Below the pieces are notes generated by a model, which saw only the letters and a program-made list of their open reading frames with translations, had not been told where the DNA came from and did not search any database. Source: Thermomonas sp. HDW16 (lineage in GTDB: Bacteria > Pseudomonadota > Gammaproteobacteria > Xanthomonadales > Xanthomonadaceae). From it: a stretch of DNA of 64,000 bases. The stretch covers positions 868,001-932,000 of the forward strand of contig NZ_CP049872.1 in NCBI RefSeq assembly GCF_011302915.1, given 5' to 3'. Of the stretch, positions 1 through 64,000 are shown piece by piece. A program made the position numbers and the translations under genes. How positions within the stretch are numbered: the first letter of the stretch is position 1; each line of letters opens with the position of its first letter.

Positions 1-194
1 CACAGCCGCCACAGCATGCCGGCGGCAAGCATGGCCACGCCGACGAACAGGCCGAGGAACAACAGCGCCAGCAGCAAGCCGACGCCTACCACGCCCAACA
101 CGATGCGCAGCATCGGATGACGCGGACGGCGCGGTGCGGCGAACGAAGCGAAGCGGATGTTGCGGAAAAAAACGGGGCGACGGAATGCGGACAT
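1..194 (-). CDS. Hypothetical membrane protein, N-terminal part only
   Basis: An open frame on the minus strand starts with ATG at base 194 and runs off the left edge, so only about 64 residues are visible. After a basic N-terminus (several Arg and Phe residues) there is one long hydrophobic stretch at about residues 29-60, rich in Leu, Val and Gly, which looks like a membrane segment. The start is divergent from the Rieske gene. I do not recognise the family. That it is a real gene is inferred from the positive-inside charge pattern and the divergent arrangement. Confidence 0.5.
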   Translation of the reverse strand, partial: MSAFRRPVFFRNIRFASFAAPRRPRHPMLRIVLGVVGVGLLLALLFLGLFVGVAMLAAGMLWRL

Positions 195-234
195 ATGCGC
201 GTGGATTCCTGCGGCGTGCGAGCGCCATGACACA

Positions 235-651
235 ATGCCGACAAGTATCCCGGCAGTGCGAGCACGAGTTGTGAGCAGATCGTTAAACCGTGATGGCGAC
301 GACCGTTTCCCGAGCACCCTGCTGCGGTTGGACGCCATGCCGACGGACAGCCTGCATGAGGTCGAGGCGATGGTGGACGGCGATGGCGAGTCGCTGATCC
401 TGCATCGCGATGCGGCCGGCAATGTGCGTGCCTGGCTGAACGTGTGCCCGCACGCGGGGCGTCGCCTGGATTGGGCGCCGGGGCAGTTCCTGCGCAGCAA
501 GGACGGCCTGCTGGTGTGCGCGGTGCACGGCGCCAGCTTCGAGCTGCGGGGCGGCGGTTGCGTGGGCGGCCCGTGTCGTGGCGAATCGCTGCGCGAGGTC
601 GCGGTGGAGGTGCGCGATGGCGAAGTCCGCCTGCGCGAAACCCGCACCTAG
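235..651 (+). CDS. Small Rieske [2Fe-2S] protein
   Basis: The protein carries the two halves of a Rieske cluster site: Cys-Pro-His at bases 445-453 and Cys-x-x-His at bases 517-528, the second within CAVHGASF. The rest is one Rieske fold of about 110 residues with no oxygenase catalytic domain, so it is more likely an electron carrier than a complete ring hydroxylase. The start is uncertain: ATG at 235 is used here, but GTG at 271 is in frame and gives a more typical length. The last codon overlaps the stop codon of the convergent permease gene, so the two 3' ends share bases and there is no room for a terminator between them. Confidence 0.75.
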   Translation: MPTSIPAVRARVVSRSLNRDGDDRFPSTLLRLDAMPTDSLHEVEAMVDGDGESLILHRDAAGNVRAWLNVCPHAGRRLDWAPGQFLRSKDGLLVCAVHGASFELRGGGCVGGPCRGESLREVAVEVRDGEVRLRETRT

Positions 652-2486
652 TACAACAGGTTGATCACCACCACGATCACCGCGAGGTAGATCAGCGACA
701 TCGGCCCGCCAACGCGCCACAGGTCGCGGCTGGTGTAGTTGGCGGGGCCGGTGATCATCGACATCACTGGGTTGGAGACGGTCATCAGGTTGTTGGAGGC
801 GGACAATGCCACGATCAATGCAAACGCGGTGGGGTCGCCTCCGGCGGCCAGCGCGATATTGATCGCGATCGGCACCATGATGATGGTCGCGCCGACATGG
901 CTGATCGCCAGCGAAAACGCGGTGGTCAGCAAACCGATCAATATTTGCAGCAGCCATAGCGGAATGCCGTCTGGCAGCTGCTGCAAGCTATGGCCTGCCA
1001 CCCATGCAGCGGCACCACTGGAATCCATCGCCCAGCCCAACGGGATCAGGCAGGCCATCAGGAATACGGTCTTCCAGCTGATCGCGGCGTAGGCCTCGTC
1101 GATGTTGATCACGCCGGCCACCAGCATGCCGGCCACGCCGGTCATCAGCGCGATCGGCACCGGGATCTTCGAGCTCAGCGCCAGCAGCATGGAAATCGCG
1201 AAGATCGTCATCGCGATCTTGAATTTGTGCGGGCGCTGCTCGCCCTTCGGGTAGTCGGTGACCACCACGAAGTCCTTGCCCTTGGCGGCCTGCGCCAGGT
1301 CGGTCCAGATGCTGTGCAACACCAGCATGTCGCCAGCGCGGATCGGCGTGCTGCGCACGTCCGCGCGCAGCACGTCCTTGTCGCGGTTGATCGCCAGCAG
1401 GCTGATGCCGAGCTGTTTGCGCAGGCGCAGTTGCGCGGAGGTCTTGCCGATGAAGCCGGAGGTCGGCGGCACCACGGCTTCGGAAATACCCGCTCGGCTG
1501 GGGTTGAACAGGTCGCCGAAGGTGCGCAGCCGCGACGACAGTCGCAGGAAATTGTTCTGCGCGAAGTCGGTGACTTGCTCCTTCGCACCCATCATGCCGA
1601 GTACGCTGCCGACCCAGATCCGCGCGTCCGCCGGTGGCGACAGCCGCGATTCCTCGCCCGTGCGCAGCGCCAGCAGCAACGGCGCGCCCGGCATGGTTTC
1701 GGTATCGCCCACGCTCATGCCGACCAGCGGGCTGTCGGCGGTGACCGTGAGTTCGTACACGTCACCGTCGATGCCGTAGGCACGAGCGAAATAACTCTGC
1801 GTGCGCGACGGAGTGACCGCGTCGCCTTCGTCCTCGCGCAATCGCCTGCTACCGAAGAAGTGGAAGTAGGCCAGCGAGGCGGCGAGCAGGCACAAACCGA
1901 TCGGCATCGGCGCGAACATGTTCAGCGGTTCCAGCGTGGCCGCGCCCGAGGGCAGGTTGGCATTGGCGGCCACCAGCAAGTCGTTGAGCAGGATCAGCGG
2001 CGAGTTGCCGACCATGGTCAGGCCGCCGCCCATCACGATCGCCGCCGCCAGCGGCAGCAGCATGCGCGACAGGGTCAGGCCGGTGCGCGAGGACAGTCGC
2101 GAGGCCACCGGCAGGAACAGCGACATCACCGAGGGATTCTGCATGATCGAGCTGGTCAGGCCGGCCATGCCGGTGGTCAGCAGCAGCAGGCGCGATTCGA
2201 CGCCATGCGCGCGCCGCAGCAGCCAGCCGGACAGCCGGTTGAGTGCACCGGTGCGATCCAGCCCCGCGCCCAGGATCATGGTGGCGATGATGCTCATCAC
2301 CGCGTTGCCGGAGAAACCGCCGAACAGGTCTTCGCGCGGCACCAGCCCGGTGAGGCCCAGCACCACCAGCACCACCAGCGCGACCACGTCGGCGCGGATG
2401 CGCTCGAACAGGAACATCACCATCGTGAAGAACACCAGCCCGAGCACCAGCTCCATGTCGGTGGTGAGCGTCAGCGTGGTATCCAT
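648..2486 (-). CDS. SLC13/CitT-type permease with TrkA-C domains
   Basis: A 612-residue inner-membrane transporter. Hydrophobic segments occupy about residues 10-205 and again 410-612. Between them lies a soluble insert of about 200 residues that looks like two TrkA-C (RCK_C) domains, the layout usual in SLC13-family permeases annotated as sodium/sulfate or dicarboxylate symporters. The helical part holds Gly/Ser/Asn-rich motifs such as MVGNSPL and SASNNL, of the type found in the re-entrant loops of this superfamily. The substrate cannot be read from the sequence. It lies 24 bp downstream of trmB on the same strand and may be cotranscribed with it. Confidence 0.85.
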   Translation of the reverse strand: MDTTLTLTTDMELVLGLVFFTMVMFLFERIRADVVALVVLVVLGLTGLVPREDLFGGFSGNAVMSIIATMILGAGLDRTGALNRLSGWLLRRAHGVESRLLLLTTGMAGLTSSIMQNPSVMSLFLPVASRLSSRTGLTLSRMLLPLAAAIVMGGGLTMVGNSPLILLNDLLVAANANLPSGAATLEPLNMFAPMPIGLCLLAASLAYFHFFGSRRLREDEGDAVTPSRTQSYFARAYGIDGDVYELTVTADSPLVGMSVGDTETMPGAPLLLALRTGEESRLSPPADARIWVGSVLGMMGAKEQVTDFAQNNFLRLSSRLRTFGDLFNPSRAGISEAVVPPTSGFIGKTSAQLRLRKQLGISLLAINRDKDVLRADVRSTPIRAGDMLVLHSIWTDLAQAAKGKDFVVVTDYPKGEQRPHKFKIAMTIFAISMLLALSSKIPVPIALMTGVAGMLVAGVINIDEAYAAISWKTVFLMACLIPLGWAMDSSGAAAWVAGHSLQQLPDGIPLWLLQILIGLLTTAFSLAISHVGATIIMVPIAINIALAAGGDPTAFALIVALSASNNLMTVSNPVMSMITGPANYTSRDLWRVGGPMSLIYLAVIVVVINLLY

Positions 2487-2510
2487 GTCGTGCCGTGCGT
2501 TCCTTTGCTG

Positions 2511-3245
2511 TCAGCAGCGGTCGTACAGCAGGTCCCAGACGCCGTGGCCCAGCTTCTGGCCGCGGGTTTCGAAATGCGTCTGCGGGCGCCAGTCCGGCCG
2601 TAGCACCGTCCCGCGCAAGCCTGCGCGGTTGGCGATGCCGACGGTCGCGTCCAGTACGTCCCACATCTGCTCGGCATAGTCCTGCCAATCGGTGGCGAGG
2701 TGCAAGCGCCCGTCCGCGGCCAGCTTGCGCACCAGCAACGCGGCGAACTCGGCATTCACCAGCCTGCGCTTGTTATGGCGCTTCTTGTGCCAGGGGTCGG
2801 GGAAGTAGATGCGGATCTCGTCCAGCGCGCCATCGGCGACTTCGCGCTCCAGCACTTCCACCGCATCATGGTGATAGAGCTTCGCATTGCGTGCATCGTC
2901 CGTCGCCAGCGCGTTGAGCAGGCGGCCGACGCCGGGGGCATGCACTTCGATGCCGATATGGTCGCGATCCGGATCGCGCTGCGCGGAGTAGCGGAACGCT
3001 TCACCGTTGCCGAAGCCGATTTCCAGGATGCGCTTTGCCTTGCGCCCGAACGCGGCATCGAAATCGCGCGGCGTGCCGGTGTAATTCAAACCGAAACGCG
3101 GCCACAGTTCGTCGAACGCACGCTGTTGCGCCTCGGTGAAGCGGCCCTGGCGCAGCACGAAGCTGCGCACCTTGCGGTGGCCTTCCTCGATGGTGAACGG
3201 CTTCGGCGGTGACTTGGCGCCGGCGCTGGAAAACGGATCGGACAT
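2511..3245 (-). CDS. trmB: tRNA (guanine-N7)-methyltransferase
   Basis: This enzyme methylates guanosine 46 in the variable loop of many tRNAs, using SAM. The 244-residue protein has the glycine-rich SAM motif [10 protein letters not shown] and the family signature [15 protein letters not shown], which carries the catalytic and tRNA-binding residues. Length and N-terminal extension match bacterial TrmB. The ATG at 3245 is one base from the stop codon of thiG, so trmB probably follows thiS-thiG in one transcript. Confidence 0.96.
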
Positions 3246-3246
3246 C

Positions 3247-4041
3247 TCAGCCGATCAACCCGTCGACCGGCGACGAGGCACTGGCATAGCGTTTGCGCGG
3301 AATGCGTCCAGCCTTGAACGCGGCGCGGCCGGCTTCCACCGCCAGCTTCATCGCATGCGCCATCAGCACCGGATCCTTCGCGCCGGCGATCGCGGTGTTC
3401 ATCAGCACGCCATCGCAGCCCAGCTCCATCGCGATGGCCGCGTCCGAAGCAGTGCCCACGCCGGCATCGACGATGATCGGCACCTTCGCGCTTTCGATGA
3501 TCTCGATCAGGTTGTACTTGTTCTGCACGCCAAGACCGGATCCGATCGGCGCCGCCAGCGGCATCACCGCCACGCAGCCGATCTCCTCCAGGCGCTTGCA
3601 CAGGATCGGATCGTCGCTGGTGTAGACCATCACCTCGAAGCCGTCCTTGACCAGCGTTTCGGCGGCGGCGAGTGTGGCTACGACATCGGGGTACAACGTC
3701 TTCTGGTCGCCCAGCACTTCCAGCTTGACCAGGTTGTGGCCGTCGAGCAGCTCGCGCGCAAGACGGCAGGTGCGCACCGCGTCGTCGGCGGTGTAGCAGC
3801 CTGCGGTGTTGGGCAGGATCGTGTAGCGATCCGGCGGCAACACGTCGAGCAGGTTGGGCTCGCCCGGGTTCTGGCCGATGTTGGTGCGGCGGATGGCGAC
3901 GGTGACGATCTGCGCGCCGGCGGCATCGGTGGCGCGGCGGGTTTCGTCGAGGTCCTTGAACTTGCCGGTGCCGGTGAGCAGGCGCGAGGCGTAGGGCTTG
4001 CCGGCGATGAGGAGGGTGTCGGAATTGGGCGATGCATTCAT
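3247..4041 (-). CDS. thiG: Thiazole synthase
   Basis: ThiG condenses 1-deoxy-D-xylulose 5-phosphate, dehydroglycine and ThiS-thiocarboxylate into the thiazole phosphate moiety of thiamine. The 264-residue protein is full length. It has the expected VKLEVLGD segment bearing the Schiff-base lysine and the phosphate-binding GVGTASDAA and [11 protein letters not shown] loops of the TIM barrel. It follows thiS by 9 bp, the standard thiS-thiG order. No TPP riboswitch is visible upstream. Confidence 0.97.
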
Positions 4042-4050
4042 CGCATTAGT

Positions 4051-4263
4051 TTAGCCGCCACCCAGCGCATGCACGATCTCGATCTTGTCGCCATCGCGCA
4101 GTGCGTGTTCGGCGTGTCGGCCGCGCGGGACGATCTCGCCATTGACCTCCACCGCGACCCGGCGTTCGGCCAGGCGTTCGGCTTCGAGCAAAGCGGTGAT
4201 GGTGGCACCGGGTTCAAGGCGGCGGGTTTCGCCGTTCAACTGCACGTGGAGTGTCTCGCTCAT
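4051..4263 (-). CDS. thiS: Sulfur carrier protein ThiS
   Basis: A 70-residue beta-grasp protein whose C-terminus is activated as a thiocarboxylate to give sulfur to ThiG. It ends in Ala-Leu-Gly-Gly-Gly, providing the obligatory terminal Gly-Gly, and contains the family segments VEVNGEIVPR and DGDKIEIVHALGG. The open frame extends further upstream, but the ATG at 4263 gives the normal family length. It is the first gene of the thiS-thiG-trmB-permease run. Confidence 0.93.
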   Translation of the reverse strand: MSETLHVQLNGETRRLEPGATITALLEAERLAERRVAVEVNGEIVPRGRHAEHALRDGDKIEIVHALGGG

Positions 4264-4390
4264 CTCGGCATTTTCGCCCGTTTTGCCGCAGTTGCGTCGT
4301 GCGGCGGCGCAGCTTGTTGTTGTTACTATTTCGTGAAACCATCGGCACCATTCGCCGTCGTACTGTCGGCGACCACCTGAGGAATCCACG

Positions 4391-6244
4391 ATGAAAGCCA
4401 AGTTCCGCCGTTCCCTGCTGACCACTGCGCTGGCTCTGGCTGTTCTGCCGGCTGCCGTTCAAGCGACCGACTCGCCGTTCACCAAGACCGTCTTCTTCGG
4501 CGACAGCCTGACCGATGGCGGCTTCTTCCGCCCACTGCTTCCCGCCAGCGTGCAGTCTGTGACGGGTCAGTTCACCACCAACCCGGGTTATGTGTGGTCG
4601 CAATACCTGGCGGATTACTACGGCAGCAATGCGCAGAGCGCATGGTTCGGTACCGGCGCTGGCACGCGTGACGGTGCTGGCAACAACTGGGCTGTGGGTG
4701 GCGCTCGCGTCGGCACGAATTCCGCAGGCGCACTGGGCTACACGCCGTCGATGTCGTCGCAGCTGACCAATTACCTGTCGCGCAATGGCGGCCATGCCGA
4801 TTCGGGTGCGCTGTACACCGTTTGGGGCGGCGCCAACGACCTGTTCACGATCACCAGCCCGGCGCAGGCCCCGACCGTGATCGGCGCGGCAGTGACCGCA
4901 CAAGTCGGCATCGTGGGTGCACTGACCCAGGCCGGTGCGCAATACATCCTGGTGCCGACCCTGCCGGATCTCGGCCTGACCCCGTCCTCGCGCGCGGGCG
5001 GCGCGGCGGCAATGGCGCAAGGCACCGCGCTGTCCACAAACTACAACACGGCACTGTTCGGGGGGCTGGCCTCAGCCAACCTGCGAGTCATCCCGTTGGA
5101 TACCTTCCACTTCCTGCAGGAAGTGGTGGCCAACCCGTCGGCGTTCGGCATCACCAACGTCACTGGCACCGCCTGCCAGCCGCAGATCACCGCGCAATCG
5201 CTGACCTGCAATCCGACCTCGCTGGTGAATCCGTCCGCACCGAACACCTACCTGTTCGCCGATGGCGTGCACCCGACGAGCGGTGCACACAAGGCATTGG
5301 CCGATTACGCCGTCTCGGTGATTGAAGGCCCGCGCCAGATCGCGATCCTGCCGCATTCCGAAGTGGTGGTCGGCCGTGCGCGTGCGGAGATGGTCGATCT
5401 CGCCATTACCAGTTTCGACAAGGAAGACGGCATGCGTTGGTGGGCTGACGTGCGCGGCGACCAGCAGCGTTACGACGCCCCGTTCAACTACGACGGCATC
5501 GGCCCGGCCGCTTCGTTCGGCATCGGCTGGACCCGCGGCAACCTGGTCTACGGCGGTTTCGCCGGTTATGGCCAGCAGAAAAACGATTTCGGCAACAGTC
5601 GCGGCAAGTTCAAGCAGAAGGACGCCGGTCTCGGCGGTTTCGTCGGCTGGCGCAGCGGCGCGTTCTGGGCGAACGGCCAGCTGGGTTGGACCAAGGTCAG
5701 CTACGACGTCGATCGCGTCGTGCACCTCGGCCAGGCCACCCGTGTCCACACCGGTTCGCCGGATGGCGACAACCTGAGCGTCGGTGCCAGCGCCGGCTGG
5801 AACTTCGAGCATGGCGCGCTGACCCACGGCCCGGTGATTTCGGTGCTGTCCCAGCAGGTCAAGGTCGACGGTTTTGCTGAAAGCGATCCCACCCTGTCCA
5901 CCTCGCTGGCCTATCCGGAACAGAAGTTCGATTCGCTGATCGGCAGCGCGGGTTGGCAGGCCAGCTACGCGATCAACGACCATGTCCAGCCCTACGCCAA
6001 GCTGACCTACGACCGCGAGTTCGAGGATCAGCCGGCGCATGCCTACGCGCAGTCGCAGTCGATGCCGACCACGCTGCCGTACGCGGTGCCGGGCCTGCCG
6101 TTCGACGACAGCTACGGCACCCTGGTGTTCGGCGTGCGCAGCAAGCTGCTGGGCCTGGAGACCAACGGCGGCGCCAGCCTGACCGTGGGTCAGAAGGGCG
6201 GCAACGATGCAACCTTCTTCCTCAGCGTGGGCCGCAAGTTCTGA
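4391..6244 (+). CDS. Autotransporter GDSL esterase/lipase (EstA-like)
   Basis: A 617-residue surface esterase of the EstA type. Residues 1-25 form a clear signal peptide ending AVQA. The passenger begins with FFGDSLTDGG (nucleophile Ser39 in block I) and ends with DGVHPTSGAH (catalytic Asp291 and His294 in block V), so the SGNH triad is present. From about residue 340 the sequence is an autotransporter beta-barrel that ends in an aromatic-terminated strand (SVGRKF), as expected for BAM-dependent insertion. Such proteins keep the esterase anchored on the cell surface and hydrolyse short acyl esters. It is a single-gene unit with a ribosome-binding GAGG just upstream. Confidence 0.93.
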   Translation: MKAKFRRSLLTTALALAVLPAAVQATDSPFTKTVFFGDSLTDGGFFRPLLPASVQSVTGQFTTNPGYVWSQYLADYYGSNAQSAWFGTGAGTRDGAGNNWAVGGARVGTNSAGALGYTPSMSSQLTNYLSRNGGHADSGALYTVWGGANDLFTITSPAQAPTVIGAAVTAQVGIVGALTQAGAQYILVPTLPDLGLTPSSRAGGAAAMAQGTALSTNYNTALFGGLASANLRVIPLDTFHFLQEVVANPSAFGITNVTGTACQPQITAQSLTCNPTSLVNPSAPNTYLFADGVHPTSGAHKALADYAVSVIEGPRQIAILPHSEVVVGRARAEMVDLAITSFDKEDGMRWWADVRGDQQRYDAPFNYDGIGPAASFGIGWTRGNLVYGGFAGYGQQKNDFGNSRGKFKQKDAGLGGFVGWRSGAFWANGQLGWTKVSYDVDRVVHLGQATRVHTGSPDGDNLSVGASAGWNFEHGALTHGPVISVLSQQVKVDGFAESDPTLSTSLAYPEQKFDSLIGSAGWQASYAINDHVQPYAKLTYDREFEDQPAHAYAQSQSMPTTLPYAVPGLPFDDSYGTLVFGVRSKLLGLETNGGASLTVGQKGGNDATFFLSVGRKF

Positions 6245-6261
6245 TCGGCTGATCGCCGCAT

Positions 6262-6294
6262 CGACGCAACGCACGCCATGCGTGCGTTGCGTCG
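6262..6294. repeat. Perfect 15-bp inverted repeat after the esterase gene
   Basis: Bases 6262-6276 (CGACGCAACGCACGC) are the exact reverse complement of 6280-6294, separated by three bases. The hairpin lies between the esterase stop codon and tRNA-Gly. It has no T-run on either side, so it is not a standard intrinsic terminator. It could still stabilise the 3' end or aid termination of the esterase mRNA. Confidence 0.6.
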
Positions 6295-6326
6295 CCCGCG
6301 CGGGGCGGCATAGACTTGCCGCGAAC

Positions 6327-6400
6327 GCGGGTGTAGTTCAATGGTAGAACTGCAGCTTCCCAAGCTGCTAGCGTGGGTTCGATTCCCATCACCCGCTCCA
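6327..6400 (+). tRNA. tRNA-Gly (anticodon CCC)
   Basis: The 74-nt sequence folds as a cloverleaf. The acceptor stem GCGGGTG pairs with CACCCGC, followed by T and an encoded CCA. The T-arm contains GGTTCGATTCC. The anticodon loop TTCCCAA at 6357-6363 gives anticodon CCC at 6359-6361, which reads the GGG glycine codon. It stands alone between the esterase and rimB genes. Confidence 0.97.
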
Positions 6401-6474
6401 TATTCGGCAAGCGACGGTAACGGCGGTGTTCCTCGGGATGCCGCCGTTCCTGTCTGGCGGCGACGGAGCGAAGG

Positions 6475-6927
6475 ATGACGGCGATCGCGGTCGGTTGGCG
6501 CGAGTGGGTGCTCCTGCCGGAGCTGGGCCTGCCGCGGCTGCGCGCCAAGGTGGATACCGGCGCGCGCAGTTCCGCATTGCACGTCGAGCGGCAGTGGCGT
6601 TTCGTCGAAGGCGGCGTGCCGTGGGTCGGCTTCGTGCTGGTGCCGCGGCGGCATGCGGTTGCGGTCGCGGCCAGCGCGGCGGTCGTCGATGAAAGGATGG
6701 TGACCGATTCCGGTGGCCATCGAACTTTGCGCGTGTTCGTGCGCACCAAGTTGCGATTGGCCGGGGTCGAACGTGAAATTGAAATCAACCTGGCGGATCG
6801 TTGCGGGATGCGCTTCCCGCTGCTGCTGGGGCGCACCGCGCTGGCGGATGCGTTCGTGGTCGATCCCGCCGGTTCGTACCTGCATCGCCGCCGCCGTCGC
6901 AGCGCCGAAACCTTGCAACACGCCTGA
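6475..6927 (+). CDS. rimB: RimB-type retropepsin-like protease (ATP-dependent zinc protease family)
   Basis: A 150-residue protein of the family annotated as 'ATP-dependent zinc protease', whose fold and motif are those of retropepsin-like aspartic proteases. The active-site motif is VDTGARSSALH near residue 32, and the second strand pair contains FPLLLGRTAL. Members sit next to rimK and are thought to act on the glutamate tails RimK adds. Here rimK follows 21 bp downstream on the same strand, supporting that role. The cleaved substrate is inference. Confidence 0.85.
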   Translation: MTAIAVGWREWVLLPELGLPRLRAKVDTGARSSALHVERQWRFVEGGVPWVGFVLVPRRHAVAVAASAAVVDERMVTDSGGHRTLRVFVRTKLRLAGVEREIEINLADRCGMRFPLLLGRTALADAFVVDPAGSYLHRRRRRSAETLQHA

Positions 6928-6948
6928 AACACCCAAGAGCACGCACGC

Positions 6949-7863
6949 ATGAAATTGGCGATCCTCTCCCGCAACGGCAAGCTGTATTCGACCCGGCGCC
7001 TGGTCGAGGCCGCGCGCGAACGCGGGCACACGGTGCGCGTGCTGGACCCCTTGCGTTGCTATATGCGGATCAGCAACGACGGCTTCGAGATGCATTACAA
7101 GGGCGCGCACATCGCCGGCTACCACGCGGTGATCCCGCGCATCGGTGCGTCGGTCACCCGCTACGGCTGCGCGGTGCTGCGCCAGTTCGAACTGATGGGC
7201 AGCCACACGCCGAGCAGCGCCGCGGCGATCGCCCGCGCGCGCGACAAGTTGCGCTGCCACCAATTGCTGGCGGCCGAAGGTATCGGCTTGCCGGTGACGG
7301 TGTTCGGCGACAACCCGGACGACACGGTCGACTTGCTGTCGATGCTGGGCCCGCCGCCGCACGTGATCAAGCTCAACGAAGGTACCCAGGGCACCGGGGT
7401 GATGCTGACCGAGAAGCTGTCGGCCTCGCGCGGGGTGATCGAAACCCTGCGCGGCCTGTACGCGCATTTCCTGGTGCAGGAATTCATCGGCGAAGCAAAG
7501 GGCGCCGACTTGCGCTGCTTCGTGGTGGGCGGCCAGGTAGTCGCGGCGATGCGCCGGCAGGCACCGAAGGGCGATTTTCGCTCCAACCTGCATCGCGGCG
7601 GCACCGCCAAGGCGGTGCGCGCCAGCAAGGCCGAGATCGAGACCGCAGTGCGCGCGGCGCAGGTGTTGGGCCTGGGCGTGGCGGGCGTGGACCTGATCCG
7701 CAGCAAACGAGGGCCACTGGTGCTGGAAGTGAATTCCTCACCGGGGCTGGAGGGGATCGAATCGGCGACCGGCATCGATGTCGCCGGCCGCATCATCGAA
7801 CACATCGCCACCGCCATCACGGCCCGGAAACATCATCGCAACACGGATTTGACGGATTCTTAA
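6949..7863 (+). CDS. rimK: RimK-family alpha-L-glutamate ligase (ribosomal protein S6 modification)
   Basis: A 304-residue ATP-grasp ligase that adds glutamates to the C-terminus of ribosomal protein S6 and may also make poly-alpha-glutamate. Visible features are the N-terminal MKLAILSRN segment, the ATP-grasp nucleotide loop [27 protein letters not shown] in the central domain, and the metal/catalytic segment [15 protein letters not shown]. Length is normal. It is paired with rimB and followed by a strong intrinsic terminator. Confidence 0.95.
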
Positions 7864-7940
7864 TCGCGGCCTGCGTAGTGTGAACCTGCGGCGCGTCCCC
7901 ATTCCCCCGGATCAGCGCCGCGCAGGGCAGCAGTGACCTC

Positions 7941-7975
7941 GGCCCAGGCGTTTCCCCCGCCTGGGCCTTTCTTTG
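7941..7975 (+). terminator. Intrinsic terminator of rimB-rimK
   Basis: GGCCCAGGCG (7941-7950) pairs with CGCCTGGGCC, followed by TTTCTTT. It lies 78 bp after the rimK stop codon and before the response regulator start. Confidence 0.9.
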
Positions 7976-8091
7976 TCCGTGGATCGTTGCCATCGGGTTC
8001 CGTGACCGCAACGTCGCTGTGCCAGAATCCCGGAACCCTCACCCCGACCAGCGGTCACAATGAGACCGCGGGAAACCGCAAGGATCAATGC

Positions 8092-8775
8092 ATGCGCATC
8101 CTGGTGATCGAAGACAATCCGGACATCGCCGCCAACTTGGGCGACTACCTGGAGGATCGCGGCCATACCGTCGATTTCGCCGCCGACGGCGTGACCGGCC
8201 TGCACCTGGCCGTGGTGCACGATTTCGATGCCATCGTGCTCGATCTCAACCTGCCCGGCATGGACGGCCTGGAGGTCTGCCGCAAGCTGCGCAGCGAGGC
8301 GCGCAAACAGACCCCGGTGCTGATGCTGACCGCACGCGATTCGCTGGACAACAAACTGGCCGGCTTCGATTCCGGTGCCGACGACTACCTGATCAAGCCG
8401 TTCGCGCTGCAGGAAGTGGATGTGCGCCTGGGCGCGCTGGCGCGTCGCGGGCGCGGTCCGCAGGCGCGCGTGCTCAACGTCGGCGATCTGGAATACAACC
8501 TGGACACGCTGGAAGTGCGGCGCGAAGGCAAGCTGCTGCAGCTCAACCCGACGGCGTTGAAGATCCTACAGGCACTGATGGAAGCCTCGCCGGCAGTGGT
8601 TACCCGGCAGGAGCTGGAAACCCGCGTGTGGGGCGAGGAACTGCCGGATTCTGACTCCCTGCGGGTGCATATCCACGGCCTGCGCGCGATGGTGGACAAG
8701 CCGTTCGCCACGCCGATGATCCAGACCCGCCATGGCATCGGCTACCGGATCGCGCCGCCCGATGCCGACGGCTGA
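8092..8775 (+). CDS. OmpR/PhoB-family response regulator
   Basis: A 227-residue transcription factor. The receiver domain has the acidic pair Glu-Asp at residues 7-8, the phosphoacceptor Asp51 in VLDLNLPGMDG, a Thr in LMLTARD, and Lys102 in YLIKPF. The C-terminal half is an OmpR-type winged helix ending in QTRHGIGYRI. The longer open frame is ignored because ATG at 8092 begins exactly at the conserved RILVIEDN strand. The stop codon overlaps the kinase start, so the two form a cognate pair. The signal and regulon are unknown. Confidence 0.93.
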   Translation: MRILVIEDNPDIAANLGDYLEDRGHTVDFAADGVTGLHLAVVHDFDAIVLDLNLPGMDGLEVCRKLRSEARKQTPVLMLTARDSLDNKLAGFDSGADDYLIKPFALQEVDVRLGALARRGRGPQARVLNVGDLEYNLDTLEVRREGKLLQLNPTALKILQALMEASPAVVTRQELETRVWGEELPDSDSLRVHIHGLRAMVDKPFATPMIQTRHGIGYRIAPPDADG

Positions 8776-10108
8776 CGCGTCGCCGGACACGCGCGTTGCG
8801 CCCCGTCCTGTGCCGCGCGCGCGGCGACGGCTGCGCACCCGCATCATCCTGTCGTTTGCCCTGCTGGGCCTGAGCCTGACCCTGCTGCTCGCATTTGCGA
8901 CCAACTGGGTCCGCGGCAAGGTCGAGGAGGACATGATCGCCGACGTGATGAACCGCAATATCAATGCGTACTCGCAGCGGTATTACAACAGCGGCGGGCG
9001 CGATATCGGCCTGCCCGTGCAGCAGATGTACGGGCGCGTGGTGTCCAGCGCCAAATTCGAATCCCTGAAGGAAGACCAGCCAGATTGGTACAGCCTGGGC
9101 GATGGCATCTGGCCCATGGCCGGCCGCAACGAGGACGGCACGCCCTTCGCCTACAAACTTGCCGTGCGCAAGACGCCGGACACGTGGTTCTTCCTGGCCT
9201 ACGACATGCAGGAAAGCGTGCGCAGGACCGAGAAGTTCGAGAAGGCGTTGTACATCGTGGTACCGGTGTTCACCCTGTTTTCGCTGTTGCTGGGCTGGTG
9301 GTCGGCATCGCGGGTGATGGCGCCGGTGTCCGAGCTTGCGCGCAGGCTGCGGCGCAGCGGCACCAACTCCGACCCGGAAGCGCTGGCGCCGCATTTCGCC
9401 GGAGACGAAGTGGGCGAGTTGGCCAAGGCGCTGGACGATTATTCCGATCGCCTGACCGACGTCGTGCAGCGCGACCGCGAATTCAACGCCGACGTCAGCC
9501 ATGAATTGCGCACGCCGCTGGCGGTGATCCGCGGTGCCGTCGAGCTGCTGCTGTCGAAGCCGGAGCTGGACGAACGCACGCGCACTCGCCTGCAGCGCAT
9601 CCAGCGCGCGGAGCAGCAATGCACCGACCTGATCAGCGCGTTGCTGCTGCTGTCGCGCAACGAACGAGCAGTGGGCGAATGCGACGTGGCCAAGGTGGCG
9701 CAGCAACTGCTCGATAGCCATCGCGCGCAGCTGGCAGGCAAGCCGTTGCAATTACGCCTGGATGGCGAACGCAAGCTGGTGGTGGATGCGCCGGAGTCGG
9801 CGGTATCGGTGGCGCTGGGCAACCTGATCGGCAACGCGGTGAAGTACACGCAAAGCGGCGAGGTAATCGTGCGCATGCATGGCAACGCGGTGGACGTCAT
9901 CGATTCCGGCCCCGGCCTGAGCGCGGAAGACGCCGCCAAGCTGTTCGAGCGCGGTTACCGCGGCACCCATGCCGGCCATTCGCAGGGCGGTGGTATCGGC
10001 CTGTCGATCGTGCGCCGGTTGTGCGCGCTGTACGGTTGGGACGTGCAGGTGCGCCCGGGCGAAGAACGTGGGGTGGTGGCGACGCTGCGGTTCTTGCCAG
10101 CGTCCTGA
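8762..10108 (+). CDS. Sensor histidine kinase
   Basis: A 448-residue membrane kinase. TM1 is at about residues 28-47 and TM2 at about 165-185, enclosing a periplasmic sensor domain of about 120 residues with no motif I recognise. A HAMP-like linker follows, then HisKA with the phosphoacceptor His247 in DVSHELRTPL, and HATPase_c with N, G1 and G2 boxes (GNLIGNAVKYT, DSGPGLS, GGIGLSIV). The ATG at 8762 lies inside the end of the regulator gene, a coupling typical of two-component operons. Confidence 0.93.
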   Translation: MPTADASPDTRVAPRPVPRARRRLRTRIILSFALLGLSLTLLLAFATNWVRGKVEEDMIADVMNRNINAYSQRYYNSGGRDIGLPVQQMYGRVVSSAKFESLKEDQPDWYSLGDGIWPMAGRNEDGTPFAYKLAVRKTPDTWFFLAYDMQESVRRTEKFEKALYIVVPVFTLFSLLLGWWSASRVMAPVSELARRLRRSGTNSDPEALAPHFAGDEVGELAKALDDYSDRLTDVVQRDREFNADVSHELRTPLAVIRGAVELLLSKPELDERTRTRLQRIQRAEQQCTDLISALLLLSRNERAVGECDVAKVAQQLLDSHRAQLAGKPLQLRLDGERKLVVDAPESAVSVALGNLIGNAVKYTQSGEVIVRMHGNAVDVIDSGPGLSAEDAAKLFERGYRGTHAGHSQGGGIGLSIVRRLCALYGWDVQVRPGEERGVVATLRFLPAS

Positions 10109-10111
10109 TGT

Positions 10112-10187
10112 GGCAGCCCGGATAAGGCCGAAGACCGCATCCGGGGGCGCAGAACCGATTCCGGATGCGTTGTGCTTGTCCGGCTAC
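10112..10187. repeat. Inverted pair of REP-like palindromes
   Basis: The 128-bp gap between the kinase and ilvE holds two imperfect palindromes in opposite orientation. Copy 1 (10112-10145, plus) starts GGCAGCCCGGATAAGG and ends CGCATCCGG. Copy 2 (10160-10187), read on the minus strand, starts GGTAGCCGGACAAG and ends CGCATCCGG. The order GTAG head, CCGGA(T/C)AAG, loop, CGCATCCGG closely follows the enterobacterial REP consensus and the GTAG-headed REPs of Stenotrophomonas. Their function here (mRNA 3'-end stabilisation or RAYT substrate) is inference. Confidence 0.65.
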
Positions 10188-10237
10188 CGCGGCTTCGACG
10201 GCATAATGTGCGGGCATTGTTTTCGAAGGATGTCCGC

Positions 10238-11338
10238 ATGAACACCCCTGCAGCGCTGGCCTACCAGGTCGCCCTTTCCGACCATGTCCGCAGTGATGCG
10301 CAACGCATGGCGATCCTTGCCGGCGAACTCGGCTTCGGCAAGGTCTTCACCGACCACATGGTCGCCATCCAGTGGGACAAGGCGAAGGGTTGGCATGACG
10401 CGCAAGTTCGCGCCTACGGCCCGCTGGCGCTGGATCCGGCCGCGTCGGTGTTGCACTACGGGCAAGAAATTTTCGAGGGAATCAAGGCCTATCGCCATGA
10501 CGATGGTTCGATCTGGACGTTCCGTCCCGATGCCAACGGCGCGCGCCTGCAGCGTTCGGCCGCCCGCCTGACCTTGCCGCAGCTGCCGGTGGCCGAGTTC
10601 ACCGAATCGCTGCGCCGGCTGATCGCCGTCGACCACGCCTGGGTGCCGTCGGCGCCGGAAAGTAGCCTGTATTTCCGCCCCTTCATGATCGCCACCGAAG
10701 CGTTTCTGGGCATGCGTGCGGCGCAGGCGGCGGCGTACTACGTCATCGCGAGTCCAGCCGGCGCGTATTTCGCCAAGGGCGTGGCGCCGGTATCGATCTG
10801 GCTGTCCGAGGACTATGCGCGCGCCGCCAAGGGCGGCACCGGCGCGGCGAAGTGCGGGGGCAATTACGCCGCTTCGCTGCTGCCGCAGATGGAAGCCCAG
10901 GCGCTTGGGTGCTCGCAGGTGCTGTTCCTCGATCCGGTCGAAGGCAAATACCTGGAGGAACTCGGTGGCATGAACGTGTTCCTGGTCTACAAGGACGGCC
11001 GCATCGTCACCCCGGAACTCTCAGGCAGCATCCTCGAGGGCATCACCCGCGAAAGCATCCTGCAGCTGGCCCGCGACCGGGGCCTGAAGGTGGAGGAGCG
11101 CAAGGTGTCCGTCGACGAGTGGAAGGACGGCGTGGCGTCTGGCGAGATCACCGAGGTGTTCGCCTGCGGCACCGCGGCGGTGATCACCCCGATCGGCGAA
11201 CTGAAGGGGAATGGCTTCGCGGTGGGCGACATCAACGCACCGGCCGGCGAAGTCACCATGGCGATCCGCAAGGAGCTGACCGACATCCAGTACGGCCGTG
11301 CGCCCGACCGCCACGACTGGCTGGTCAAGCTGCGCTAA
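10238..11338 (+). CDS. ilvE: Branched-chain amino acid aminotransferase
   Basis: A 366-residue fold-type IV PLP aminotransferase that interconverts leucine, isoleucine and valine with their 2-oxo acids using 2-oxoglutarate/glutamate. The PLP lysine is Lys205 in GAAKCGGNYAASL. VLHYGQEIFEGIKAYR and the C-terminal ACGTAAVITPIG segment, where the cofactor phosphate binds, are also present. Length and motifs fit the longer group II BCATs. ATG at 10238 follows GAAGGA by about 6 bases; the upstream open frame is ignored because it runs into the REP-like region. Confidence 0.95.
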   Translation: MNTPAALAYQVALSDHVRSDAQRMAILAGELGFGKVFTDHMVAIQWDKAKGWHDAQVRAYGPLALDPAASVLHYGQEIFEGIKAYRHDDGSIWTFRPDANGARLQRSAARLTLPQLPVAEFTESLRRLIAVDHAWVPSAPESSLYFRPFMIATEAFLGMRAAQAAAYYVIASPAGAYFAKGVAPVSIWLSEDYARAAKGGTGAAKCGGNYAASLLPQMEAQALGCSQVLFLDPVEGKYLEELGGMNVFLVYKDGRIVTPELSGSILEGITRESILQLARDRGLKVEERKVSVDEWKDGVASGEITEVFACGTAAVITPIGELKGNGFAVGDINAPAGEVTMAIRKELTDIQYGRAPDRHDWLVKLR

Positions 11339-11347
11339 CGGCTCCGT

Positions 11348-11926
11348 TTACAGGCGCACCCACCAGCAGCCGAGGTTCTTGCGCAGGGCGAACACGGTGC
11401 GTGATGGCGTGCTGTTGTTGCCCAGCGTCTGCTCCACGCGCAGGCCGATCAGGTGCGGCTTGCGTGGCGGTTTGCTGACCACGGCGCCGGTGTCCGCGTC
11501 GAATTCGACCACGGCGTAGCCGTATTCGTTGGTGCCGCCCGCGTACATCGGTTGCACGTCCACCAATGGGCGCTTGGCGATGGCTTCCAGCCGCGACATC
11601 AACCGGTACGCATTGCCGGTCGACATCCCGGCCCAGTCGTATACGCCGGCGATCTGGTTGGCGTCGCCGGACTGGATCGCACTGCTCAGCGAATAGACGA
11701 GATCTTGCACGCTGCGCGAACAGCCGCCGCGATACAGGCGTTGCCCGCTGATGCCGACCGCGGCCTGCGAGGCTGGGCGTTCGGTACCGCCGATGTCCGC
11801 GCATTGGCGGTCGGTGTACACCAGCGAGCCATCGCTGGCGATGCATTGGCGGACTTGCGCATCGGCCGTGCGCGGCCAACAAGCGCAGGCGAGCAGGAGC
11901 GACGCGATAGCGAGGAAACGCAGCAT
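11348..11926 (-). CDS. Secreted hypothetical protein with DUF4124-like N-terminus
   Basis: A 192-residue protein with a signal peptide (residues 1-23, ending TADAQ). A short CIASDGSLVYTDRQC segment follows, resembling the DUF4124 motif of small exported proteobacterial proteins, with a Cys pair that could form a disulfide. The remaining 130 residues match nothing I know and end in Cys-Trp-Trp-Val-Arg-Leu. It is convergent with ilvE, with 9 bp between stop codons. A periplasmic location is inferred from the signal peptide; the function is unknown. Confidence 0.7.
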   Translation of the reverse strand: MLRFLAIASLLLACACWPRTADAQVRQCIASDGSLVYTDRQCADIGGTERPASQAAVGISGQRLYRGGCSRSVQDLVYSLSSAIQSGDANQIAGVYDWAGMSTGNAYRLMSRLEAIAKRPLVDVQPMYAGGTNEYGYAVVEFDADTGAVVSKPPRKPHLIGLRVEQTLGNNSTPSRTVFALRKNLGCWWVRL

Positions 11927-11967
11927 GCATGCAGCCTACGCGCGCCGCATCGATGAAGAAAGTGCGG

Positions 11968-12822
11968 TCAGCGCAAACGCTGCAGCACGGACAGCGTCGG
12001 TTTCGACAGGTTCAGGGTGTAGAAATGCAGCGCGGGCGCGCCGCCGGCGACCAGGCGTTCGCACAACTTGGCGACGAAGTCTGCGGCGAATTCGCGGATG
12101 CTGACGGCATCGTCGCCATACGCGCGCATGCGCTGGCCGATCCAGCGCGGGATCTCCGCGCCGCAGGCTTCCGAGAAGCGCTTCAGTTGGCTGAAATTGG
12201 AGATCGGCATGATGCCCGGGATGATCGGTACGTCGATGCCCAACGCGCGCGCGTCTTCTACGAAACGGAAATACGCATCCGTGTTGTAGAAATATTGAGT
12301 GATTGCGCTGTCAGCACCGGCATCGACCTTGGTCTTGAAGTTGCGCAAATCCACATGCGCGTCATCGGCTTGCGGATGCGTTTCCGGATAGGCCGCGACT
12401 TCGATCTTGAAGTGGTCGCCGTGTTCGGCGCGAATCAGGGCGACCAGTTCGCTGGCGTAGCGCAGGTCGCCGCTGCGCACCATGCCGGAAGGCGTGTCGC
12501 CACGCAGGGCGACGACGCGATCGCAGCCGAGTGCGCGATACAGCTTGAGCAACTGGCGGATTTCCTCGCGACTGCCCCCCACGCAGGTGATGTGCGGCAC
12601 GCCGGCAACGCCGTGCTCGCTGCGCAGGCGCTGCACGGTTTCCGGGGTATGGCTGAGGGTGGAGCCACCGGCGCCGAAGGTCACCGACATGAACTGCGGC
12701 GCATGCGTCTTCAGCTTCTGCACGCTGCGGTCGAGCTGTGCGCGCTGCTCGTCGGTCTTGGGCGGGTAGAACTCGAAACTGATCGGCAGCATGCGCATGA
12801 CCTGTGTCGTCGATGCAGTCAT
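11968..12822 (-). CDS. metF: Methylenetetrahydrofolate reductase
   Basis: MetF reduces 5,10-methylene-THF to 5-methyl-THF, the methyl donor for methionine synthesis. The 284-residue FAD-dependent TIM barrel begins ISFEFYPPKTDEQ and holds the family segments MSVTFGAGGST, ITCVGGSREEI and ALRGDTP. The ATG at 12822 is chosen over the one at 12831 because GAAGAG lies 9 bases before it, whereas it abuts the upstream ATG. A palindrome shared with metK overlaps the leader. With ahcY and metK it forms a methionine-cycle block on the same strand. Confidence 0.95.
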   Translation of the reverse strand: MTASTTQVMRMLPISFEFYPPKTDEQRAQLDRSVQKLKTHAPQFMSVTFGAGGSTLSHTPETVQRLRSEHGVAGVPHITCVGGSREEIRQLLKLYRALGCDRVVALRGDTPSGMVRSGDLRYASELVALIRAEHGDHFKIEVAAYPETHPQADDAHVDLRNFKTKVDAGADSAITQYFYNTDAYFRFVEDARALGIDVPIIPGIMPISNFSQLKRFSEACGAEIPRWIGQRMRAYGDDAVSIREFAADFVAKLCERLVAGGAPALHFYTLNLSKPTLSVLQRLR

Positions 12823-12834
12823 TGTATCCATCTC

Positions 12835-12848
12835 TTCATCCGGATGAA
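12835..12848. promoter_or_regulatory. Palindromic operator candidate upstream of metF
   Basis: TTCATCCGGATGAA is a perfect 14-bp palindrome 12 bases before the metF start. A near copy (TTCATCCAGATTGAA) lies at the same place before metK. Sharing between two methionine-cycle genes suggests binding by a pathway regulator. An ArsR-family SahR-like protein is one known possibility, but none is encoded in this window. Confidence 0.55.
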
Positions 12849-12926
12849 AGAATTAATTCATTTCCGGGTTCGATCCGTCTTGACCATGCGATTGGCTTAT
12901 CGCATGGTTGAGCGAGGGGGGAACAC

Positions 12927-14069
12927 ATGCAGGAACGCACGGGCGGCGCGGCACCGACAGTGATGGCGGCGCCTCGCTTGTCGCAGGAGTTGGCCGACAC
13001 ACTGCTGCGCCTGCGCCTTGGTGGTCCGTTCTATGTGCTGTTGTGGTTGCTGGCGGGGAGCGCAAGTGGCCTATGGCACCAGGCCCGTGGGCCGTTCCTG
13101 CTGATAGCGGCCGTGTTCGCCGTGTTGGTGGCCGTTCGCTTCCGCATCCACGGGCTTCCAGCGGAGGCCGGCGAAGTGGCCGTGCGCCGACGCCTGGATC
13201 GGATCTGGGCGTTGTTGTTGATCAATGCAGGGGTCTGGGGTGCCGCCAGTGCGTGGCTGCTGATGGTCACTCCGAACGAGAGCGCACGCACGGTCGCCGC
13301 GATCAGTTCCTATGCCTTCTCGACCGCCTTCGCCCACAACTATTCGATGCGGCAGGGGCGGGCATTGCTCGCCGTGCTGCTGACCTCCCTGCCCACGCTG
13401 GTCGCCTTCATCGCCAATGGGTCGCGCTACCAGCTGGTGGCGGTCAGCGTGCTGTACCTGCTTTACATCTTGCTGGCGCTGCGCCGCAGCCATGGCGAGT
13501 ACCTGCAACGACTCGACCTGGAGGACGAGTTGCGCGAGCAGCGCGACCTGTTCGAACAGCAGAGCCGGCGCGACGGTTTGACCGGCCTTGCCAACCGGCG
13601 CCGGTTCGCCTCGGTGCTGGTGGAATGGATGGCGCTGGCGCATGCCGGACAGGCGCGTCTTGCGCTGCTGATCTTCGACATCGATCACTTCAAGGCGATC
13701 AACGATCGCCATGGGCATGCGGTGGGCGATGCCTGCCTGACCGCGCTTGCCGACGAGCTGCGGCAAGCGTTTCCCTTGGCGGAAACCGAGCTGACGGCGC
13801 GGCTGGGCGGCGAGGAGTTCGGTGTGCTCCTGCGCGATGCCGCGCCAGGCGATGCGATGAGGCGTGCGGAGCAGTTCCGTCGCCGGCTTGCGGAACATGC
13901 ACTTGCCATGCGAGCGGGCGAAGTCCGTATCCGCGTCAGTGCCGGCGTGGCCGAATACGATCCGCGGCGCGATGTCGATGGCGACGCGTTCTACCACGCC
14001 GCCGACATCGCGCTGTATCGCGCCAAGGCAAGCGGGCGCAACGCGGTGGAGGTCGCGGAAGCCGGCTGA
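12927..14069 (+). CDS. Membrane-bound GGDEF diguanylate cyclase
   Basis: A 380-residue protein with about six predicted membrane helices in the first 190 residues, no recognised periplasmic sensor, a short coiled linker (EDELREQRDLFEQQSRRD) and a GGDEF domain. The active site reads RLGGEEFG, and the domain start DGLTGLANRRRF and the metal-binding DIDHFKAIND are intact, so cyclic-di-GMP synthesis is expected. GAGGGGGG at 12914-12921 is a strong ribosome-binding site. It lies between metF and ahcY on the opposite strand, with no evident link to methionine. Confidence 0.92.
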   Translation: MQERTGGAAPTVMAAPRLSQELADTLLRLRLGGPFYVLLWLLAGSASGLWHQARGPFLLIAAVFAVLVAVRFRIHGLPAEAGEVAVRRRLDRIWALLLINAGVWGAASAWLLMVTPNESARTVAAISSYAFSTAFAHNYSMRQGRALLAVLLTSLPTLVAFIANGSRYQLVAVSVLYLLYILLALRRSHGEYLQRLDLEDELREQRDLFEQQSRRDGLTGLANRRRFASVLVEWMALAHAGQARLALLIFDIDHFKAINDRHGHAVGDACLTALADELRQAFPLAETELTARLGGEEFGVLLRDAAPGDAMRRAEQFRRRLAEHALAMRAGEVRIRVSAGVAEYDPRRDVDGDAFYHAADIALYRAKASGRNAVEVAEAG

Positions 14070-14084
14070 ACGCGCGATGCCGAA

Positions 14085-14116
14085 CGAAAACGGGCGCCTT
14101 GCGGCGCCCGTTTTCG
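14085..14116. terminator. Bidirectional intrinsic terminator
   Basis: CGAAAACGGGCGCC (14085-14098) is exactly complementary to 14103-14116 with a TTGC loop, and the flanking A/T runs give a U-tract on both strands. It serves both the GGDEF gene and the convergent ahcY. Confidence 0.92.
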
Positions 14117-14136
14117 TATCGCCCGTGTTGCTGCGA

Positions 14137-15582
14137 TCAGTAGCGGTAGTGCTCCGGCTTGTACGGGCCTTCGACCGCCACGCCCAGGTAGTCGGCCTGT
14201 TCCTTGCTGAGCTTGGTCAGCTTCACGCCGATCTTCTCCAGGTGCAGTCGCGCCACTTCCTCGTCCAGCTGCTTCGGCAGGATGTAGACCTTCGGGTCGT
14301 AGAAGTCCTTGTTCGCCCACAGGTCGATCTGCGCCAGCGTCTGGTTGGAGAAGCTGTTGCTCATCACGAAGCTCGGGTGGCCGGTGGCGCAGCCCAGGTT
14401 CACCAGGCGGCCTTCGGCGAGCAGGAAGATCGCGTTGCCGTTGGCAAACGTGAACTTGTCCACCTGCGGCTTGATGTTGGTCTTCACCGCGCCGCTGGCA
14501 TACAGCGCATCGACCTGGATCTCGTTGTCGAAGTGGCCGATGTTGCAGACGATGGCCTGGTCCTTCATCACCTGCATGTGCTGCAGGGTGATGATGTCCT
14601 TGTTGCCGGTGGTGGTGACGTAGATGTCGGCGCGGCCGAGGGTGTCCTCGAGCGTGGTGACTTCATAGCCTTCCATCGCCGCCTGCAACGCGCAGATCGG
14701 GTCGATCTCGGTGACGATCACGCGGGCGCCGTAGGCACGCAGCGAGGCCGCCGAACCCTTGCCCACGTCGCCATAACCGCAGACCACCGCGACCTTGCCG
14801 GCCAGCATCACGTCGAGCGCGCGCTTCAGGCCATCGGCCAGCGATTCGCGGCAACCGTACAGGTTGTCGAACTTGGACTTGGTGACCGAGTCGTTGACGT
14901 TGATCGCGGGCACCAGCAGCTTGCCTTGCTCGGCGATCTGGTACAGGCGGTGCACGCCGGTGGTGGTCTCTTCGGAAACGCCCTTCCAGTCCTTGACCAC
15001 ACGGGTCCAGAAGCCGGGGCGCTCGGCGGCCACGCGCTTGAGCAGGTTCTTGATGATCTGCTCTTCATGGCTGCCCGAAGCGGAATTCACCCAGCTGTCG
15101 TCGCCCTGTTCCAGCTCGTAACCCTTGTGGATCAGCAGGGTGACGTCGCCGCCATCGTCGACCACCAGTTCCGGACCGGTCTGGGTGCCGTCGGCCAGGG
15201 TGAAGGTCAGCGCGTCCAAGGTGCAGTCCCAGTATTCCTCCAGCGACTCGCCCTTCCAGGCGAATACCGGGGTGCCGGTGGCGGCGATGGCCGCGGCGGC
15301 ATGGTCCTGCGTGGAGAAGATGTTGCAAGAGGCCCAGCGCACGTCGGCGCCGATGTCCTTCAGCGTCTCGATCAGCACGGCAGTCTGGATGGTCATGTGC
15401 AGCGAGCCGGTCACGCGCACGCCCTTGAGCGGCTTGGTGGTGGCGTGCTTCTTGCGGATCGACATCAGGCCAGGCATTTCGTGCTCGGCGATGTCGAGTT
15501 CCTTGCGGCCCCAATCGGCCAGGGTGATGTCGGCGACCTTGTAGTCGCCTTCGGTGGAGAAGGTCTTGAGTTGTGCGTTCAT
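14137..15582 (-). CDS. ahcY: Adenosylhomocysteinase
   Basis: AhcY hydrolyses S-adenosylhomocysteine to adenosine and homocysteine, relieving product inhibition of methyltransferases. The 481-residue protein has the NAD-binding [10 protein letters not shown] loop, the catalytic stretch around [13 protein letters not shown], and the conserved C-terminus ending EHYRY. It has the roughly 40-residue insertion of the long bacterial/eukaryotic form. ATG at 15582 gives [19 protein letters not shown]; the frame also runs upstream through the riboswitch, but that part is untranslated leader. Expression should rise when SAH accumulates. Confidence 0.98.
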
Positions 15583-15625
15583 GGTGTTGCTCCGTTGTCG
15601 GGAGTCCGTGTCGGGACTCGCAGTA

Positions 15626-15703
15626 ACGGGCGCCGTTGCATCGTTCGCTGCCATCGAGCCTGTTCCCTTGCATCGCGTGCCGGGCTTGCAGCGCCCCTCG
15701 ATG
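15626..15703 (-). promoter_or_regulatory. SAH riboswitch controlling ahcY
   Basis: Read on the minus strand, the ahcY leader has the conserved blocks of the SAH riboswitch in order: CGAGGGGCGCTGCAAGCC, then AGGCTCG, then GCAACGGCGCCCGTTA. These are the P1 strands and the GGCTCG segment of the pseudoknot. This class binds S-adenosylhomocysteine and switches on ahcY. Downstream, GAGTCC pairs with GGACTC in a hairpin 15 bases before the ribosome-binding site, possibly part of the expression platform. Motif and gene context agree. Confidence 0.92.
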
Positions 15704-15751
15704 GAGCAGGGCGCGCGGCATTGCACCGCGCGCCCGATTTCGTGTCGCTTG

Positions 15752-16960
15752 TTACAGCTTCGCGGCCTTCTTCAGCTCGGCGGCCTTGTCGGTCTTCTCC
15801 CACGAGAAGGTGGTGGCCTTGTGCTTCTTGCCGGCGCCGTCGGTGTAGCTGATTTCCTTCGGCTTGCGGCCGAAGTGGCCGTAGCTGGCGGTCGGCTGGT
15901 AGATCGGGTGCTCCAGATCCAGCATCTTGGTGATGCCGTACGGGCGCAGGTCGAAGTGGGCGCGGATCAGCTTCTCGATGGTGTCGTCGCTGACCTTGCC
16001 GGTGCCGAAGGTGGTGACCGAGATCGAGGTCGGCTCGGCCACGCCGATGGCGTAGGAAACCTGCACTTCGCACTTGTCGGCCAGGCCGGCGGCGACGATG
16101 TTCTTCGCCACGTAGCGCGCGGCATAGGCCGCCGAACGATCCACCTTGGACGGATCCTTGCCGGAGAACGCGCCGCCGCCATGGCGGGCCATGCCGCCGT
16201 AGCTGTCGACGATGATCTTGCGGCCGGTCAGGCCGCAATCGCCCACCGGGCCACCGATCACGAACTTGCCGGTCGGATTGATGTGTACCTTGTTCTTCGG
16301 CAGCGCTTCCAGCCACTTCTTCGGCAGCACCGGCTTCAGGATTTCGTCGTAGACGGCTTCGACCAGGTGCTTCTGCTTGACGTCCTCGTCGTGCTGGGTG
16401 GACAGCACCACGGCGTCGAGGCCGACGATGTCGTGGCCGTCGTAGCGCAGGGTGACCTGCGACTTCGCATCCGGGCGCAGCCACTTCAGCTTGCCGTTCT
16501 TGCGCACCTTGGCCTGTTGCTCGACCAGGCGGTGGCTGTAGTACAGCGGCGCGGGCATGTGCTCCGGCGCCTCGTTGCAGGCATAGCCGAACATCAGGCC
16601 CTGATCGCCCGCGCCCTGTTCCTCGGGCTTCTTGCGGTCCACGCCCTGGTTGATGTCCGGCGACTGCTTGCCGAGCATGTTGATGATCGCGCAGGTATGA
16701 CCGTCGAAGCCGACGCTGGAATTGTCGTAGCCGATGCCGTTGATCACGTTGCGCGCCAGCGCCTCGATGTCCACCCATGCGGAGGTGGTGACTTCACCGG
16801 CGACGATGGCGGCACCGGTCTTGACCATGGTTTCGCATGCGACGCGCGCGCGCTTGTCCTGCGCGAGGATCGCATCGAGCACCGCGTCCGAGATCTGGTC
16901 GGCGATCTTGTCCGGATGGCCTTCGGAGACCGATTCGGAGGTGAACAGGTAGCTGGACAT
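15752..16960 (-). CDS. metK: S-adenosylmethionine synthetase
   Basis: MetK makes SAM from methionine and ATP. The 402-residue protein starts with [18 protein letters not shown] and carries the hexapeptide GAGDQG (within [12 protein letters not shown]) and the [19 protein letters not shown] loop. The ATG at 16960 is chosen, with AAGGATATAAAG upstream; the longer frame would start at a TTG within the palindrome. It lies 170 bp upstream of ahcY on the same strand, separated by the SAH riboswitch, so ahcY can be read from metK or independently. Confidence 0.98.
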
Positions 16961-16973
16961 CGACTTTATATCC

Positions 16974-16988
16974 TTCAATCTGGATGAA
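16974..16988. promoter_or_regulatory. Imperfect palindrome upstream of metK
   Basis: On the minus strand this reads TTCATCCAGATTGAA, the metF palindrome TTCATCCGGATGAA with one substitution and one inserted base. It is 14-28 bases before the metK start. The match to the metF site is why it is listed as a candidate operator. Confidence 0.45.
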
Positions 16989-17164
16989 AAGATGGCCGCG
17001 CATGATACAGCCTTGCGGGCAGGCGTGCATCTTGCGGCAAAACGGCGTAGCGGGGTGTTGATCTGGCGTTAAGCGGGTGTCGTCATGTGGCTGCAACAGC
17101 GGTGCAATCCGGACGTCGCATGCGCCATGCAGGCTGCCGGCCAACCCGGCACGTAGCGCCCGCG

Positions 17165-18889
17165 ATGATCCAGCTAGAGCAACGCCTGCAGCAGCGATTC
17201 CCGCAATGGTTCCGTGGTCGCCGGGCCGCCATCGCCAAGCCGTTGCTGCGCGGGATCGAGCGCTGGTCGCGGCTGGACGTGATAGACGCCTTCCTGGCCG
17301 CCAACCGGACGGTGCGCGGCTTCGCCTTAATCGCGGCGGCGTTGCAGTTCCTCGGTGCCCGCTATGAGGTGGACGACGCCGCGCTGGCGCGAATCCCCGC
17401 GCAGGGCCGCCTGCTGGTCATCGCCAACCATCCCAGCGGCGCGCTGGATGCATTGGCTTTGCTGGATGCGGTTGGCAAGGTGCGGCGCGACGTGCGGATC
17501 GTGGCCAACGATGTCCTGTCGGCGCTCGACAACATCGGCGAGCTGTTGCTGCCGGTGCGCATCCTCGGTGGGCGGCCGAGCGCGGACAGCCTGCGCGCGG
17601 TCGACGCGGCGCTGGCGCGCGGCGAGTGCGTGATCGTGTTCCCGGCCGGCGAGGTCTCCCGGCTCGGGCCGCGCGGCGTGCGCGATACCCGCTGGCGACG
17701 CGGCTTCCTGCGCTTCGCCCGCGCCTGCGATGCACCGGTGCTGCCGGTGCGCATCCAGGCGCGCAATTCGGCGCTGTTCTATGGCGCGTCGGCCCTGTTC
17801 AAGCCGGCCGGCACTGCATTGCTGGCGCGCGAGATGTTCGCCCGCCGCGCGCGGCGGATCGTGTTGCGGGTCGGGCAGCTGCGACGCATTCCAAGCGATG
17901 TCGATGGCGCAGCCGTGCTCAAGGCCATCCGCCGCGAGCTGTACGCGATCGGCACCCGCAACGAACGCAGCGTGCCCGTGAACGAAGCTGGGCCGGAGCC
18001 GATCGCCGATGCGATCGATCCCGCCGTGGTGCGTGCCGGCATCGATGCGATGCATTCGCTCGGCGCGACCAGCGACGGCAAGCAGATCCGTGTCGGTGCG
18101 CTGTCAGCCGATGCGCCGTTGCTGCGCGAGATCGGCCGCCTGCGCGAGCTGACCTTCCGCGCGGTGGGCGAGGGCACCGGCCGCAGCCTGGACGTGGATG
18201 CCTGGGACAGCTGGTACGAGCACATCGTGCTGTGGGACGACGCGGCGTCGAAGATCGCCGGCGCCTACCGCATCGCCCGCGGCGCGCCGGTGCTGGCGGC
18301 GCACGGCATCCGCGGCCTGTACACGGCTTCGCTGTTCGACTACGCGGATGACGCGATCGCGCGCATCGCGCAGGGCATGGAACTCGGGCGCAGTTTCGTC
18401 GCGCCGGAGTACTGGGGCGGCCGCAGCATCGACTACCTGTGGCAGGGCATTGGTGCTTACCTGCGCGCGTATCCGAAGGTGCGTTACCTGTTCGGTGCGG
18501 TCTCGATCAGCGCCGCATTGCCAGTTACTGCTCGCGAGCAGATCGCCGCGCACTACGCGCATTACTTCGGTGCCTCCGGCGAGGCGATCTCGAAGCGGCC
18601 ATTCGCCTACGGGGCCACGATGCCGCACGACGCGGCGATGGACGCGGACACTGCGTTCCGCGTACTGAAGGCGAACCTGGATGCGCTCGGTGCGCAGGTG
18701 CCGATGCTCTACAAGCAGTACACGGAGCTGTGCGAACCCGGCGGCGCGCGTTTCCTCGCGTTCGGCGTCGATCCCGATTTCAGCGATGCGGTGGACGGCC
18801 TGATCGAAGTCGACATCCAGCGCATGCGGGCGAAGAAGCGCCAGCGTTACCTCGGCGAGACGCCGCACGGCATCGAGGCGGTGGCATGA
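17165..18889 (+). CDS. OlsF-like two-domain acyltransferase (ornithine-lipid type)
   Basis: A 574-residue fusion. Residues about 50-260 are a PlsC-type lysophospholipid acyltransferase with the active-site block NHPSGALD and a later VFPAGEVSR glycerolipid-binding block. Residues about 300-540 are a GNAT-like N-acyltransferase of the OlsB/hemolysin type, with segments such as LRELTFRAVGEGTG and ELGRSFVAPEYWGG. This order is that of OlsF, which makes ornithine lipids by sequential N- and O-acylation. ATG at 17165 is used. It is translationally coupled to the phosphoesterase that follows. The lipid product is inference. Confidence 0.85.
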   Translation: MIQLEQRLQQRFPQWFRGRRAAIAKPLLRGIERWSRLDVIDAFLAANRTVRGFALIAAALQFLGARYEVDDAALARIPAQGRLLVIANHPSGALDALALLDAVGKVRRDVRIVANDVLSALDNIGELLLPVRILGGRPSADSLRAVDAALARGECVIVFPAGEVSRLGPRGVRDTRWRRGFLRFARACDAPVLPVRIQARNSALFYGASALFKPAGTALLAREMFARRARRIVLRVGQLRRIPSDVDGAAVLKAIRRELYAIGTRNERSVPVNEAGPEPIADAIDPAVVRAGIDAMHSLGATSDGKQIRVGALSADAPLLREIGRLRELTFRAVGEGTGRSLDVDAWDSWYEHIVLWDDAASKIAGAYRIARGAPVLAAHGIRGLYTASLFDYADDAIARIAQGMELGRSFVAPEYWGGRSIDYLWQGIGAYLRAYPKVRYLFGAVSISAALPVTAREQIAAHYAHYFGASGEAISKRPFAYGATMPHDAAMDADTAFRVLKANLDALGAQVPMLYKQYTELCEPGGARFLAFGVDPDFSDAVDGLIEVDIQRMRAKKRQRYLGETPHGIEAVA

Positions 18890-19704
18890 GCCCGCTCGCC
18901 GCGTCGCCGATGCGTCGCGCGGTGTTCATCTCCGACGTGCACCTGGGCTCGCGCCACTGCCATGCGGCGGAACTCGCGGCGTTCCTTTCCACCCTCCGCT
19001 GCAAGCGCCTGTACCTGGTCGGCGACATCATCGACCTGTGGTGGATGGCGCAGCGGCGCGCGTTGTGGGGCAGCACGCAGAACGGCGTGGTCGAGGCGCT
19101 GCATGCCTTGCGCCGCGCCGGCGCCGAGATCATCTACATCCCCGGCAACCACGACCGCCCGATCCGCAGGTTCTGCGGCCTCGCCCTGCCGGCGATGCAG
19201 GTGCGCCGCCGCGCGATCCACGTCACCGCCGATGGCCGCCGCCTGCTGGTCGTGCACGGCGACGAGTTCGACAACATCACCCACTTCGGCACCTTGCAGG
19301 AAAAGTTCGGCGACTGGCTGTACTACCGCATCCTCACCGGCAACAAGCTGCTGAACTTCGTCCGCGCCCGCTGCGGTTTGCGCTACTGGTCGCTGTCGGA
19401 ATTCCTCAAGCGGCGCAGCGGCGCGGCGGAGCGCTACATCGGCCGCTTCGTGCAGGCCTGCCTGGACGATGCGAAGCGCCGCGGACTGGACGGTATCGTC
19501 TGCGGCCATATCCACCGCGCCGCGCTGGTGCAGCGCGATGGCCTGGTCTACGCCAACGACGGCGATTGGGTGGAAAGCCTGAGTGCGTTGGTCGAGGAAG
19601 CGGACGGCACCCTGCGGCTGCTCACGCATGGCGGCGAAGTGCTGGCGGAGCTTCCGTCGTGCCTGCGCCTGTTGGCGGACGAACCATTGCAGTGCGCAGC
19701 GTGA
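18886..19704 (+). CDS. LpxH-like metallophosphoesterase (UDP-2,3-diacylglucosamine diphosphatase family)
   Basis: A 272-residue calcineurin-like phosphoesterase of the LpxH-related group. Metal-binding motifs appear in order: ISDVHLGSRH, GDIIDLWW, PGNHDRP, VVHGDEFD and CGHIHRA. The start ATG overlaps the stop codon of the OlsF-like gene (ATGA), so the two products probably work on envelope lipids together. It is longer than canonical LpxH (about 240 residues) and may not be the essential lipid A enzyme. Confidence 0.82.
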   Translation: MSPLAASPMRRAVFISDVHLGSRHCHAAELAAFLSTLRCKRLYLVGDIIDLWWMAQRRALWGSTQNGVVEALHALRRAGAEIIYIPGNHDRPIRRFCGLALPAMQVRRRAIHVTADGRRLLVVHGDEFDNITHFGTLQEKFGDWLYYRILTGNKLLNFVRARCGLRYWSLSEFLKRRSGAAERYIGRFVQACLDDAKRRGLDGIVCGHIHRAALVQRDGLVYANDGDWVESLSALVEEADGTLRLLTHGGEVLAELPSCLRLLADEPLQCAA

Positions 19705-19714
19705 CCCGCGGGAT

Positions 19715-20713
19715 TCAGGCTGCAACGGACAGCGCGGGCGGAGCGCCGGCGATCAACGCATCGAAATAATCGCGGGTCAGCTGCAACTGTTCCTGCGCGG
19801 TCTGTGCGCGATTGACCACCGCGCGGAACGCGGTGTTCTCGGGCCGGTCCTTCGCATACCAGCCCAGGTGCTTGCGCGCGATGCGCACGCCGGAGACTTC
19901 GCCATAGAACGCATGCAGCTGCTCGAGGTGGCCGAGCAGGATGTCGCGCACCTCAACCAGCGAGGGCTCCGCCAGCAGTTCACCGCACGCGAGGTAGTGT
20001 GCGATGCGCCCGAAGATCCACGGCCGCCCCTGCGCCGCGCGGCCGATCATCACCGCGTCGCAGCCGGTGGCATCCAGCACGGCCTTCGCCTTTTGTGGCG
20101 AATCGATATCGCCATTGGCGATGACGGGAATCTTCAGCATCGCCTTGATCGCGGCGATGGTCTCGTATTCGGCAATGCCGGTGTATTGCTGGTCGCGGGT
20201 GCGTCCATGCACCGCCAACGCGGCGATGCCTGCGTCTTCGGCGATGCGGGCGATCTCGGGCGCGTTTTTGTGGTCCGCATCCCAGCCGGTGCGGATCTTC
20301 AGGGTGACCGGCACGTCGACCGCCTTGACCACCGCTTCGACGATGCGCGCGACCAGCAGTGGCTCGCGCATCAGCGCAGAGCCGGCCCAGGCGTTGCACA
20401 CCTTCTTGGCCGGGCAACCCATGTTGATGTCGATGAGTTGCGCGCCGTGGTCGACGTTGTAGCGCGCGGCCTCGGCCATCACCTCCGGCACGGTGCCGGC
20501 GATCTGCACGCTGATCGGGTCTGGCTCGTCGACATGATCCATCCGGTGCAGCGATTTCACCGTGTTCCAGAAGCGCGGATCGCTGGTGGTCATTTCAGAC
20601 ACCGCCAGTCCCGCGCCCAGCCGTTTGCACAGCAACCGAAACGGCTTGTCGGTCACCCCCGCCATCGGCGCCAGGAGTACCTTCGGTTCGATGCGGTAGG
20701 GGCCGATCTGCAT
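19715..20713 (-). CDS. dusB: tRNA-dihydrouridine synthase
   Basis: An FMN-dependent enzyme that reduces uridines in the tRNA D-loop. The 332-residue protein has the family start IGPYRIEPKVLLAPMAGVTD, the catalytic cysteine block NMGCPAKKVCNAWAG, and the phosphate-binding ANGDI and GRAAQGRPWIF segments. The last two, with the overall length, point to DusB rather than DusA or DusC. The fis gene that often follows dusB is not here; the next gene downstream is convergent. Confidence 0.93.
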   Translation of the reverse strand: MQIGPYRIEPKVLLAPMAGVTDKPFRLLCKRLGAGLAVSEMTTSDPRFWNTVKSLHRMDHVDEPDPISVQIAGTVPEVMAEAARYNVDHGAQLIDINMGCPAKKVCNAWAGSALMREPLLVARIVEAVVKAVDVPVTLKIRTGWDADHKNAPEIARIAEDAGIAALAVHGRTRDQQYTGIAEYETIAAIKAMLKIPVIANGDIDSPQKAKAVLDATGCDAVMIGRAAQGRPWIFGRIAHYLACGELLAEPSLVEVRDILLGHLEQLHAFYGEVSGVRIARKHLGWYAKDRPENTAFRAVVNRAQTAQEQLQLTRDYFDALIAGAPPALSVAA

Positions 20714-20740
20714 GCGCCGCATTCTACCGGCCAACAAGCG

Positions 20741-20764
20741 AAAGGCCCGCCGGAGCGGGCCTTT
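20741..20764 (-). terminator. Intrinsic terminator of the UPF0339 gene
   Basis: AAAGGCCCGC (20741-20750) and GCGGGCCTTT (20755-20764) form a 10-bp stem with a 4-base loop. It lies 21 bp beyond the stop codon of the minus-strand UPF0339 gene and before dusB, so it separates the two. Confidence 0.85.
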
Positions 20765-20785
20765 GTGCATTCACATGCGATGGCA

Positions 20786-21121
20786 TCAGGCGGTGGTATC
20801 GGCCACGCTGGCGCTTGGTGCGTTCTCCATCACCGAGCGGATGCCGTTGTCGCGCGCGGCGTCTCCGCTGTACATCTCGCTCTTGCCGATGATCTGGCCG
20901 TTGCTGGCCTTGAGGTTGAAATAGGGGCTGCCGTCCTTCGCGGACTTGCGCTCGAAGTTGGCATCGTCCTGTGCGTGCTTGCGCACGGAGTCGATCCCGT
21001 TCGTGCAGCCGTCCTTGTCGCCGTAACCCTCGCTGGTCAGGATGACCTGGCCGTTGCCGGCCTTGAGGTTGAACTGGTAATCGCCATTGCTGCGCTTGCT
21101 GATCTCGAACTTGCCGGCCAT
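20786..21121 (-). CDS. UPF0339/DUF1508 (YegP-like) protein
   Basis: A 111-residue soluble protein made of two DUF1508 repeats. Each has the pattern K-(S/D)-x-(D/P)-x-(Y)-x-FNLKA-x-NGQ-x-I followed by S-E-x-Y; FNLKAGNGQVI and FNLKASNGQII show the duplication. The YegP family is widespread in proteobacteria and has no agreed function. ATG at 21121 is used because it opens the first repeat (MAGKFEISKRSNGDYQ). Confidence 0.9.
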   Translation of the reverse strand: MAGKFEISKRSNGDYQFNLKAGNGQVILTSEGYGDKDGCTNGIDSVRKHAQDDANFERKSAKDGSPYFNLKASNGQIIGKSEMYSGDAARDNGIRSVMENAPSASVADTTA

Positions 21122-21193
21122 GCTGCCTCCGAGTGAGTGACGTGAGCTTCCTGAGCCCACGGCGAGGGTAGGACAGACGAAGTGAGCGCGAAG

Positions 21194-22159
21194 TTAAGAG
21201 CCGTACTTCGCCAGCAATTCGTCTTCGCGAGGCATCGCCAGTGCGGCACCGGCGCGTTCGGTGGAGAGCCCGGCATAGCGGCTGGCGAAGCGCGTGTGTT
21301 CGGCGAATGCGCGTTGCGGCCGCTGTGCGAGCGAGGCTGCCAGCGAACCGTTGAAAGCGTCGCCGGCGCCAGTGGTGTCGATCGCGCGCACCGCTTCGGC
21401 AGCGATGCGGTAACACGCGGTTTCGTCGCCCCGCAGGTTGGTTTCCGGGTGCGAAACGAAGCAGCCGCTTGAGCCGAGCGTCACGACTACGGTGCTGTCG
21501 TGGCCCAGCTGGCGGCACAGGGCATGCAGCCGGGCCTGGTCGATGCCGGCAACCGCATCGGCCTCGATCCGTTCGCCGACATGGCGGCCGAGCAGGGCAA
21601 CGAACTCGGTTTCGTTCGGGGTCAGGATGTCGGCGAGTTCGAGCATCGCGCCGGGCGCGGCGACATTCGCCGGTGCCGGGTTGAGGATGGTTGTTGCGCC
21701 CAATGCACGCCCCCGTTCGAGTGCCTGGGCAATCGCGTCGATGGGCGACTCTAGCTGCGCCAGCACTACGGCCACATCGTCGAACGCCGCCAGCGATGCG
21801 GCAACGAACTCCGCGCCCAGCGCCGCGTTCGCGCCTGGCCCGATCACGATGCTGTTGCGGCCTGCGGCATCCACGTAGATGCCGGCAGTGCCAGTGGGTG
21901 CGCTGCTTTCGGCATCGCGCAGGTCGATGCCGTCCGCTACGCACAGCGCACGCGCGAGCTGCGCGCCGAGGTCGCCACCAAGGGCGCAGATGAAGCTGGT
22001 CTTCGCACCGGCGCGGCGCGCGGCCATCGCCTGGTTGAAGCCTTTGCCGCCCGGGCCGCTGGCGTATTCGCCGCTGAGCGTGGCACCGGGTTGCGGCAAT
22101 GTCGCCACGCGCCAGACATGGTCGACATTGAAGGAGCCGACGACAGTGACGCGTGGCAT
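21194..22159 (-). CDS. PfkB-family kinase (ribokinase/nucleoside kinase-like)
   Basis: A 321-residue sugar kinase of the ribokinase superfamily. The N-terminal signature GGKGFNQAMAARR and the C-terminal signature DTTGAGDAFNGSLAASL (anion hole and catalytic Asp) are both present. It lies four bases after a nucleoside transporter gene, so the substrate may be a ribonucleoside or the ribose released from it rather than imported ribose. That choice is inference from context; by sequence it is closest to ribokinases. Confidence 0.88.
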   Translation of the reverse strand: MPRVTVVGSFNVDHVWRVATLPQPGATLSGEYASGPGGKGFNQAMAARRAGAKTSFICALGGDLGAQLARALCVADGIDLRDAESSAPTGTAGIYVDAAGRNSIVIGPGANAALGAEFVAASLAAFDDVAVVLAQLESPIDAIAQALERGRALGATTILNPAPANVAAPGAMLELADILTPNETEFVALLGRHVGERIEADAVAGIDQARLHALCRQLGHDSTVVVTLGSSGCFVSHPETNLRGDETACYRIAAEAVRAIDTTGAGDAFNGSLAASLAQRPQRAFAEHTRFASRYAGLSTERAGAALAMPREDELLAKYGS

Positions 22160-22163
22160 GCGA

Positions 22164-23462
22164 TCAGCCGCCGAACGAGCTCAGCACGCCGGCGATCGTC
22201 GCGGTCATGAAGGTGGCGATGGAGCCGCCCAACACCGCGCGCAGGCCGAACTTGGCCAGGTCGCCACGACGTTCCGGCGCAAGGCCGCCGATGCCGCCGA
22301 TCTGGATCGCGATCGAGCTGAAGTTGGCGAAGCCGCACAGCGCATAGGTCGCGATCAGGCGGCCCTGGTCGGTCAGTGCCACGCCGGCGACCTTGCCGTT
22401 GACGATGTCGGCCAGCTGCAGGTAGGCGACGAACTCGTTGATCACCACCTTTTGGCCGATCAGCGAACCGACGGTGGTCGCGTCCTGCCACGGCACGCCG
22501 ATCACCCACGCCAGCGGCGCGAGTATCCAGCCGAAGATCGCGGCGAGGTCGGTCGGCTTGCCCAGCGCGGCCGACAGGCCGGTGACGTCGCCCAGCCAGG
22601 TCAGCGGCGCGTTGAGCATCGCGATCAGGGCGATGAAGGCCAGCAGCATGGCGGCAATGTTCAGCGCCAGCTTCAGGCCGTCCGCGGCGCCGCCAGCGGC
22701 GGCGTCGATCACGTTGCTGGCGGTTTTCTCGACTTCCATCTTCACCGTGCCGCGGGTCAGCGGTTCGCCGGTTTCCGGGATCAGCAGCTTGGCGACCACC
22801 AGCGTCGCCGGTGCGGCCATGATCGATGCGGCCAGCAGGTGCTTGGCGTAGAACGCCTGCTGTTCGGGATCGCTGCCGCCTAGCATGCCGACGTACGCGG
22901 CCAGCACGCCGCCGGCGATATGGGCCATGCCGCCGATCATCATCGTCAGCAATTCGGAATTGGTCATCCGCGCGATGTAGGGGCGCACGGTCAACGGTGC
23001 CTCGGTCTGGCCGATGAACACGCTGGCGCAGACGCTGGTGGTCTCCGCGCCGGACACGCGCATCACCTTGGTGATCGCCCAGGCCATGATCCGCACGATG
23101 AACTGCATCACCCCGAGGTGGTACAGCACGCCCATCAGCGCGGCGAAGAAGATGATCGTCGGCAACACCTGGAAGGCGAAGATGAAGCCGAACTTGCTGG
23201 TGTCCATCAGGCTGCCGAAGATGAAATTCGAGCCTGCGGCGACGAAGCTGAGGATCTTCACGAAGCCATGGCCGAGGGCATCGAACACCTCGCGCCCACC
23301 CGGCACCAGTAATACCAATGCGGCGAAACCGATCTGCAGGGCGACGCCGGTGGCCACCAGCTTCCAGTCGACCGCGCGCTTGTTGTTGGAGAACAGCCAT
23401 GCGATGCCAAGCAGCACCGCAAGGCCGAACAGGCCGAAGCCGATCCGCCCGAGAGCTTCCAT
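22164..23462 (-). CDS. nupC: Concentrative nucleoside transporter
   Basis: A 432-residue CNT-family inner-membrane symporter that imports nucleosides with protons or sodium. The Nucleos_tra2 core includes VFIGQTEAPLTVRPY and the gate region, then SELLTMMIGGMAHIAGGVLAAY, and a C-terminal segment TYALCGFANFSSIAIQIGG typical of the family. ATG at 23462 is preferred over 23480 because GGGGAT sits 5 bases before it. It overlaps functionally with the downstream PfkB kinase in one operon for nucleoside salvage. Confidence 0.93.
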   Translation of the reverse strand: MEALGRIGFGLFGLAVLLGIAWLFSNNKRAVDWKLVATGVALQIGFAALVLLVPGGREVFDALGHGFVKILSFVAAGSNFIFGSLMDTSKFGFIFAFQVLPTIIFFAALMGVLYHLGVMQFIVRIMAWAITKVMRVSGAETTSVCASVFIGQTEAPLTVRPYIARMTNSELLTMMIGGMAHIAGGVLAAYVGMLGGSDPEQQAFYAKHLLAASIMAAPATLVVAKLLIPETGEPLTRGTVKMEVEKTASNVIDAAAGGAADGLKLALNIAAMLLAFIALIAMLNAPLTWLGDVTGLSAALGKPTDLAAIFGWILAPLAWVIGVPWQDATTVGSLIGQKVVINEFVAYLQLADIVNGKVAGVALTDQGRLIATYALCGFANFSSIAIQIGGIGGLAPERRGDLAKFGLRAVLGGSIATFMTATIAGVLSSFGG

Positions 23463-23540
23463 CCGAATCCCCGCCTGCATTCATCGATAAGTCGGTGCAG
23501 GGTAGGTCAGGCCCCGCGACCCGGCAAGCGCCGCGGTGGT

Positions 23541-24689
23541 TCAGGGGTCGCGTGCCAGCACCCGGTTGCGGCCTTCCTGCTTGGCATGGCGCAGGCGCAG
23601 GTCGGCACGGCGCAGCAATTGCGAGAGGTCGGCACCGTCCTGCGGCCAGCTGGCCACGCCGGCGCTGAAGGTCAAGCGCATCAGCTCGGCACCGTGCTCT
23701 GGCAGGAACGGTTGCGATGCGACCGTGCGGCGCATCGTCTCCAGGCGCTCCCAAGCACGACCGGTCGGCAATGGCAGCAGCAACGTGAATTCCTCACCGC
23801 CCAATCGAGCCAGCCAATCGCCGTCCTGCATCTGCTGGTTCAGCACGTCGACCACGTGCTTGAGTGCCCGGTCTCCAGCGAGGTGGCCGAGTTCGTCGTT
23901 GATCCGCTTGAAATAATCCAGGTCGATCAGGCACACCGACAGGGAGCCGCCGTTGCTGCGGGTGGCGTCGAGCATGCCCGGGAAACGGTGTACCAGCCAC
24001 GTCCGGTTGGGGAGTCCGGTCAGTCCGTCGGTGCCGGACATGTCCACCAGCTTCTGCATGCGGTAGACGATCGTGGCGGTGATCGCGGTCATCAGCGCCA
24101 GCAGCACCAGCCGCTGGATCTGGTTGGATGCAGTCGCGGTGCCGTAGTCGATTGAAGCCAACTGATCCGGGTTGCGCACCAGCGCGAAGACCGTGACCGA
24201 CAGCAGTGCATATTGCGCGAGGGCCAAGGTGCCGCTGTACAGGGTCAGGCGGCCGTCGTTGCGCAGGGCGGTCATGCCGATGGCGATCAGGTAGAACACC
24301 CAAACAACCATGCTGTTGAGCCCGGTGACGGGCGAATCGAGAGCGAATCCCGCCAGCACCAGGGTCGTCAGGCTGATGTCGTAGGTAGTCGTGGCCCAAG
24401 GCAGCCAGCGATAACGTTGCGGCTGCCTCGCGAGCGCCAGCCAAACTTGCGACATCACGATCGCCATCACCGCACCGACCAGGCCGATCATGGTCTCGCC
24501 GTACTTGCCGCCGCCCACCAGGTTGATCAGCGGCAGCAACAACAGGAACAGCGACAACGCCGCTCGCAGCCGCGCCACCAGCAGCTCGCCGCCGGCACCC
24601 AGTTCCAGCATCAGCGCGTCAGGTCGTGCCAGCAGGCGACACCAGGAATCGCGCAGATCGGAGAGCGTGTGAGTCTCGAAGTCACCCAT
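23541..24689 (-). CDS. Membrane-bound GGDEF diguanylate cyclase
   Basis: A 382-residue protein with about six hydrophobic segments in the first 220 residues, then a GGDEF domain starting SGTDGLTGLPNRTWL. The active site RLGGEEFTLLL and the metal-binding DLDYFKRIND are intact, so it should make cyclic-di-GMP. No inhibitory RxxD site is obvious just before GGEEF. It differs in sequence from the GGDEF protein at 12.9-14.1 kb, so the two are not a recent duplication. Confidence 0.92.
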   Translation of the reverse strand: MGDFETHTLSDLRDSWCRLLARPDALMLELGAGGELLVARLRAALSLFLLLLPLINLVGGGKYGETMIGLVGAVMAIVMSQVWLALARQPQRYRWLPWATTTYDISLTTLVLAGFALDSPVTGLNSMVVWVFYLIAIGMTALRNDGRLTLYSGTLALAQYALLSVTVFALVRNPDQLASIDYGTATASNQIQRLVLLALMTAITATIVYRMQKLVDMSGTDGLTGLPNRTWLVHRFPGMLDATRSNGGSLSVCLIDLDYFKRINDELGHLAGDRALKHVVDVLNQQMQDGDWLARLGGEEFTLLLPLPTGRAWERLETMRRTVASQPFLPEHGAELMRLTFSAGVASWPQDGADLSQLLRRADLRLRHAKQEGRNRVLARDP

Positions 24690-24719
24690 GCGCGCGGAGC
24701 ATAGCGTGCCCGGGATGTA

Positions 24720-25286
24720 TCAGGTCGGCAGACCGGAAAAAGCAGCCCACAGTCCCAGCGCCAGGAACACGCAGGCTGCGGTGATGCGCGCGGCTTTCAG
24801 CGGCAGTTTGGCGGCGAACTTGCTGCCTAGTGCGACCACCGGCACATTCGCCAGCAGCATGCCGATGGTGGTGCCGGAGACCACCTGCCACAGCGAGGAA
24901 TACTTCGCGGCCAGCAGCACGGTAGCGACCTGGGTCTTGTCGCCGATCTCGGCGATGAAGAATGCGATCACGGTGGCGATGAAAGCGCCATGCGCCGGCA
25001 GTTTCTCGTCCTCGTCCAGTTTGTCCGGCTTCAGCGTCCACAGGGCGATGCCGATGAAACTGGCGGCGACGATCCAGCGCAGCGTCTGCGCAGTCAGCCA
25101 ACTGGCGGCGAGCTGGCCGATCCACGCGGCCAGCGCGTGGTTGAGCAGGGTGGCCACCAGGATGCCGGCGATGATCGGCCACGGTTTGCGGAAACGTGCG
25201 GCCAAGAGCAGCGCCAGCAACTGGGTCTTGTCGCCGATTTCGGCGAGCGCCACGGTGCCGGTGGAAACGAGCAGTGCATCCAACAT
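24720..25286 (-). CDS. UPF0016/TMEM165-family manganese exporter
   Basis: A 188-residue inner-membrane protein of six helices, arranged as two repeats that each carry the family motif E-x-G-D-K-T: AEIGDKTQLLALLLA near residue 15 and AEIGDKTQVATVLLA near residue 110. Bacterial members (MneA type) export Mn2+. The long frame begins upstream inside the riboswitch, and ATG at 25286 is the real start by family length. The manganese riboswitch immediately upstream supports this function independently. Confidence 0.92.
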   Translation of the reverse strand: MLDALLVSTGTVALAEIGDKTQLLALLLAARFRKPWPIIAGILVATLLNHALAAWIGQLAASWLTAQTLRWIVAASFIGIALWTLKPDKLDEDEKLPAHGAFIATVIAFFIAEIGDKTQVATVLLAAKYSSLWQVVSGTTIGMLLANVPVVALGSKFAAKLPLKAARITAACVFLALGLWAAFSGLPT

Positions 25287-25289
25287 GGG

Positions 25290-25480
25290 AACTCCGGGGC
25301 CGGGCGTTGCGGATGGACGCGAAAGCAAACGCCACGTCGCCCGGCCGGGTGCGCGGCGCCTGCCTTCGGTCTTGCCCTGCCGGCATCGCTGCCGGAATCG
25401 TGCGCCATGGCCTGCCGACCAAGTGTGTTGACGCACGGGCCGCGACATCGCATCACGGCGGGCTACTCCCCGGAGGAAGA
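25290..25480 (-). promoter_or_regulatory. yybP-ykoY manganese riboswitch
   Basis: On the minus strand the 200-nt leader of the UPF0016 gene has the hallmarks of the yybP-ykoY class in order: GGGGAGTAGCC, then GTCAACACAC, then GGGCAAGACCGAAGG, then a GC-rich segment ending CCCGGCCCCGGAG before the ATG. This class senses Mn2+ and turns on exporters. Boundaries are approximate. The transcript probably starts just before 25480, as a TATAAT box lies at 25489-25494. Confidence 0.88.
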
Positions 25481-25488
25481 GTCCGCAC

Positions 25489-25494
25489 ATTATA
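25489..25494 (-). promoter_or_regulatory. -10 box for the manganese-exporter transcript
   Basis: A consensus TATAAT on the minus strand lies about 10 bases before the expected 5' end of the yybP-ykoY riboswitch. No good -35 hexamer is visible at normal spacing. Confidence 0.6.
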
Positions 25495-25573
25495 GAGGAA
25501 GTACGTGAATGCGCCTCGACGTGTTGCCGGCGCTGCCTACAATGCGGGTTCCGCACCATTTGGATCATCCGCC

Positions 25574-26533
25574 ATGCAGTATCGCCGCCTCGGTTCCTCC
25601 GGCCTGCAACTCTCGGCGCTGTCGTTCGGCGCCTGGGTGACCTTCGGCAACCAGGTCGGCCGTGGCGCGGCGCGCGAGATGATCGCCGCCGCCTGGGATC
25701 ATGGCGTCAATTTCTTCGACAACGCCGAGGGCTATTCCAACGGCGAGGCGGAAAAGGTGATGGGCGATGTGCTGGCCGACCTGCGCCTGCCGCGCGATGG
25801 CTGGTGCGTGTCGAGCAAGGTGTTCTTCGGCTCCGCCGTGGATCCGCGGCCGACCCAGAAAGGCCTGTCGCGCAAGCATGTGCACGACGCGTGCCACGCC
25901 GCGCTGAAGCGGCTGCGGGTCGATTACCTCGATCTGTATTTCTGCCATCGTCCGGATCCGCAGACGCCCATCGCCGAAACCGTGTGGGCGATGGACACCC
26001 TGATCCGCCAGGGCAAGGTGCTGTACTGGGGCACCTCGGAATGGAGCGCCGAGGAAATCCGCGAGGCGCACCGCGTCGCGCAGGCGCACAACCTGGTCGC
26101 GCCGACGATGGAGCAACCGCAGTACAACCTGCTGGATCGTCAGCGCGTCGAAGTGGAATACGCGCCGCTGTACGCCGACTACGGCATGGGCACCACCATC
26201 TTTTCGCCGCTGGCGTCGGGCCTGCTCACCGGCAAGTACAACGATGGCATCCCGGCGGATTCGCGGCTCGCGCAGGATGGCTACGAGTGGCTGCAACGCA
26301 ACCTGCGCGGCGACCGCATCGAAAAATTGCGCGCTTATTCGGCGCTGGCGGCGGAGCTTGGCGTGGCGCCTGGCACGCTGGCCATTGCCTGGTGCCTGCG
26401 CAATCCGCATGTCTCCACGGTGATGCTGGGCGCATCGAGGTTGTCGCAGCTGTTGCAGAACTTCGAAGCGCTGGAGGTTTCGCAGCGTTTCGATGACGCC
26501 ACATGGCAAAGGATCGCTGCATCGGCAGCCTGA
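25574..26533 (+). CDS. Aldo/keto reductase (voltage-gated potassium channel beta-subunit type)
   Basis: A 319-residue NADPH-dependent oxidoreductase with an AKR TIM barrel. It has the catalytic Tyr in FDNAEGYSNGEAE, the Lys in CVSSKVFFG, a His in YLDLYFCHRPD, and the cofactor-binding end TVMLGASRLSQL. The sequence is closest to the Kv-beta/YghZ-like branch, which reduces small aldehydes and ketones. ATG at 25574 opens the family start MQYRRLGSSGLQLS; the upstream extension lies in the promoter region of the divergent exporter transcript. Confidence 0.92.
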   Translation: MQYRRLGSSGLQLSALSFGAWVTFGNQVGRGAAREMIAAAWDHGVNFFDNAEGYSNGEAEKVMGDVLADLRLPRDGWCVSSKVFFGSAVDPRPTQKGLSRKHVHDACHAALKRLRVDYLDLYFCHRPDPQTPIAETVWAMDTLIRQGKVLYWGTSEWSAEEIREAHRVAQAHNLVAPTMEQPQYNLLDRQRVEVEYAPLYADYGMGTTIFSPLASGLLTGKYNDGIPADSRLAQDGYEWLQRNLRGDRIEKLRAYSALAAELGVAPGTLAIAWCLRNPHVSTVMLGASRLSQLLQNFEALEVSQRFDDATWQRIAASAA

Positions 26534-26543
26534 AGCAGGGCGC

Positions 26544-26571
26544 TTGACTCGATAATGAGAATCATTATCAT
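26544..26571 (+). promoter_or_regulatory. hemP: hemP promoter with overlapping Fur box
   Basis: TTGACT (26544-26549) and TATCAT (26566-26571) are spaced by 16 bases. Between and over them lies GATAATGAGAATCATTATC (26551-26569), which differs from the 19-bp Fur consensus at a single position. Iron-bound Fur would block this promoter, so hemP should be induced by iron starvation. Confidence 0.93.
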
Positions 26572-26598
26572 CAATGCGACTGTCAATGGAGTGCCGCC

Positions 26599-26802
26599 GT
26601 GTCCGCCATTCTCGAATCGGTTTCGATCCGTCATCGGTTGCAGCTGGTCAAGCCTGCCGCGAAGCAAGCGGTTGCGACCCCCGAACTAGCCGTCGACAGC
26701 CGCGGCCTGTTGCAAGGGCGCAACGAAGTCCTGATCCGCCACGGCAACGAAACCTATCGCTTGCGGCATACCCGCAACGACAAGCTGATCCTGACCAAGT
26801 AG
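26599..26802 (+). CDS. hemP: Hemin uptake protein HemP
   Basis: A 67-residue protein ending in the HemP signature, in which SRGLLQGRNEVLIRHGNETY is followed by RLRHTRNDKLILTK. HemP proteins are small regulators or helpers of heme uptake; in some bacteria they activate a heme receptor gene. It stands alone: no heme receptor or hmu genes follow, so its partner must be elsewhere. It is under a near-consensus Fur box. Confidence 0.92.
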   Translation: MSAILESVSIRHRLQLVKPAAKQAVATPELAVDSRGLLQGRNEVLIRHGNETYRLRHTRNDKLILTK

Positions 26803-26824
26803 GGAGTACGTCCCCTGCTGGAAT

Positions 26825-26851
26825 ACGAAGCCCCGTGATGCGGGGCTTCGT
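26825..26851. terminator. Hairpin terminator between hemP and the PDZ gene
   Basis: CGAAGCCCCG (26826-26835) pairs with CGGGGCTTCG (26841-26850). It sits between the convergent hemP and PDZ-protein genes and can serve both, though the flanking T/A runs are short. Confidence 0.75.
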
Positions 26852-26862
26852 CATTCCGGAGA

Positions 26863-28326
26863 TCACCCGCCCTTCGGTGGCGCAGGCGGTGGCGGCAGCG
26901 GCAGTCCGTCACCCTCGATGATGGTCTTGTTGCCCTTGTCGTCCACGATCACCTGCACGCGTTTCTCGACGCGCTTGCCATCCTTCGGCATGGCCTGCAC
27001 CCAGGCGGGTGGTGTGTCATCGGCATCGCCTTCCCATTCGCTGCGCTTGCCGTCCTTGTCGACCATCACGAACCTGCGCTTCTGGATGCGTTCGCCATCC
27101 TTCGACATCGACGCGGTACGGGCACGGGGCGCATTGCCGTCGCCATCTTCGAAGGTCTGCACCTTGCCGTCTTCGCCCACGAAGATCATCTTGCGATGCT
27201 CGATGGCACCCGGCATGCCGGGTGCGCGCGGTGCCGCGATTCGCGGCACCGCGAACGGCAGCGCTTTCGGCACGCTGACGTGTGCAGTGGCGCTGTTGCG
27301 GTCGCGCAGGTAGTCCACTGCGACCTTGGCATCGGCGGGTTGCGCACGCAGCGCTTCCATCGCTTCGCGTGGGTTGTTGACCGACTTGCCACCGATCCTG
27401 CGGATCACGTCGCCGGCCTGCAGGCCTTCCAGGTCATTGCCGGTGCTGAGCACCAGCACGCCTCCGCTGGTGCCGAAATAGCGGCCCAGTTGTGCATCGA
27501 CCGCGGCGAGGTTGAGGCCGTTCCAGCGGAAGGCTTCGGCCAGCACCGGGAACTTGCAGTTCTCGCCTCTGCAGTCATTGCCCAGGCGAATGACTTCGGT
27601 GCGCACGTCGGGTGCGATCATCGCCCAGTCGGCACGCGGCCCGTCACCGATACGAACAAACTGCAGGTGCCTTTCGGAGCGGGGCTGATGTTCGGTGATG
27701 CGGTCGGCTTCGACATCGATCCGTCCATCGGGCGTTTCGATGATGTGCACGTCGTCGTCGAAGTTCGGAACAGCATCGGCATCGAGGCCGGGAAACACCA
27801 CCAGGCGGTCTCCCACTTTTGGCGTCAACGCCACGACTTGCGTCTTGCCATCGCGTTCATAGCCAAGCTTGATCATGGTCTTGGCATCGAGTGCCGCCAA
27901 TCGTTCGCGTACTTCGTCGACGCGTGCCGTGCCGTTGGCGGCCTTGATCGCCATGCCGTCGATGCTGACGATGCGGTCGCCGCTCTTCAGCCCGCCCGCG
28001 GCGGCGGCGCTGTCCGGGGTGACGCCGGCGATGCGCACGCCGGCTGCGTCATCGGGCGCCAGCAACACGCCGATCACCGGCTTGCGCAGTACCCGCTTCT
28101 CGATGCGGATTGGCGCATCGGCACCGCCGTATTCGCGTTGCAGTTCGGCGAAGCGTTGCGCGGCCTTGTCGAGATCGGCGCGGGCGGCATCGAGTTGTTT
28201 CTGCTGCGCCGGCGTTGGCGTGGATTGGGCGATGGCGGCCCCGGACAACGCCACGCCCAGTGCAAGCGCGAGCAGGGTGGGTTTGGACAGCCATTCGGCT
28301 GTTGGACGCGGGGTCGAAGTGTTCAT
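26863..28326 (-). CDS. Exported PDZ-domain protein with C-terminal tandem repeats
   Basis: A 487-residue protein with a signal peptide (residues about 1-34, ending AAIAQS) and then a short coiled coil. The first PDZ domain follows (IGVLLAPDDAAGV, then SGDRIVSIDG). A second PDZ-like unit is marked by GVLVLSTGNDLEGLQAGDVI. No protease domain is present. The C-terminus has three related repeats ending FEDGDG, WEGDADD and IEGDG, then a Pro/Gly-rich tail. It is the last gene of an ECF-sigma operon, 34 bp after the anti-sigma-like gene. It may be a periplasmic sensor or chaperone for that system; the function is inferred from position only. Confidence 0.78.
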   Translation of the reverse strand: MNTSTPRPTAEWLSKPTLLALALGVALSGAAIAQSTPTPAQQKQLDAARADLDKAAQRFAELQREYGGADAPIRIEKRVLRKPVIGVLLAPDDAAGVRIAGVTPDSAAAAGGLKSGDRIVSIDGMAIKAANGTARVDEVRERLAALDAKTMIKLGYERDGKTQVVALTPKVGDRLVVFPGLDADAVPNFDDDVHIIETPDGRIDVEADRITEHQPRSERHLQFVRIGDGPRADWAMIAPDVRTEVIRLGNDCRGENCKFPVLAEAFRWNGLNLAAVDAQLGRYFGTSGGVLVLSTGNDLEGLQAGDVIRRIGGKSVNNPREAMEALRAQPADAKVAVDYLRDRNSATAHVSVPKALPFAVPRIAAPRAPGMPGAIEHRKMIFVGEDGKVQTFEDGDGNAPRARTASMSKDGERIQKRRFVMVDKDGKRSEWEGDADDTPPAWVQAMPKDGKRVEKRVQVIVDDKGNKTIIEGDGLPLPPPPAPPKGG

Positions 28327-28360
28327 GCGGGCCTCGTGGCGATGAAGAAGAATTGGCGGA

Positions 28361-29131
28361 TTAATCGATGCTGACCAGTGCGGCGTCGTAGGTCTGGCCA
28401 CGGGCGGCGTACAGGCGGTTGGTGGTTTCGATGCCGACCAGTTGTTGCAGTGTGTCCACCCGCTGGCCCCACAGGTTGGCGCGTTGCGCATCGCTGAGTC
28501 CGGGCTGGATCAAGGTGGCATCGATGGCGGCGACTCGGCCGTCGAGTTCGTCGCTCAGTGCGGCGCTGGTGCCGCTGGCAACGCGGTCATCCCGCGCCAT
28601 CGCCAGCAGGCTTTCCAGTTGCGCGGACTGTGCGTAAAGCGGTTCCATGTCGATGGACATCGATGTGCCTGGTGTATCCGTTCCGGCGACGCGGCTGGCA
28701 TCCGTTGGTTGTTCGGCGCTGCGGATCGGACGCTGCGAAGGTGATGGCTGGCTGGCGCGGCGCGGCCGGTCGCGGTTGGCGACAGGTGTCGATACCGTTT
28801 GCGCTGCACTGGCGATGGAAGGCGGTGGCGTGATCGGTGCGATAGCCGTGACGGTGGACGGCGTTGCTGCCGCTGCAACGGCTTGAGGCGTAGGCGCGAG
28901 CGCGGGTTCCGCTTGCCGCAGCATCCGCAACGGGATCAGCACGACCAATGCGAGCGTAGCCGCCGTCGCCAGCCACAGTGGCCAGCGCGTGCGCGGACGT
29001 GTTGCGGGCGATGGCAGGCGCGCTTGCACGCGTTGCCAGCCGCCGTTGTCAGGCGCTTCCTGCGGGAGGGCGGCGAAGGCGTCGCTCCAGCTGCGGGTCT
29101 TGTTTCGATCGAAGTCTCCGGCATCAGGCAT
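28361..29131 (-). CDS. Putative anti-sigma factor (single-span membrane protein)
   Basis: A 256-residue protein. A cytosolic N-terminus of about 50 residues (W-S-D-A-F-A-A-L-P) precedes one membrane helix, RWPLWLATAATLALVVLIPL. A Pro/Thr-rich periplasmic linker and a helical periplasmic domain follow. It has no zinc-binding HxxxCxxC motif. The start codon overlaps the 3' end of the ECF sigma gene by 8 bases, the usual sign of a sigma/anti-sigma pair. ATG at 29131 is used. The role is inferred from gene order and topology. Confidence 0.72.
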   Translation of the reverse strand: MPDAGDFDRNKTRSWSDAFAALPQEAPDNGGWQRVQARLPSPATRPRTRWPLWLATAATLALVVLIPLRMLRQAEPALAPTPQAVAAAATPSTVTAIAPITPPPSIASAAQTVSTPVANRDRPRRASQPSPSQRPIRSAEQPTDASRVAGTDTPGTSMSIDMEPLYAQSAQLESLLAMARDDRVASGTSAALSDELDGRVAAIDATLIQPGLSDAQRANLWGQRVDTLQQLVGIETTNRLYAARGQTYDAALVSID

Positions 29132-29729
29132 GTGCCTGCTCCTTCCTATCAATATGTGCAGCCGCAGGTTCGGTCACCTGCAGCAAGGCACGCAGGCGGC
29201 GGGTGCCGCGCGCCAGCTGCGATTTCGAGAAGCTCACGCTGCGCTCCACCGCGGCGGCGATCTCTTCGTGCGTATAGCCTTCTGCGTGGTACAGCCAGAG
29301 CACGCTGCGGGTGGCGGCCGGCAATTCGCCTAGCGCGCGCTGCAGCAGCACGGCATCGGCGGCAGCCGGCGGTGGCGGTGCATGGTCTTCGGCGATGTCG
29401 TCGGTCTCCACGCCACCCAGTTCCAGCGACAACCGGCGCTCGCGCCGTAGCCGCTGCAATGCTTCGTTCACCGCGACCTGCCGCAGCCAGCCCCAGAACG
29501 GGCTGCCGCCGTCGCCACGGAAGCTGCCGATGCCGGACCATAGTTTCAACATCGTCTCCTGCAGGATCTCGTCGGCCTCGTTGCGGCTGCCGCAGATGCG
29601 CAGCGCCAGGGTGAACACCGGCCGTTCGAACCAGCGGTAGAGCTGCTCGAACGCGGCCGGATCCCCGGCCCGCGCACGCGCGAGCAGGGAGGCGGGGACG
29701 TCGATCGCGAAGCTCGAACGGGTGGTCAT
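29124..29729 (-). CDS. ECF-family RNA polymerase sigma factor
   Basis: A 201-residue protein with region 2 (LYRWFERPVFTLALRICGSRNEADEILQ... containing the DEILQET core-binding motif) and region 4 (LGELPAATRSVLWLYHAEGY, then the helix-turn-helix THEEIAAAVERSVSFSKSQLARG). Regions 3 and 1 are absent, as in the ECF group. It heads the operon sigma, anti-sigma-like, PDZ protein. An alternative promoter used by this sigma cannot be read with confidence. Confidence 0.93.
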   Translation of the reverse strand: MTTRSSFAIDVPASLLARARAGDPAAFEQLYRWFERPVFTLALRICGSRNEADEILQETMLKLWSGIGSFRGDGGSPFWGWLRQVAVNEALQRLRRERRLSLELGGVETDDIAEDHAPPPPAAADAVLLQRALGELPAATRSVLWLYHAEGYTHEEIAAAVERSVSFSKSQLARGTRRLRALLQVTEPAAAHIDRKEQAHA

Positions 29730-29835
29730 CTAACTGTCTGGATGCTGCCGGAGGTAAAAAGGTCGCAAACGGGATGAAATATCGTCCGCCAACGGCGACG
29801 CCTATACTCGACACATTCTTCGGGGAGAAAATTCC

Positions 29836-30777
29836 ATGGGCTCGATTCTCGCGCTGATCCTGCTGTTCGCCGGCATCGTGATCCTGTTCAAGACCGTGCG
29901 CATGGTGCCGCAGGGCTACGAATGGACGGTGGAGCGCTTCGGCAAGTACACCCACACCATGAGCCCCGGCCTGCACTTCCTGGTTCCGGTCGTGTACGGC
30001 GTGGGCCGCAAGATCAACATGATGGAACAGGTCATGGACGTGCCCAGCCAGGACGTCATCACCAAGGACAACGCGGTGGTGAAGGTCGATGGCGTGGTCT
30101 ATTTCCAGGTGCTGGATGCGGCCAAGGCGGCGTATGAAGTCGCCACGCTGGAAATCGCGGTGCTGAACCTGGTGATGACCAATATCCGCACCGCGATCGG
30201 GTCGATGGACCTGGACGAGTCGCTGTCCAAGCGCGACGAGATCAATACCAAGGTGCTGCATGCCGTCGACCAGGCCACCCATCCGTGGGGACTCAAGGTC
30301 AATCGCATCGAGCTGAAGGACATCCAGCCGCCGCGCGACCTGGTCGATTCGATGGCCCGGCAGATGAAGGCCGAGCGCGAAAAGCGCGCCAACATCCTCG
30401 AAGCCGAAGGCTTCCGCCAGGCCGCGATCCTCAAGGCCGAGGGTGAGAAGCAGTCGGTGATCCTGGAAGCCGAAGGCGGCCGCGAAGCCGCGTTCCGCGA
30501 AGCCGAAGCGCGCGAGCGTCTGGCCGAGGCGGAAGCCAAGGCGACCCAGATGGTGTCCGACGCGATCGCTTCGGGCAACGTGCAGGCGATCAACTACTTC
30601 GTGGCGCAGAAGTACATCGAGGCGTTCAAGGCGCTGGCCGAAGCGCCGAACCAGAAATTCGTGATGATGCCGATGGAGTCGGCCGGCGTGATCGGTTCGC
30701 TGGGCGGCATCGCCGAGCTGGCGAAGGAAGCGATGGAGCGTCAGCCGAGCGGCAAGCTGCCGAAGGCGGGAGGCTGA
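29836..30777 (+). CDS. qmcA: SPFH/stomatin-family protein QmcA
   Basis: A 313-residue band-7 protein with one N-terminal membrane helix (residues 3-22) and an SPFH domain containing VPQGYEWTVERFGKYTHTM and VDGVVYFQV. A long Ala/Glu-rich coiled coil (about residues 185-245) holds repeated ILEAEG/ILKAEG units. It forms ring-like scaffolds in the inner membrane. GGGGAGA precedes the ATG, and the NfeD partner follows after 3 bases, the conserved slipin/NfeD operon arrangement. Confidence 0.94.
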   Translation: MGSILALILLFAGIVILFKTVRMVPQGYEWTVERFGKYTHTMSPGLHFLVPVVYGVGRKINMMEQVMDVPSQDVITKDNAVVKVDGVVYFQVLDAAKAAYEVATLEIAVLNLVMTNIRTAIGSMDLDESLSKRDEINTKVLHAVDQATHPWGLKVNRIELKDIQPPRDLVDSMARQMKAEREKRANILEAEGFRQAAILKAEGEKQSVILEAEGGREAAFREAEARERLAEAEAKATQMVSDAIASGNVQAINYFVAQKYIEAFKALAEAPNQKFVMMPMESAGVIGSLGGIAELAKEAMERQPSGKLPKAGG

Positions 30778-30780
30778 GCC

Positions 30781-31212
30781 ATGCGTTGGGACGTATTCGC
30801 CTGGGCGGCGTTCGCGCTGCTGCTGTTCGCCGCCGAGGCGTTGGCGCCCGGTGCCTTCATGCTGTGGCTGGGCTTCGCGGCCGTGGCCGTGTTCGTCGGC
30901 GTATTGCTGATCCCGGGCATCCCGGTGTTGGCGCAGGCCGCGGCGTTTGTCGTGCTCGGTTTCGTGTCGATCCAGGTCTATCGCAAGTGGTTCCGTACGC
31001 GCGAACGCCAGAGCGACCAACCCGCGCTCAACCGCCGCACGGCGGCGCTGGTCGGGCGGGTGGTGTCGCTGGAACGGGCGATCGTCGATGGCCGCGGCCG
31101 TGTGCAGATCGCCGATGCGTATTGGGACGTTACGGGGGCTGATTTACCCGTAGGAGCCGCGGTGCGGATTGTCGGTGGCGATGCGATGAGCCTGCAGGTC
31201 GAGGCGGCCTGA
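30781..31212 (+). CDS. Short NfeD-family membrane protein
   Basis: A 143-residue protein with two or three hydrophobic segments in the first 65 residues. A C-terminal OB-fold follows (ALVGRVVSLERAIVDGRGRV... then AAVRIVGGDAMSLQVE), typical of short NfeD proteins. It lacks the ClpP-like protease domain of long NfeD forms. Its gene follows qmcA in the same operon, and the partners are thought to bind each other in membrane microdomains. Confidence 0.9.
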   Translation: MRWDVFAWAAFALLLFAAEALAPGAFMLWLGFAAVAVFVGVLLIPGIPVLAQAAAFVVLGFVSIQVYRKWFRTRERQSDQPALNRRTAALVGRVVSLERAIVDGRGRVQIADAYWDVTGADLPVGAAVRIVGGDAMSLQVEAA

Positions 31213-31234
31213 TTTGATCGCGAGCGCCGTTGGC

Positions 31235-31747
31235 ATGGGCATGAAGCGAATCATGTTCGGGTTGGTGGTGATGCTTGCGGTAGGCGGTGCCCCGGCGCAG
31301 GAGCGCGCGCACGGCTGGATCGGCAAGGCGGTACCGCCGTATCCGGAAGGCGTGGAGCAGCAGCAGGGCAGCTGCATCGGCGACGGTGCGGGCGGCGGGC
31401 CGGAGCGCATCTGTCATCACATGGTGAGCGTGGTGTTCGACCCGCAGTCGAAGCTGCGCACCTTGCTGGTTGTGCAGGAACTGCCGCACTTCGGGAAAAA
31501 CAGCATTGGCATCGTGACCGATGCGTTCGAGCCCGAGGAACTTGACGATGCCGCATGGCAGGTATCGGTCGGTGCCTGCCAGCAGACGGGGCAGGACGAC
31601 GGGCGCATCGTCGCCATCGTCAAGCCGCATGACGTCGAGTGGCTTGGCGCACGGCGCGCCTGGCGCGTGGATGGCGAAGGCCGGATGCAGACGCTGCCGG
31701 CCAAGGGCGTGCGTTGCCGCAACGAAGGCTACGGCTACGACGGCTGA
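31235..31747 (+). CDS. Secreted hypothetical protein
   Basis: A protein of about 170 residues that starts with a signal peptide (GMKRIMFGLVVMLAVGGAPAQE). The mature part has four cysteines that could form disulfides (near SCIGDGAGGG, ERICHHM, GACQQTG and VRCRNEG) and no family motif I recognise. ATG at 31235 or 31241 may be used; the longer frame starts with a TTG and would spoil the signal peptide. It lies 22 bp after nfeD on the same strand and may be cotranscribed with it. A periplasmic or secreted location is inferred. Confidence 0.65.
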   Translation: MGMKRIMFGLVVMLAVGGAPAQERAHGWIGKAVPPYPEGVEQQQGSCIGDGAGGGPERICHHMVSVVFDPQSKLRTLLVVQELPHFGKNSIGIVTDAFEPEELDDAAWQVSVGACQQTGQDDGRIVAIVKPHDVEWLGARRAWRVDGEGRMQTLPAKGVRCRNEGYGYDG

Positions 31748-31840
31748 CGGGCGGGGAAATCGCCGGTGCGGTACTGCATACCGGCGCGTAGGGCGCACCC
31801 AGTCTGGGATAATGCCCGCCCCACGCAGGCAGGCAGCCCG

Positions 31841-32944
31841 ATGACCCAGAAGACGATCCTCAATGAGACCCATCGTGCGCTCGGCGCCAAGATGGTCGAC
31901 TTCGGCGGCTGGGACATGCCGATCCACTACGGCTCGCAGCTCGACGAACACCATCTGGTGCGCACGGCTGCCGGCATGTTCGACGTCAGCCACATGACCG
32001 TGGTCGACCTCACCGGCACCAAGGTGCGCGAGTTCCTCCGCCACCTCGTCGCCAACTCAGTGGACAAGCTGCAGAAGCCCGGCAAGGCGTTGTACACCGC
32101 GATGCTCAACCCGCAGGGCGGGGTGATCGACGACCTGATCGTCTATTACATGTCGGAAGACTGGTTCCGCCTGGTGGTGAACGCCGCTACCCGCGAGAAG
32201 GACGTCACCTGGATCACCGAACAAGCCAAGGCCTTCGATGTCAGCGTGCGCGAACGCCCCGAGTTCGGCATGGTCGCGGTGCAGGGCCCGACCGCGCGCG
32301 AGAAGGTGGTCGGCCTGCTGCGCGAGGAAGACCGCACGCCGGTGTCCAAGCTGCTGCGTTTCTCCGCACGCGAGGCGAAGACCATTGGTGGCGTCGAGGT
32401 ATTCGTCGCCCGCACCGGTTACACCGGCGAGGATGGCTTCGAGGTGATCGTGCCCGAGGCGCAGACCGTGGCGTTCTGGAATGAACTGCTGGCCGCAGGC
32501 GTGAAGCCGGCTGGCCTGGGCGCACGCGACACGCTGCGTCTTGAGGCCGGCATGAACCTGTACGGCCAGGACATGGACGATACGATTTCGCCATACGAGG
32601 CGGCATTGGGCTGGACCGTGGTGCTCGACGAGGGCCGGGACTTCATCGGTCGCAGCGTGCTGGAAGCGCAGCAGGCCGATGGTGTGCCGCGGCAGATGAT
32701 CGGCTTGGTGATGGACGAGAAAGGCGTGTTGCGCCACGGCCAGAAGGTGGTCACCGCCAATGGCGAGGGTGAGATCCTGTCCGGTACCTTCTCGCCCAGC
32801 ATCGGCAAGGCGATCGCTTTCGCCCGCGTGCCGGCCGGCGAGCCCGGCGACGTGCGCGTGGATATCCGCGGCAAGGAAATCCCGGTGCGCGTGGTCAAGT
32901 TCCCGTTCGTCCGCGAAGGCAAGATCCAGGACGGCATCCTCTGA
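31841..32944 (+). CDS. gcvT: Aminomethyltransferase (glycine cleavage T protein)
   Basis: GcvT takes the aminomethyl group from lipoyl-GcvH and passes the one-carbon unit to tetrahydrofolate, releasing ammonia. The 367-residue protein starts [20 protein letters not shown] and includes the folate-binding [14 protein letters not shown] block and [17 protein letters not shown] at 31841 matches the family start. gcvH follows 84 bp downstream; gcvP is not in the window. No glycine riboswitch is visible in the short leader. Confidence 0.96.
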
Positions 32945-33028
32945 TTGCGTCATGGGTGAATTTTCACCCGCAGCTTCGCTAGACTTTCCCCAGCCCATCC
33001 CCCGCAACGTTCCACTGGAGCCACAGCA

Positions 33029-33424
33029 ATGAGCGAAATCCCCGGCGACCTCAAGTTCCTCAAGTCCCACGAATGGGCCCGTGTCGAAGGCGACGGCAAG
33101 GTCACCGTTGGCATTTCCGATCACGCCCAAGGCCTGCTCGGCGACCTGGTCTACGTCGAACTGCCAAATGTCGGCGATACCGTCCAGGTCGGCACCGCAT
33201 GTGCGGTGGTGGAGTCGGTGAAGGCTGCGTCCGACGTGTACGCGCCGGTCAGCGGCAAGGTGGTCGAGGTCAACGCCGCACTGGTCGACAAGCCGGAAAC
33301 GATCAATGAAGACGCCTACGGCGACGGCTGGTTGTTCACGATGGAGATCGATGATGCCGAGCAGCTCAACGAGCTGCTGAGTCCGGACGACTACGCCGAA
33401 TTGCTGGAAGACGAAGACCACTGA
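33029..33424 (+). CDS. gcvH: Glycine cleavage system H protein
   Basis: A 131-residue lipoyl carrier that shuttles the aminomethyl intermediate between the P, T and L proteins. The lipoylated lysine lies in [17 protein letters not shown], and the N-terminus has the family start [14 protein letters not shown] motif (here [15 protein letters not shown]). Length is normal. It is preceded by GGAG and followed by a strong terminator. Confidence 0.97.
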
Positions 33425-33455
33425 CATCGCCTCCTGCCCCTGGAAGCGGCATCGG

Positions 33456-33485
33456 AACCCGCGGCTAACACCGCGGGTTTTTCGT
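33456..33485 (+). terminator. Intrinsic terminator after gcvH
   Basis: AACCCGCGG (33456-33464) pairs with CCGCGGGTT after a 6-base loop, followed by TTTT. It closes the gcvT/gcvH unit. Confidence 0.9.
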
Positions 33486-33857
33486 TTCCCGGGTTGCAAA
33501 AAACCGCGAACGAGACGCGTCGGCGGTTCGCGATTCGCGAAAAAAGTTCGCGCAGTTTTGCGCAATCGGGCTTGTGCGACGCGCAAAGGTGAGGTTGTGC
33601 GTGCTGTGGCGAACGCGGCGTGGCGAGCTTGTTCGCGCGCTCGTGCATGGGTAATCGATGACGCGTGATGTCATCCGTGCGCGTGCATGCGCGAACGATG
33701 AGTATCGAAGAAAGTCGCTTTTTTCCCTGCGTTTTTGCATTTGCTTCCCAATGTCCGCGTATCGACGCGCGTGCACTGCATGCTGCGTGCGAGTGGCCGC
33801 GACGAGGCGCGCGGCACCCGGCGCACAAGCGAGGCGAAAAAAAATTGCGACAGGTTG
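33486..33857. other. Gene-free stretch upstream of the candidate RNA
   Basis: This stretch has no credible gene. It is richer in A/T runs than its surroundings and is studded with short CG-rich palindromic words (TTCGCG, GCGCG, GCGCAA). The open frames here are shadows without ribosome-binding sites. It could be a nucleoid-protein binding or promoter region for the downstream RNA and histone-like gene, but nothing specific supports that. Confidence 0.5.
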
Positions 33858-33886
33858 TTGACAGTCGGAAAAACCGTGATTAGGTT
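33858..33886 (+). promoter_or_regulatory. Putative promoter of the candidate RNA
   Basis: A consensus -35 TTGACA (33858-33863) is followed after 17 bases by TAGGTT, a weak -10. It points to the structured stretch that ends in a terminator at 34062. Confidence 0.5.
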
Positions 33887-33892
33887 TCGCCC

Positions 33893-34062
33893 AAGCAGAC
33901 GTTCCCTGCAGAAGCGAGTGAGAAAACAAAACGCGATCACCGGCCGCATCACATGCACCTCCACCAGCAGCATCAAATGGTGGACGCCGGCATCGCCATC
34001 CCTCGCGGAAACGGGAAGCGCCCATGATCGAAACCTGCAGCGTCAGCCGCCGCAGGTTTTTT
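33893..34062 (+). ncRNA. Candidate structured small RNA
   Basis: No convincing coding frame covers this stretch, yet it has a promoter-like sequence before it, a strong fold and an intrinsic terminator. GCGAT (33933-33937) pairs with ATCGC (33992-33996). CCGGC (33940-33944) pairs with GCCGG (33986-33990), and TCCACCA (33960-33966) pairs with TGGTGGA (33978-33984), giving one long interrupted arm. AACCTGC (34032-34038) pairs with GCAGGTT (34052-34058), followed by a T-run. Expected length is about 170 nt. It may instead be the leader of the histone-like gene. I cannot assign it to a known RNA family. Confidence 0.5.
34032..34062 (+). terminator. Intrinsic terminator of the candidate RNA
   Basis: AACCTGC pairs with GCAGGTT around an inner GCG/CGC pair, followed by TTTT. 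It lies 160 bp before the histone-like gene, so it would end, or attenuate, transcription coming from 33858. Confidence 0.75.
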
Positions 34063-34223
34063 ATTGGGTGCGGGACGTCGTCAGCGGCATTGCAGTGGAT
34101 CGCAGGTCGCCAACCCATCCGACCGGTGCGCCTGGCGCGTCGGCGGTCGCTCGCGGGTCCGATACCCGTGGTGTTTTTTGAAACTGGGCTTTACCGAAAT
34201 ACCCATTGACGAGGAGCCATACC

Positions 34224-34667
34224 ATGGCCGTTAAGAAAGCTGCAAAGAAGGCTGCTAAGAAGCCGGCCGCCAAGAAGGCGGCGAAGAAAGTCGCCAAGAA
34301 GCCGGCGGCGAAGAAGGTAGCGAAGAAGAAGGTTGCCAAGAAGCCGGCCGCCAAGAAGGCTGCCAAGAAGGTCGCGAAGAAGCCGGCCGCCAAGAAGGCC
34401 GCCAAGAAAGTAGCGAAGAAGGTAGCGAAGAAGAAGCCAGCCGCCAAGAAGACTGCCAAGAAGGCCGTCAAGAAGGTCGCGAAGAAGGCTGCCAAGAAGG
34501 TAGCGAAGAAGCCGGCCGCCAAGAAGGCCGCCAAGAAGCCTGCTGCGAAGAAGGCTGCCAAGAAGCCTGCTGCGAAGAAGGCTGCCAAGAAGCCTGCTGC
34601 GAAGAAGAAGGCTGCCAAGAAGGCCAAGCCGGTTGCAATGCCGGCGATGCCCGCTCCGATGATGTAA
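34224..34667 (+). CDS. Histone H1-like DNA-binding protein (HctB type)
   Basis: A 147-residue protein made almost wholly of Lys, Ala, Pro and Val in repeats of the type AAKKPAAKKAAKK, ending in a Met/Pro-rich tail (AMPAMPAPMM). This composition matches the C-terminal domain of histone H1 and the HctB-like proteins of many proteobacteria, which bind DNA nonspecifically. GAGGAG seven bases before ATG 34224 fixes the start. The gene itself is strongly repetitive (the aagaagcc and gccaagaag words recur), so its length probably varies between strains. Confidence 0.9.
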   Translation: MAVKKAAKKAAKKPAAKKAAKKVAKKPAAKKVAKKKVAKKPAAKKAAKKVAKKPAAKKAAKKVAKKVAKKKPAAKKTAKKAVKKVAKKAAKKVAKKPAAKKAAKKPAAKKAAKKPAAKKAAKKPAAKKKAAKKAKPVAMPAMPAPMM

Positions 34668-34715
34668 GACGCACTGGTCGGGATCACCCGATCAGGCAGT
34701 CGCTGCACCCTGAAG

Positions 34716-34753
34716 ACCCTTCCCGTTGCCCAGGCGGGAGGGGTTTCTTTTTT
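34716..34753 (+). terminator. Intrinsic terminator of the histone-like gene
   Basis: ACCCTTCCCG (34716-34725) pairs with CGGGAGGGGT, followed by TTCTTTTTT. Confidence 0.9.
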
Positions 34754-34833
34754 GCTGCCGTGTGCGATGCACGCCGGCGGATCGAAGCGTCGGGAATGCC
34801 GACTTTTTTGCCGAACCGTTCGAATGCTTCAGT

Positions 34834-36180
34834 TTATTCCGGCGATGCGGTTGCGGCGGAGGCATCCACGCCAGCCGGTCCGGATTCATCGGCATACATC
34901 GTCGGTTCCGGTGCCGTCACGTCGTCATCCAGCCACTGGCCGCCGGTCAGCCCCAGCACGTTGTCGATGATGGTCGGCAGCAGCCCGGAAGGCAGGGCGC
35001 TCTCGCTGTTCCACAGGATCGCGATACCGATGTCGTGGTCGGGCAGGAGGGCCATCGCGCCGCGATAACCCTGCACCGCGCCGCCGTGGAAGACCAGGTC
35101 ATGGCCCGCGTAGTTGAAGGCACGCCACCCCAACGCATACCCAGCGGAACTCAGGCGCGTGCGGCGCCACGAGGAGCCACGCAATTCGCTTGGAGTGGAG
35201 ATCACCGGCGCGTGCAGCGTGGCCAGCAGCGGGGCAGGCAATACATCCGGACGATGGCCTGTCTGCGCGATCAGCCACTGCGCCATGTCGCTGATGCTGG
35301 CGTTGACGCCTGCGGCAGGTGCGACGCGGTAGTAGTTCGGCTTCGGCATCAGCGGCACCCAGCCGCCACGGCCGCGTACATGCGGCTTGGCCCAGCGCGC
35401 ACTGGCTTCGATGCCTTCCAGTCCGTAGCTGGCGTCGTGCATGCCCAGCGGCTTGAAGATGCGGCGCGCGACTTCTTCGCTGTAGAACTGGCCGGTGGCG
35501 GCAAACACCACGTCGCCGACCAGGCTGAATGCCACGTTCTGGTAGGCGTAGCACTGGCCAGGCGCGCAGGTCATCGGCGCATTCGCCATCTTCATCGTCA
35601 GCGCATGGAAATCGGCATTGCCTTCCAGGTCGCGGTCATAGGCGTTGCGTGTGAGACCCACGCGATGGCTGAGCAAGTCCGCCACGGTGACCTGTTGCGC
35701 GGCATTCGGTTGCGACAGTTTGAAATCGGGGACGTAATCGGTCAGCTTGCTGTCCCAGCGCAGCACGCCGTCGTTGACCAGGATGCCGGTCACGGTGCCG
35801 GCGAAGGATTTCGACAGCGAGGCCAGGCGGAACACGGTATGCGCATCCACCGGTTCGCCGTTGCGCGCGTCGGTGACGCCGTAGCCGCGCGCGCTCAGCA
35901 CGCGGCCGTTCTGCACGATGGCCACGGCAAGACCGGGGATGCGGCCGCCGGCGACCATCTGCTGCGCCATCGCCTCGAAGCTGCGCACGTCGATCGGATG
36001 CGCTGAGGCCTGCACCGCGTTCGATGGGTAGGTGGGCGCGTTGGCGGAGTGCGCGATTGTTGGGGATGCTGGTGGGCTGTGCCACTTCAGCCCGCTCTGC
36101 GCGGCTGAGCCCAAGGCCATTGGCAGCAGTGCCGCCACTAGCCCGATACGCCAAGCCTGCCGAGTGCTGTTGTCTTTCAT
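34834..36180 (-). CDS. Serine hydrolase of the beta-lactamase (class C/PBP-like) family
   Basis: A 448-residue exported protein. Its signal peptide has a hydrophobic core around WRIGLVAALLPMALGSAA. The catalytic Ser-x-x-Lys motif is RLASLSKSFAG and the Tyr-x-Asn motif is CYAYQNVAF, as in AmpC-like esterases and D-Ala-D-Ala peptidases; the C-terminal part has HGGAVQGYRG in the place of the KTG/HxG motif. Such proteins are usually esterases or peptidases rather than true beta-lactamases. ATG at 36180 is used. It is divergent from lemA. The substrate is unknown. Confidence 0.88.
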   Translation of the reverse strand: MKDNSTRQAWRIGLVAALLPMALGSAAQSGLKWHSPPASPTIAHSANAPTYPSNAVQASAHPIDVRSFEAMAQQMVAGGRIPGLAVAIVQNGRVLSARGYGVTDARNGEPVDAHTVFRLASLSKSFAGTVTGILVNDGVLRWDSKLTDYVPDFKLSQPNAAQQVTVADLLSHRVGLTRNAYDRDLEGNADFHALTMKMANAPMTCAPGQCYAYQNVAFSLVGDVVFAATGQFYSEEVARRIFKPLGMHDASYGLEGIEASARWAKPHVRGRGGWVPLMPKPNYYRVAPAAGVNASISDMAQWLIAQTGHRPDVLPAPLLATLHAPVISTPSELRGSSWRRTRLSSAGYALGWRAFNYAGHDLVFHGGAVQGYRGAMALLPDHDIGIAILWNSESALPSGLLPTIIDNVLGLTGGQWLDDDVTAPEPTMYADESGPAGVDASAATASPE

Positions 36181-36262
36181 CGGCCTTGCCCCCTGCGTAT
36201 GCTGCGAACTGCGCCTGATTCTAGCGCCTGTTTCCACGATTGCATGAATGAGGGGAGCTTTG

Positions 36263-36859
36263 ATGCTTACGCTTTTGATATTGCTGGTGATTGTGGCCGC
36301 CGTCGCATTCTGGGGCGTGGGTATCTATAACGGACTGGTGACCGCGCGGAATGCGTTCAAGAATGCCTTCGCGCAGATCGATGTGCAGTTGCAGCGGCGC
36401 TTCGACCTGATCCCGAACCTGGTGGAAGTCGCCAAGCAATACATGAGCCACGAGCGCGAAACGCTGGAAGCCGTGATCGCCGCGCGTTCAGCCGCACAAT
36501 CCGGTCTGTCCGCAGCGAAGGCGAAGCCCGGAGATCCGGAGGCGATGGCCACGCTTGCCGTCGCACAGGGTCAGTTGAATGCTGGCCTGGGTCGTCTGCT
36601 GGCAGTGGCCGAGGCCTACCCGGATCTCAAGGCCAACCAGAACATGATGCAGCTCACCGAGGAGCTGACCAGCACCGAGAACAAAGTCGCGTTCGCGCGG
36701 CAGGCGTTCAACGATGCGGTGATGGCCTACAACAACAAGCGCGAAGTGTTCCCCAACAGCATCTTCGCCGGCATGTTCAATTTCGCACCGGCCACCCTGC
36801 TGGAGATCCCGGCGGACAAGCAGGTCGAAGTGCGCGCCGCGCCGAAAGTGCAGTTCTGA
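36263..36859 (+). CDS. lemA: LemA family protein
   Basis: A 198-residue protein with an N-terminal membrane helix (residues 2-22) and a helical-bundle domain containing the family signatures NAFKNAFAQIDVQLQRRFDLIPNLV (split here as NAFKNAFAQIDV and RRFDLIPNLVE) and FNDAVMAYNN. LemA proteins commonly pair with membrane peptidases. AGGGGAG five bases before ATG 36263 fixes the start. The M48 gene follows after 55 bp. Confidence 0.94.
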   Translation: MLTLLILLVIVAAVAFWGVGIYNGLVTARNAFKNAFAQIDVQLQRRFDLIPNLVEVAKQYMSHERETLEAVIAARSAAQSGLSAAKAKPGDPEAMATLAVAQGQLNAGLGRLLAVAEAYPDLKANQNMMQLTEELTSTENKVAFARQAFNDAVMAYNNKREVFPNSIFAGMFNFAPATLLEIPADKQVEVRAAPKVQF

Positions 36860-36914
36860 TCCAAGTTAACGCCGGCCGCGCGCGCGCGACTGGCGTCGTT
36901 CGGGGGCGACACGG

Positions 36915-38801
36915 ATGAATTTCTTCGAACAACAGGCCGCCGCGCGGCGCCACTCGTCGCGGTTGGTACTCCTGTTCGCGCTGGCGGTGGTCGGCATCGT
37001 GATCGCGGTGGACATCGCCACATGGGCGACCACCGGCTCCACCGGCGCGTTGGCGTTCAGCACCATCGCCACGCTGGCGGTGATCGGGTTTGGCTCGATG
37101 TACCGCATCGCCAGCCTGCGCGGCGGCGGCGAGCCGGTCGCCTTGCAGATGGGCGGAGTGCCGGTGTCGGAAGACACCACTGACTTCAATTTGCGCCGGT
37201 TGCGCAACGTGGTGGAGGAAATCGCCATCGCTTCCGGCGTGCCGGTGCCGAAACTCTACGTGCTGGAGCACGAGGCCGCGATCAATGCCTTCGCCGCCGG
37301 CTACTCCACGTCCGATGCCGTGGTCGCGGTCACCCGAGGCGCATTGGACAAACTCAATCGCGACGAACTGCAGGGCGTGATCGCCCACGAGTTCAGCTAC
37401 ATCCTCAACGGCGACATGCGCCTGAATATCCGCCTGATCGGCGGACTGTTCGGCATCCTGATGATCGGCTTGATCGGTCGCAAGATCCTCTGGCACGGGC
37501 GCTTCAGTGGCCGTAACAAAGGAGCCGGCGCGGTGCTGGGGGCGGCGATCGTGGCGATGGCGGTCGGCTACGTCGGCCTGTTCTTCGGCCGCATGATCAA
37601 GGCCGGCGTAAGTCGTTCGCGCGAGACCCTGGCCGATGCCAGTGCGGTGCAGTTCACCCGACAGGCGCAGGGATTGGCGGGTGCGCTGAAGAAGATCGGC
37701 GGCCTGCACGAAGGCGCGAAATTGAACGACCGCAGCGATGCCGAGGAAGTCAGCCACATGCTGTTCGGCGACGGCGTTGGCTTCTCCGGATTGTTCGCCA
37801 CCCATCCGCCGCTGCTCAAGCGCATCCAGGCGCTGGAGCCCGGCTTCAACAGAGAAGCGCTGGAGCACCTGCAGGCGAAGTGGCTGGCGTCGCCGCCCAG
37901 TGGCCTGGACGAAGACGTGCAGCTGGGGTTGAACGGGGCGAGCGGCTCGTGCCTGCCCGGCGTATCGCAACAAATCGATGTGACACCACCGATGGTCGCC
38001 GCGCAGGTCGCCTCACCGGCTGCCGACGACTACAAGCGCGCCGACGCCATCGTTGGCAGCATTCCCGAAGCGCTGCGCGATCTTGCCGGGCAACGCGATG
38101 CGGTGATGCCGTTGCTGCTGGCCTTGTTGCTGGCCGACGATGAGGCGCTGGCGTCGTTGCAGCAAGAAGAGGTCGCCGCGCGCATGGGCGCTTCAGCCGC
38201 CGAGCACGCTATGCGCATCCACCAGCAACTGACCGCCGACCTGCATCCGATGTTGCGCTTGCCGCTGGCGGCATTGGCCTTCCCGGTGCTGCGGCTGCGC
38301 CCGCGACCGGAACTGGGGACATTCCTCGATGCCGTGCATGCGGTGGTGAACGCCGACGGGCAGGTCTCGCTGTTCGAGTACTGTCTGGGCCGGTTGCTGA
38401 CCGTGCAGGTGGTGGAATCGCTGGATCCGTCGCGTTATGCACGCTTCGGCCGGAGAAAGCCCGGTAACGTGCGCAACGAATTCGCCACGCTGCTGGCGGT
38501 CGTCGCGCAGGCCGGCCATGACGATGCCGCGTCCGCGCAACGCGCCTACCTTGCAGGCTTGCAGCGCGTGCTGCCGCGCGACCACCTGCCGTACGCGCCG
38601 CCGGCCAACGGCGTGTTGGCGCTCGACGCCGTGTGGGAGCCGCTGGATGCGCTGGATCCGCTGGCCAAGCAGGCGATGGTGGAAGCCGTCACCGCCTCCG
38701 TCAGCCACGACGGCCGCGTCAGCGTGGCCGAATCCGAACTGCTGCGCACCATCTGCGGCGTGTTGCATTGCCCGTTGCCGCCGATGCTGGAAAGGGGGTG
38801 A
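36915..38801 (+). CDS. M48-family membrane metallopeptidase with altered zinc motif
   Basis: A 628-residue protein of the LemA-linked M48 group. Helices lie at about residues 15-35, 38-57, 175-190 and 205-225, with the peptidase domain between and after them. The C-terminal 240 residues are a helical extension. The zinc motif, normally HEFSH followed by ILNGDMRLN, here reads HEFSY: the second histidine codon is TAC at 37398-37400. The glutamate of the third ligand region (SRETLADASAVQFTR) is present. Loss of one zinc ligand may leave it weak or inactive as a protease; a sequencing error is also possible. Confidence 0.88.
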   Translation: MNFFEQQAAARRHSSRLVLLFALAVVGIVIAVDIATWATTGSTGALAFSTIATLAVIGFGSMYRIASLRGGGEPVALQMGGVPVSEDTTDFNLRRLRNVVEEIAIASGVPVPKLYVLEHEAAINAFAAGYSTSDAVVAVTRGALDKLNRDELQGVIAHEFSYILNGDMRLNIRLIGGLFGILMIGLIGRKILWHGRFSGRNKGAGAVLGAAIVAMAVGYVGLFFGRMIKAGVSRSRETLADASAVQFTRQAQGLAGALKKIGGLHEGAKLNDRSDAEEVSHMLFGDGVGFSGLFATHPPLLKRIQALEPGFNREALEHLQAKWLASPPSGLDEDVQLGLNGASGSCLPGVSQQIDVTPPMVAAQVASPAADDYKRADAIVGSIPEALRDLAGQRDAVMPLLLALLLADDEALASLQQEEVAARMGASAAEHAMRIHQQLTADLHPMLRLPLAALAFPVLRLRPRPELGTFLDAVHAVVNADGQVSLFEYCLGRLLTVQVVESLDPSRYARFGRRKPGNVRNEFATLLAVVAQAGHDDAASAQRAYLAGLQRVLPRDHLPYAPPANGVLALDAVWEPLDALDPLAKQAMVEAVTASVSHDGRVSVAESELLRTICGVLHCPLPPMLERG

Positions 38802-38839
38802 TATCCCGATTCCGCTGGTTGTCAGACGCAGCCAGCGTC

Positions 38840-38943
38840 GCCCGGGTAGAGCCAAAGGCGAAATCCGGGATTCTTTGCGTCATCCAAGAAACGACGGTTC
38901 GATTGCGGTGCATTCCCGGGTTTCGCTGTGCTCTACCCGGGCC
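38840..38943. repeat. Inverted pair of GTAG-headed REP-like elements
   Basis: Copy 1 (plus, from 38840) reads GCCCGGGTAGAGCC..., then GGCGAAATCCGGGATTC. Copy 2 (minus, 38943 down to 38910) reads GGCCCGGGTAGAGC..., then AGCGAAACCCGGGAATGC. They face each other with about 40 bp between. They lie in the 163-bp gap between the M48 gene and the convergent GMC gene. The GTAG head fits REP elements of Xanthomonadaceae, but the core differs from the pair at 10.1 kb, so two REP classes may exist here. Confidence 0.65.
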
Positions 38944-38964
38944 ATGTGTTGGATCTCGCGTTGA

Positions 38965-40542
38965 TCAACCCGCATTGATCAGATCCGCCGCACGCTCCGC
39001 GATCATGATCGTCGGCGCGTTGGTGTTGCCGCCGATCAGGCTTGGCATCACCGAGGCATCGACTACACGCAGGCCATCGACGCCACGCACGCGCAGGCTG
39101 GCATCGACCACCGAAGCCTCGTCGTCGCCCATCCGGCAGGTGCCGACCGGGTGGTACACGGATTCGGCCTTGGCGCGGATGAATTCGATCAATTCGGCAT
39201 CGGACAGGTCGTTGCGCTTGGGGAAGATCGGCGCGCCGCGGTAGGGGTCGAACGCGCGCTGGGCAAAGATCGAGCGGCTGATCTTGGCGCACTCCAGCAT
39301 CATCTTCAGGTCGAAGCCTTCGGCGTCGCTGAGGTAATTCGCCTGGATGCGCGGCTTGTCGCTGGCGCGGTTGCTGGCAAGCGTCAGCCGGCCGCGGCTG
39401 CGCGGGCGCAGGAAGCAGGCGTGCAGGGTGTAGCCGTCGCCCGAGAGACGGTTGCGGCCGTGGTCGTCGAGCATCGCCGGCACGAAGTGGAACTGGATGT
39501 CGGCGCGTTCGTCCGGTGCCAGTGGCGAGCGGAAGAAGCCGCCGGCCTCGGCGAGATTGCTGCTGCCCGCGCCCTTGTGGCCGCGCAGGAAGTAGTCGAA
39601 CGCCATCTTCGGTTCGTTGATGCGGTCGTAGGTGATGCGCCGGGTCGAGTGCTGCAGCGTGCAGACATCGAGGTGGTCTTGCAGGTTGCCGCCAACACCT
39701 GCTGCATCGTGCACCACGTCGATGCCGAGCCGGCGCAATTCATCGGCCGGGCCGATGCCGGACAGCATCAACGTCTGCGGCGAATTGATCGCGCCACCGC
39801 ACAGGAGGATTTCGCGCGCGGCGGGCTGGTGGAAGGCCTTGCCCAGCATCGAATAAGTCACGCCGTTGGCACGGCGACCGTCGAAGGTGATGCGGCTGAC
39901 CAACGCGCCGGTATGCACGGTCAGGTTGGGCCGCGGCTTGGCCGGATCGAGGTAGGCAACCGCGGACGAGCAGCGCGCACCATCGCGCTGGGTGACCTGG
40001 TACAGGCCGGCGCCCTGTTGTTGCGGGCCGTTGAAATCGTGGTTGGCGGGGATGCCGGCCTGGCCTGCGGCATCGATGAACACCTGCGACAAAGGATTGC
40101 TGTGGCGCAGGTCGCTGACGCTGAGCGGCCCATCGCCGCCGTGCAGCGCATCGCCGCCACGCGTGTTGCCTTCGGAACGCTTGAAGTAGGGCAGCACCGC
40201 GTTCCAGTCCCAGCCGGTGGCTGTCTGCGCCCAGTCGTCGTAGTCGCGCGGCACGCCGCGGATGTAGCACATCGCGTTGATCGAACTGGAACCACCCAGA
40301 ACCTTGCCGCGCGGCCACCACAACGTGCGGTTGTCGAGCTGCGGCTCCGGCGCGGTGTCGTAGTCCCAGTTCACGCCCTTGCGGTTGACCAGTTTGGCCA
40401 GCCCGGCGGGCATGTGGATGAAGGGATGCCAGTCGCGCGGGCCGGCTTCCAGCAGCAGCACCTTGACGTTGGGGTCTTCGCTCAGGCGATTGGCGAGCAC
40501 GCAGCCGGCGGAACCGGCGCCGATGATGATGTAGTCGAACAC
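38965..40542 (-). CDS. GMC-family FAD oxidoreductase (choline/alcohol dehydrogenase type)
   Basis: A 525-residue flavoprotein. The FAD-binding start is YIIIGAGSAGCVLANRLSE. The GMC signature lies in GKVLGGSSSINAMCYIRG, and the catalytic-domain end has YHPVGTCRMG with the His, then GGNTNAPTIMIAERAADLI. It oxidises a primary alcohol to the aldehyde; no betaine aldehyde dehydrogenase or choline transporter lies nearby, so choline is not supported. The start codon is GTG at 40542. It is divergent from the MFS gene. Confidence 0.92.
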   Translation of the reverse strand: MFDYIIIGAGSAGCVLANRLSEDPNVKVLLLEAGPRDWHPFIHMPAGLAKLVNRKGVNWDYDTAPEPQLDNRTLWWPRGKVLGGSSSINAMCYIRGVPRDYDDWAQTATGWDWNAVLPYFKRSEGNTRGGDALHGGDGPLSVSDLRHSNPLSQVFIDAAGQAGIPANHDFNGPQQQGAGLYQVTQRDGARCSSAVAYLDPAKPRPNLTVHTGALVSRITFDGRRANGVTYSMLGKAFHQPAAREILLCGGAINSPQTLMLSGIGPADELRRLGIDVVHDAAGVGGNLQDHLDVCTLQHSTRRITYDRINEPKMAFDYFLRGHKGAGSSNLAEAGGFFRSPLAPDERADIQFHFVPAMLDDHGRNRLSGDGYTLHACFLRPRSRGRLTLASNRASDKPRIQANYLSDAEGFDLKMMLECAKISRSIFAQRAFDPYRGAPIFPKRNDLSDAELIEFIRAKAESVYHPVGTCRMGDDEASVVDASLRVRGVDGLRVVDASVMPSLIGGNTNAPTIMIAERAADLINAG

Positions 40543-40677
40543 TGACCGTCCCGCAACGATGACCCGTGGACGCTATGCGCCATCGCTAGAGCAAATGCTC
40601 GGTGGAATGCAAGGGTGGTGCGGTTGCGTGCGCCGGGTTACCGTTGCGCAACGCCGCGTTCGGGTTCGATGCACGCC

Positions 40678-42033
40678 ATGACGGAAGCCACCGCCACGAC
40701 CGGACGATTCGGCCGTTTTCGCAACGCGCTTGGCGAATCGCCGCCGCTGCTGTGGTCGTTCCTGTATTTCTTCTGCCTGCTGAGCGGCTATTACGTGCTG
40801 CGCCCGGTGCGCGAGGCGATGGGTGCCTCCAACGACGTCGCCACCGTGTTTCCGCCGGCGATGATCGAGTTCTTCACCGCGCGCGGCATTTCGCTGAAAG
40901 ACCTCACCCTGCAGATCCTGTTCACCTGCACCTTCCTGATCATGCTGGTACTGCAGCCGGTCTATGGCTGGCTGGTCAGCCGCTATCCGCGCCGGATCTT
41001 CCTGCCGGTGGTGTACGGCTTCTTCATCGTCACACTGCTGGGGTTCTACGTGATGTTCGACAGCGGCGTGCCTGGTCGCGGCATGGCGTTCTTCCTGTGG
41101 ATCACCGTGTTCAACCTGTTCGCGGTGGCGGTGTTCTGGAGCTTCATGGCCGATGTCTACGACAACGTCGAGGCGCGTCGCTACTACGGCTACATCGGCG
41201 CGGCCGGCACCATCGGCGCGATCGTAGGTCCGATGCTGACCCGCGCATTGGTCGAGCGCATCGGCATCGCCAACCTGATGTTGGTTTCGGCCGGGTTCCT
41301 GCTGATGTGCATCGTCTGCCTGCTGCGACTGCGCGCGCATGCAGTGCAGCGCGAGGCGCAGCGCAAGATCACCAGTGGCGAAGTACCGATGGGCGGCACC
41401 GTGTGGGCCGGCCTGAAGTTGGTGGTCAAGGAACCGCTGCTGCGCTGGATGGCGGTGCTGACCCTGTTCGGCGTGGGCGTGGGTACGCTGCTGTACAACG
41501 AGCAGGCGGCGATCGTGCGCCAGTTCTATCCGGATCCGGAATTGGCGACCGCGTACTACGCCAACATCGACCTAGCGGTGAACGCGCTGACCCTGTTCGT
41601 GCAGATTTTCGTCACCCGCGCACTGCTGTCGCGCTTCGGCATCGGCCCCGCGCTGCTGATTCCGGGCGGCGCGATCATTCTGGGTTATGCCGCGCTGGCG
41701 GCATCGCCGCTGCCGCTGCTGGTGGCGGTGGTGCAGGTGGTGACCCGCGCCAGCGAGTTCTCGCTGGCCAAGCCCGCGCGCGAGACGATCTACACCCGCG
41801 TGCCGCGCGAATGGCGTTACAAGGCCGGCGCGGCCATCGATACGGTGATCTATCGCGGCGGCGACCTCACCTTCGTCTGGGTGCACAAATTCTTGGCCGC
41901 GTTCGGCTCGCAGGCGGTGTTCGGCGCTGGCCTGCTTGTCGCATGCGGCATGACCATGGGTGCATTCGGCGTGCTGCGCGAGGCGAAGAAATTGCCCGAG
42001 GCGCGCGCGCGCGGAGATGGCGCATCGGACTGA
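40678..42033 (+). CDS. MFS transporter related to NTP/NTP antiporters
   Basis: A 451-residue polytopic membrane protein with about 12 helices. Its start (ALGESPPLLWSFLYFFCLLSGYYVLRPVREAMG) and the SFMADVYDNVEARRYYGYIGAAGTIGAIVGP segment resemble the bacterial proteins related to the plastid/rickettsial ATP/ADP translocase (TLC) family, often annotated 'NTP/NTP exchange transporter' or simply MFS. For a free-living bacterium the substrate is uncertain. ATG at 40678 is chosen over 40669 by alignment to the usual start. It is coupled to the phosphoesterase gene after 8 bases. Confidence 0.8.
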   Translation: MTEATATTGRFGRFRNALGESPPLLWSFLYFFCLLSGYYVLRPVREAMGASNDVATVFPPAMIEFFTARGISLKDLTLQILFTCTFLIMLVLQPVYGWLVSRYPRRIFLPVVYGFFIVTLLGFYVMFDSGVPGRGMAFFLWITVFNLFAVAVFWSFMADVYDNVEARRYYGYIGAAGTIGAIVGPMLTRALVERIGIANLMLVSAGFLLMCIVCLLRLRAHAVQREAQRKITSGEVPMGGTVWAGLKLVVKEPLLRWMAVLTLFGVGVGTLLYNEQAAIVRQFYPDPELATAYYANIDLAVNALTLFVQIFVTRALLSRFGIGPALLIPGGAIILGYAALAASPLPLLVAVVQVVTRASEFSLAKPARETIYTRVPREWRYKAGAAIDTVIYRGGDLTFVWVHKFLAAFGSQAVFGAGLLVACGMTMGAFGVLREAKKLPEARARGDGASD

Positions 42034-42041
42034 TCAAGCAT

Positions 42042-42914
42042 GTGTTGCGTTCGCGCCGGCAGCGCTGGGCGTGGGCGCTGTTCCTTGCCGTGCTGATGGT
42101 CGCGGTGTACGGCTTCGTCATCGAGCCCGGGCGATTGATACAGCGCGATTACATGCTGGCCTTGCGCGGCTGGCCGGCCGCCTGCGATGGCCTGCGCATC
42201 GACGTGGTGGCCGATACCCATACTGGCTCACCGCGCAACGGCGTCGAGCATCTGGATCGCTGGGTACAGGCACTGATCGACAGCGACGCGCCCATCGTGT
42301 TGATGGGCGGCGACTACGTGATCCTCAGCGTGCTGGCTGGTACCTACGTACCCGCAGACGTCATCGCCGAGCACTTGAAGCCGCTGACCGCGCGCAAGCA
42401 GGTGTATGGCGTGCTGGGCAACCACGATTGGTGGAAGAACGGCAAGGAAATTTCGCGCGCGTTCTCCGCGGCGGGCGTGAAGATGATCGACAACCGGGCA
42501 CTGCCGGTGCAGGTTGGGGCCTGTCGCTTCTGGCTGGCCGGCCTGGGCGACAAGCTGGAAGGCCGGCCGGATGTGCCGGGCACGTTCGCGCGCATTCCTG
42601 CTGGCGCGCCGGTGATCGCGCTGACCCACGAGCCATCGCTATGGCCGCGATTGCCGTCGACAGCGGCGCTGACCGTGGCCGGGCATACCCATGGCGGGCA
42701 GATCAATCCGTTTGGCGTGTTCACGCCGCGTCGGTTTCGCGCGGACTCGCACGCATTGCGTGGTGTCTATGCCGAAGGCGGACACACGCTGTTCGTCACA
42801 CCTGGTATCGGCACCAGCATCCTGCCGATGCGGTTGGGGGTGCCACCGGAGGTTTCGCGGTTGAGGTTGCGGGGGGATGCGGCCAGCGCGGCGACAAGGA
42901 TACCGCCGCGCTGA
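42042..42914 (+). CDS. Membrane-anchored metallophosphoesterase (YkuE-like)
   Basis: A 290-residue calcineurin-like phosphoesterase behind one N-terminal membrane helix (RWAWALFLAVLMVAVYGFVI). Metal-ligand motifs appear in order: VVADTHTGS, LMGGDYV, LGNHDWW, LTHEP and VAGHTHGGQI. The first motif has ADTH where many have SDLH or SDTH. The only in-frame start of suitable position is GTG at 42042, eight bases after the MFS stop codon, so the two genes are likely one operon. The substrate is unknown. Confidence 0.85.
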   Translation: MLRSRRQRWAWALFLAVLMVAVYGFVIEPGRLIQRDYMLALRGWPAACDGLRIDVVADTHTGSPRNGVEHLDRWVQALIDSDAPIVLMGGDYVILSVLAGTYVPADVIAEHLKPLTARKQVYGVLGNHDWWKNGKEISRAFSAAGVKMIDNRALPVQVGACRFWLAGLGDKLEGRPDVPGTFARIPAGAPVIALTHEPSLWPRLPSTAALTVAGHTHGGQINPFGVFTPRRFRADSHALRGVYAEGGHTLFVTPGIGTSILPMRLGVPPEVSRLRLRGDAASAATRIPPR

Positions 42915-42936
42915 ATCTTGATGCGTCCACGGAAAA

Positions 42937-43332
42937 TCAGTGGTTGATGATGATTGGATCCTTGACAGTGGCGGCGATGCTCGTTTCGGTGCAGTAGACC
43001 TTGTGGTTGTAGAGGACGCAGAGCCTGTAGACCCATCTTCCATCGCTGTCGCCATTGGAATGGGTGTCGGTGATCGACATGGAATTTCCATTCGAACCCC
43101 GTGCCGGTTCGCCGAATATCTCGCTGGATGGAGGCGGATCGGTGACCCATTGAAACCCCGGCTCCGGGTCGGACATGGGCACGAATTCGCCTCCGGTCAG
43201 CACGCCGTTCAGGTTCCAGGTGATGGTTTGCGGCTTGGTTTTCTTGTCGATGTGGATGTGTCCGTGGTCGTGCACGTCCAGGACGTTCGGGGTGACCGAT
43301 GTATCCAGCGAGACATTGATGTTGTTGCTCAT
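42937..43332 (-). CDS. Small hypothetical protein, third gene of the SLOG/TIR cassette
   Basis: A 131-residue soluble protein without signal peptide or membrane segment. It is acidic at the C-terminus, His-rich near residues 18-27 (VLDVHDHGHIHIDKK) and contains MSDPEPGFQWV and a Cys pair in YRLCVLYNHKVYCTE. The composition suggests a beta-sandwich. It may belong to the small family that Pfam calls DP-EP, an unverified impression. It is transcribed after the TIR gene with a 48-bp gap. ATG at 43332 is used. Confidence 0.6.
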   Translation of the reverse strand: MSNNINVSLDTSVTPNVLDVHDHGHIHIDKKTKPQTITWNLNGVLTGGEFVPMSDPEPGFQWVTDPPPSSEIFGEPARGSNGNSMSITDTHSNGDSDGRWVYRLCVLYNHKVYCTETSIAATVKDPIIINH

Positions 43333-43380
43333 GGCGATCCTCGGGTTGTCGCATCCTGCGATGGCGCCGAACATCCGGGT

Positions 43381-45537
43381 TCAGCGTTTGGGGGAGGTCG
43401 TGGCCGCTGGGTACGCGGGCGTTGATGGAGGCGGCTTAAAGTCGTGATAACCGGCCGCTGACAGTGCCGTGGTGATCGGCTTCGCTTCATGCTTTCGGCC
43501 TAGTTGCGTCAACGCATCGGCCTTGAGTGCCAACAACCTGGGATCCTGGCGCGCGGAGGTCTGTACATCGATCGTTGCGAGCGCGCGTTCGGCCAGCGCT
43601 TTTCGCCGGCTTTCGGGGGACACGGAGGCCAAGCGCAGCCATGCATTAGCCGTGGCGAGCACGATGCCGCGATCCTGCTGGTTCTCTTTGAGCTGCGGTT
43701 CGAGGGTTTCGAGGGCGGAAGTCAGCTGGTTGTTCACCAGATCGGAATGCTTGCCCGAGGCGATGATCTGCTCGGCGCTTTCGGTCAGTGCGGCCGCATG
43801 TTCGCGTTGCCAAGCCGTTTGTTCAGGACTCGCCTTGATCATGGCTTCAAGCATTTCAAGCGACTGCCCAACTAGTTGCTTCGCGACCTCCGCTTGGCCA
43901 CGTTGCCGTTCGATCTTGGCGAGCTGATAGGCATACAGTCCGATGTCGAATTGGTAGTTGGTACTGCCGGGTTCCATGACATTGAGTCGTTCGGCATCGT
44001 CCAGCGTTTGTCGAAGCAAGGCAGCGCCTTCGTCCAGCTGGCCGCCGAGCGCGAGCGTCCGTCCCAAGGTCGCTCGCGAAATCAGCAGTCGCTCGTGTTG
44101 CGCGTTGTTGCGCCGATCCCTGTCCAAGGAATGCTGCTGGATGACAAGATCGGCACGATAGCCGTTGATTGCCTTGGCAAGGTTTCCGCTCATCAGGGCC
44201 ATCTTCGCCAAATTGTTGTGCGCCAGACCAAGCTGTCCCTGCCAGTCAAGGTTGTCCGGATCAAGAACCGCCAAGGGTTCCGCGGCAGCCAACATGCGCT
44301 CGTAGTTTTCCGCGGCTTCCTCGAAATGCCCGGTGGCTTCGAGGACGTGCCCATTGTTGTTGTCGACGTTCGTCAGTTGGTACAGCAGCCGTGGGTTGCC
44401 GGGGGCGTGCCGACGTGCCGCGGCAAGCACATTGTGGGTTGCATCGAAACCTTGTTGCGCGCCTTTCATGTCGCCCTGATACCAATGGGTCACCCCGATA
44501 TAGGAAAGGATGTCGGCATAGGCGAGTTGTCGCGCCAGATCGGCGGGTCTTGCCCGGGCAAGCGGACCGGACAAGGCCGCTGCTGCCTTGAAGCTTTCCA
44601 TCGCCTTCGGCAAGGCTCCCTGTTCGGAACGGACGATGCCGATCTTGACCAGCGCCTTGGCGCGCTGTTCCAGTGCCTCATCGGTGACATCTGTCTTCGG
44701 CAGCGACTGGAAGTACGCCATCGCCTTGTCGTTGACGGACGACAGGATGTCCAGGCGCCCCACTTCCGACAATTTGTCGTTGAGGTCGCCCAGCATGAAA
44801 TCCACCAGCGTTTCCGCTTGCTTCTGCCGGCGCTCGGCGGCTTTTTTCGCCACCATCGCCTGCACCGCCAGCACGCTGGTCACCAGCATCACCACTACCG
44901 CCAACGCGGTGATCGCGGTCATGCGCAGGTGGCGGCGGCGCGCCTCGCGCTGGCGCAGGGTGTCCAGCGGCAGGCCGAACAGGCCAGCCAGCAGTTTCAA
45001 CAGCGCGAGCGGTTTTCCGTCCTTGCCCGGGCGGGCATCGGCGGCGACGGGATTGGCCGGGGTGCTGTCGAGGTTGCCATCGGCATCCAGTTCATAGCGC
45101 AGGGCAGGCGGGAAGCATTCGTTCGCATCGCCGGAGTTCGGTTCGCCATCGACGATGAAGGCATAGATGCGATCGCCGCGACCCAGTCGCTTGAAGGTCA
45201 GGATTTCGGCATCGACATAAGTGGACTGCGCCGCGTTGGGCGAACACACCACCACCAGCGCTTCGGAATTTTCCAGTGCAGCCTGGATCTGCGGGCCCAG
45301 TTGGCCTGCGCTTGGCAGGTCATCACGGTCGCGGAAGATCGGACTCAGTCGTTCGGGCAACGGGCCATGCGTGCCCGTTGCGCCGCGCAGTCGCGACGGC
45401 AGGCGATACGCTTCCAGCCGGCGATGCAGCCAAGTGGCGTGGCGTGCGTCGGCGTGGCTGTAGCTGATGAAGGCGCGATAACGCAGACCCCACCTCCCGG
45501 GATCGCGCCGACGCCCCTGTTTCGCCGGCCAACCCAA
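43381..45537 (-). CDS. TIR domain / transmembrane / TPR protein
   Basis: A 718-residue protein. Residues 18-135 form a bacterial TIR domain: RYRAFISYSHAD, then the BB-loop-like SPIFRDRDDLPSAGQLG, then VVVCSPNAAQSTYVDAE, in which Glu111 is the likely catalytic glutamate of TIR NAD-cleaving enzymes. One membrane helix lies at about 206-230. The C-terminal 470 residues are helical repeats, TPR-like, with YSGNLAKAINGY-type periodicity. The TIR side should face the cytosol and the repeats the periplasm. It follows the SLOG/SLATT-like gene by 21 bp; the start codon appears to be TTG at 45537. Enzyme activity is inference. Confidence 0.85.
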   Translation of the reverse strand: MGWPAKQGRRRDPGRWGLRYRAFISYSHADARHATWLHRRLEAYRLPSRLRGATGTHGPLPERLSPIFRDRDDLPSAGQLGPQIQAALENSEALVVVCSPNAAQSTYVDAEILTFKRLGRGDRIYAFIVDGEPNSGDANECFPPALRYELDADGNLDSTPANPVAADARPGKDGKPLALLKLLAGLFGLPLDTLRQREARRRHLRMTAITALAVVVMLVTSVLAVQAMVAKKAAERRQKQAETLVDFMLGDLNDKLSEVGRLDILSSVNDKAMAYFQSLPKTDVTDEALEQRAKALVKIGIVRSEQGALPKAMESFKAAAALSGPLARARPADLARQLAYADILSYIGVTHWYQGDMKGAQQGFDATHNVLAAARRHAPGNPRLLYQLTNVDNNNGHVLEATGHFEEAAENYERMLAAAEPLAVLDPDNLDWQGQLGLAHNNLAKMALMSGNLAKAINGYRADLVIQQHSLDRDRRNNAQHERLLISRATLGRTLALGGQLDEGAALLRQTLDDAERLNVMEPGSTNYQFDIGLYAYQLAKIERQRGQAEVAKQLVGQSLEMLEAMIKASPEQTAWQREHAAALTESAEQIIASGKHSDLVNNQLTSALETLEPQLKENQQDRGIVLATANAWLRLASVSPESRRKALAERALATIDVQTSARQDPRLLALKADALTQLGRKHEAKPITTALSAAGYHDFKPPPSTPAYPAATTSPKR

Positions 45538-45558
45538 GATGCAACGCGGTTGCTGCCG

Positions 45559-47331
45559 TTAACCGGACAATCCGCCGGCTTCCAGTGGGCGTTCGCGGTG
45601 GAGCAAAATCCATTCGGCGTGTTCTTCGAGGCAAGCGCAGCCGAGCGCGCGCAGCAGGTGGCGCGATTCGGCATCGTCGCGGGCGTTGTCCAGGCGCGCG
45701 CGGCAACTGTCGAACAATCGGCTCATGAAGCGGAATTGCTTGATCAGTTCCTTGTCCGCGTTCTTGTGGGAATACGCTTCGTGGATACCGGCCAACAGCG
45801 GCAACAGGCCCATCGAAACCAGCAATGTCTTCTGCCAGGCAGGGTTGATGTGTCCGCCTGCCAGCAGCAGCGCCACCGCACCCAGCACGCCGCCGGCCAA
45901 CGCGATGTTGCCGAGCAATGCGGTGGTGCGATAGGCGCGCTCACGGCTTTGGCTGCCTGCATTGAAGTAGGCAAGTTGCCCACTGGAATCATTGTCGATT
46001 GCCGATCGCTCGCCGACCCAACGGCTGATCACCCAGCGCAGCCAATCCTGGTCTGGCCGGAAGTCCTCGCTGCGCAACAGTCCCGAGCTGCGCATCGCGT
46101 GCCGGATCCAGCTCAGGTCCACGTCCTGCTTCTGCAGGAAGCTGTCGTAGCCCAGGCTGCTGTTCGGAGGTGTTTCAACACCCGCCAGGCGCCAGTACAG
46201 CTGCACGCGCAGGCCTTCGGCCAGACCACGGTAATCCAGGTACTTGCGATGCCACTCGCGCCGTTCGCCGATCAAGCTGACCAACCACCCCAGCGCGAAC
46301 AACACCAGGAAGGCCGCCACGTAACGGCGATCGCTGTCCACGTCGGAATACAGGATGAAGGACAGACCCATCGCCGCGGCCATGGCATGGGTGAGCAGCA
46401 TGTTGCGCCGCACGCGGCGGCGGAAATGCACGGCCAGCCAATCCGCCGCGCCGAACAGTTTGTCCACTTCGCGCACCGGTGCTGGGGCCGGCGTTGGCAT
46501 GCCGGCATCGAGCAACGAGCGCACTTCGCTTGCCATCGCGTTCGCGTGGCGTTGCGTGTCGCGATTGAAGGCCTGCATCTGGCCGAACACATGGCAGTAC
46601 TGTGCGGGCACCTTCGAACTGCCGGGCAGGTGGCCTTCGACCGTCACCCAGCGCGGATCGCGCAGGTGCTCGATCGGCTCGCCGGGGCCGTCCTCCGGGT
46701 GCGGAAGACGGCGCGGGCAGTACAGGTGGTAGACGAGGTCGCTTTCGTCATCGGCCAGCAGGTTCGGCGCCACGTCTTCAGCACTGAAGCCCGGCATTGC
46801 ATTGCGCAGGTGGTAATCGACGACCTGCGCGGTGCCGCCAGTCGCTTCGCTGGCCTTGCCATCCCACAGCGCCAGCAGGATCTGGCAATGCGAGGACACG
46901 AACATCCCGAGCTGCGCGTACTGGCGGTTGCGCGCCGGGCCGCGTTGCTGGATCTCTTCCGGCGTGTTGCCGGGCGCCATCGGCAGCGTGCGCACCTGCG
47001 CCTGCGCAAGCAACCCGCGGAAGCGTTCGAGCGAGCCTTCGCGTTCGAAATCGCGTTCGTATTCCGCCTGCGGCATCGGCAGTGGCACGACCAGTTCGAT
47101 GCCGAGCGCCAATGCTTCCTCGGCCACCAACTGGTCGCCGCCTTCGGCGAGCGCGGAGATCAGCCGCAACGGCAGGTCTGGGAATTCGCCGCGCACGCGC
47201 AGGAAGAAATCGCGCACTTCACTGCGCAGCCGCGGGGTCTCTTCGGTGATGAGGTCGCGGTGCGCGGTCAGCCCGATGTTCAGGCGGATTCGCGCCGGCG
47301 TGGTGCTGGCGTTTGCGAGGCTGTCCGGCAT
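45559..47331 (-). CDS. SLOG-like nucleotide-sensor domain with SLATT-like membrane segments
   Basis: A 590-residue protein. Residues about 14-180 look like a SLOG Rossmannoid domain: LNIGLTAHRD, the block LISALAEGGDQLVAEEAL followed by GIELVVPLP, and LALWDGKASEATGGTAQVV, which carries the GGT ligand loop. Two helix pairs follow, at about 312-355 and 470-516. Each is trailed by a SLATT-like helix (HRKYLDYRGLAEGLRVQLYW and HKNADKELIKQFRFM). SLOG domains bind nucleotide-derived ligands, and SLATT proteins are proposed membrane-pore effectors. It is the first gene of the three-gene cassette. ATG at 47331 has AAGGGG nine bases before it; 47352 is the alternative. Confidence 0.72.
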   Translation of the reverse strand: MPDSLANASTTPARIRLNIGLTAHRDLITEETPRLRSEVRDFFLRVRGEFPDLPLRLISALAEGGDQLVAEEALALGIELVVPLPMPQAEYERDFEREGSLERFRGLLAQAQVRTLPMAPGNTPEEIQQRGPARNRQYAQLGMFVSSHCQILLALWDGKASEATGGTAQVVDYHLRNAMPGFSAEDVAPNLLADDESDLVYHLYCPRRLPHPEDGPGEPIEHLRDPRWVTVEGHLPGSSKVPAQYCHVFGQMQAFNRDTQRHANAMASEVRSLLDAGMPTPAPAPVREVDKLFGAADWLAVHFRRRVRRNMLLTHAMAAAMGLSFILYSDVDSDRRYVAAFLVLFALGWLVSLIGERREWHRKYLDYRGLAEGLRVQLYWRLAGVETPPNSSLGYDSFLQKQDVDLSWIRHAMRSSGLLRSEDFRPDQDWLRWVISRWVGERSAIDNDSSGQLAYFNAGSQSRERAYRTTALLGNIALAGGVLGAVALLLAGGHINPAWQKTLLVSMGLLPLLAGIHEAYSHKNADKELIKQFRFMSRLFDSCRARLDNARDDAESRHLLRALGCACLEEHAEWILLHRERPLEAGGLSG

Positions 47332-47422
47332 CGAAACTGTCCCCTTGCCCATGGCGTCGTCGCCCCCGGTTGCGCCATGGTGGCACGCATGCGAACGTCA
47401 CCCCATCAAACGGAGTCTGGCG

Positions 47423-47773
47423 ATGTCGACGGTCGCATTGTTGTTGCTGGTCGTGGTGGCCCTGCTGCACCTGTATTTCCTGGTGCTGGAAATGTTCCTG
47501 TGGACCAAGCCGCTGGGGCTGAAGACCTTCCGCAACACGCCGGAGAGGGCCGAAACCACCCGCGTATTGGCCGCCAACCAGGGCCTGTACAACGGCTTCC
47601 TGGCCGCCGGCCTGCTGTATGCGGCGGTCACCGGCTCGCGCGAGTTCGCGGTGTTCTTCCTGCTGTGCGTGGTCGTGGCCGGTGCCTACGGGGCGTACAG
47701 CGTCAACAAGCGGATCTTCTTCGTGCAGGCGTTGCCGGCCCTGCTGGCGCTGGCCGCGGTGTGCTGCTTCTGA
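47423..47773 (+). CDS. DUF1304 membrane protein
   Basis: A 116-residue protein with four membrane helices. The family hallmarks EMFLWTKPLGLKTF, ANQGLYNGFLAAGLLY and GAYGAYSVNKRIFFVQALPALLAL are all present. DUF1304 proteins are small polytopic membrane proteins of unknown function. ATG at 47423 follows CGGAG by about 8 bases. Confidence 0.93.
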   Translation: MSTVALLLLVVVALLHLYFLVLEMFLWTKPLGLKTFRNTPERAETTRVLAANQGLYNGFLAAGLLYAAVTGSREFAVFFLLCVVVAGAYGAYSVNKRIFFVQALPALLALAAVCCF

Positions 47774-47786
47774 TCGAACGCTTGGT

Positions 47787-48260
47787 TCAGCGCGTCGTTT
47801 TCGGCGAGATCCACATGGCGATCGTCGCGGTCAGCACGGCGTCGCCCTGCGGATCCTGGATGGTCACGTCGAACGGCAATTCGTAGCCTTCATCCGCGAC
47901 ATGCGCCGGGAATGCCGGCACCGCGGTGGCACGCATCCGCCCGACTGCCTTCTTCAGGTACTTCACGTCCATGCCCTTGGGGATCCAGCGCATGCCGTGC
48001 GGGATGCTGACTTCGCAGGTCAGGCCGCCGACGAACTCGGCCAGGTTGCACAGCGCGATCGCATGCACGGTGCCGATGTGGTTGCTGACCTTGCGCCGGT
48101 GCGCGATGGACGCGATCCCGCGCCCCGGCTCCAGCGATTCGATGCGCGGCACGATGCTGGCGAAGTAGGGCGCTTTCCAGCACACCAGTTTCGAGAACAA
48201 CCAACGTCCGCCCGGCCAGCGGGTCAGGCGTCGGTACACATCCAGCATCGGCGTTGCCAT
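47787..48260 (-). CDS. DUF4442 hotdog-fold protein (thioesterase-like)
   Basis: A 157-residue soluble protein of the DUF4442 group, which has the hotdog fold of acyl-CoA thioesterases. Recognised parts are SNHIGTVHAIALCNLAEFVGGL, with the helix of the fold, and SIPHGMRWIPKGMDVKYLKKA. It is encoded three bases after fadE, so it probably acts on acyl-CoAs produced or used by that pathway. The enzymatic role is inferred from fold and position. Confidence 0.87.
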   Translation of the reverse strand: MATPMLDVYRRLTRWPGGRWLFSKLVCWKAPYFASIVPRIESLEPGRGIASIAHRRKVSNHIGTVHAIALCNLAEFVGGLTCEVSIPHGMRWIPKGMDVKYLKKAVGRMRATAVPAFPAHVADEGYELPFDVTIQDPQGDAVLTATIAMWISPKTTR

Positions 48261-48263
48261 GGG

Positions 48264-50741
48264 TCAGGCCGCCTCGCGTCCAGTGGCTCCCGGCGCATCG
48301 AACACGGCATAGCCGGCCGAACGCAGTTCCCAGGATTCGAAGTCATCGACCATGATCGCGTCCAGGGTCATCGCGCGCAGTTCTTCCAACTGCTTGCGCT
48401 CGTCCGCGGTGATCCAGCCTTCGCGCACGCCTTCGTCGAGCTGCGCAACGAACTCCAGCGCTTCGATGTCGCTGTTCTTCAGCGCCTTGAGGAACTTGCG
48501 TTCCACCGGTTCGGCCATCACCACCTTCGGCAGGTAGCTGATGATGCGGCCAGCCGGGTTGTTTTCGCACGGCGTGGTGAACACGCCGTTGGCCATGCGC
48601 TCGCGTGCATCGCAGGGCGTCATCAGCAGGCTGGCGACCTTGTGGCCCAGGCGGTCGCTCGGCGCCTGCGCGCGGCGGCCCCAGGGGAAGATCACCAACC
48701 ACAGCAACCAGCCGACCGGACGGATCGGGAAGTTGCGCAGCGCGCCGGACAGCGCGGTCTCGATCTTGTTGACGGCATCGTGGAAGGCATAGGCCAGCAG
48801 CGGCTGGTCGCCGGCCGGGCTGCCCGCATCCTGGTGGCGCTTGAGCATGGCGCTGGTGATGTACAGCTGGCTGAGCACGTCGCCCAGGCGGCCGCTCAGT
48901 GATTCCTTGAACTTCAGCTTGCCGCCGAGCAGCAGCATCGAGGTATCCGCCATCACCGCCAGCGCGGCGGAATAGCGATTGAGCTTGCGGAAGTAACGGC
49001 GGGTGTCGTCATCGCCCGGGGCGACGCCGATCTTGCTGCCGGTCAGGCCATACCACCAGCTGCGCACCGCATTGGAAATCGCGAAACCGATGTGGCCGAA
49101 CAATGCGGCATCGAACTTGTCGATGCGCTCGACCGGATCGGCCAGTTGCGCCGCCTTCATTTCCTTCATCACCCACGGATGGCAGAGGATCGCGCCTTGG
49201 CCGAAGATCATCAGGCTGCGGGTCATGATGTTCGCGCCTTCCACCGTGATGGCGATCGGCGATGCCTGCCACGCGCGGCCGGCGAAATTGCGCGGCCCCA
49301 GGATGATGCCCTTGCCGCCGAGGATGTCCATGCTGTCCATGGCCGCCTTGCGGCCCATCTCGGTGCAGTGGTACTTGGCAATGGTGGACGGCACGGCGGG
49401 GTTTTCGCCGCGCGCCACCGCCGCTGCCGTCGCTTCGCTCAACGCACTGCAGGCATAGGCATTGCCGGCGATGCGGGCGAGGGCTTCTTCCACGCCTTCG
49501 AAGCGGCCGACCGACAGGCCGAACTGCTTGCGGATGCGTGCATAGCTGCCCACCGCGACCGCGCCCATCTTCGAGCCGCCGCTGGCGGTCGAGGGCAGGG
49601 TGATCGAACGGCCGATCGACAGGCATTCCATCAGCATGCGCCAGCCCTGGCCGGCATAGTCTTCACCACCAATCAGCTGCGACAGCGGCACGAACAGGTC
49701 CTTGCCGTGGATCGGGCCGTTCTGGAACGGCGAGTTGAGCGGGAAGTGGCGGCGGCCGATGTCCAGACCGGGTGTGTCGCGCGGCACCAGCGCCAGGCTG
49801 ATGCCGATGTCGCGCTTGTCGCCCAGCAGGCCGTCCGGGTCGTACATGCGGAACGCGACGCCGATCAGCGTGGCCACCGGCGCCAACGTGATGTAGCGCT
49901 TGTCCATGGTCAGGCGGATGCCCAGCACCTTGGCGCCGTTCCATTCGCCTTCGCAGACGATGCCGTAGTCCGGGATCGAGGTGGCGTCGGAGCCGGCGAA
50001 CGGGCCGGTCAGTGCGAAGCAGGGCACTTCACGGCCGTCGGCCAGACGCGGTAGGTAGTCGCGCTTCTGCTCGTCGGTACCGTAGTGCATCAGCAGTTCG
50101 GCCGGGCCCAGCGAGTTCGGCACGCCCACGGTGGAGCTGAGTACGGTGCTGATCGAGGCCAGCTTCTGGATGACCTTGTGGTTCATCAGCGCGGAGAAGC
50201 CCAGACCGCCGTATTCCTTCGGAATGTTCAGGCCGAAGAACTTGTTGCGCTTGACGTACTCCCAGATCTCCGGCGGCAGGTCGGCGCGGACGTGGCAGAT
50301 GTCCCAGTCGTCAGCCATCCGGCACAGTTCTTCGCAGGGGCCATCCAGGAAGGCCTGTTCCTCGGCGGTCAGTTCCGGCTTCGGCAGCTTCAACAGCTGA
50401 TCCCAGTCCGGCTTGCCGGAGAACAGCTGGCCTTCGAAACCGACCGTGCCGGATTCAAGCGCAGTGCGCTCGGTATCGGACAGTGGCGGCAGCAGCTTGG
50501 TGTAGAACTTCAGCAGCGGCGCGGTGATGAACGGCTTGCGTATCTGCGGGATCAGCAGCGGCACCGCGATCAAGGCCACGATGACCGCGGCGGTGATGGT
50601 TGCCGCCAGGTTCGCGCCCAGCAGCCAGCAGGCCACCAGTAAGGTGCCGGTCAACGCGGCCCAGACCGCCAGGCGCAGGCGGTGATAGGCGGCGAACGCG
50701 CCGGCGACGAGGAAGGCAAGGAAGGGAAGCAGGACGCTCAT
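48264..50741 (-). CDS. fadE: Long-chain acyl-CoA dehydrogenase
   Basis: FadE catalyses the first oxidation step of fatty-acid beta-oxidation. The 825-residue protein has two N-terminal membrane helices (residues 5-70) and the acyl-CoA dehydrogenase core with PKEYGGLGFSALMNHKV, CFALTGPFAGSD and the GKGIILGPRNF region. The large C-terminal domain specific to the FadE subclass (DUF1974) ends in a Glu/Arg-rich tail. The length matches E. coli FadE. The TetR gene upstream is divergent and an obvious operator lies between, so local repression is likely. Confidence 0.96.
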   Translation of the reverse strand: MSVLLPFLAFLVAGAFAAYHRLRLAVWAALTGTLLVACWLLGANLAATITAAVIVALIAVPLLIPQIRKPFITAPLLKFYTKLLPPLSDTERTALESGTVGFEGQLFSGKPDWDQLLKLPKPELTAEEQAFLDGPCEELCRMADDWDICHVRADLPPEIWEYVKRNKFFGLNIPKEYGGLGFSALMNHKVIQKLASISTVLSSTVGVPNSLGPAELLMHYGTDEQKRDYLPRLADGREVPCFALTGPFAGSDATSIPDYGIVCEGEWNGAKVLGIRLTMDKRYITLAPVATLIGVAFRMYDPDGLLGDKRDIGISLALVPRDTPGLDIGRRHFPLNSPFQNGPIHGKDLFVPLSQLIGGEDYAGQGWRMLMECLSIGRSITLPSTASGGSKMGAVAVGSYARIRKQFGLSVGRFEGVEEALARIAGNAYACSALSEATAAAVARGENPAVPSTIAKYHCTEMGRKAAMDSMDILGGKGIILGPRNFAGRAWQASPIAITVEGANIMTRSLMIFGQGAILCHPWVMKEMKAAQLADPVERIDKFDAALFGHIGFAISNAVRSWWYGLTGSKIGVAPGDDDTRRYFRKLNRYSAALAVMADTSMLLLGGKLKFKESLSGRLGDVLSQLYITSAMLKRHQDAGSPAGDQPLLAYAFHDAVNKIETALSGALRNFPIRPVGWLLWLVIFPWGRRAQAPSDRLGHKVASLLMTPCDARERMANGVFTTPCENNPAGRIISYLPKVVMAEPVERKFLKALKNSDIEALEFVAQLDEGVREGWITADERKQLEELRAMTLDAIMVDDFESWELRSAGYAVFDAPGATGREAA

Positions 50742-50804
50742 GACGGGGCTCCGGATACCGCGGATCTCAACGAACAGCGTTGCATACGTTTGCAGCGCCG
50801 CTTA

Positions 50805-50822
50805 CCATACGGATAAGTATGG
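50805..50822. promoter_or_regulatory. TetR-type operator between fadE and tetR
   Basis: CCATACGGATAAGTATGG is an inverted repeat with 6-bp arms (CCATAC/GTATGG) around a 6-base centre, in the divergent fadE/tetR gap. More CATAC or GTATG half-sites occur at 50782 and 50871-50895. It is the natural binding site for the adjacent TetR regulator, controlling both genes. Confidence 0.75.
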
Positions 50823-50908
50823 CGCTCGTGCTTTCGCTGTCAATCGGCAAAAGCGAGTAAAAACTCAGCATACTCTGCAAAACGCAAGCGTATGGAAGCC
50901 CCGACACA

Positions 50909-51484
50909 ATGACCGAAGCATCACCCCGTAGCGGGCGCCTTAGCGCCGATGATTGGGCCCGCGAAGCGCTTGAGCAGATCGCGGATGCCGGCGTTTCCTC
51001 CGTGGCGGTGGAGCCATTGGCGCGCCGGCTTGGCGTGACCAAAGGCAGCTTCTACTGGCATTTTCCCTCCCGCGATGCCCTCTTGCAGGCTGCGCTGGAG
51101 CGCTGGGAGCGCGATGAACAAAACGCCTACGGCGCGCTGGAATCGATCACCGATGCCACCGAACGGCTGCGCGCGCTGTTCCACCTGATCGCGCACCACA
51201 ACAAGACCCACATCATTTATTCCGAACTATTGAAGGCAAGCGACCACGCTGCAGTGCAGGCGGTGCTGGCGCATGTGCTGGAACGCCGGGTCGGCTTCCT
51301 GTTCGGTTCCTTCCGGCAAGCTGGCCTGAGCCAGAAAGATGCATTGAACCGCGCGCGTATGACCTATGCGGTGTACGTCGGCTTCCTGCAGCTTGAACTG
51401 CCGAAATTCCAGGCACGCCAGCCCATCGACGGTTTCGACGGCTACATCGAACACATGATGGCGACCCTGATCCCGAAACCCTGA
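50909..51484 (+). CDS. TetR/AcrR-family transcriptional regulator
   Basis: A 191-residue protein. The N-terminal helix-turn-helix reads ADAGVSSVAVEPLARRLGVTKGSFYWHFPSRDALLQAALE, a standard TetR DNA-binding domain (LGVTKGSFYWHF). The C-terminal ligand domain is variable. It is divergent from fadE with a palindromic operator between them, so it probably represses fadE and itself, and a fatty acyl-CoA may be the inducer. That ligand is inference. Confidence 0.93.
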   Translation: MTEASPRSGRLSADDWAREALEQIADAGVSSVAVEPLARRLGVTKGSFYWHFPSRDALLQAALERWERDEQNAYGALESITDATERLRALFHLIAHHNKTHIIYSELLKASDHAAVQAVLAHVLERRVGFLFGSFRQAGLSQKDALNRARMTYAVYVGFLQLELPKFQARQPIDGFDGYIEHMMATLIPKP

Positions 51485-51552
51485 TTCGACAATCCTGATC
51501 GCGGAGCGCGCGCTCCCTTTCCACCGGTGCCCGTCCGGGCCGAAGGCCATGC

Positions 51553-53334
51553 ATGAACGCACATTTGAAAGACATCGCATCCACCGCCAGCAAACTGGCT
51601 GCGCTGAATGACTGGGTTGCCGGCATCGCCCTGCTCACCAAGCCCGCCGCGATCCACTGGTGCGACGGCAGCGACGGCGAGAACGCCGCCCTCATCGCGC
51701 AGATGCAGGCCGATGGCACCCTGATCAAGCTCAACGAGCAGACCCATCCGGACAGCTGGCTGCATCGTTCGCATCCCGACGATGTTGCGCGCGTCGAACA
51801 CCTGACCTTTGTCTGCACGCCCGAGCAGGACGAAGCCGGCCCGAACAACCACTGGATGTCGCCTGCCGATGGCCACGCCAAGATGGACGCGCTGTTCGAC
51901 GGCTGCATGGAAGGGCGCACCATGTACGTGATCCCGTACTGCATGGGGCCGATCGATTCGCCGCTGTCGCGTTGCGGCGTGGAGATCACCGATTCGCCTT
52001 ACGTGGTCGCCAACATGCGGATCATGACCCGCATGGGTGCCGCCGCGCTGGCGCGCATCGAACGCGAAGGCACGTTCGTGAAAGGCCTGCACTCCACCGG
52101 CGAGCTCGATCCGAACCGCCGCTACATCATGCATTTCCCGGAAGAACTGACGATCAAGTCGTACGGCTCCGGTTATGGCGGTAACGCGCTGCTCGGCAAG
52201 AAATGCCATGCGCTGCGCATCGCATCGCACCAGGCGCGCAAGGAAGGCTGGCTGGCCGAACACATGCTGATCCTGGGACTGGAGAACCCGCAAGGCGAAA
52301 CGCACTACATCGCCGCCGCGTTCCCCAGCGCCTGTGGCAAGACGAACCTTGCGATGCTGATTCCGCCGGAAGGCTATCGCCGCGACGGCTGGAAGGTATG
52401 GACCATCGGTGACGACATCTGCTGGATGCGCCCCGGTGCCGACGGCCGCCTGTACGCGATCAACCCCGAAGCAGGCTTCTTCGGCGTGGCGCCGGGCACC
52501 TCGGAGAAATCCAACCCCAATGCGCTGGCTTCGATCCAGTCCGACACCATCTTCACCAATGTCGGCACCACTGCCGACAACCAGCCGTGGTGGGAAGGCA
52601 TCGACAACGGCCAGCAGCCCGCCACCGACTGGCGCGGTGAAGCCTATGATCCGGCCAAACGGCCTGCCGCCCATCCGAACTCGCGCTTCACCGTCAGCGC
52701 CAAGCAGTGTCCGAGCTATTCGCCGATGGCCGAAGACGCGCAAGGCGTGCCGATCAGCGCCATCGTGTTCGGTGGCCGCCGCGCGTCACTGGTGCCGCTG
52801 GTATTCGAGGCCCGCGACTGGACGCATGGCGTGCTGGTCGGTGCCGCAATGGGTTCTGAGACCACGGCGGCGGCCACCGGTGCGGTCGGCGTGATGCGCC
52901 GCGACCCGATGGCGATGAAACCGTTCTGCGGCTACAACTTCGCCGACTACTTCGCCCACTGGCTGTCGTTCGATCAGCCCAGTGCGAAGCTGCCGAAAAT
53001 CTTCCACGTCAATTGGTTCCGCAAAGGCGACGACGGCAAGTTCCTGTGGCCCGGCTTCGGCGACAACCTGCGCGTGCTGGAGTGGATGATCAAGCGCGTC
53101 GAGGACAAGGCGGATGCGGTGGAGACCCCGATCGGGCATCTGCCTTCGCAAACCGATCTCAACCTCGATGGCATCGAGCTGTCCGATGAAGCACGAACCA
53201 GGCTGTTCGGCTACGACAAGGCGGGGTGGCAAGCCGAGTTCGCCAGCATCGGCGAGTATCTAGATGAATACGGGCCGCGGATGCCCGAAGCGTTGAAAGT
53301 GGAGCAGAGACGCGTCGCAGATGCGCTTCGATAA
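51553..53334 (+). CDS. pckG: Phosphoenolpyruvate carboxykinase (GTP)
   Basis: This enzyme converts oxaloacetate and GTP to phosphoenolpyruvate and CO2 in gluconeogenesis. The 593-residue protein is of the GTP-dependent class. It has the kinase-1 (P-loop) motif with the reactive cysteine in FPSACGKTNLAML, the substrate/PEP motif IKSYGSGYGGNALLGKK, and the nucleotide/metal region TIGDDICWMRPG. Gluconeogenic use of acetyl units would fit the nearby fadE. It begins 68 bp after the TetR gene. Confidence 0.97.
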   Translation: MNAHLKDIASTASKLAALNDWVAGIALLTKPAAIHWCDGSDGENAALIAQMQADGTLIKLNEQTHPDSWLHRSHPDDVARVEHLTFVCTPEQDEAGPNNHWMSPADGHAKMDALFDGCMEGRTMYVIPYCMGPIDSPLSRCGVEITDSPYVVANMRIMTRMGAAALARIEREGTFVKGLHSTGELDPNRRYIMHFPEELTIKSYGSGYGGNALLGKKCHALRIASHQARKEGWLAEHMLILGLENPQGETHYIAAAFPSACGKTNLAMLIPPEGYRRDGWKVWTIGDDICWMRPGADGRLYAINPEAGFFGVAPGTSEKSNPNALASIQSDTIFTNVGTTADNQPWWEGIDNGQQPATDWRGEAYDPAKRPAAHPNSRFTVSAKQCPSYSPMAEDAQGVPISAIVFGGRRASLVPLVFEARDWTHGVLVGAAMGSETTAAATGAVGVMRRDPMAMKPFCGYNFADYFAHWLSFDQPSAKLPKIFHVNWFRKGDDGKFLWPGFGDNLRVLEWMIKRVEDKADAVETPIGHLPSQTDLNLDGIELSDEARTRLFGYDKAGWQAEFASIGEYLDEYGPRMPEALKVEQRRVADALR

Positions 53335-53421
53335 AAAATTCGCAGCTTTAGTGAACTAGGCGCCGGCGAGTGCATAAGGAACTATGAATGCGAGGACTCT
53401 GGCGAATAGGCACAAAGTCAC

Positions 53422-53451
53422 TTGTTAATGATTCGTTCGCCGTTCTATATT
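53422..53451 (+). promoter_or_regulatory. Promoter of the first Oar-like receptor gene
   Basis: TTGTTA (53422-53427) and TATATT (53446-53451) are spaced by 18 bases, followed by a leader with the motif GTCAGGCCGCTTGAGGCC. The same promoter and leader pattern precedes the second receptor gene. Confidence 0.7.
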
Positions 53452-53516
53452 TGAGGGGGTCAGGCCGCTTGAGGCCGGATATGCATTCCCCAAAACCCCA
53501 TGGGAGTTTCCAAAAA

Positions 53517-56492
53517 ATGGCTTCAAATAATTTCATTGCCAATGGCCTGAAGCGGAGCGCGTTGACCGTTGCTCTGGGTCTGTGCTTCATCGGCGGCGTC
53601 CAGGCTCAGACCAATACCGCAGGCGCGGTCACGGGCCACGCTGCATCCGGTGACACCATTACCATCGCCAATCCGTCGACCGGCTTCAGCCGCACGGTGA
53701 CCGTTGGTGCGGATGGCAACTATCGCTTCTCGCAGTTGCCGACCGGTCAATACCAGATCACTCACAATGGCTCTGCACCGCGTAACGTGACGGTTAATGT
53801 CGGTACTTCCGCGAATATCGACTTTGTGACCTCTGGCGGTAATGCCACCACGCTCGATACCGTCACCGTTGTGGGTAGCGGCGCGGTCAACCCGATCGAT
53901 GTCTCGTCCGTCGAATCGAGCACCATCCTGACTGAAGCGCAGATCGACCGGCTGCCGGTGCAGCGCAACACGACCGCGGTTGCTTTGCTGGCGCCGGGTA
54001 CCGTGCGCGGCGACAGCCGTTTCGGCAACCTCGCATCGTTCGGTGGCGCTTCAGTTGCCGAGAACGTGTACTACATCAATGGTTTCAACGTCACCAACAT
54101 CGTGACGGGCACTGCATTCAGCCAGTTGCCCTTCGAGGCGTTGGCAGAGCAGCAGGTCAAGACGGGCGGTTACGGCGCCGAGTTCGGCCGTTCGCTGGGT
54201 GGCGTGGTGAACATGATCACCAAGCGCGGCACCAATGACTGGAAGTTCGGCGGCAACATCATCTGGTCGCCGGACAGCCTCAATGAAGGTGCCCGTTTTA
54301 CCTATGACCCGGATCGCGATGGAAACTACACGGTCGAGCGTGGCGCAAAGGAAGATTCGCTGGTCTATAACTTGTACGCCAGTGGCCCGCTGATCAAGGA
54401 TCGCCTGTTCATTTTCGGCTTGTACCAGGGCGAAAAACTCCAGACTGATGATCGTTTCGAGAGCGGCAGCAGCGCTGCCGAGCGCAAGTCGCCGCAAGGC
54501 TTGATCAAGCTGGACTGGAACATCACGGACAACCATCTGCTTGAATTCACCGCGTTCCGCGACCGCCGCGAAGAACACACCCAGTTTTACCAGCGTACCC
54601 CTGGCGACTTGACCATTGGCGGCGGTACTCCGCTTGGCACGCTTGACACGACGAGGGGTGGCGACAACTACGTCCTGCGCTGGACGGGCTATCTGACCGA
54701 CAGCTTCACTCTGTCCGCGCTGTATGGCCGCGGCGAGTACTCACGCGGCAGCGAGGATTCCAATTCGCTGAGCTGCCCGATCGTTCAGGACGCTCGTACC
54801 ACTGCAACCGTAGGTCCGCTTGGCGTCCAGGGTTGCTGGGTGACCGGTGTGGTCGGCATTCCCGATGCTGGCGATGTCCGCAAGTCTTGGCGCGTGGATG
54901 GCGAGTGGGCGCTGGGCGATCACGTGATCCGCTTCGGTCTTGACCGCGAGGAGTTCGATACCCACGACGGTTCGTCCTATTCCGGCAACGGTCGTTGGAA
55001 CTATGCCAACACCACGCCGGGCACCGAGTTGACGAATGGTGCGATCGTCCCCGCTGGCGTGACGGAAATGGTGCGTTTCCGCCATTTCGACAACGGTGGC
55101 GACTTCCTCACCAAGAATTCCGCTTGGTACCTCGAGGACACCTGGCAGATCACCGACAACTTCATGTTGTACGGCGGCATTCGAAACGAGGCGTTCCAGA
55201 ATTACAATTCGCTGGGCGGCGTTTTCATCGACGTGAAGAACACCTGGGCGCCGCGCTTCGGCTTCTCGTGGGACGTCAAGGGTGATTCCACGATGAAGGT
55301 GTTCGGCAACATCGGCCGTTACTACATTCCGGTGTACGCCAATACCAACGTCCGCCTTGCTGGCGCGGAGAGCGACTACTTCGACTGGTACACCTTTACC
55401 TCGATCGACCCTGTCACCGGCATTCCGGGCGGCTTGGTCAAGGTGGGCGATACCCATGTCACCAGTGGTGGCGGCGTGCCCGACCCGAAGACCGTTGTCG
55501 ACAACAACATCTCGCCGCTGTACCAGGACGAATACATCCTCGGTATGCAGGTTCAGCTGAACGAAAAGTGGTCGCTGGGTGTGCGTGGCATCCATCGTGA
55601 CCTGAAGTCGGGCATGGACGATATTTGCCCGTACGACGAGCCGTACAACTGGGCGATCAGCGAGGGTTACTCGGAAGATGAGGCCGATGCCATCGGCTCG
55701 GCCGTGAATCACTGCTTCCTGACCAACCCGGGCAAGGATCTGTCGATGAACGTCGATTTGGACGGCAGCGGCAACTTGACCACCATCGTCATCCCGGCCG
55801 AGGCGCTTGGGATGCCGCTGGCGAAGCGCAAGTATCAGGCGTTGGAAGTGTTCTTCGAGCGCGCTTGGGACGACAAGTGGTTCCTGCAGGGTTCCTACAC
55901 CTTCGCCAAGAGCATCGGCAACACCGAAGGCTATGTGAAGTCGGACAATGGCCAGGACGACGCCGGCATCACCCAGGACTTTGACTACCCGGGTTTGATG
56001 GACGGAGCATACGGCTATCTGCCGAATGATCGTCGCCACAGCCTGAAACTGTTCGGCGCATACCAGATCAACGACGAATGGCGCGTAGGTGCCAATTTGT
56101 TGATGCAGAGCGGCCGTCCGTACAACTGCTTCGGCGTTTACCCGGCGGATGGTCCTGACACTGGCGCACCGGGGTATGGTGCGGCGTCGTTCTATTGCGG
56201 TACGAACGTAACGCAGGCCTATCCGGGCACACTGCATCCGCGTGGAACAAGCGGGCGCATTCCATGGGCGCAAACTGTCGACCTGAACCTGACCTATGAA
56301 CCGCAATGGGCGAAGGGACTTCTGTTGGGCGTCAATGTGAACAATCTGCTCGACAGCGGTGACTACTACCGCGTGCAGGATGTTTACGAGGACGATTCCC
56401 GCGAACCGCTTTCCACCTATCGCCAACCACGCGGTTTTGTCGCTCCTCGTTCCGTGCAGTTCACCGTGCAGTACGATTTCGGCACCAAGTAA
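53517..56492 (+). CDS. Oar-like TonB-dependent receptor
   Basis: A 991-residue outer-membrane receptor. The signal peptide spans about residues 1-28 and ends GGVQAQ. Next comes a carboxypeptidase-regulatory-like beta-sandwich (residues 30-110). A TonB-box-like VTVVGSG then leads into the plug domain, with ENVYYINGFNVTN and TGGYGAEFGRSLGGVVNMI. The long barrel runs to QFTVQYDFGTK. Such Oar-type receptors are numerous in Xanthomonadaceae and of mostly unknown ligand; the lack of a Fur box argues against a siderophore role. ATG at 53517 is chosen because it opens the signal peptide. It is a paralogue of the receptor at 58310. Confidence 0.93.
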   Translation: MASNNFIANGLKRSALTVALGLCFIGGVQAQTNTAGAVTGHAASGDTITIANPSTGFSRTVTVGADGNYRFSQLPTGQYQITHNGSAPRNVTVNVGTSANIDFVTSGGNATTLDTVTVVGSGAVNPIDVSSVESSTILTEAQIDRLPVQRNTTAVALLAPGTVRGDSRFGNLASFGGASVAENVYYINGFNVTNIVTGTAFSQLPFEALAEQQVKTGGYGAEFGRSLGGVVNMITKRGTNDWKFGGNIIWSPDSLNEGARFTYDPDRDGNYTVERGAKEDSLVYNLYASGPLIKDRLFIFGLYQGEKLQTDDRFESGSSAAERKSPQGLIKLDWNITDNHLLEFTAFRDRREEHTQFYQRTPGDLTIGGGTPLGTLDTTRGGDNYVLRWTGYLTDSFTLSALYGRGEYSRGSEDSNSLSCPIVQDARTTATVGPLGVQGCWVTGVVGIPDAGDVRKSWRVDGEWALGDHVIRFGLDREEFDTHDGSSYSGNGRWNYANTTPGTELTNGAIVPAGVTEMVRFRHFDNGGDFLTKNSAWYLEDTWQITDNFMLYGGIRNEAFQNYNSLGGVFIDVKNTWAPRFGFSWDVKGDSTMKVFGNIGRYYIPVYANTNVRLAGAESDYFDWYTFTSIDPVTGIPGGLVKVGDTHVTSGGGVPDPKTVVDNNISPLYQDEYILGMQVQLNEKWSLGVRGIHRDLKSGMDDICPYDEPYNWAISEGYSEDEADAIGSAVNHCFLTNPGKDLSMNVDLDGSGNLTTIVIPAEALGMPLAKRKYQALEVFFERAWDDKWFLQGSYTFAKSIGNTEGYVKSDNGQDDAGITQDFDYPGLMDGAYGYLPNDRRHSLKLFGAYQINDEWRVGANLLMQSGRPYNCFGVYPADGPDTGAPGYGAASFYCGTNVTQAYPGTLHPRGTSGRIPWAQTVDLNLTYEPQWAKGLLLGVNVNNLLDSGDYYRVQDVYEDDSREPLSTYRQPRGFVAPRSVQFTVQYDFGTK

Positions 56493-56516
56493 TCCCTAAA
56501 TCGATGTTGTAACGTA

Positions 56517-56551
56517 GAACCGCCGGTGGAGACTCCGGCGGTTCTTTTTTT
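56517..56551 (+). terminator. Intrinsic terminator of the first receptor gene
   Basis: GAACCGCCGG (56517-56526) pairs with CCGGCGGTTC, followed by TTTTTTT. It separates the receptor from the sulfotransferase gene. Confidence 0.92.
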
Positions 56552-56618
56552 GGCGTCGAGAATCGCCGCGAATTCTTGACAGACTTGGTCGTACAGAGAG
56601 GGTGTTTCGGGGTTGCCG

Positions 56619-58094
56619 ATGACTGTCTTGATCAATCAATCGGAGCTCCTGCGCCTCTCATCGGTCGAGTCGTCGGCGGGTAACTACCGTGCGGCGCGTG
56701 AATATGTCTTGCGTGCCAGCGCTCACACGATCCGTAATCCGGTCGTTGCTAGGCAAATCATCGAACGTCTTCGCGTGTTCAATGAAGTCGAAGCGCTCAA
56801 GCGCTATCTCCACTTGCTTGGCCCCATCGAATGCATGCCGATTCCTCTGCTGCTGTCGTGCGCGGCTCAATTTGTCTATCTTGGCGAGTTGGACAATGCG
56901 TTGCGGTATATCGATGAAGCCAGGCGCGGTGATCCCGAATTCCCTCCGACGTTACTCGCACGTGGCCAGACGCTCATGTATCACGGGCGATTTGACGAGG
57001 CCAGGGCGGAGGTAATGCATTGCCTGAAACGCGCACCGGAACTTGCGCATGGTTGGTGGCTGCTTTCTCGGATCGACCGGCAAACCGAGCAATCAAATCA
57101 TGTCGCAGGGATCAGGGCGCAATTGCATAGACCGGGCCGTCGCAACGACGAGATCGCACTGCTGCAATACGCCCTGCACAAGGAACTTGATGACCTCGGC
57201 GACTATGACGGGGCTTGGCGTGCGCTGGAGCAGGCCTGTCGCAGGAAGCGCGAAACAGCGCAGTATGACGTGGAGGACAACCGTAGGCTGTTCGATGACT
57301 TGATCGCATTCCCAGTGGCGCAATCGATCGCTGGCCATCCTCGCGGCGCAGGGGCAACACCGCTGTTCATTGTCGGCATGCATCGTTCCGGTACCACCCT
57401 GCTGGAACAGTTGTTGGATGGCAGTCCGAACGTGAAGGGTATTGGCGAGGTGTACGACTTCGCCAGTGCGATGCGTTACGCAACAAATCGATTCAGCAGG
57501 GGGGTAACCGATCGCGCCATTGTAGAAAGGGCGAAGGGGATTGACTTCACTGAAGTCGGCAAGCGCTATCAAGACAGTATGGCGTGGCGATTGGGCGACG
57601 AGCAGTTCTTCACCGACAAGCTACCCTCGAATTTCCTCAACATCGGCTTCATTTGCCGTGCGCTGCCGCACGCCAAGATGCTGCATATGGTGCGCGATCC
57701 GGTCGAGACCTGTTTCTCCAATCTACGCGAGCTGTTCTCCGATGCGAATCCATACTCATACAGCCAGATGGAGTTGGCGGAGTATTACCTGCAATACCAT
57801 CGTCTGATGGCGCATTGGCATGGCGCATATCCAGGGCGGATATTGGATGTGCAGTACGCCGATCTCGCCCGCGATCCTGAAACCGTGATGCGTAAGGTGG
57901 CGGATTTCTGCGGGGTGGACTTTGTCCCGGAGATGGCCGACTCCCGCAGTAGCACGCGAGCGGTCGCCACGGCCAGCTCGGTGCAGGTGCGTCAGAGCGT
58001 GACACGGCGTGACACGCCCCGCTACGTGCCCTATCTGCATCAGATGCAGCCGCTAATCGAGGCCCTTCGAGGAGGTCTGTCGGGCGACGCCTAG
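56619..58094 (+). CDS. TPR-containing sulfotransferase
   Basis: A 491-residue protein. The first 240 residues are helical TPR-like repeats (LLARGQTLMYHGRFDEARAEV is one). The rest is a PAPS-dependent sulfotransferase with the 5'-phosphosulfate loop GMHRSGTTLLEQLL and the 3'-phosphate-binding MVRDPVETCFSNL. This TPR-sulfotransferase family frequently lies beside Oar-like TonB receptors. The acceptor (carbohydrate, lipid or protein tyrosine) cannot be read from the sequence. ATG at 56619 is used; a TTG at 56613 is the other choice. It lies between two receptor genes but outside their terminators. Confidence 0.88.
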   Translation: MTVLINQSELLRLSSVESSAGNYRAAREYVLRASAHTIRNPVVARQIIERLRVFNEVEALKRYLHLLGPIECMPIPLLLSCAAQFVYLGELDNALRYIDEARRGDPEFPPTLLARGQTLMYHGRFDEARAEVMHCLKRAPELAHGWWLLSRIDRQTEQSNHVAGIRAQLHRPGRRNDEIALLQYALHKELDDLGDYDGAWRALEQACRRKRETAQYDVEDNRRLFDDLIAFPVAQSIAGHPRGAGATPLFIVGMHRSGTTLLEQLLDGSPNVKGIGEVYDFASAMRYATNRFSRGVTDRAIVERAKGIDFTEVGKRYQDSMAWRLGDEQFFTDKLPSNFLNIGFICRALPHAKMLHMVRDPVETCFSNLRELFSDANPYSYSQMELAEYYLQYHRLMAHWHGAYPGRILDVQYADLARDPETVMRKVADFCGVDFVPEMADSRSSTRAVATASSVQVRQSVTRRDTPRYVPYLHQMQPLIEALRGGLSGDA

Positions 58095-58213
58095 TTTCAG
58101 GCGCAGGGCGGCACCGAATGTGCCCTAGATGCCAATTACCGGCCAATTCGAACAATTGCCGCCCAATTTGAAACTGAATACGGGGATGTTGACTTGAATG
58201 CGTGCTGACTGGC

Positions 58214-58243
58214 TTGTTAAAGATTCGTTTCTTGTTTTATAGT
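58214..58243 (+). promoter_or_regulatory. Promoter of the second Oar-like receptor gene
   Basis: TTGTTA (58214-58219) and TATAGT (58238-58243) are spaced by 18 bases, followed by GTCAGGCCACTTCAGGCC, where CAGGCC is directly repeated. It matches the promoter and leader of the first receptor gene base for base at most positions. Confidence 0.7.
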
Positions 58244-58309
58244 CGGGAGGTCAGGCCACTTCAGGCCAGACGTACATCTTGGTCACTTTGTCCCAATGGG
58301 GGTTTCACA

Positions 58310-61300
58310 ATGGCTTCTAAATACATTACTAAAGGCCTGAAGCGGAGCGCGCTTACCGTCGCTCTGGGTCTTTGCTTTGCTGGCGGCGTGCAAGCGCAGA
58401 GCACCAGCGGCTCGATTTTCGGCAAGGCCGACGCCGGCCAGACCGTCACCATCGTCAGCGAAACGGGGCTGACCCGCAACGTGACCGTGGATGCGAGTGG
58501 TTCCTACAATGTCGTGTCGCTGCCGGCAGGCAGTTACAAGGTCACGTCGGGCGGAAGCACCCGTGACGTGGTCGTCAGGGTCGGCAGCGGTGCGCAGGTC
58601 GATTTCGGCGGCGCGACCAATCTGGATGCCGTTGTCGTGGTCGGTTCCCAGACCATGGACGTCGACGTTTCCCAGACCGATACACGTACCGTGTTCACGG
58701 CCGAGGATCTGAAAAAATTCGCGTTGCCGCGTGATGTCAACGCCGTGGCCTTGCTGGCCCCGGGCGTCATCAACAGTACGAGTTACAACTTCGCCCAGTC
58801 CAACATCGGCAGCTTTGGCGGCTCGGCGGCTTCTGAGAATGCCTACTACATCAACGGCTTCCCGGTCACCAATCCGCTGACCAATCTGGGTGCGACCACA
58901 TTGGGCTTCGACTCCATTGCCCAGCAGCAGGTGCTGACCGGCGGTTATGGCGCCGAGTACGGTCGTTCCACGGGTGGCGTGGTCAGCCTGATCACCAAGA
59001 GGGGCACCAACGAATGGCATGGTGGCGTTTACGCCATCTACTCGCCGGATTCGCTGCGATCCTCGGCGAAGGACATCTTTTACCCGGATACCGGCCATTA
59101 CAGCGCGGCTAGCCACTATGCCGCTGACAATACCCGGCCGCAGGCTTGGACGGACAACAAGTTGTTCGACTACAACCGCGGCAACAAGTCGGAAAGCCTG
59201 ACCTACGGTCTGTGGGCGGCCGGTCCGATCTGGAAGGATCGCCTGTTCGTGTATGCGAACGTCGAGCGCACCGAAATCGACCAGGAAACGTCTCGCGTCA
59301 CGGGCAACCTGCAAGGCAAGACTTCGACGGGCGCGTCGGCAATCTCCGCGACCAACCGCGCCCAGGCTTATGGTGTGTACAACTACACCTATCCGCGCTG
59401 GACAGCGAAGGCCGACTGGAACATCACCGATGACCACATCCTGGAATTGACCGCTGTTCAAGACAACGGCAAGACCGACTACGAATACTTCGGTTTCGAC
59501 TACGACACCTTCACGCGCAATGACGTGAGTTACAACGGTCCGCATTCCACCGAAGACAACTCGCGCCTGTACATTGGCAAGTACACCGGCTACCTGACGG
59601 ACAACCTGACCATCTCTGCCCAGTACGGCGAGCAGACAGTCGACCACGTTCCGGATGCATTGAGTGGCTATGACGCGAGCAAGACGTACATCAACGCGCT
59701 CAGCGCCACCACCGTGCCGACACAGTTCGCCGGCATCACCAATCCGCAGCCGTACCTGACGGTTGTCGACCCGAGCCAGGACAAGACCAAGGGTTATCGT
59801 TTCGACGTCACCTATCAGCTCGGCGACCATGAACTCCGCGCGGGTCTGGATCAGTTCGAAGCCGTGTCCTACATCGGCGACCGTTACACCGGTCCCGGCT
59901 ACATCTGGTCGTACGGCAAGCTCGCCAATCCGAACGAAGCCATCAGCGGCAGTGACGGCGTGGGCTCCCCGGCCAGCGGTGGCGGCTACGGCACCGATGG
60001 TTACTACGTGTCGAAGAATTATTCGTCGCATGGTGGCTCGGTATCCACCAAGCAAAAGGCTTGGTACATCGAAGACCGTTGGCAGGTGACCGACAACCTG
60101 TTGCTGTCGTTGGGCTTGCGCAATGACAGCTTCACCAACTACAACGGCGACCATCTGGCCTACGTCGAGCAGAAGAACAACTGGGCGCCGCGCCTGGGCT
60201 TCAGCTGGGACGTGAACGGTGATTCCTCGTTCAAGGTATTCGGTAACGCGGGCCGTTACCACTTGGCCCTGCCAAACAACGTGGCCATCCGTGGCGCCAA
60301 CGCATCGACGAACACGCAGCAGTACTTCACCTATACCGGCATCGCGGCTGATGGCACGCCGATCGGTACGAATGCGATTCCGTTGTTGAATACCAGCAAG
60401 CAATGCGCCAACGGCGGCGTTTCGACCAATCTGGAATGCGGTACCGCGCCGGATCCGGCCACCGTTGCCATCAAGGACCTGAAGGCGCACTACCAGGATG
60501 AGTTCATCCTCGGCATGCAGCGTGTTGAAAGCGATGTGCTCTCGTGGGGCGCCAAGTTGACCTATCGTGACCTCAAGAGCGCGATTGACGATACCTGCCC
60601 GAGCGAGTGCCGAATCTTCAACCCGGGTGAGGCAGCGACCTTCCTGATCCCGAACGGCGATGGCACCTACACCGAACAAAGCTACACCGCCGAAGAGTTG
60701 GGCTTCCCGAAACTGAAGCGCAAGTACTTCGCTCTGGATCTGTACGCGCAGTACGTGCAGGACGACTTGTTCGCCAAGATCGAATACACCCTGTCGAAGA
60801 ACTGGGGTAACGCCGAAGGCCAGTTGAACTCCTCGCTCGATACCGGTAACGGTGGCCAGGCCGACGTCTCCGTGACCTCGGACTGGGATTTGCCTGAACT
60901 GGCGTTTGGTGCCGATGGTCTGCTGCCGAACCACCGCAAGCATCAGGTGAAGCTGTTTGGCTCGGTGAAGCTGAGCGACCAGTTCCGCGTGGGTGGTTCT
61001 GCCATCGTTCAGAGCGGCCGTCCGAAGGACTGCAAGAGCTACTGGCCGTATGCGAAGACCGGTCTGTACAACAACGGCTTCTACTACTTCTACTGCGGCG
61101 TGCCGGGCAACAACCCGCCTCCGGGTGCTGTGGCAGGTGTGGACTACTCGGGTGCCATCCTTCCGGCTTCCCCGGACTACAGGTTCTCCCCGCGTGGCAG
61201 CGCAGGTACGGGTCCGTTGACCGCTACCTTCAACGTGAACTTCACTTATACCCCGAACTGGCTGGAAGGCTTGACGGCTTCGGTGGACGTGCTCAACCTG

Positions 61301-61435
61301 TTCGACACGCAGACGGCGACCGCGTTCAACCCGCGCTCGGCCAACTCGCGTAGTACGGTTGATCCGACCTTCAACAAGGTGTCGTACTACACAGCTCCGC
61401 GCACTGTCCGCTTCACCGTTCGCTACGATTTCTAA
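58310..61435 (+). CDS. Oar-like TonB-dependent receptor (paralogue)
   Basis: A 1041-residue outer-membrane receptor with the same layout as its neighbour: signal peptide ending GGVQAQ, regulatory beta-sandwich (residues about 30-110), plug with ENAYYINGFPVTN and TGGYGAEYGRSTGGVVSLI, and a barrel ending RFTVRYDF. The signal-peptide segments of the two proteins differ at a single residue over the stretch LKRSALTVALGLCF to GGVQAQ, and the plugs are clearly related. It is not a recent identical copy: barrels differ in length and loops. A strong terminator follows. Confidence 0.93.
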   Translation: MASKYITKGLKRSALTVALGLCFAGGVQAQSTSGSIFGKADAGQTVTIVSETGLTRNVTVDASGSYNVVSLPAGSYKVTSGGSTRDVVVRVGSGAQVDFGGATNLDAVVVVGSQTMDVDVSQTDTRTVFTAEDLKKFALPRDVNAVALLAPGVINSTSYNFAQSNIGSFGGSAASENAYYINGFPVTNPLTNLGATTLGFDSIAQQQVLTGGYGAEYGRSTGGVVSLITKRGTNEWHGGVYAIYSPDSLRSSAKDIFYPDTGHYSAASHYAADNTRPQAWTDNKLFDYNRGNKSESLTYGLWAAGPIWKDRLFVYANVERTEIDQETSRVTGNLQGKTSTGASAISATNRAQAYGVYNYTYPRWTAKADWNITDDHILELTAVQDNGKTDYEYFGFDYDTFTRNDVSYNGPHSTEDNSRLYIGKYTGYLTDNLTISAQYGEQTVDHVPDALSGYDASKTYINALSATTVPTQFAGITNPQPYLTVVDPSQDKTKGYRFDVTYQLGDHELRAGLDQFEAVSYIGDRYTGPGYIWSYGKLANPNEAISGSDGVGSPASGGGYGTDGYYVSKNYSSHGGSVSTKQKAWYIEDRWQVTDNLLLSLGLRNDSFTNYNGDHLAYVEQKNNWAPRLGFSWDVNGDSSFKVFGNAGRYHLALPNNVAIRGANASTNTQQYFTYTGIAADGTPIGTNAIPLLNTSKQCANGGVSTNLECGTAPDPATVAIKDLKAHYQDEFILGMQRVESDVLSWGAKLTYRDLKSAIDDTCPSECRIFNPGEAATFLIPNGDGTYTEQSYTAEELGFPKLKRKYFALDLYAQYVQDDLFAKIEYTLSKNWGNAEGQLNSSLDTGNGGQADVSVTSDWDLPELAFGADGLLPNHRKHQVKLFGSVKLSDQFRVGGSAIVQSGRPKDCKSYWPYAKTGLYNNGFYYFYCGVPGNNPPPGAVAGVDYSGAILPASPDYRFSPRGSAGTGPLTATFNVNFTYTPNWLEGLTASVDVLNLFDTQTATAFNPRSANSRSTVDPTFNKVSYYTAPRTVRFTVRYDF

Positions 61436-61458
61436 TCGTTGAGCAACGTCTTGTAGTC

Positions 61459-61491
61459 GGCCGGCCCCAGTGATGGGGCCGGTTTTTTTTT
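61459..61491 (+). terminator. Intrinsic terminator of the second receptor gene
   Basis: CCGGCCCC (61461-61468) pairs with GGGGCCGG (61475-61482), followed by nine T residues. Confidence 0.95.
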
Positions 61492-61547
61492 GTGCAAGAT
61501 ACGGTGCCTGGTTAAACCCATTGTCTTGACGCCGCATCGTACTGAGT

Positions 61548-62141
61548 ATGCTGATGCAGACCATGCCGATGCCATCCACTGCCGATAGCGAGATCGCCCC
61601 GTTCGATGCGGGCGAGGACGTGGTGCTGGCGCGTCGTGCGGCGGCTGCGGACATGGCTGCGTTCGAATTGCTGTACCGGCGCCACCACCGGCGGGTGCAC
61701 GGGGTGATCGTGCGGCTGGTCGGGCAGGCCGGGGCACGCGCAGAGGACCTGACCCAGGAAGCATTCGTGCGCGCCTGGCAGGCGCTGCCTGGCTTCCGCT
61801 TCGAAAGCGCGATCTCGACTTGGCTGCATCGGCTGGCGGTGAATACCGCGCTGATGGAGTTGCGCGCGCGCCGCAGCCGGCCACTGGCGGACGATGACGA
61901 GGACGCGCTGGAATCCCTGTCGACGCCGGATACCGCCGGTCGCGCCGCGCTCGGTCGCGATCTTGCGCGTGCGGTGGCGACCCTACCGCCGCGGGCGCGG
62001 GCGGTGCTGGTGCTGCATGACGTCGAAGGCTGGAAGCACGAGGAGATCGCCGAGGAACTAGGCATGGCGGTCGGCAGTTCCAAGGCGCAGTTGCACCGCG
62101 CACGCGGCTTGCTGCGTACGCGGATCGGAGAAATGGCATGA
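61548..62141 (+). CDS. ECF-family RNA polymerase sigma factor
   Basis: A 197-residue protein with region 2 (FELLYRRHHRRVHGVIVRLVG, then AEDLTQEAFVRAWQALPGF) and region 4 (LPPRARAVLVLHDVEGWKHEEIAEELGMAVGSSKAQLHRAR). It is distinct from the ECF factor at 29 kb. It heads a three-gene operon: the stop codon overlaps the next start (ATGA), and a DUF4097 gene follows. Possible alternative start is ATG at 61554. Confidence 0.94.
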   Translation: MLMQTMPMPSTADSEIAPFDAGEDVVLARRAAAADMAAFELLYRRHHRRVHGVIVRLVGQAGARAEDLTQEAFVRAWQALPGFRFESAISTWLHRLAVNTALMELRARRSRPLADDDEDALESLSTPDTAGRAALGRDLARAVATLPPRARAVLVLHDVEGWKHEEIAEELGMAVGSSKAQLHRARGLLRTRIGEMA

Positions 62142-62683
62142 ACGAACGCATCGACGAAAAGCGATCTTCCATCGGCGAAGCCGAGCTTCGCCTGGCACTG
62201 CGTGGCCTGCGCCAGGGAACAGAACCCGCCGCCGATTTGTGGCCCGGCATCGCGGCTCGCATCGCCGCCTTGCCGCAACACGCACCGACCACGAGTCCGC
62301 GACCGCACCAGCGGTGGCTGTGGCCATTGGCCACGGCGGCTTCGCTGCTCCTCGTGGTCGGGGTGACTTGGAAGATGCAGCCTGTCGGCCCGGTGTCCGT
62401 CATGTCCGCTACGCCGATTGCAAACGGCCCGCAAACGGCGAGGATGCCGCTCGTGCAGCGCGAAGCCGAAACCCTGACCGTGCAATATCAGGCCGCGCTA
62501 CGTGAACTCGATGCGCATGCCACCCCCGCCGGGTGGCAGCCGGGCCTGGATGCGCTGGATCGCAGTGCTGCTGAAATCCGCGATGCGTTGCAACGCGATC
62601 CGAACTCGCGCCTGTTGCTGCAGCGCTTGCGCGATACCTATACCCGCCGGCTCGCGCTGTCGCGCCGTGCGCTCTACGCCTGA
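62138..62683 (+). CDS. Putative anti-sigma factor (single-span membrane protein)
   Basis: A 181-residue protein with a cytosolic N-terminus of about 60 residues, one membrane helix (WLWPLATAASLLLVVGVTW) and a short helical periplasmic domain. Like the protein at 28.4-29.1 kb it lacks a zinc-binding anti-sigma motif but has the same cytosol-helix-helical-domain layout and the same position next to an ECF gene. The function is inferred from that context. Confidence 0.72.
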   Translation: MNERIDEKRSSIGEAELRLALRGLRQGTEPAADLWPGIAARIAALPQHAPTTSPRPHQRWLWPLATAASLLLVVGVTWKMQPVGPVSVMSATPIANGPQTARMPLVQREAETLTVQYQAALRELDAHATPAGWQPGLDALDRSAAEIRDALQRDPNSRLLLQRLRDTYTRRLALSRRALYA

Positions 62684-62696
62684 GGAGTCGAAGACG

Positions 62697-63587
62697 ATGT
62701 CACTGTCCATGAAAGCCGCGATCTTGACGATCGCCTGCGTCGCCGCATTCCCGGCGCTGGCCGCCACTCCGATCAACCAATCCCATCCGCTGGATCCCCG
62801 CGGCCGCGTCGAGATCGACAACCTGAAGGGGCGCGTGGAAGTACGCGCCTGGGATCGGTCGGAAGTGAAGATCACCGGCAGCCTGGGTGCCGGCGTGCAG
62901 AAATTCTCGGTAGAAGGCGACAAGGGCGCGCTGCATATCGAAGTGAAGTACCCGAACCGCGCCAACAACACCGAGCCGACCATTTTGATCGTGCAGGTGC
63001 CGCTGCAGGCCGAGCTCGAGGTGAACACCGTCTCGGCGGATATCGATGTGCACGGCGTGGCCCCACGCGAATTGTCGCTGGAGTCGGTAAGCGGCGATAT
63101 CGTCGCCAACGGCGCGCCGCGCCGCGCTTCGGTGGAGTCGGTGAGTGGCGATGTGACGCTGACCTTCAACAGCGGCGACGTGAGCGCCAGTGCGGTCAGC
63201 GGTGACCTGACCCTCAACGGTCGCCTCAATGGTGAGGTCTCGGTGGAAACCGTGTCCGGCAACCTGCACGTGGACAACCGTGGCGAACGCCTGCGCAAAC
63301 TGTCGGCCAGCACGGTGTCCGGCGATGTCGAAGTGACGCTGGCATTGGCCGCCGATGGCGAGATCAGCATGGAAAGCGTGAGCGGCGACTTGACCCTGAT
63401 CGCGCCACGCGACTTGTCGGCGGAAGTCTCCGGCGAAAGTTTCAGCGGTGATCTAAGCGCCCCCGGTGCGAAGATCCAGCGCGAGGAATTCGGCCCCGGT
63501 TCCAGCTTCCGTACCCGCTATGGCGCGGGCAAGGGCGAGGTGCGGATGGAGACGTTCTCCGGCGACGCCAGCTTGCGCCTGCAATAG
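62697..63587 (+). CDS. Exported DUF4097 beta-helix-like protein
   Basis: A 296-residue protein with a signal peptide (KAAILTIACVAAFPALAA) followed by repeats of the pattern (E)-S-V-S-G-D-(V/I/L), at least seven copies, the hallmark of DUF4097/DUF4098 proteins. The repeats should stack as a right-handed beta-helix. It is the third gene of the ECF operon (14 bp after the anti-sigma-like gene), which suggests a periplasmic or surface partner of that stress system. The open frame extends upstream, but ATG at 62697 opens the signal peptide. Confidence 0.88.
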   Translation: MSLSMKAAILTIACVAAFPALAATPINQSHPLDPRGRVEIDNLKGRVEVRAWDRSEVKITGSLGAGVQKFSVEGDKGALHIEVKYPNRANNTEPTILIVQVPLQAELEVNTVSADIDVHGVAPRELSLESVSGDIVANGAPRRASVESVSGDVTLTFNSGDVSASAVSGDLTLNGRLNGEVSVETVSGNLHVDNRGERLRKLSASTVSGDVEVTLALAADGEISMESVSGDLTLIAPRDLSAEVSGESFSGDLSAPGAKIQREEFGPGSSFRTRYGAGKGEVRMETFSGDASLRLQ

Positions 63588-63612
63588 TCCGGCGATTCGA
63601 TTCCCGGAAACG

Positions 63613-63646
63613 CGAAGGCCGCATCCATGATGCGGCCTTTCGTTGT
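63613..63646. terminator. Bidirectional intrinsic terminator
   Basis: AAGGCCGCAT (63615-63624) pairs with ATGCGGCCTT (63630-63639), followed by TTCGTT. It lies between the convergent DUF4097 gene and the outer-membrane barrel gene. Confidence 0.85.
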
Positions 63647-63672
63647 TGCGCGCGTCACCGAACCGATCCCGG

Positions 63673-64000
63673 TTACAGATCCTGCTGGTAGCGCACGTAG
63701 GGTACCGTGCCTTCGTCGCCCTGGTTGCCGGCCGAGAACGGGTTCTTGCCGCGCGTCACCACGTTGTCGGCGCCAACACTGAGCTGGCCGCTCCACGGCG
63801 TGTGCCAGGTCAGGCCCAGGCCCAGGCCCTTCCAGACGTTGCTTTCGCCGGGGACATTGACCACGCGGCCGACGATATTGGCGGTGAATGCGCCGAAGCC
63901 GCCGCCGACGCTCAGGCTGCGGGTGTTCCATTGGTCTGCGTACTGCGGGACATCGGCCACAGGCACCAAGGTGGCGCGGGCGACGGTACCGCCAACGCTG
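63673..64000 (-). CDS. Outer-membrane beta-barrel protein, C-terminal part (probably TonB-dependent receptor)
   Basis: The minus-strand frame is open from the right edge of the window and ends at 63673. The 108 or so visible residues alternate hydrophobic and polar positions in amphipathic strands (LGLGLTWHTPWSGQLSVGADNVV) and end in YVRYQQDL. The GADNVVTRGKNPFS segment resembles the turn before the last strands of TonB-dependent receptors. The last residue is Leu rather than the usual Phe. The rest of the gene is outside the window. Confidence 0.65.
   Translation of the reverse strand, partial: SVGGTVARATLVPVADVPQYADQWNTRSLSVGGGFGAFTANIVGRVVNVPGESNVWKGLGLGLTWHTPWSGQLSVGADNVVTRGKNPFSAGNQGDEGTVPYVRYQQDL

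Follow-up and report, generated by a model that had tools for sequence, protein, structure and literature searches.

In Thoeris, types I, II and IV of which are summarised in PMC12847820, the effectors are switched by the TIR products 3'cADPR, His-ADPR and N7-cADPR; the type II effector has the membrane as its site of action. The same paper states that bacterial TIRs can act through NAD depletion, and the type I effector senses through a SLOG domain, according to the sections of PMC9503650 and PMC11204291 that deal with it. SLATT proteins are described in the relevant sections of PMC9503650 and PMC7159879 as predicted membrane effectors. In the former, SLATT is a predicted effector regulated by ADPr derivatives and adjoins TIR in Firmicute phages; in the latter, SLATT genes form part of GTPase-centric systems, alongside TIR or other effectors related to nucleotides.

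Here we consider three adjacent genes in a 64,000-nucleotide stretch of Thermomonas sp. HDW16 DNA (the window, by which we mean the whole stretch analysed). We think it fairly probable that they form one signalling module, in which a TIR domain would make an NAD-derived signal, a SLOG domain would read it and SLATT-type helices would disturb the membrane, the likeliest use being abortive-infection-type defence.

Organization of the locus

The three genes hold up as real genes, and they are conserved. All are on the minus strand, where we found the open reading frames just as a preliminary description of this DNA had placed them, and the intergenic gaps of 21 and 48 bp that it reported are recovered once the database gene starts (47331 for gene 1 and 43332 for gene 3) are adopted. 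The features, in window coordinates, are the following.

45559..47331, minus strand: gene 1, SLOG–SLATT membrane protein, 590 aa (open reading frame, database gene call P0001, NCBIfam and Pfam counts in the family)
46768..47295, minus strand: SLOG-type domain of gene 1, about aa 20-195 in a 597-aa reading, with AxGxD and GGT (invariant motifs, YAcAr and DprA matches in family members)
46171..46431, minus strand: first SLATT/DUF4231-like two-helix unit of gene 1 (NCBIfam SLATT_1 at 308-394, under cut-off; DUF4231 in 42/43 members)
45769..45942, minus strand: second hydrophobic stretch of gene 1, a helix pair in relatives (hydropathy; weak transmembrane-model matches at about 471-528)
43381..45537, minus strand: gene 2, TIR–TM–TPR protein, 718 aa (open reading frame, Pfam, database gene call P0121)
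45013..45480, minus strand: TIR domain of gene 2 (Pfam TIR_2 and ThsB_TIR, over cut-off)
45205-45207, minus strand: candidate catalytic Glu111 of gene 2 (Glu in 37/37 aligned sequences)
44863..44919, minus strand: single transmembrane helix of gene 2, aa 207-225, with basic residues ahead (hydropathy, alignment)
43438..44862, minus strand: TPR part of gene 2 (Pfam TPR models; PDB TPR proteins via the family profile)
42937..43332, minus strand: gene 3, small DP-EP/SO1698-like protein, 131 aa (database gene call P0243, profile match to PDB 3njh, HHalign, hydropathy)
42943..42960, minus strand: C-terminal DPIIIN motif of gene 3 (aligned with DPQIIN of SO1698; P126 and N130 in 44/44)

Gene 2 encodes a membrane-anchored TIR protein

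Two Pfam models, TIR_2 (E 2.4e-10) and ThsB_TIR (E 2.8e-7), match the product of gene 2 above their curated cut-offs, which bears out the TIR domain read earlier from the sequence and makes gene 2 a ThsB-type TIR protein of the kind that Thoeris membership calls for. With PADLOC, SAVED_TIR (E 5.5e-6) was a better match than ThsB1 (E 0.048). The Glu noted at the YVDAE position is indeed present, as Glu111, in all 37 aligned sequences, and Cys98 and Asp70 are kept in the same 37/37. The predicted order of one helix followed by TPR-like repeats also holds: a hydrophobic helix spans aa 207-225, and several Pfam TPR models match, TPR_2 being the one over its curated cut-off. Moreover, the family profile matches PDB TPR proteins, and hydropathy indicates that the close relatives scanned likewise have a hydrophobic helix following the TIR domain. 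Homologues of gene 2 amount to 3154 proteins at E <= 0.001 among 8000 scored candidates.

Gene 1 probably combines a SLOG-type domain with SLATT-type helices

The reading of gene 1 as a SLOG domain followed by SLATT-type helices is supported at the level of the family, by motifs and by the matches of its members. The window's protein alone gives DUF4231 at E 0.015 in Pfam and SLATT_1 at E 2.1e-5 in NCBIfam, each under the cut-off. With a limit of E <= 0.05, 42 of the 43 family members match DUF4231 (best 6.8e-8), 19 match SLATT_3 and 12 match SLATT_1; of the SLOG models, YAcAr finds six members and DprA (DNA_processg_A) four. The AxGxD and GGT motifs are unchanged across 29/29 aligned SLOG domains, the invariant positions in alignment A6 being A58, G60, D62 and G161-G162-T163. 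Hydropathy indicates two strong helices in the protein of the window and, in some of its relatives, four helices that form two pairs. Neither the family profile nor the SLOG-domain profile matched a solved structure in the PDB at E <= 1, and a PADLOC scan of gene 1 returned no family at E <= 0.1. At E <= 0.001, 2480 proteins among 8000 scored candidates are homologues of gene 1.

Gene 3 belongs to a divergent SO1698-like family

Gene 3 had been listed as a small unknown protein; small it is, at 131 aa, but it proves to be a conserved component of traceable ancestry. Judged by profile comparison, its family is very divergent and homologous to SO1698. The profile of 44 sequences matches PDB 3njh at E 8.9e-7, and HHalign of this family against SO1698 gives 95.5%, falling to 62.3% with a narrower alignment of 23 rows and to 20.9% with one of 24 rows confined to the clade that contains the window's protein. 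Sequence homology, with the decoy control described below, links the family to DP-EP / DUF1888 (SO1698). SO1698, the protein of 3njh and related entries, is a self-cleaving β-sandwich protein from Shewanella, of the family named DUF1888; its chains in the PDB are either 119 or 128 long. In the alignment to 3njh, DPIIIN of gene 3 falls on DPQIIN of SO1698, presumably the self-cleavage site there, and P126 and N130 of gene 3 are invariant in 44/44 members. The self-cleavage apparatus is not conserved in the gene 3 family. The window's gene 3 has D-P at the site, and relatives have N-P, T-P, V-P, H-P and other forms; nor is the position of Asp37, which we assume to be the catalytic residue in SO1698, conserved. 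We do not propose gene 3 as an active self-cleaving protease.

Membership in the Pfam DP-EP family was rejected. A scan of the 44 aligned members at E <= 1, which covered the window's protein too, found 14 families, and PF08985 was not one of them. The PF08985 model was silent in 274 genomes but equally so in 14 controls, so this silence says nothing about absence. As for pNTSase1 (PF20301), its alignment with gene 3 covers the C-terminal motif alone (HHalign 1.5%, 14 columns), and its score against a gene 3 profile of 52 sequences is 17.5, compared with 15.5 for the best decoy. As decoys we took ORFs 100-230 aa long from the loci; L121-L180 and four further loci were excluded, as were known gene-3 matches and 12 ORFs with the C-terminal motif. 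We scored 246 ORFs, the top one of which (L184) is a family member contained in the profile, so that the decoys number 245. The PF20301 model had no match anywhere in the scan. In Novosphingobium (L100), a pNTSase1 (PF20301) has a TIR on one side and a TPR-S protein on the other.

Hydropathy reveals no signal peptide in the window's gene 3; across the family, one is predicted in 16 cases and lacking in 28. L064, which has two gene-3 copies in one of which the simple rule missed the signal, was counted in the signal-peptide class. The 16 TIR–TPR proteins whose gene-3 partner is predicted to be exported have four extra Cys in common; these invariant Cys lie in the TPR part, and the proteins form one clade. 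One case, L186, has the four Cys yet no signal peptide. The association may reflect a single evolutionary change, because in the tree all 16 cases fall on one side of one branch.

TIR, SLOG–SLATT and gene 3 genes co-occur

The pairing on which the preliminary description had staked its reading is common: at 33 of 45 non-redundant SLOG–SLATT loci a TIR gene lies within 3 kb. Gene 3 is found at 30/45 and both TIR and gene 3 at 29/45, in several gene orders. The link between TIR and SLOG is thus supported by gene neighbourhood far beyond the source genome. Counting against the module reading, TIR is absent within 3 kb at 12/45 loci, of which three have a SIR2-TIR at 3.2 kb and one, L111, has gene 3. 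Of 14 genomes with this SLOG from outside the order, in a separate, phylum-wide sample, six carry a TIR no more than about 3 kb from it (five of them over the Pfam cut-off), and eight have none within 3 kb, which again counts against the module.

Two other views of the TIR protein must be weighed here. The TIR itself might kill through NAD depletion (an ability of bacterial TIRs according to PMC12847820), with the SLOG–SLATT protein acting as its brake or partner rather than as effector. TIR–gene 3 pairs do exist on their own, at 7/17 TIR loci without an adjoining SLOG–SLATT gene by HMM, as this would have it. However, G001 retains gene 1 without genes 2 and 3, its genome gave no TIR–TPR match, and the relevant sections of PMC9503650 and PMC7159879 predict that SLATT acts as an effector at the membrane; we regard such a killer TIR as quite improbable. 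The unpaired TIR–gene 3 loci and the lone gene 1 of G001 also count against the module reading. Alternatively, the TIR could be a protein-interaction scaffold devoid of enzyme activity, the SLOG domain reading a signal from elsewhere. The enzyme activity is here a prediction, and the 12 loci with no TIR inside 3 kb would suit a scaffold, but the strict retention of the candidate catalytic Glu111 with Cys98 and Asp70, and the repeated pairing of TIR with the same SLOG, make this very hard to credit.

The same SLOG type is found in other gene sets. In the TIR–caspase–SLOG plasmid operons (L096, L098 and L099), a standalone relative of the SLOG domain lies beside a ThsB-type TIR. Elsewhere this SLOG type adjoins TIR and WD40 genes, or a SIR2-TIR with nSTAND. 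Three SLOG–SLATT relatives are next to a SIR2-TIR protein, recognised by Pfam at L058 and by 87-88% identity to that of L058 at L060 and L105. TPR-S–cyclase proteins whose SLOG part is weak or seen by eye also adjoin TIR. A gene labelled patatin-like by eye is near the same SLOG.

Distribution and genomic context

A role of the module in defence is plausible. The main competing explanation is a housekeeping or stress circuit unrelated to phage, in which an envelope-stress receptor would tune membrane permeability via a nucleotide signal. For neighbours we first picked 24 loci and removed L060 and L196, L065 being the sole representative of an 11-locus syntenic group; 88 ORFs were listed, one of which, gene-3-like (L114), was removed. 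PADLOC, run on the resulting 87 flanking proteins from 22 loci alone, found six families at E <= 1e-5 with one member each, and in these proteins no defence island was seen around the module. Such few matches speak against defence and fit a housekeeping circuit, as does the stable synteny of one Lysobacterales group beside glmS-, exbD-, ycgL- and acetyl-CoA synthetase-type (housekeeping) genes. The hydrophobic helix that follows the TIR domain in the close relatives scanned and the predicted exported gene-3 proteins of one clade also fit a housekeeping or stress circuit. On the other hand, the module is patchy at one site in the genus (5/25 genomes), and divergence there is out of step with the flanking genes: between G000 and G001, gene 1 is 68% identical, against 94% for the flanking dehydrogenase. 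Moreover, TIR–caspase, nSTAND and patatin-like (by eye) genes, with which the same SLOG is found, are types known from conflict systems. We consider the housekeeping circuit possible, if rather doubtful. A phage or plasmid origin of the cassette was rejected: a tblastn search of 50,697 phage records with gene 1 gave nothing at E <= 1e-5, and among plasmid records none matched as much as 80% of either gene 1 or gene 2 at a single place.

Proposed mechanism

For the signalling module with a defence use, which we favour, we infer NADase activity, a signal, ligand binding, pore action, a trigger and a role for gene 3. The TIR domain of gene 2 would be held at the inner membrane by its one helix and controlled by the TPR part together with gene 3. 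Once a trigger is sensed, the TIR would make an NAD-derived nucleotide, which the SLOG domain of gene 1 may bind; the SLATT-type helices would then open or disturb the membrane, leading to growth arrest or cell death. Abortive-infection-type defence is probably the likeliest use.

One could imagine a more specific pathway of the Toll-like-receptor type, with the TIR inside, one helix, and the repeats outside, where a small secreted β-sandwich protein, gene 3, would gate the receptor, possibly by cleavage or release of its PxIxN tail, and the nucleotide would act on a SLOG-gated channel. We find this pathway unlikely, and the window's clade, whose gene 3 has no signal peptide, would have to wire the same parts differently.

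If the favoured module is real, it would be a new TIR system with a membrane-built sensor and a SLOG-gated SLATT channel as effector. It would offer a three-gene, testable case for the nucleotide-regulated pore predicted for SLATT in sections of PMC7159879 and PMC9503650, with a conserved and structurally traceable third component. Gene 3 would tie the little-known self-cleaving protein SO1698 to immune-like signalling. The SLOG type marks several further TIR-linked gene sets and is therefore usable for finding more.

Comparison with known systems

The module resembles Thoeris in that a TIR signal-maker and a nucleotide-responsive effector, both predicted here, are encoded together. Unlike Thoeris, its SLOG is fused to SLATT-type helices instead of SIR2, and its TIR is membrane-anchored with TPRs and accompanied by a third, SO1698-like gene. 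Macro and caspase parts are lacking: at E <= 0.1, no SIR2 or macro model (Pfam), as first noted, and no caspase model matched the three proteins. Filing under classical Thoeris was accordingly rejected, as the preliminary description had anticipated, because gene 1 fits no known ThsA effector type (SIR2-SLOG, macro-TM or caspase). By analogy, a Thoeris-like working logic seems likeliest, yet with a gene 1 that matches no known Thoeris effector.

The TIR–caspase–SLOG plasmid operons share with the module a SLOG relative by a ThsB-type TIR, but have a caspase-like protease, no SLATT match and, by HMM, no gene 3. Gene 3 is like SO1698 in its family-profile homology along the domain and in the aligned C-terminal DPxIxN; it differs in lying outside Pfam DP-EP, in the unconserved position of the presumed catalytic Asp and in a predicted signal peptide confined to part of the family. 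Finally, the Firmicute-phage TIR–SLATT pairs and the GTPase-centric systems, as described in the SLATT sections of PMC9503650 and PMC7159879, place a TIR beside a SLATT membrane effector with the same predicted logic; those sections describe no SLOG–SLATT fusion, membrane TIR–TPR protein or SO1698-like partner, all of which the module has.

Gene organization and domain content

The preliminary description had placed three minus-strand genes with short gaps in this region, and protein-database gene calls bear this out: the calls are 590, 718 and 131 aa long, and the intergenic gaps are therefore 21 and 48 bp.

45559..47331, minus strand: gene 1, SLOG–SLATT membrane protein, 590 aa
43381..45537, minus strand: gene 2, TIR–TM–TPR protein, 718 aa
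42937..43332, minus strand: gene 3, small SO1698-like protein, 131 aa

The module lies between an acyl-CoA dehydrogenase/DUF4442 group and a phosphoesterase/MFS pair, in a host genome of one 2.8-Mb contig. The closest named relatives of genes 1 and 2 in the protein database carry the Thermomonas label.

Taken by itself, gene 1 of the window scored below the curated Pfam and NCBIfam cut-offs. Across its family (43 members, E ≤ 0.05), DUF4231 matched 42/43, SLATT_3 19/43 and SLATT_1 12/43, and the SLOG models YAcAr and DprA matched 6/43 and 4/43. The AxGxD and GGT motifs were present in 29/29 SLOG domains of an alignment of gene 1 type plus distant proteins, which supports, at the family level, the SLOG-like domain with a GGT loop read earlier. 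As to the two SLATT-like helix pairs also claimed then, hydropathy gave four hydrophobic helices, as two pairs, in a number of these, and a simple scan gave two strong hydrophobic helices in the window's protein. A PDB profile search with the gene 1 family or the SLOG domain found no matching solved structure.

In gene 2, TIR_2 and ThsB_TIR exceeded the Pfam cut-offs, TPR models matched downstream in the protein, and hydropathy and alignment placed a single hydrophobic helix at aa 207-225 with basic residues just ahead. Glu111 of YVDAE, Cys98 and Asp70 were each conserved in 37/37 proteins of the family alignment. The proposed architecture, a TIR domain with Glu at the YVDAE position, one helix and TPR-like repeats, is thus confirmed. 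The Glu at this position is the catalytic residue of NAD-cleaving TIR enzymes. Gene 2 has this requirement for NAD cleavage, and we infer from its sequence that it may carry out the reaction.

Gene 3 and the membrane side of the TPR part

Pfam and NCBIfam scans of gene 3 gave no match close to any cut-off. We assembled its family by aligning small ORFs adjoining TIR genes. The 44 sequences have a mean column identity of 16% and two invariant residues (44/44), Pro126 and Asn130, both in a PxIxN-type motif at the C terminus. A first profile of 23 sequences matched PDB 3njh ('Peptidase') at E 0.0063, and the 44-sequence profile matched it at E 8.9e-7, followed by further entries with the same molecule name. 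HHalign against SO1698 gave 95.5% with 44 sequences, 62.3% with 23 and 20.9% with 24 of the window's own clade; since the narrower alignments gave lower figures, the link rests on divergent members. With a 52-sequence profile, SO1698 scored 41.3 (93.2%) against 15.5 for the top one of 245 decoy ORFs. We take 3njh to be SO1698 of Shewanella, a self-cutting β-sandwich cut at Asp116–Pro117, exactly at the position of the PxIxN motif; PDB chains of this type come in two lengths, 119 and 128, which fit such cutting. Asp37, presumably the catalytic residue of SO1698, is not conserved in the gene 3 family and the residue preceding the Pro is frequently other than Asp, so self-cleavage is not claimed for gene 3. 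In locus L182 (9498-10262), a short ORF with a PIIIN-type tail and no visible gene-3 body adjoins a TIR–TPR gene that is broken across two frames, and is perhaps a remnant or a tail-only form.

Signal peptides of gene 3 were predicted by a simple hydropathy rule. All 16 TIR proteins with a signal-peptide gene 3 have exactly four Cys after the helix, in four fixed columns; among the 28 without one, a single protein (locus L186) has four and the others 0-2. At the four columns themselves, Cys was found in 16/16 proteins versus 0 or 1 of the 29 others, the window's protein included. The 16 proteins form one side of a single branch in the tree (support 100/100), and the four-Cys/exported gene 3 change may therefore be one event. 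The Cys pattern is consistent with a periplasmic TPR part that carries disulfides and would meet an exported gene 3 partner in this clade. Hydropathy revealed no signal peptide in gene 3 of the window, and the TPR part of its gene 2 has zero Cys.

Co-occurrence and genomic history

Gene 1 matched in 25/99 genomes searched (within the genus in 5/25, genome G000 included) and gene 2 in 41/99, some through the TPR region alone. A genome-contig scan gave 38 loci, making 64 non-redundant SLOG loci with the stretches from the searched genomes and plasmids; 45 had SLATT and at least 2.5 kb on each side. Among these 45, a TIR lay within 3 kb in 33, gene 3 was present in 30 and both in 29 (the TIRs of L095, L107 and L117 were assigned through Pfam scans, not by HMM alone). 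The suggested pairing of TIR and SLOG–SLATT is borne out by this count. Three of the 12 loci without a TIR within 3 kb (L058, L060, L105) have a SIR2-TIR protein at 3.2 kb with an nSTAND protein between (assigned by Pfam in L058 and L105); the L058 SIR2-TIR shares 87% identity with the one at L060 and 88% with the one at L105. SLOG–SLATT adjoins SIR2-TIR and a large protein at L058:3372-9734, L060:3388-9734, L105:4744-11099 and L227:1873-10272, the last with a SIR2-TIR 32% identical to that of L058; gene 3 was not found at these four loci.

Gene order varies: SLOG–TIR–small (the window, L057, L068), TIR–small–SLOG (L080, L086, L062), small–TIR–SLOG (L064, L065, L070) and divergent sets in Dyella (L076, L077, L081-L083). 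At 17 TIR loci chosen for absence of a gene 1 match nearby, gene 3 was still present in 7 (HMM), and two more (L188, L200) have an ORF bearing its motif. Since gene 3 persists there, its link to TIR may be the closer one.

Within the genus, the cassette adjoins the acyl-CoA dehydrogenase in 5/5 carriers, with the MFS gene on its far side where contigs are longer (G000, G001, G011) and on a separate contig in G012 and G014. Dehydrogenase and MFS matches are 70-975 bp apart in 16/20 non-carriers; in the other four they lie on different contigs (G007, G008) or far apart (G009), or MFS is unmatched (G021). G001 retains gene 1, not genes 2 and 3. Between G000 and G001 the dehydrogenase is 94% identical and gene 1 only 68%; between G000 and G011 the values are 80% and 78%. 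These values are consistent with rapid change or exchange at a single fixed site. In one Lysobacterales MAG group, the module sits within a constant housekeeping neighbourhood.

In a separate sample of 398 genomes drawn evenly across the phylum, this SLOG domain occurred in 17, 14 of them outside the order. A TIR lay within about 3 kb in 6 of these 14 (G446, G727, G622, G467, G460 and G728, the last below cut-off); with a few TIRs in each genome, well under one such case would be expected by chance. The SLOG proteins of G622 and G467 have no SLATT match. No TIR matched within 3 kb in the remaining 8, one of which (G599) has it on a 4.8-kb contig; judged by eye, a patatin-like gene adjoins SLOG in two genomes of the same genus, and a TIR-like start does so in G672. 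At L219:8531-11427 and L220:3327-6259, SLOG–SLATT and a patatin-like gene (labelled by eye) overlap by a few bases, with no TIR match within 3 kb.

Proposed mechanism and related systems

Defence is the likely, putative role of the module. In the preferred reading, a trigger would act on the TPR part/gene 3, the TIR would produce a nucleotide to be bound by SLOG, and SLATT would disturb the membrane. Beyond the domain assignments, these steps are taken over by analogy from Thoeris and SLATT work (PMC12847820, PMC9503650, PMC7159879). PADLOC, applied with no control set to 87 proteins encoded around 22 loci, matched six families, each in a single member. No published description of the three-gene set was found among the open-licence papers listed, by title and abstract opening.

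TIR genes also lie in the vicinity of TPR-S–adenylate/guanylate cyclase proteins whose central region resembles SLOG (L193:7141-11030, L194:5758-10655, L199:1989-7160; the resemblance is a weak HMM match in L194 and was judged by eye in L193 and L199), which suggests a cyclase output replacing SLATT. At L100:5959-9525 (Novosphingobium), a TIR–TPR gene is grouped with one for a pNTSase1 (PF20301) protein, whose last residues are of DPDIKN type and resemble the end of gene 3, and with one for a TPR-S protein that matches SLOG weakly. On plasmids, SLOG occurs together with TIR and WD40 genes (L095), without a TIR found (L097), or with TIR–caspase (L096, L098, L099). In each of the last three, an operon combines a ThsB-type TIR with a caspase-like protease (from annotation in L099) and a standalone relative of this SLOG (L096:4642-6483, L098:3635-5489, L099:4857-6775). 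These operons, hosted by Agrobacterium, Bacillus subtilis (pBS72) and Methylorubrum, resemble type IV Thoeris supplemented by an extra SLOG gene.
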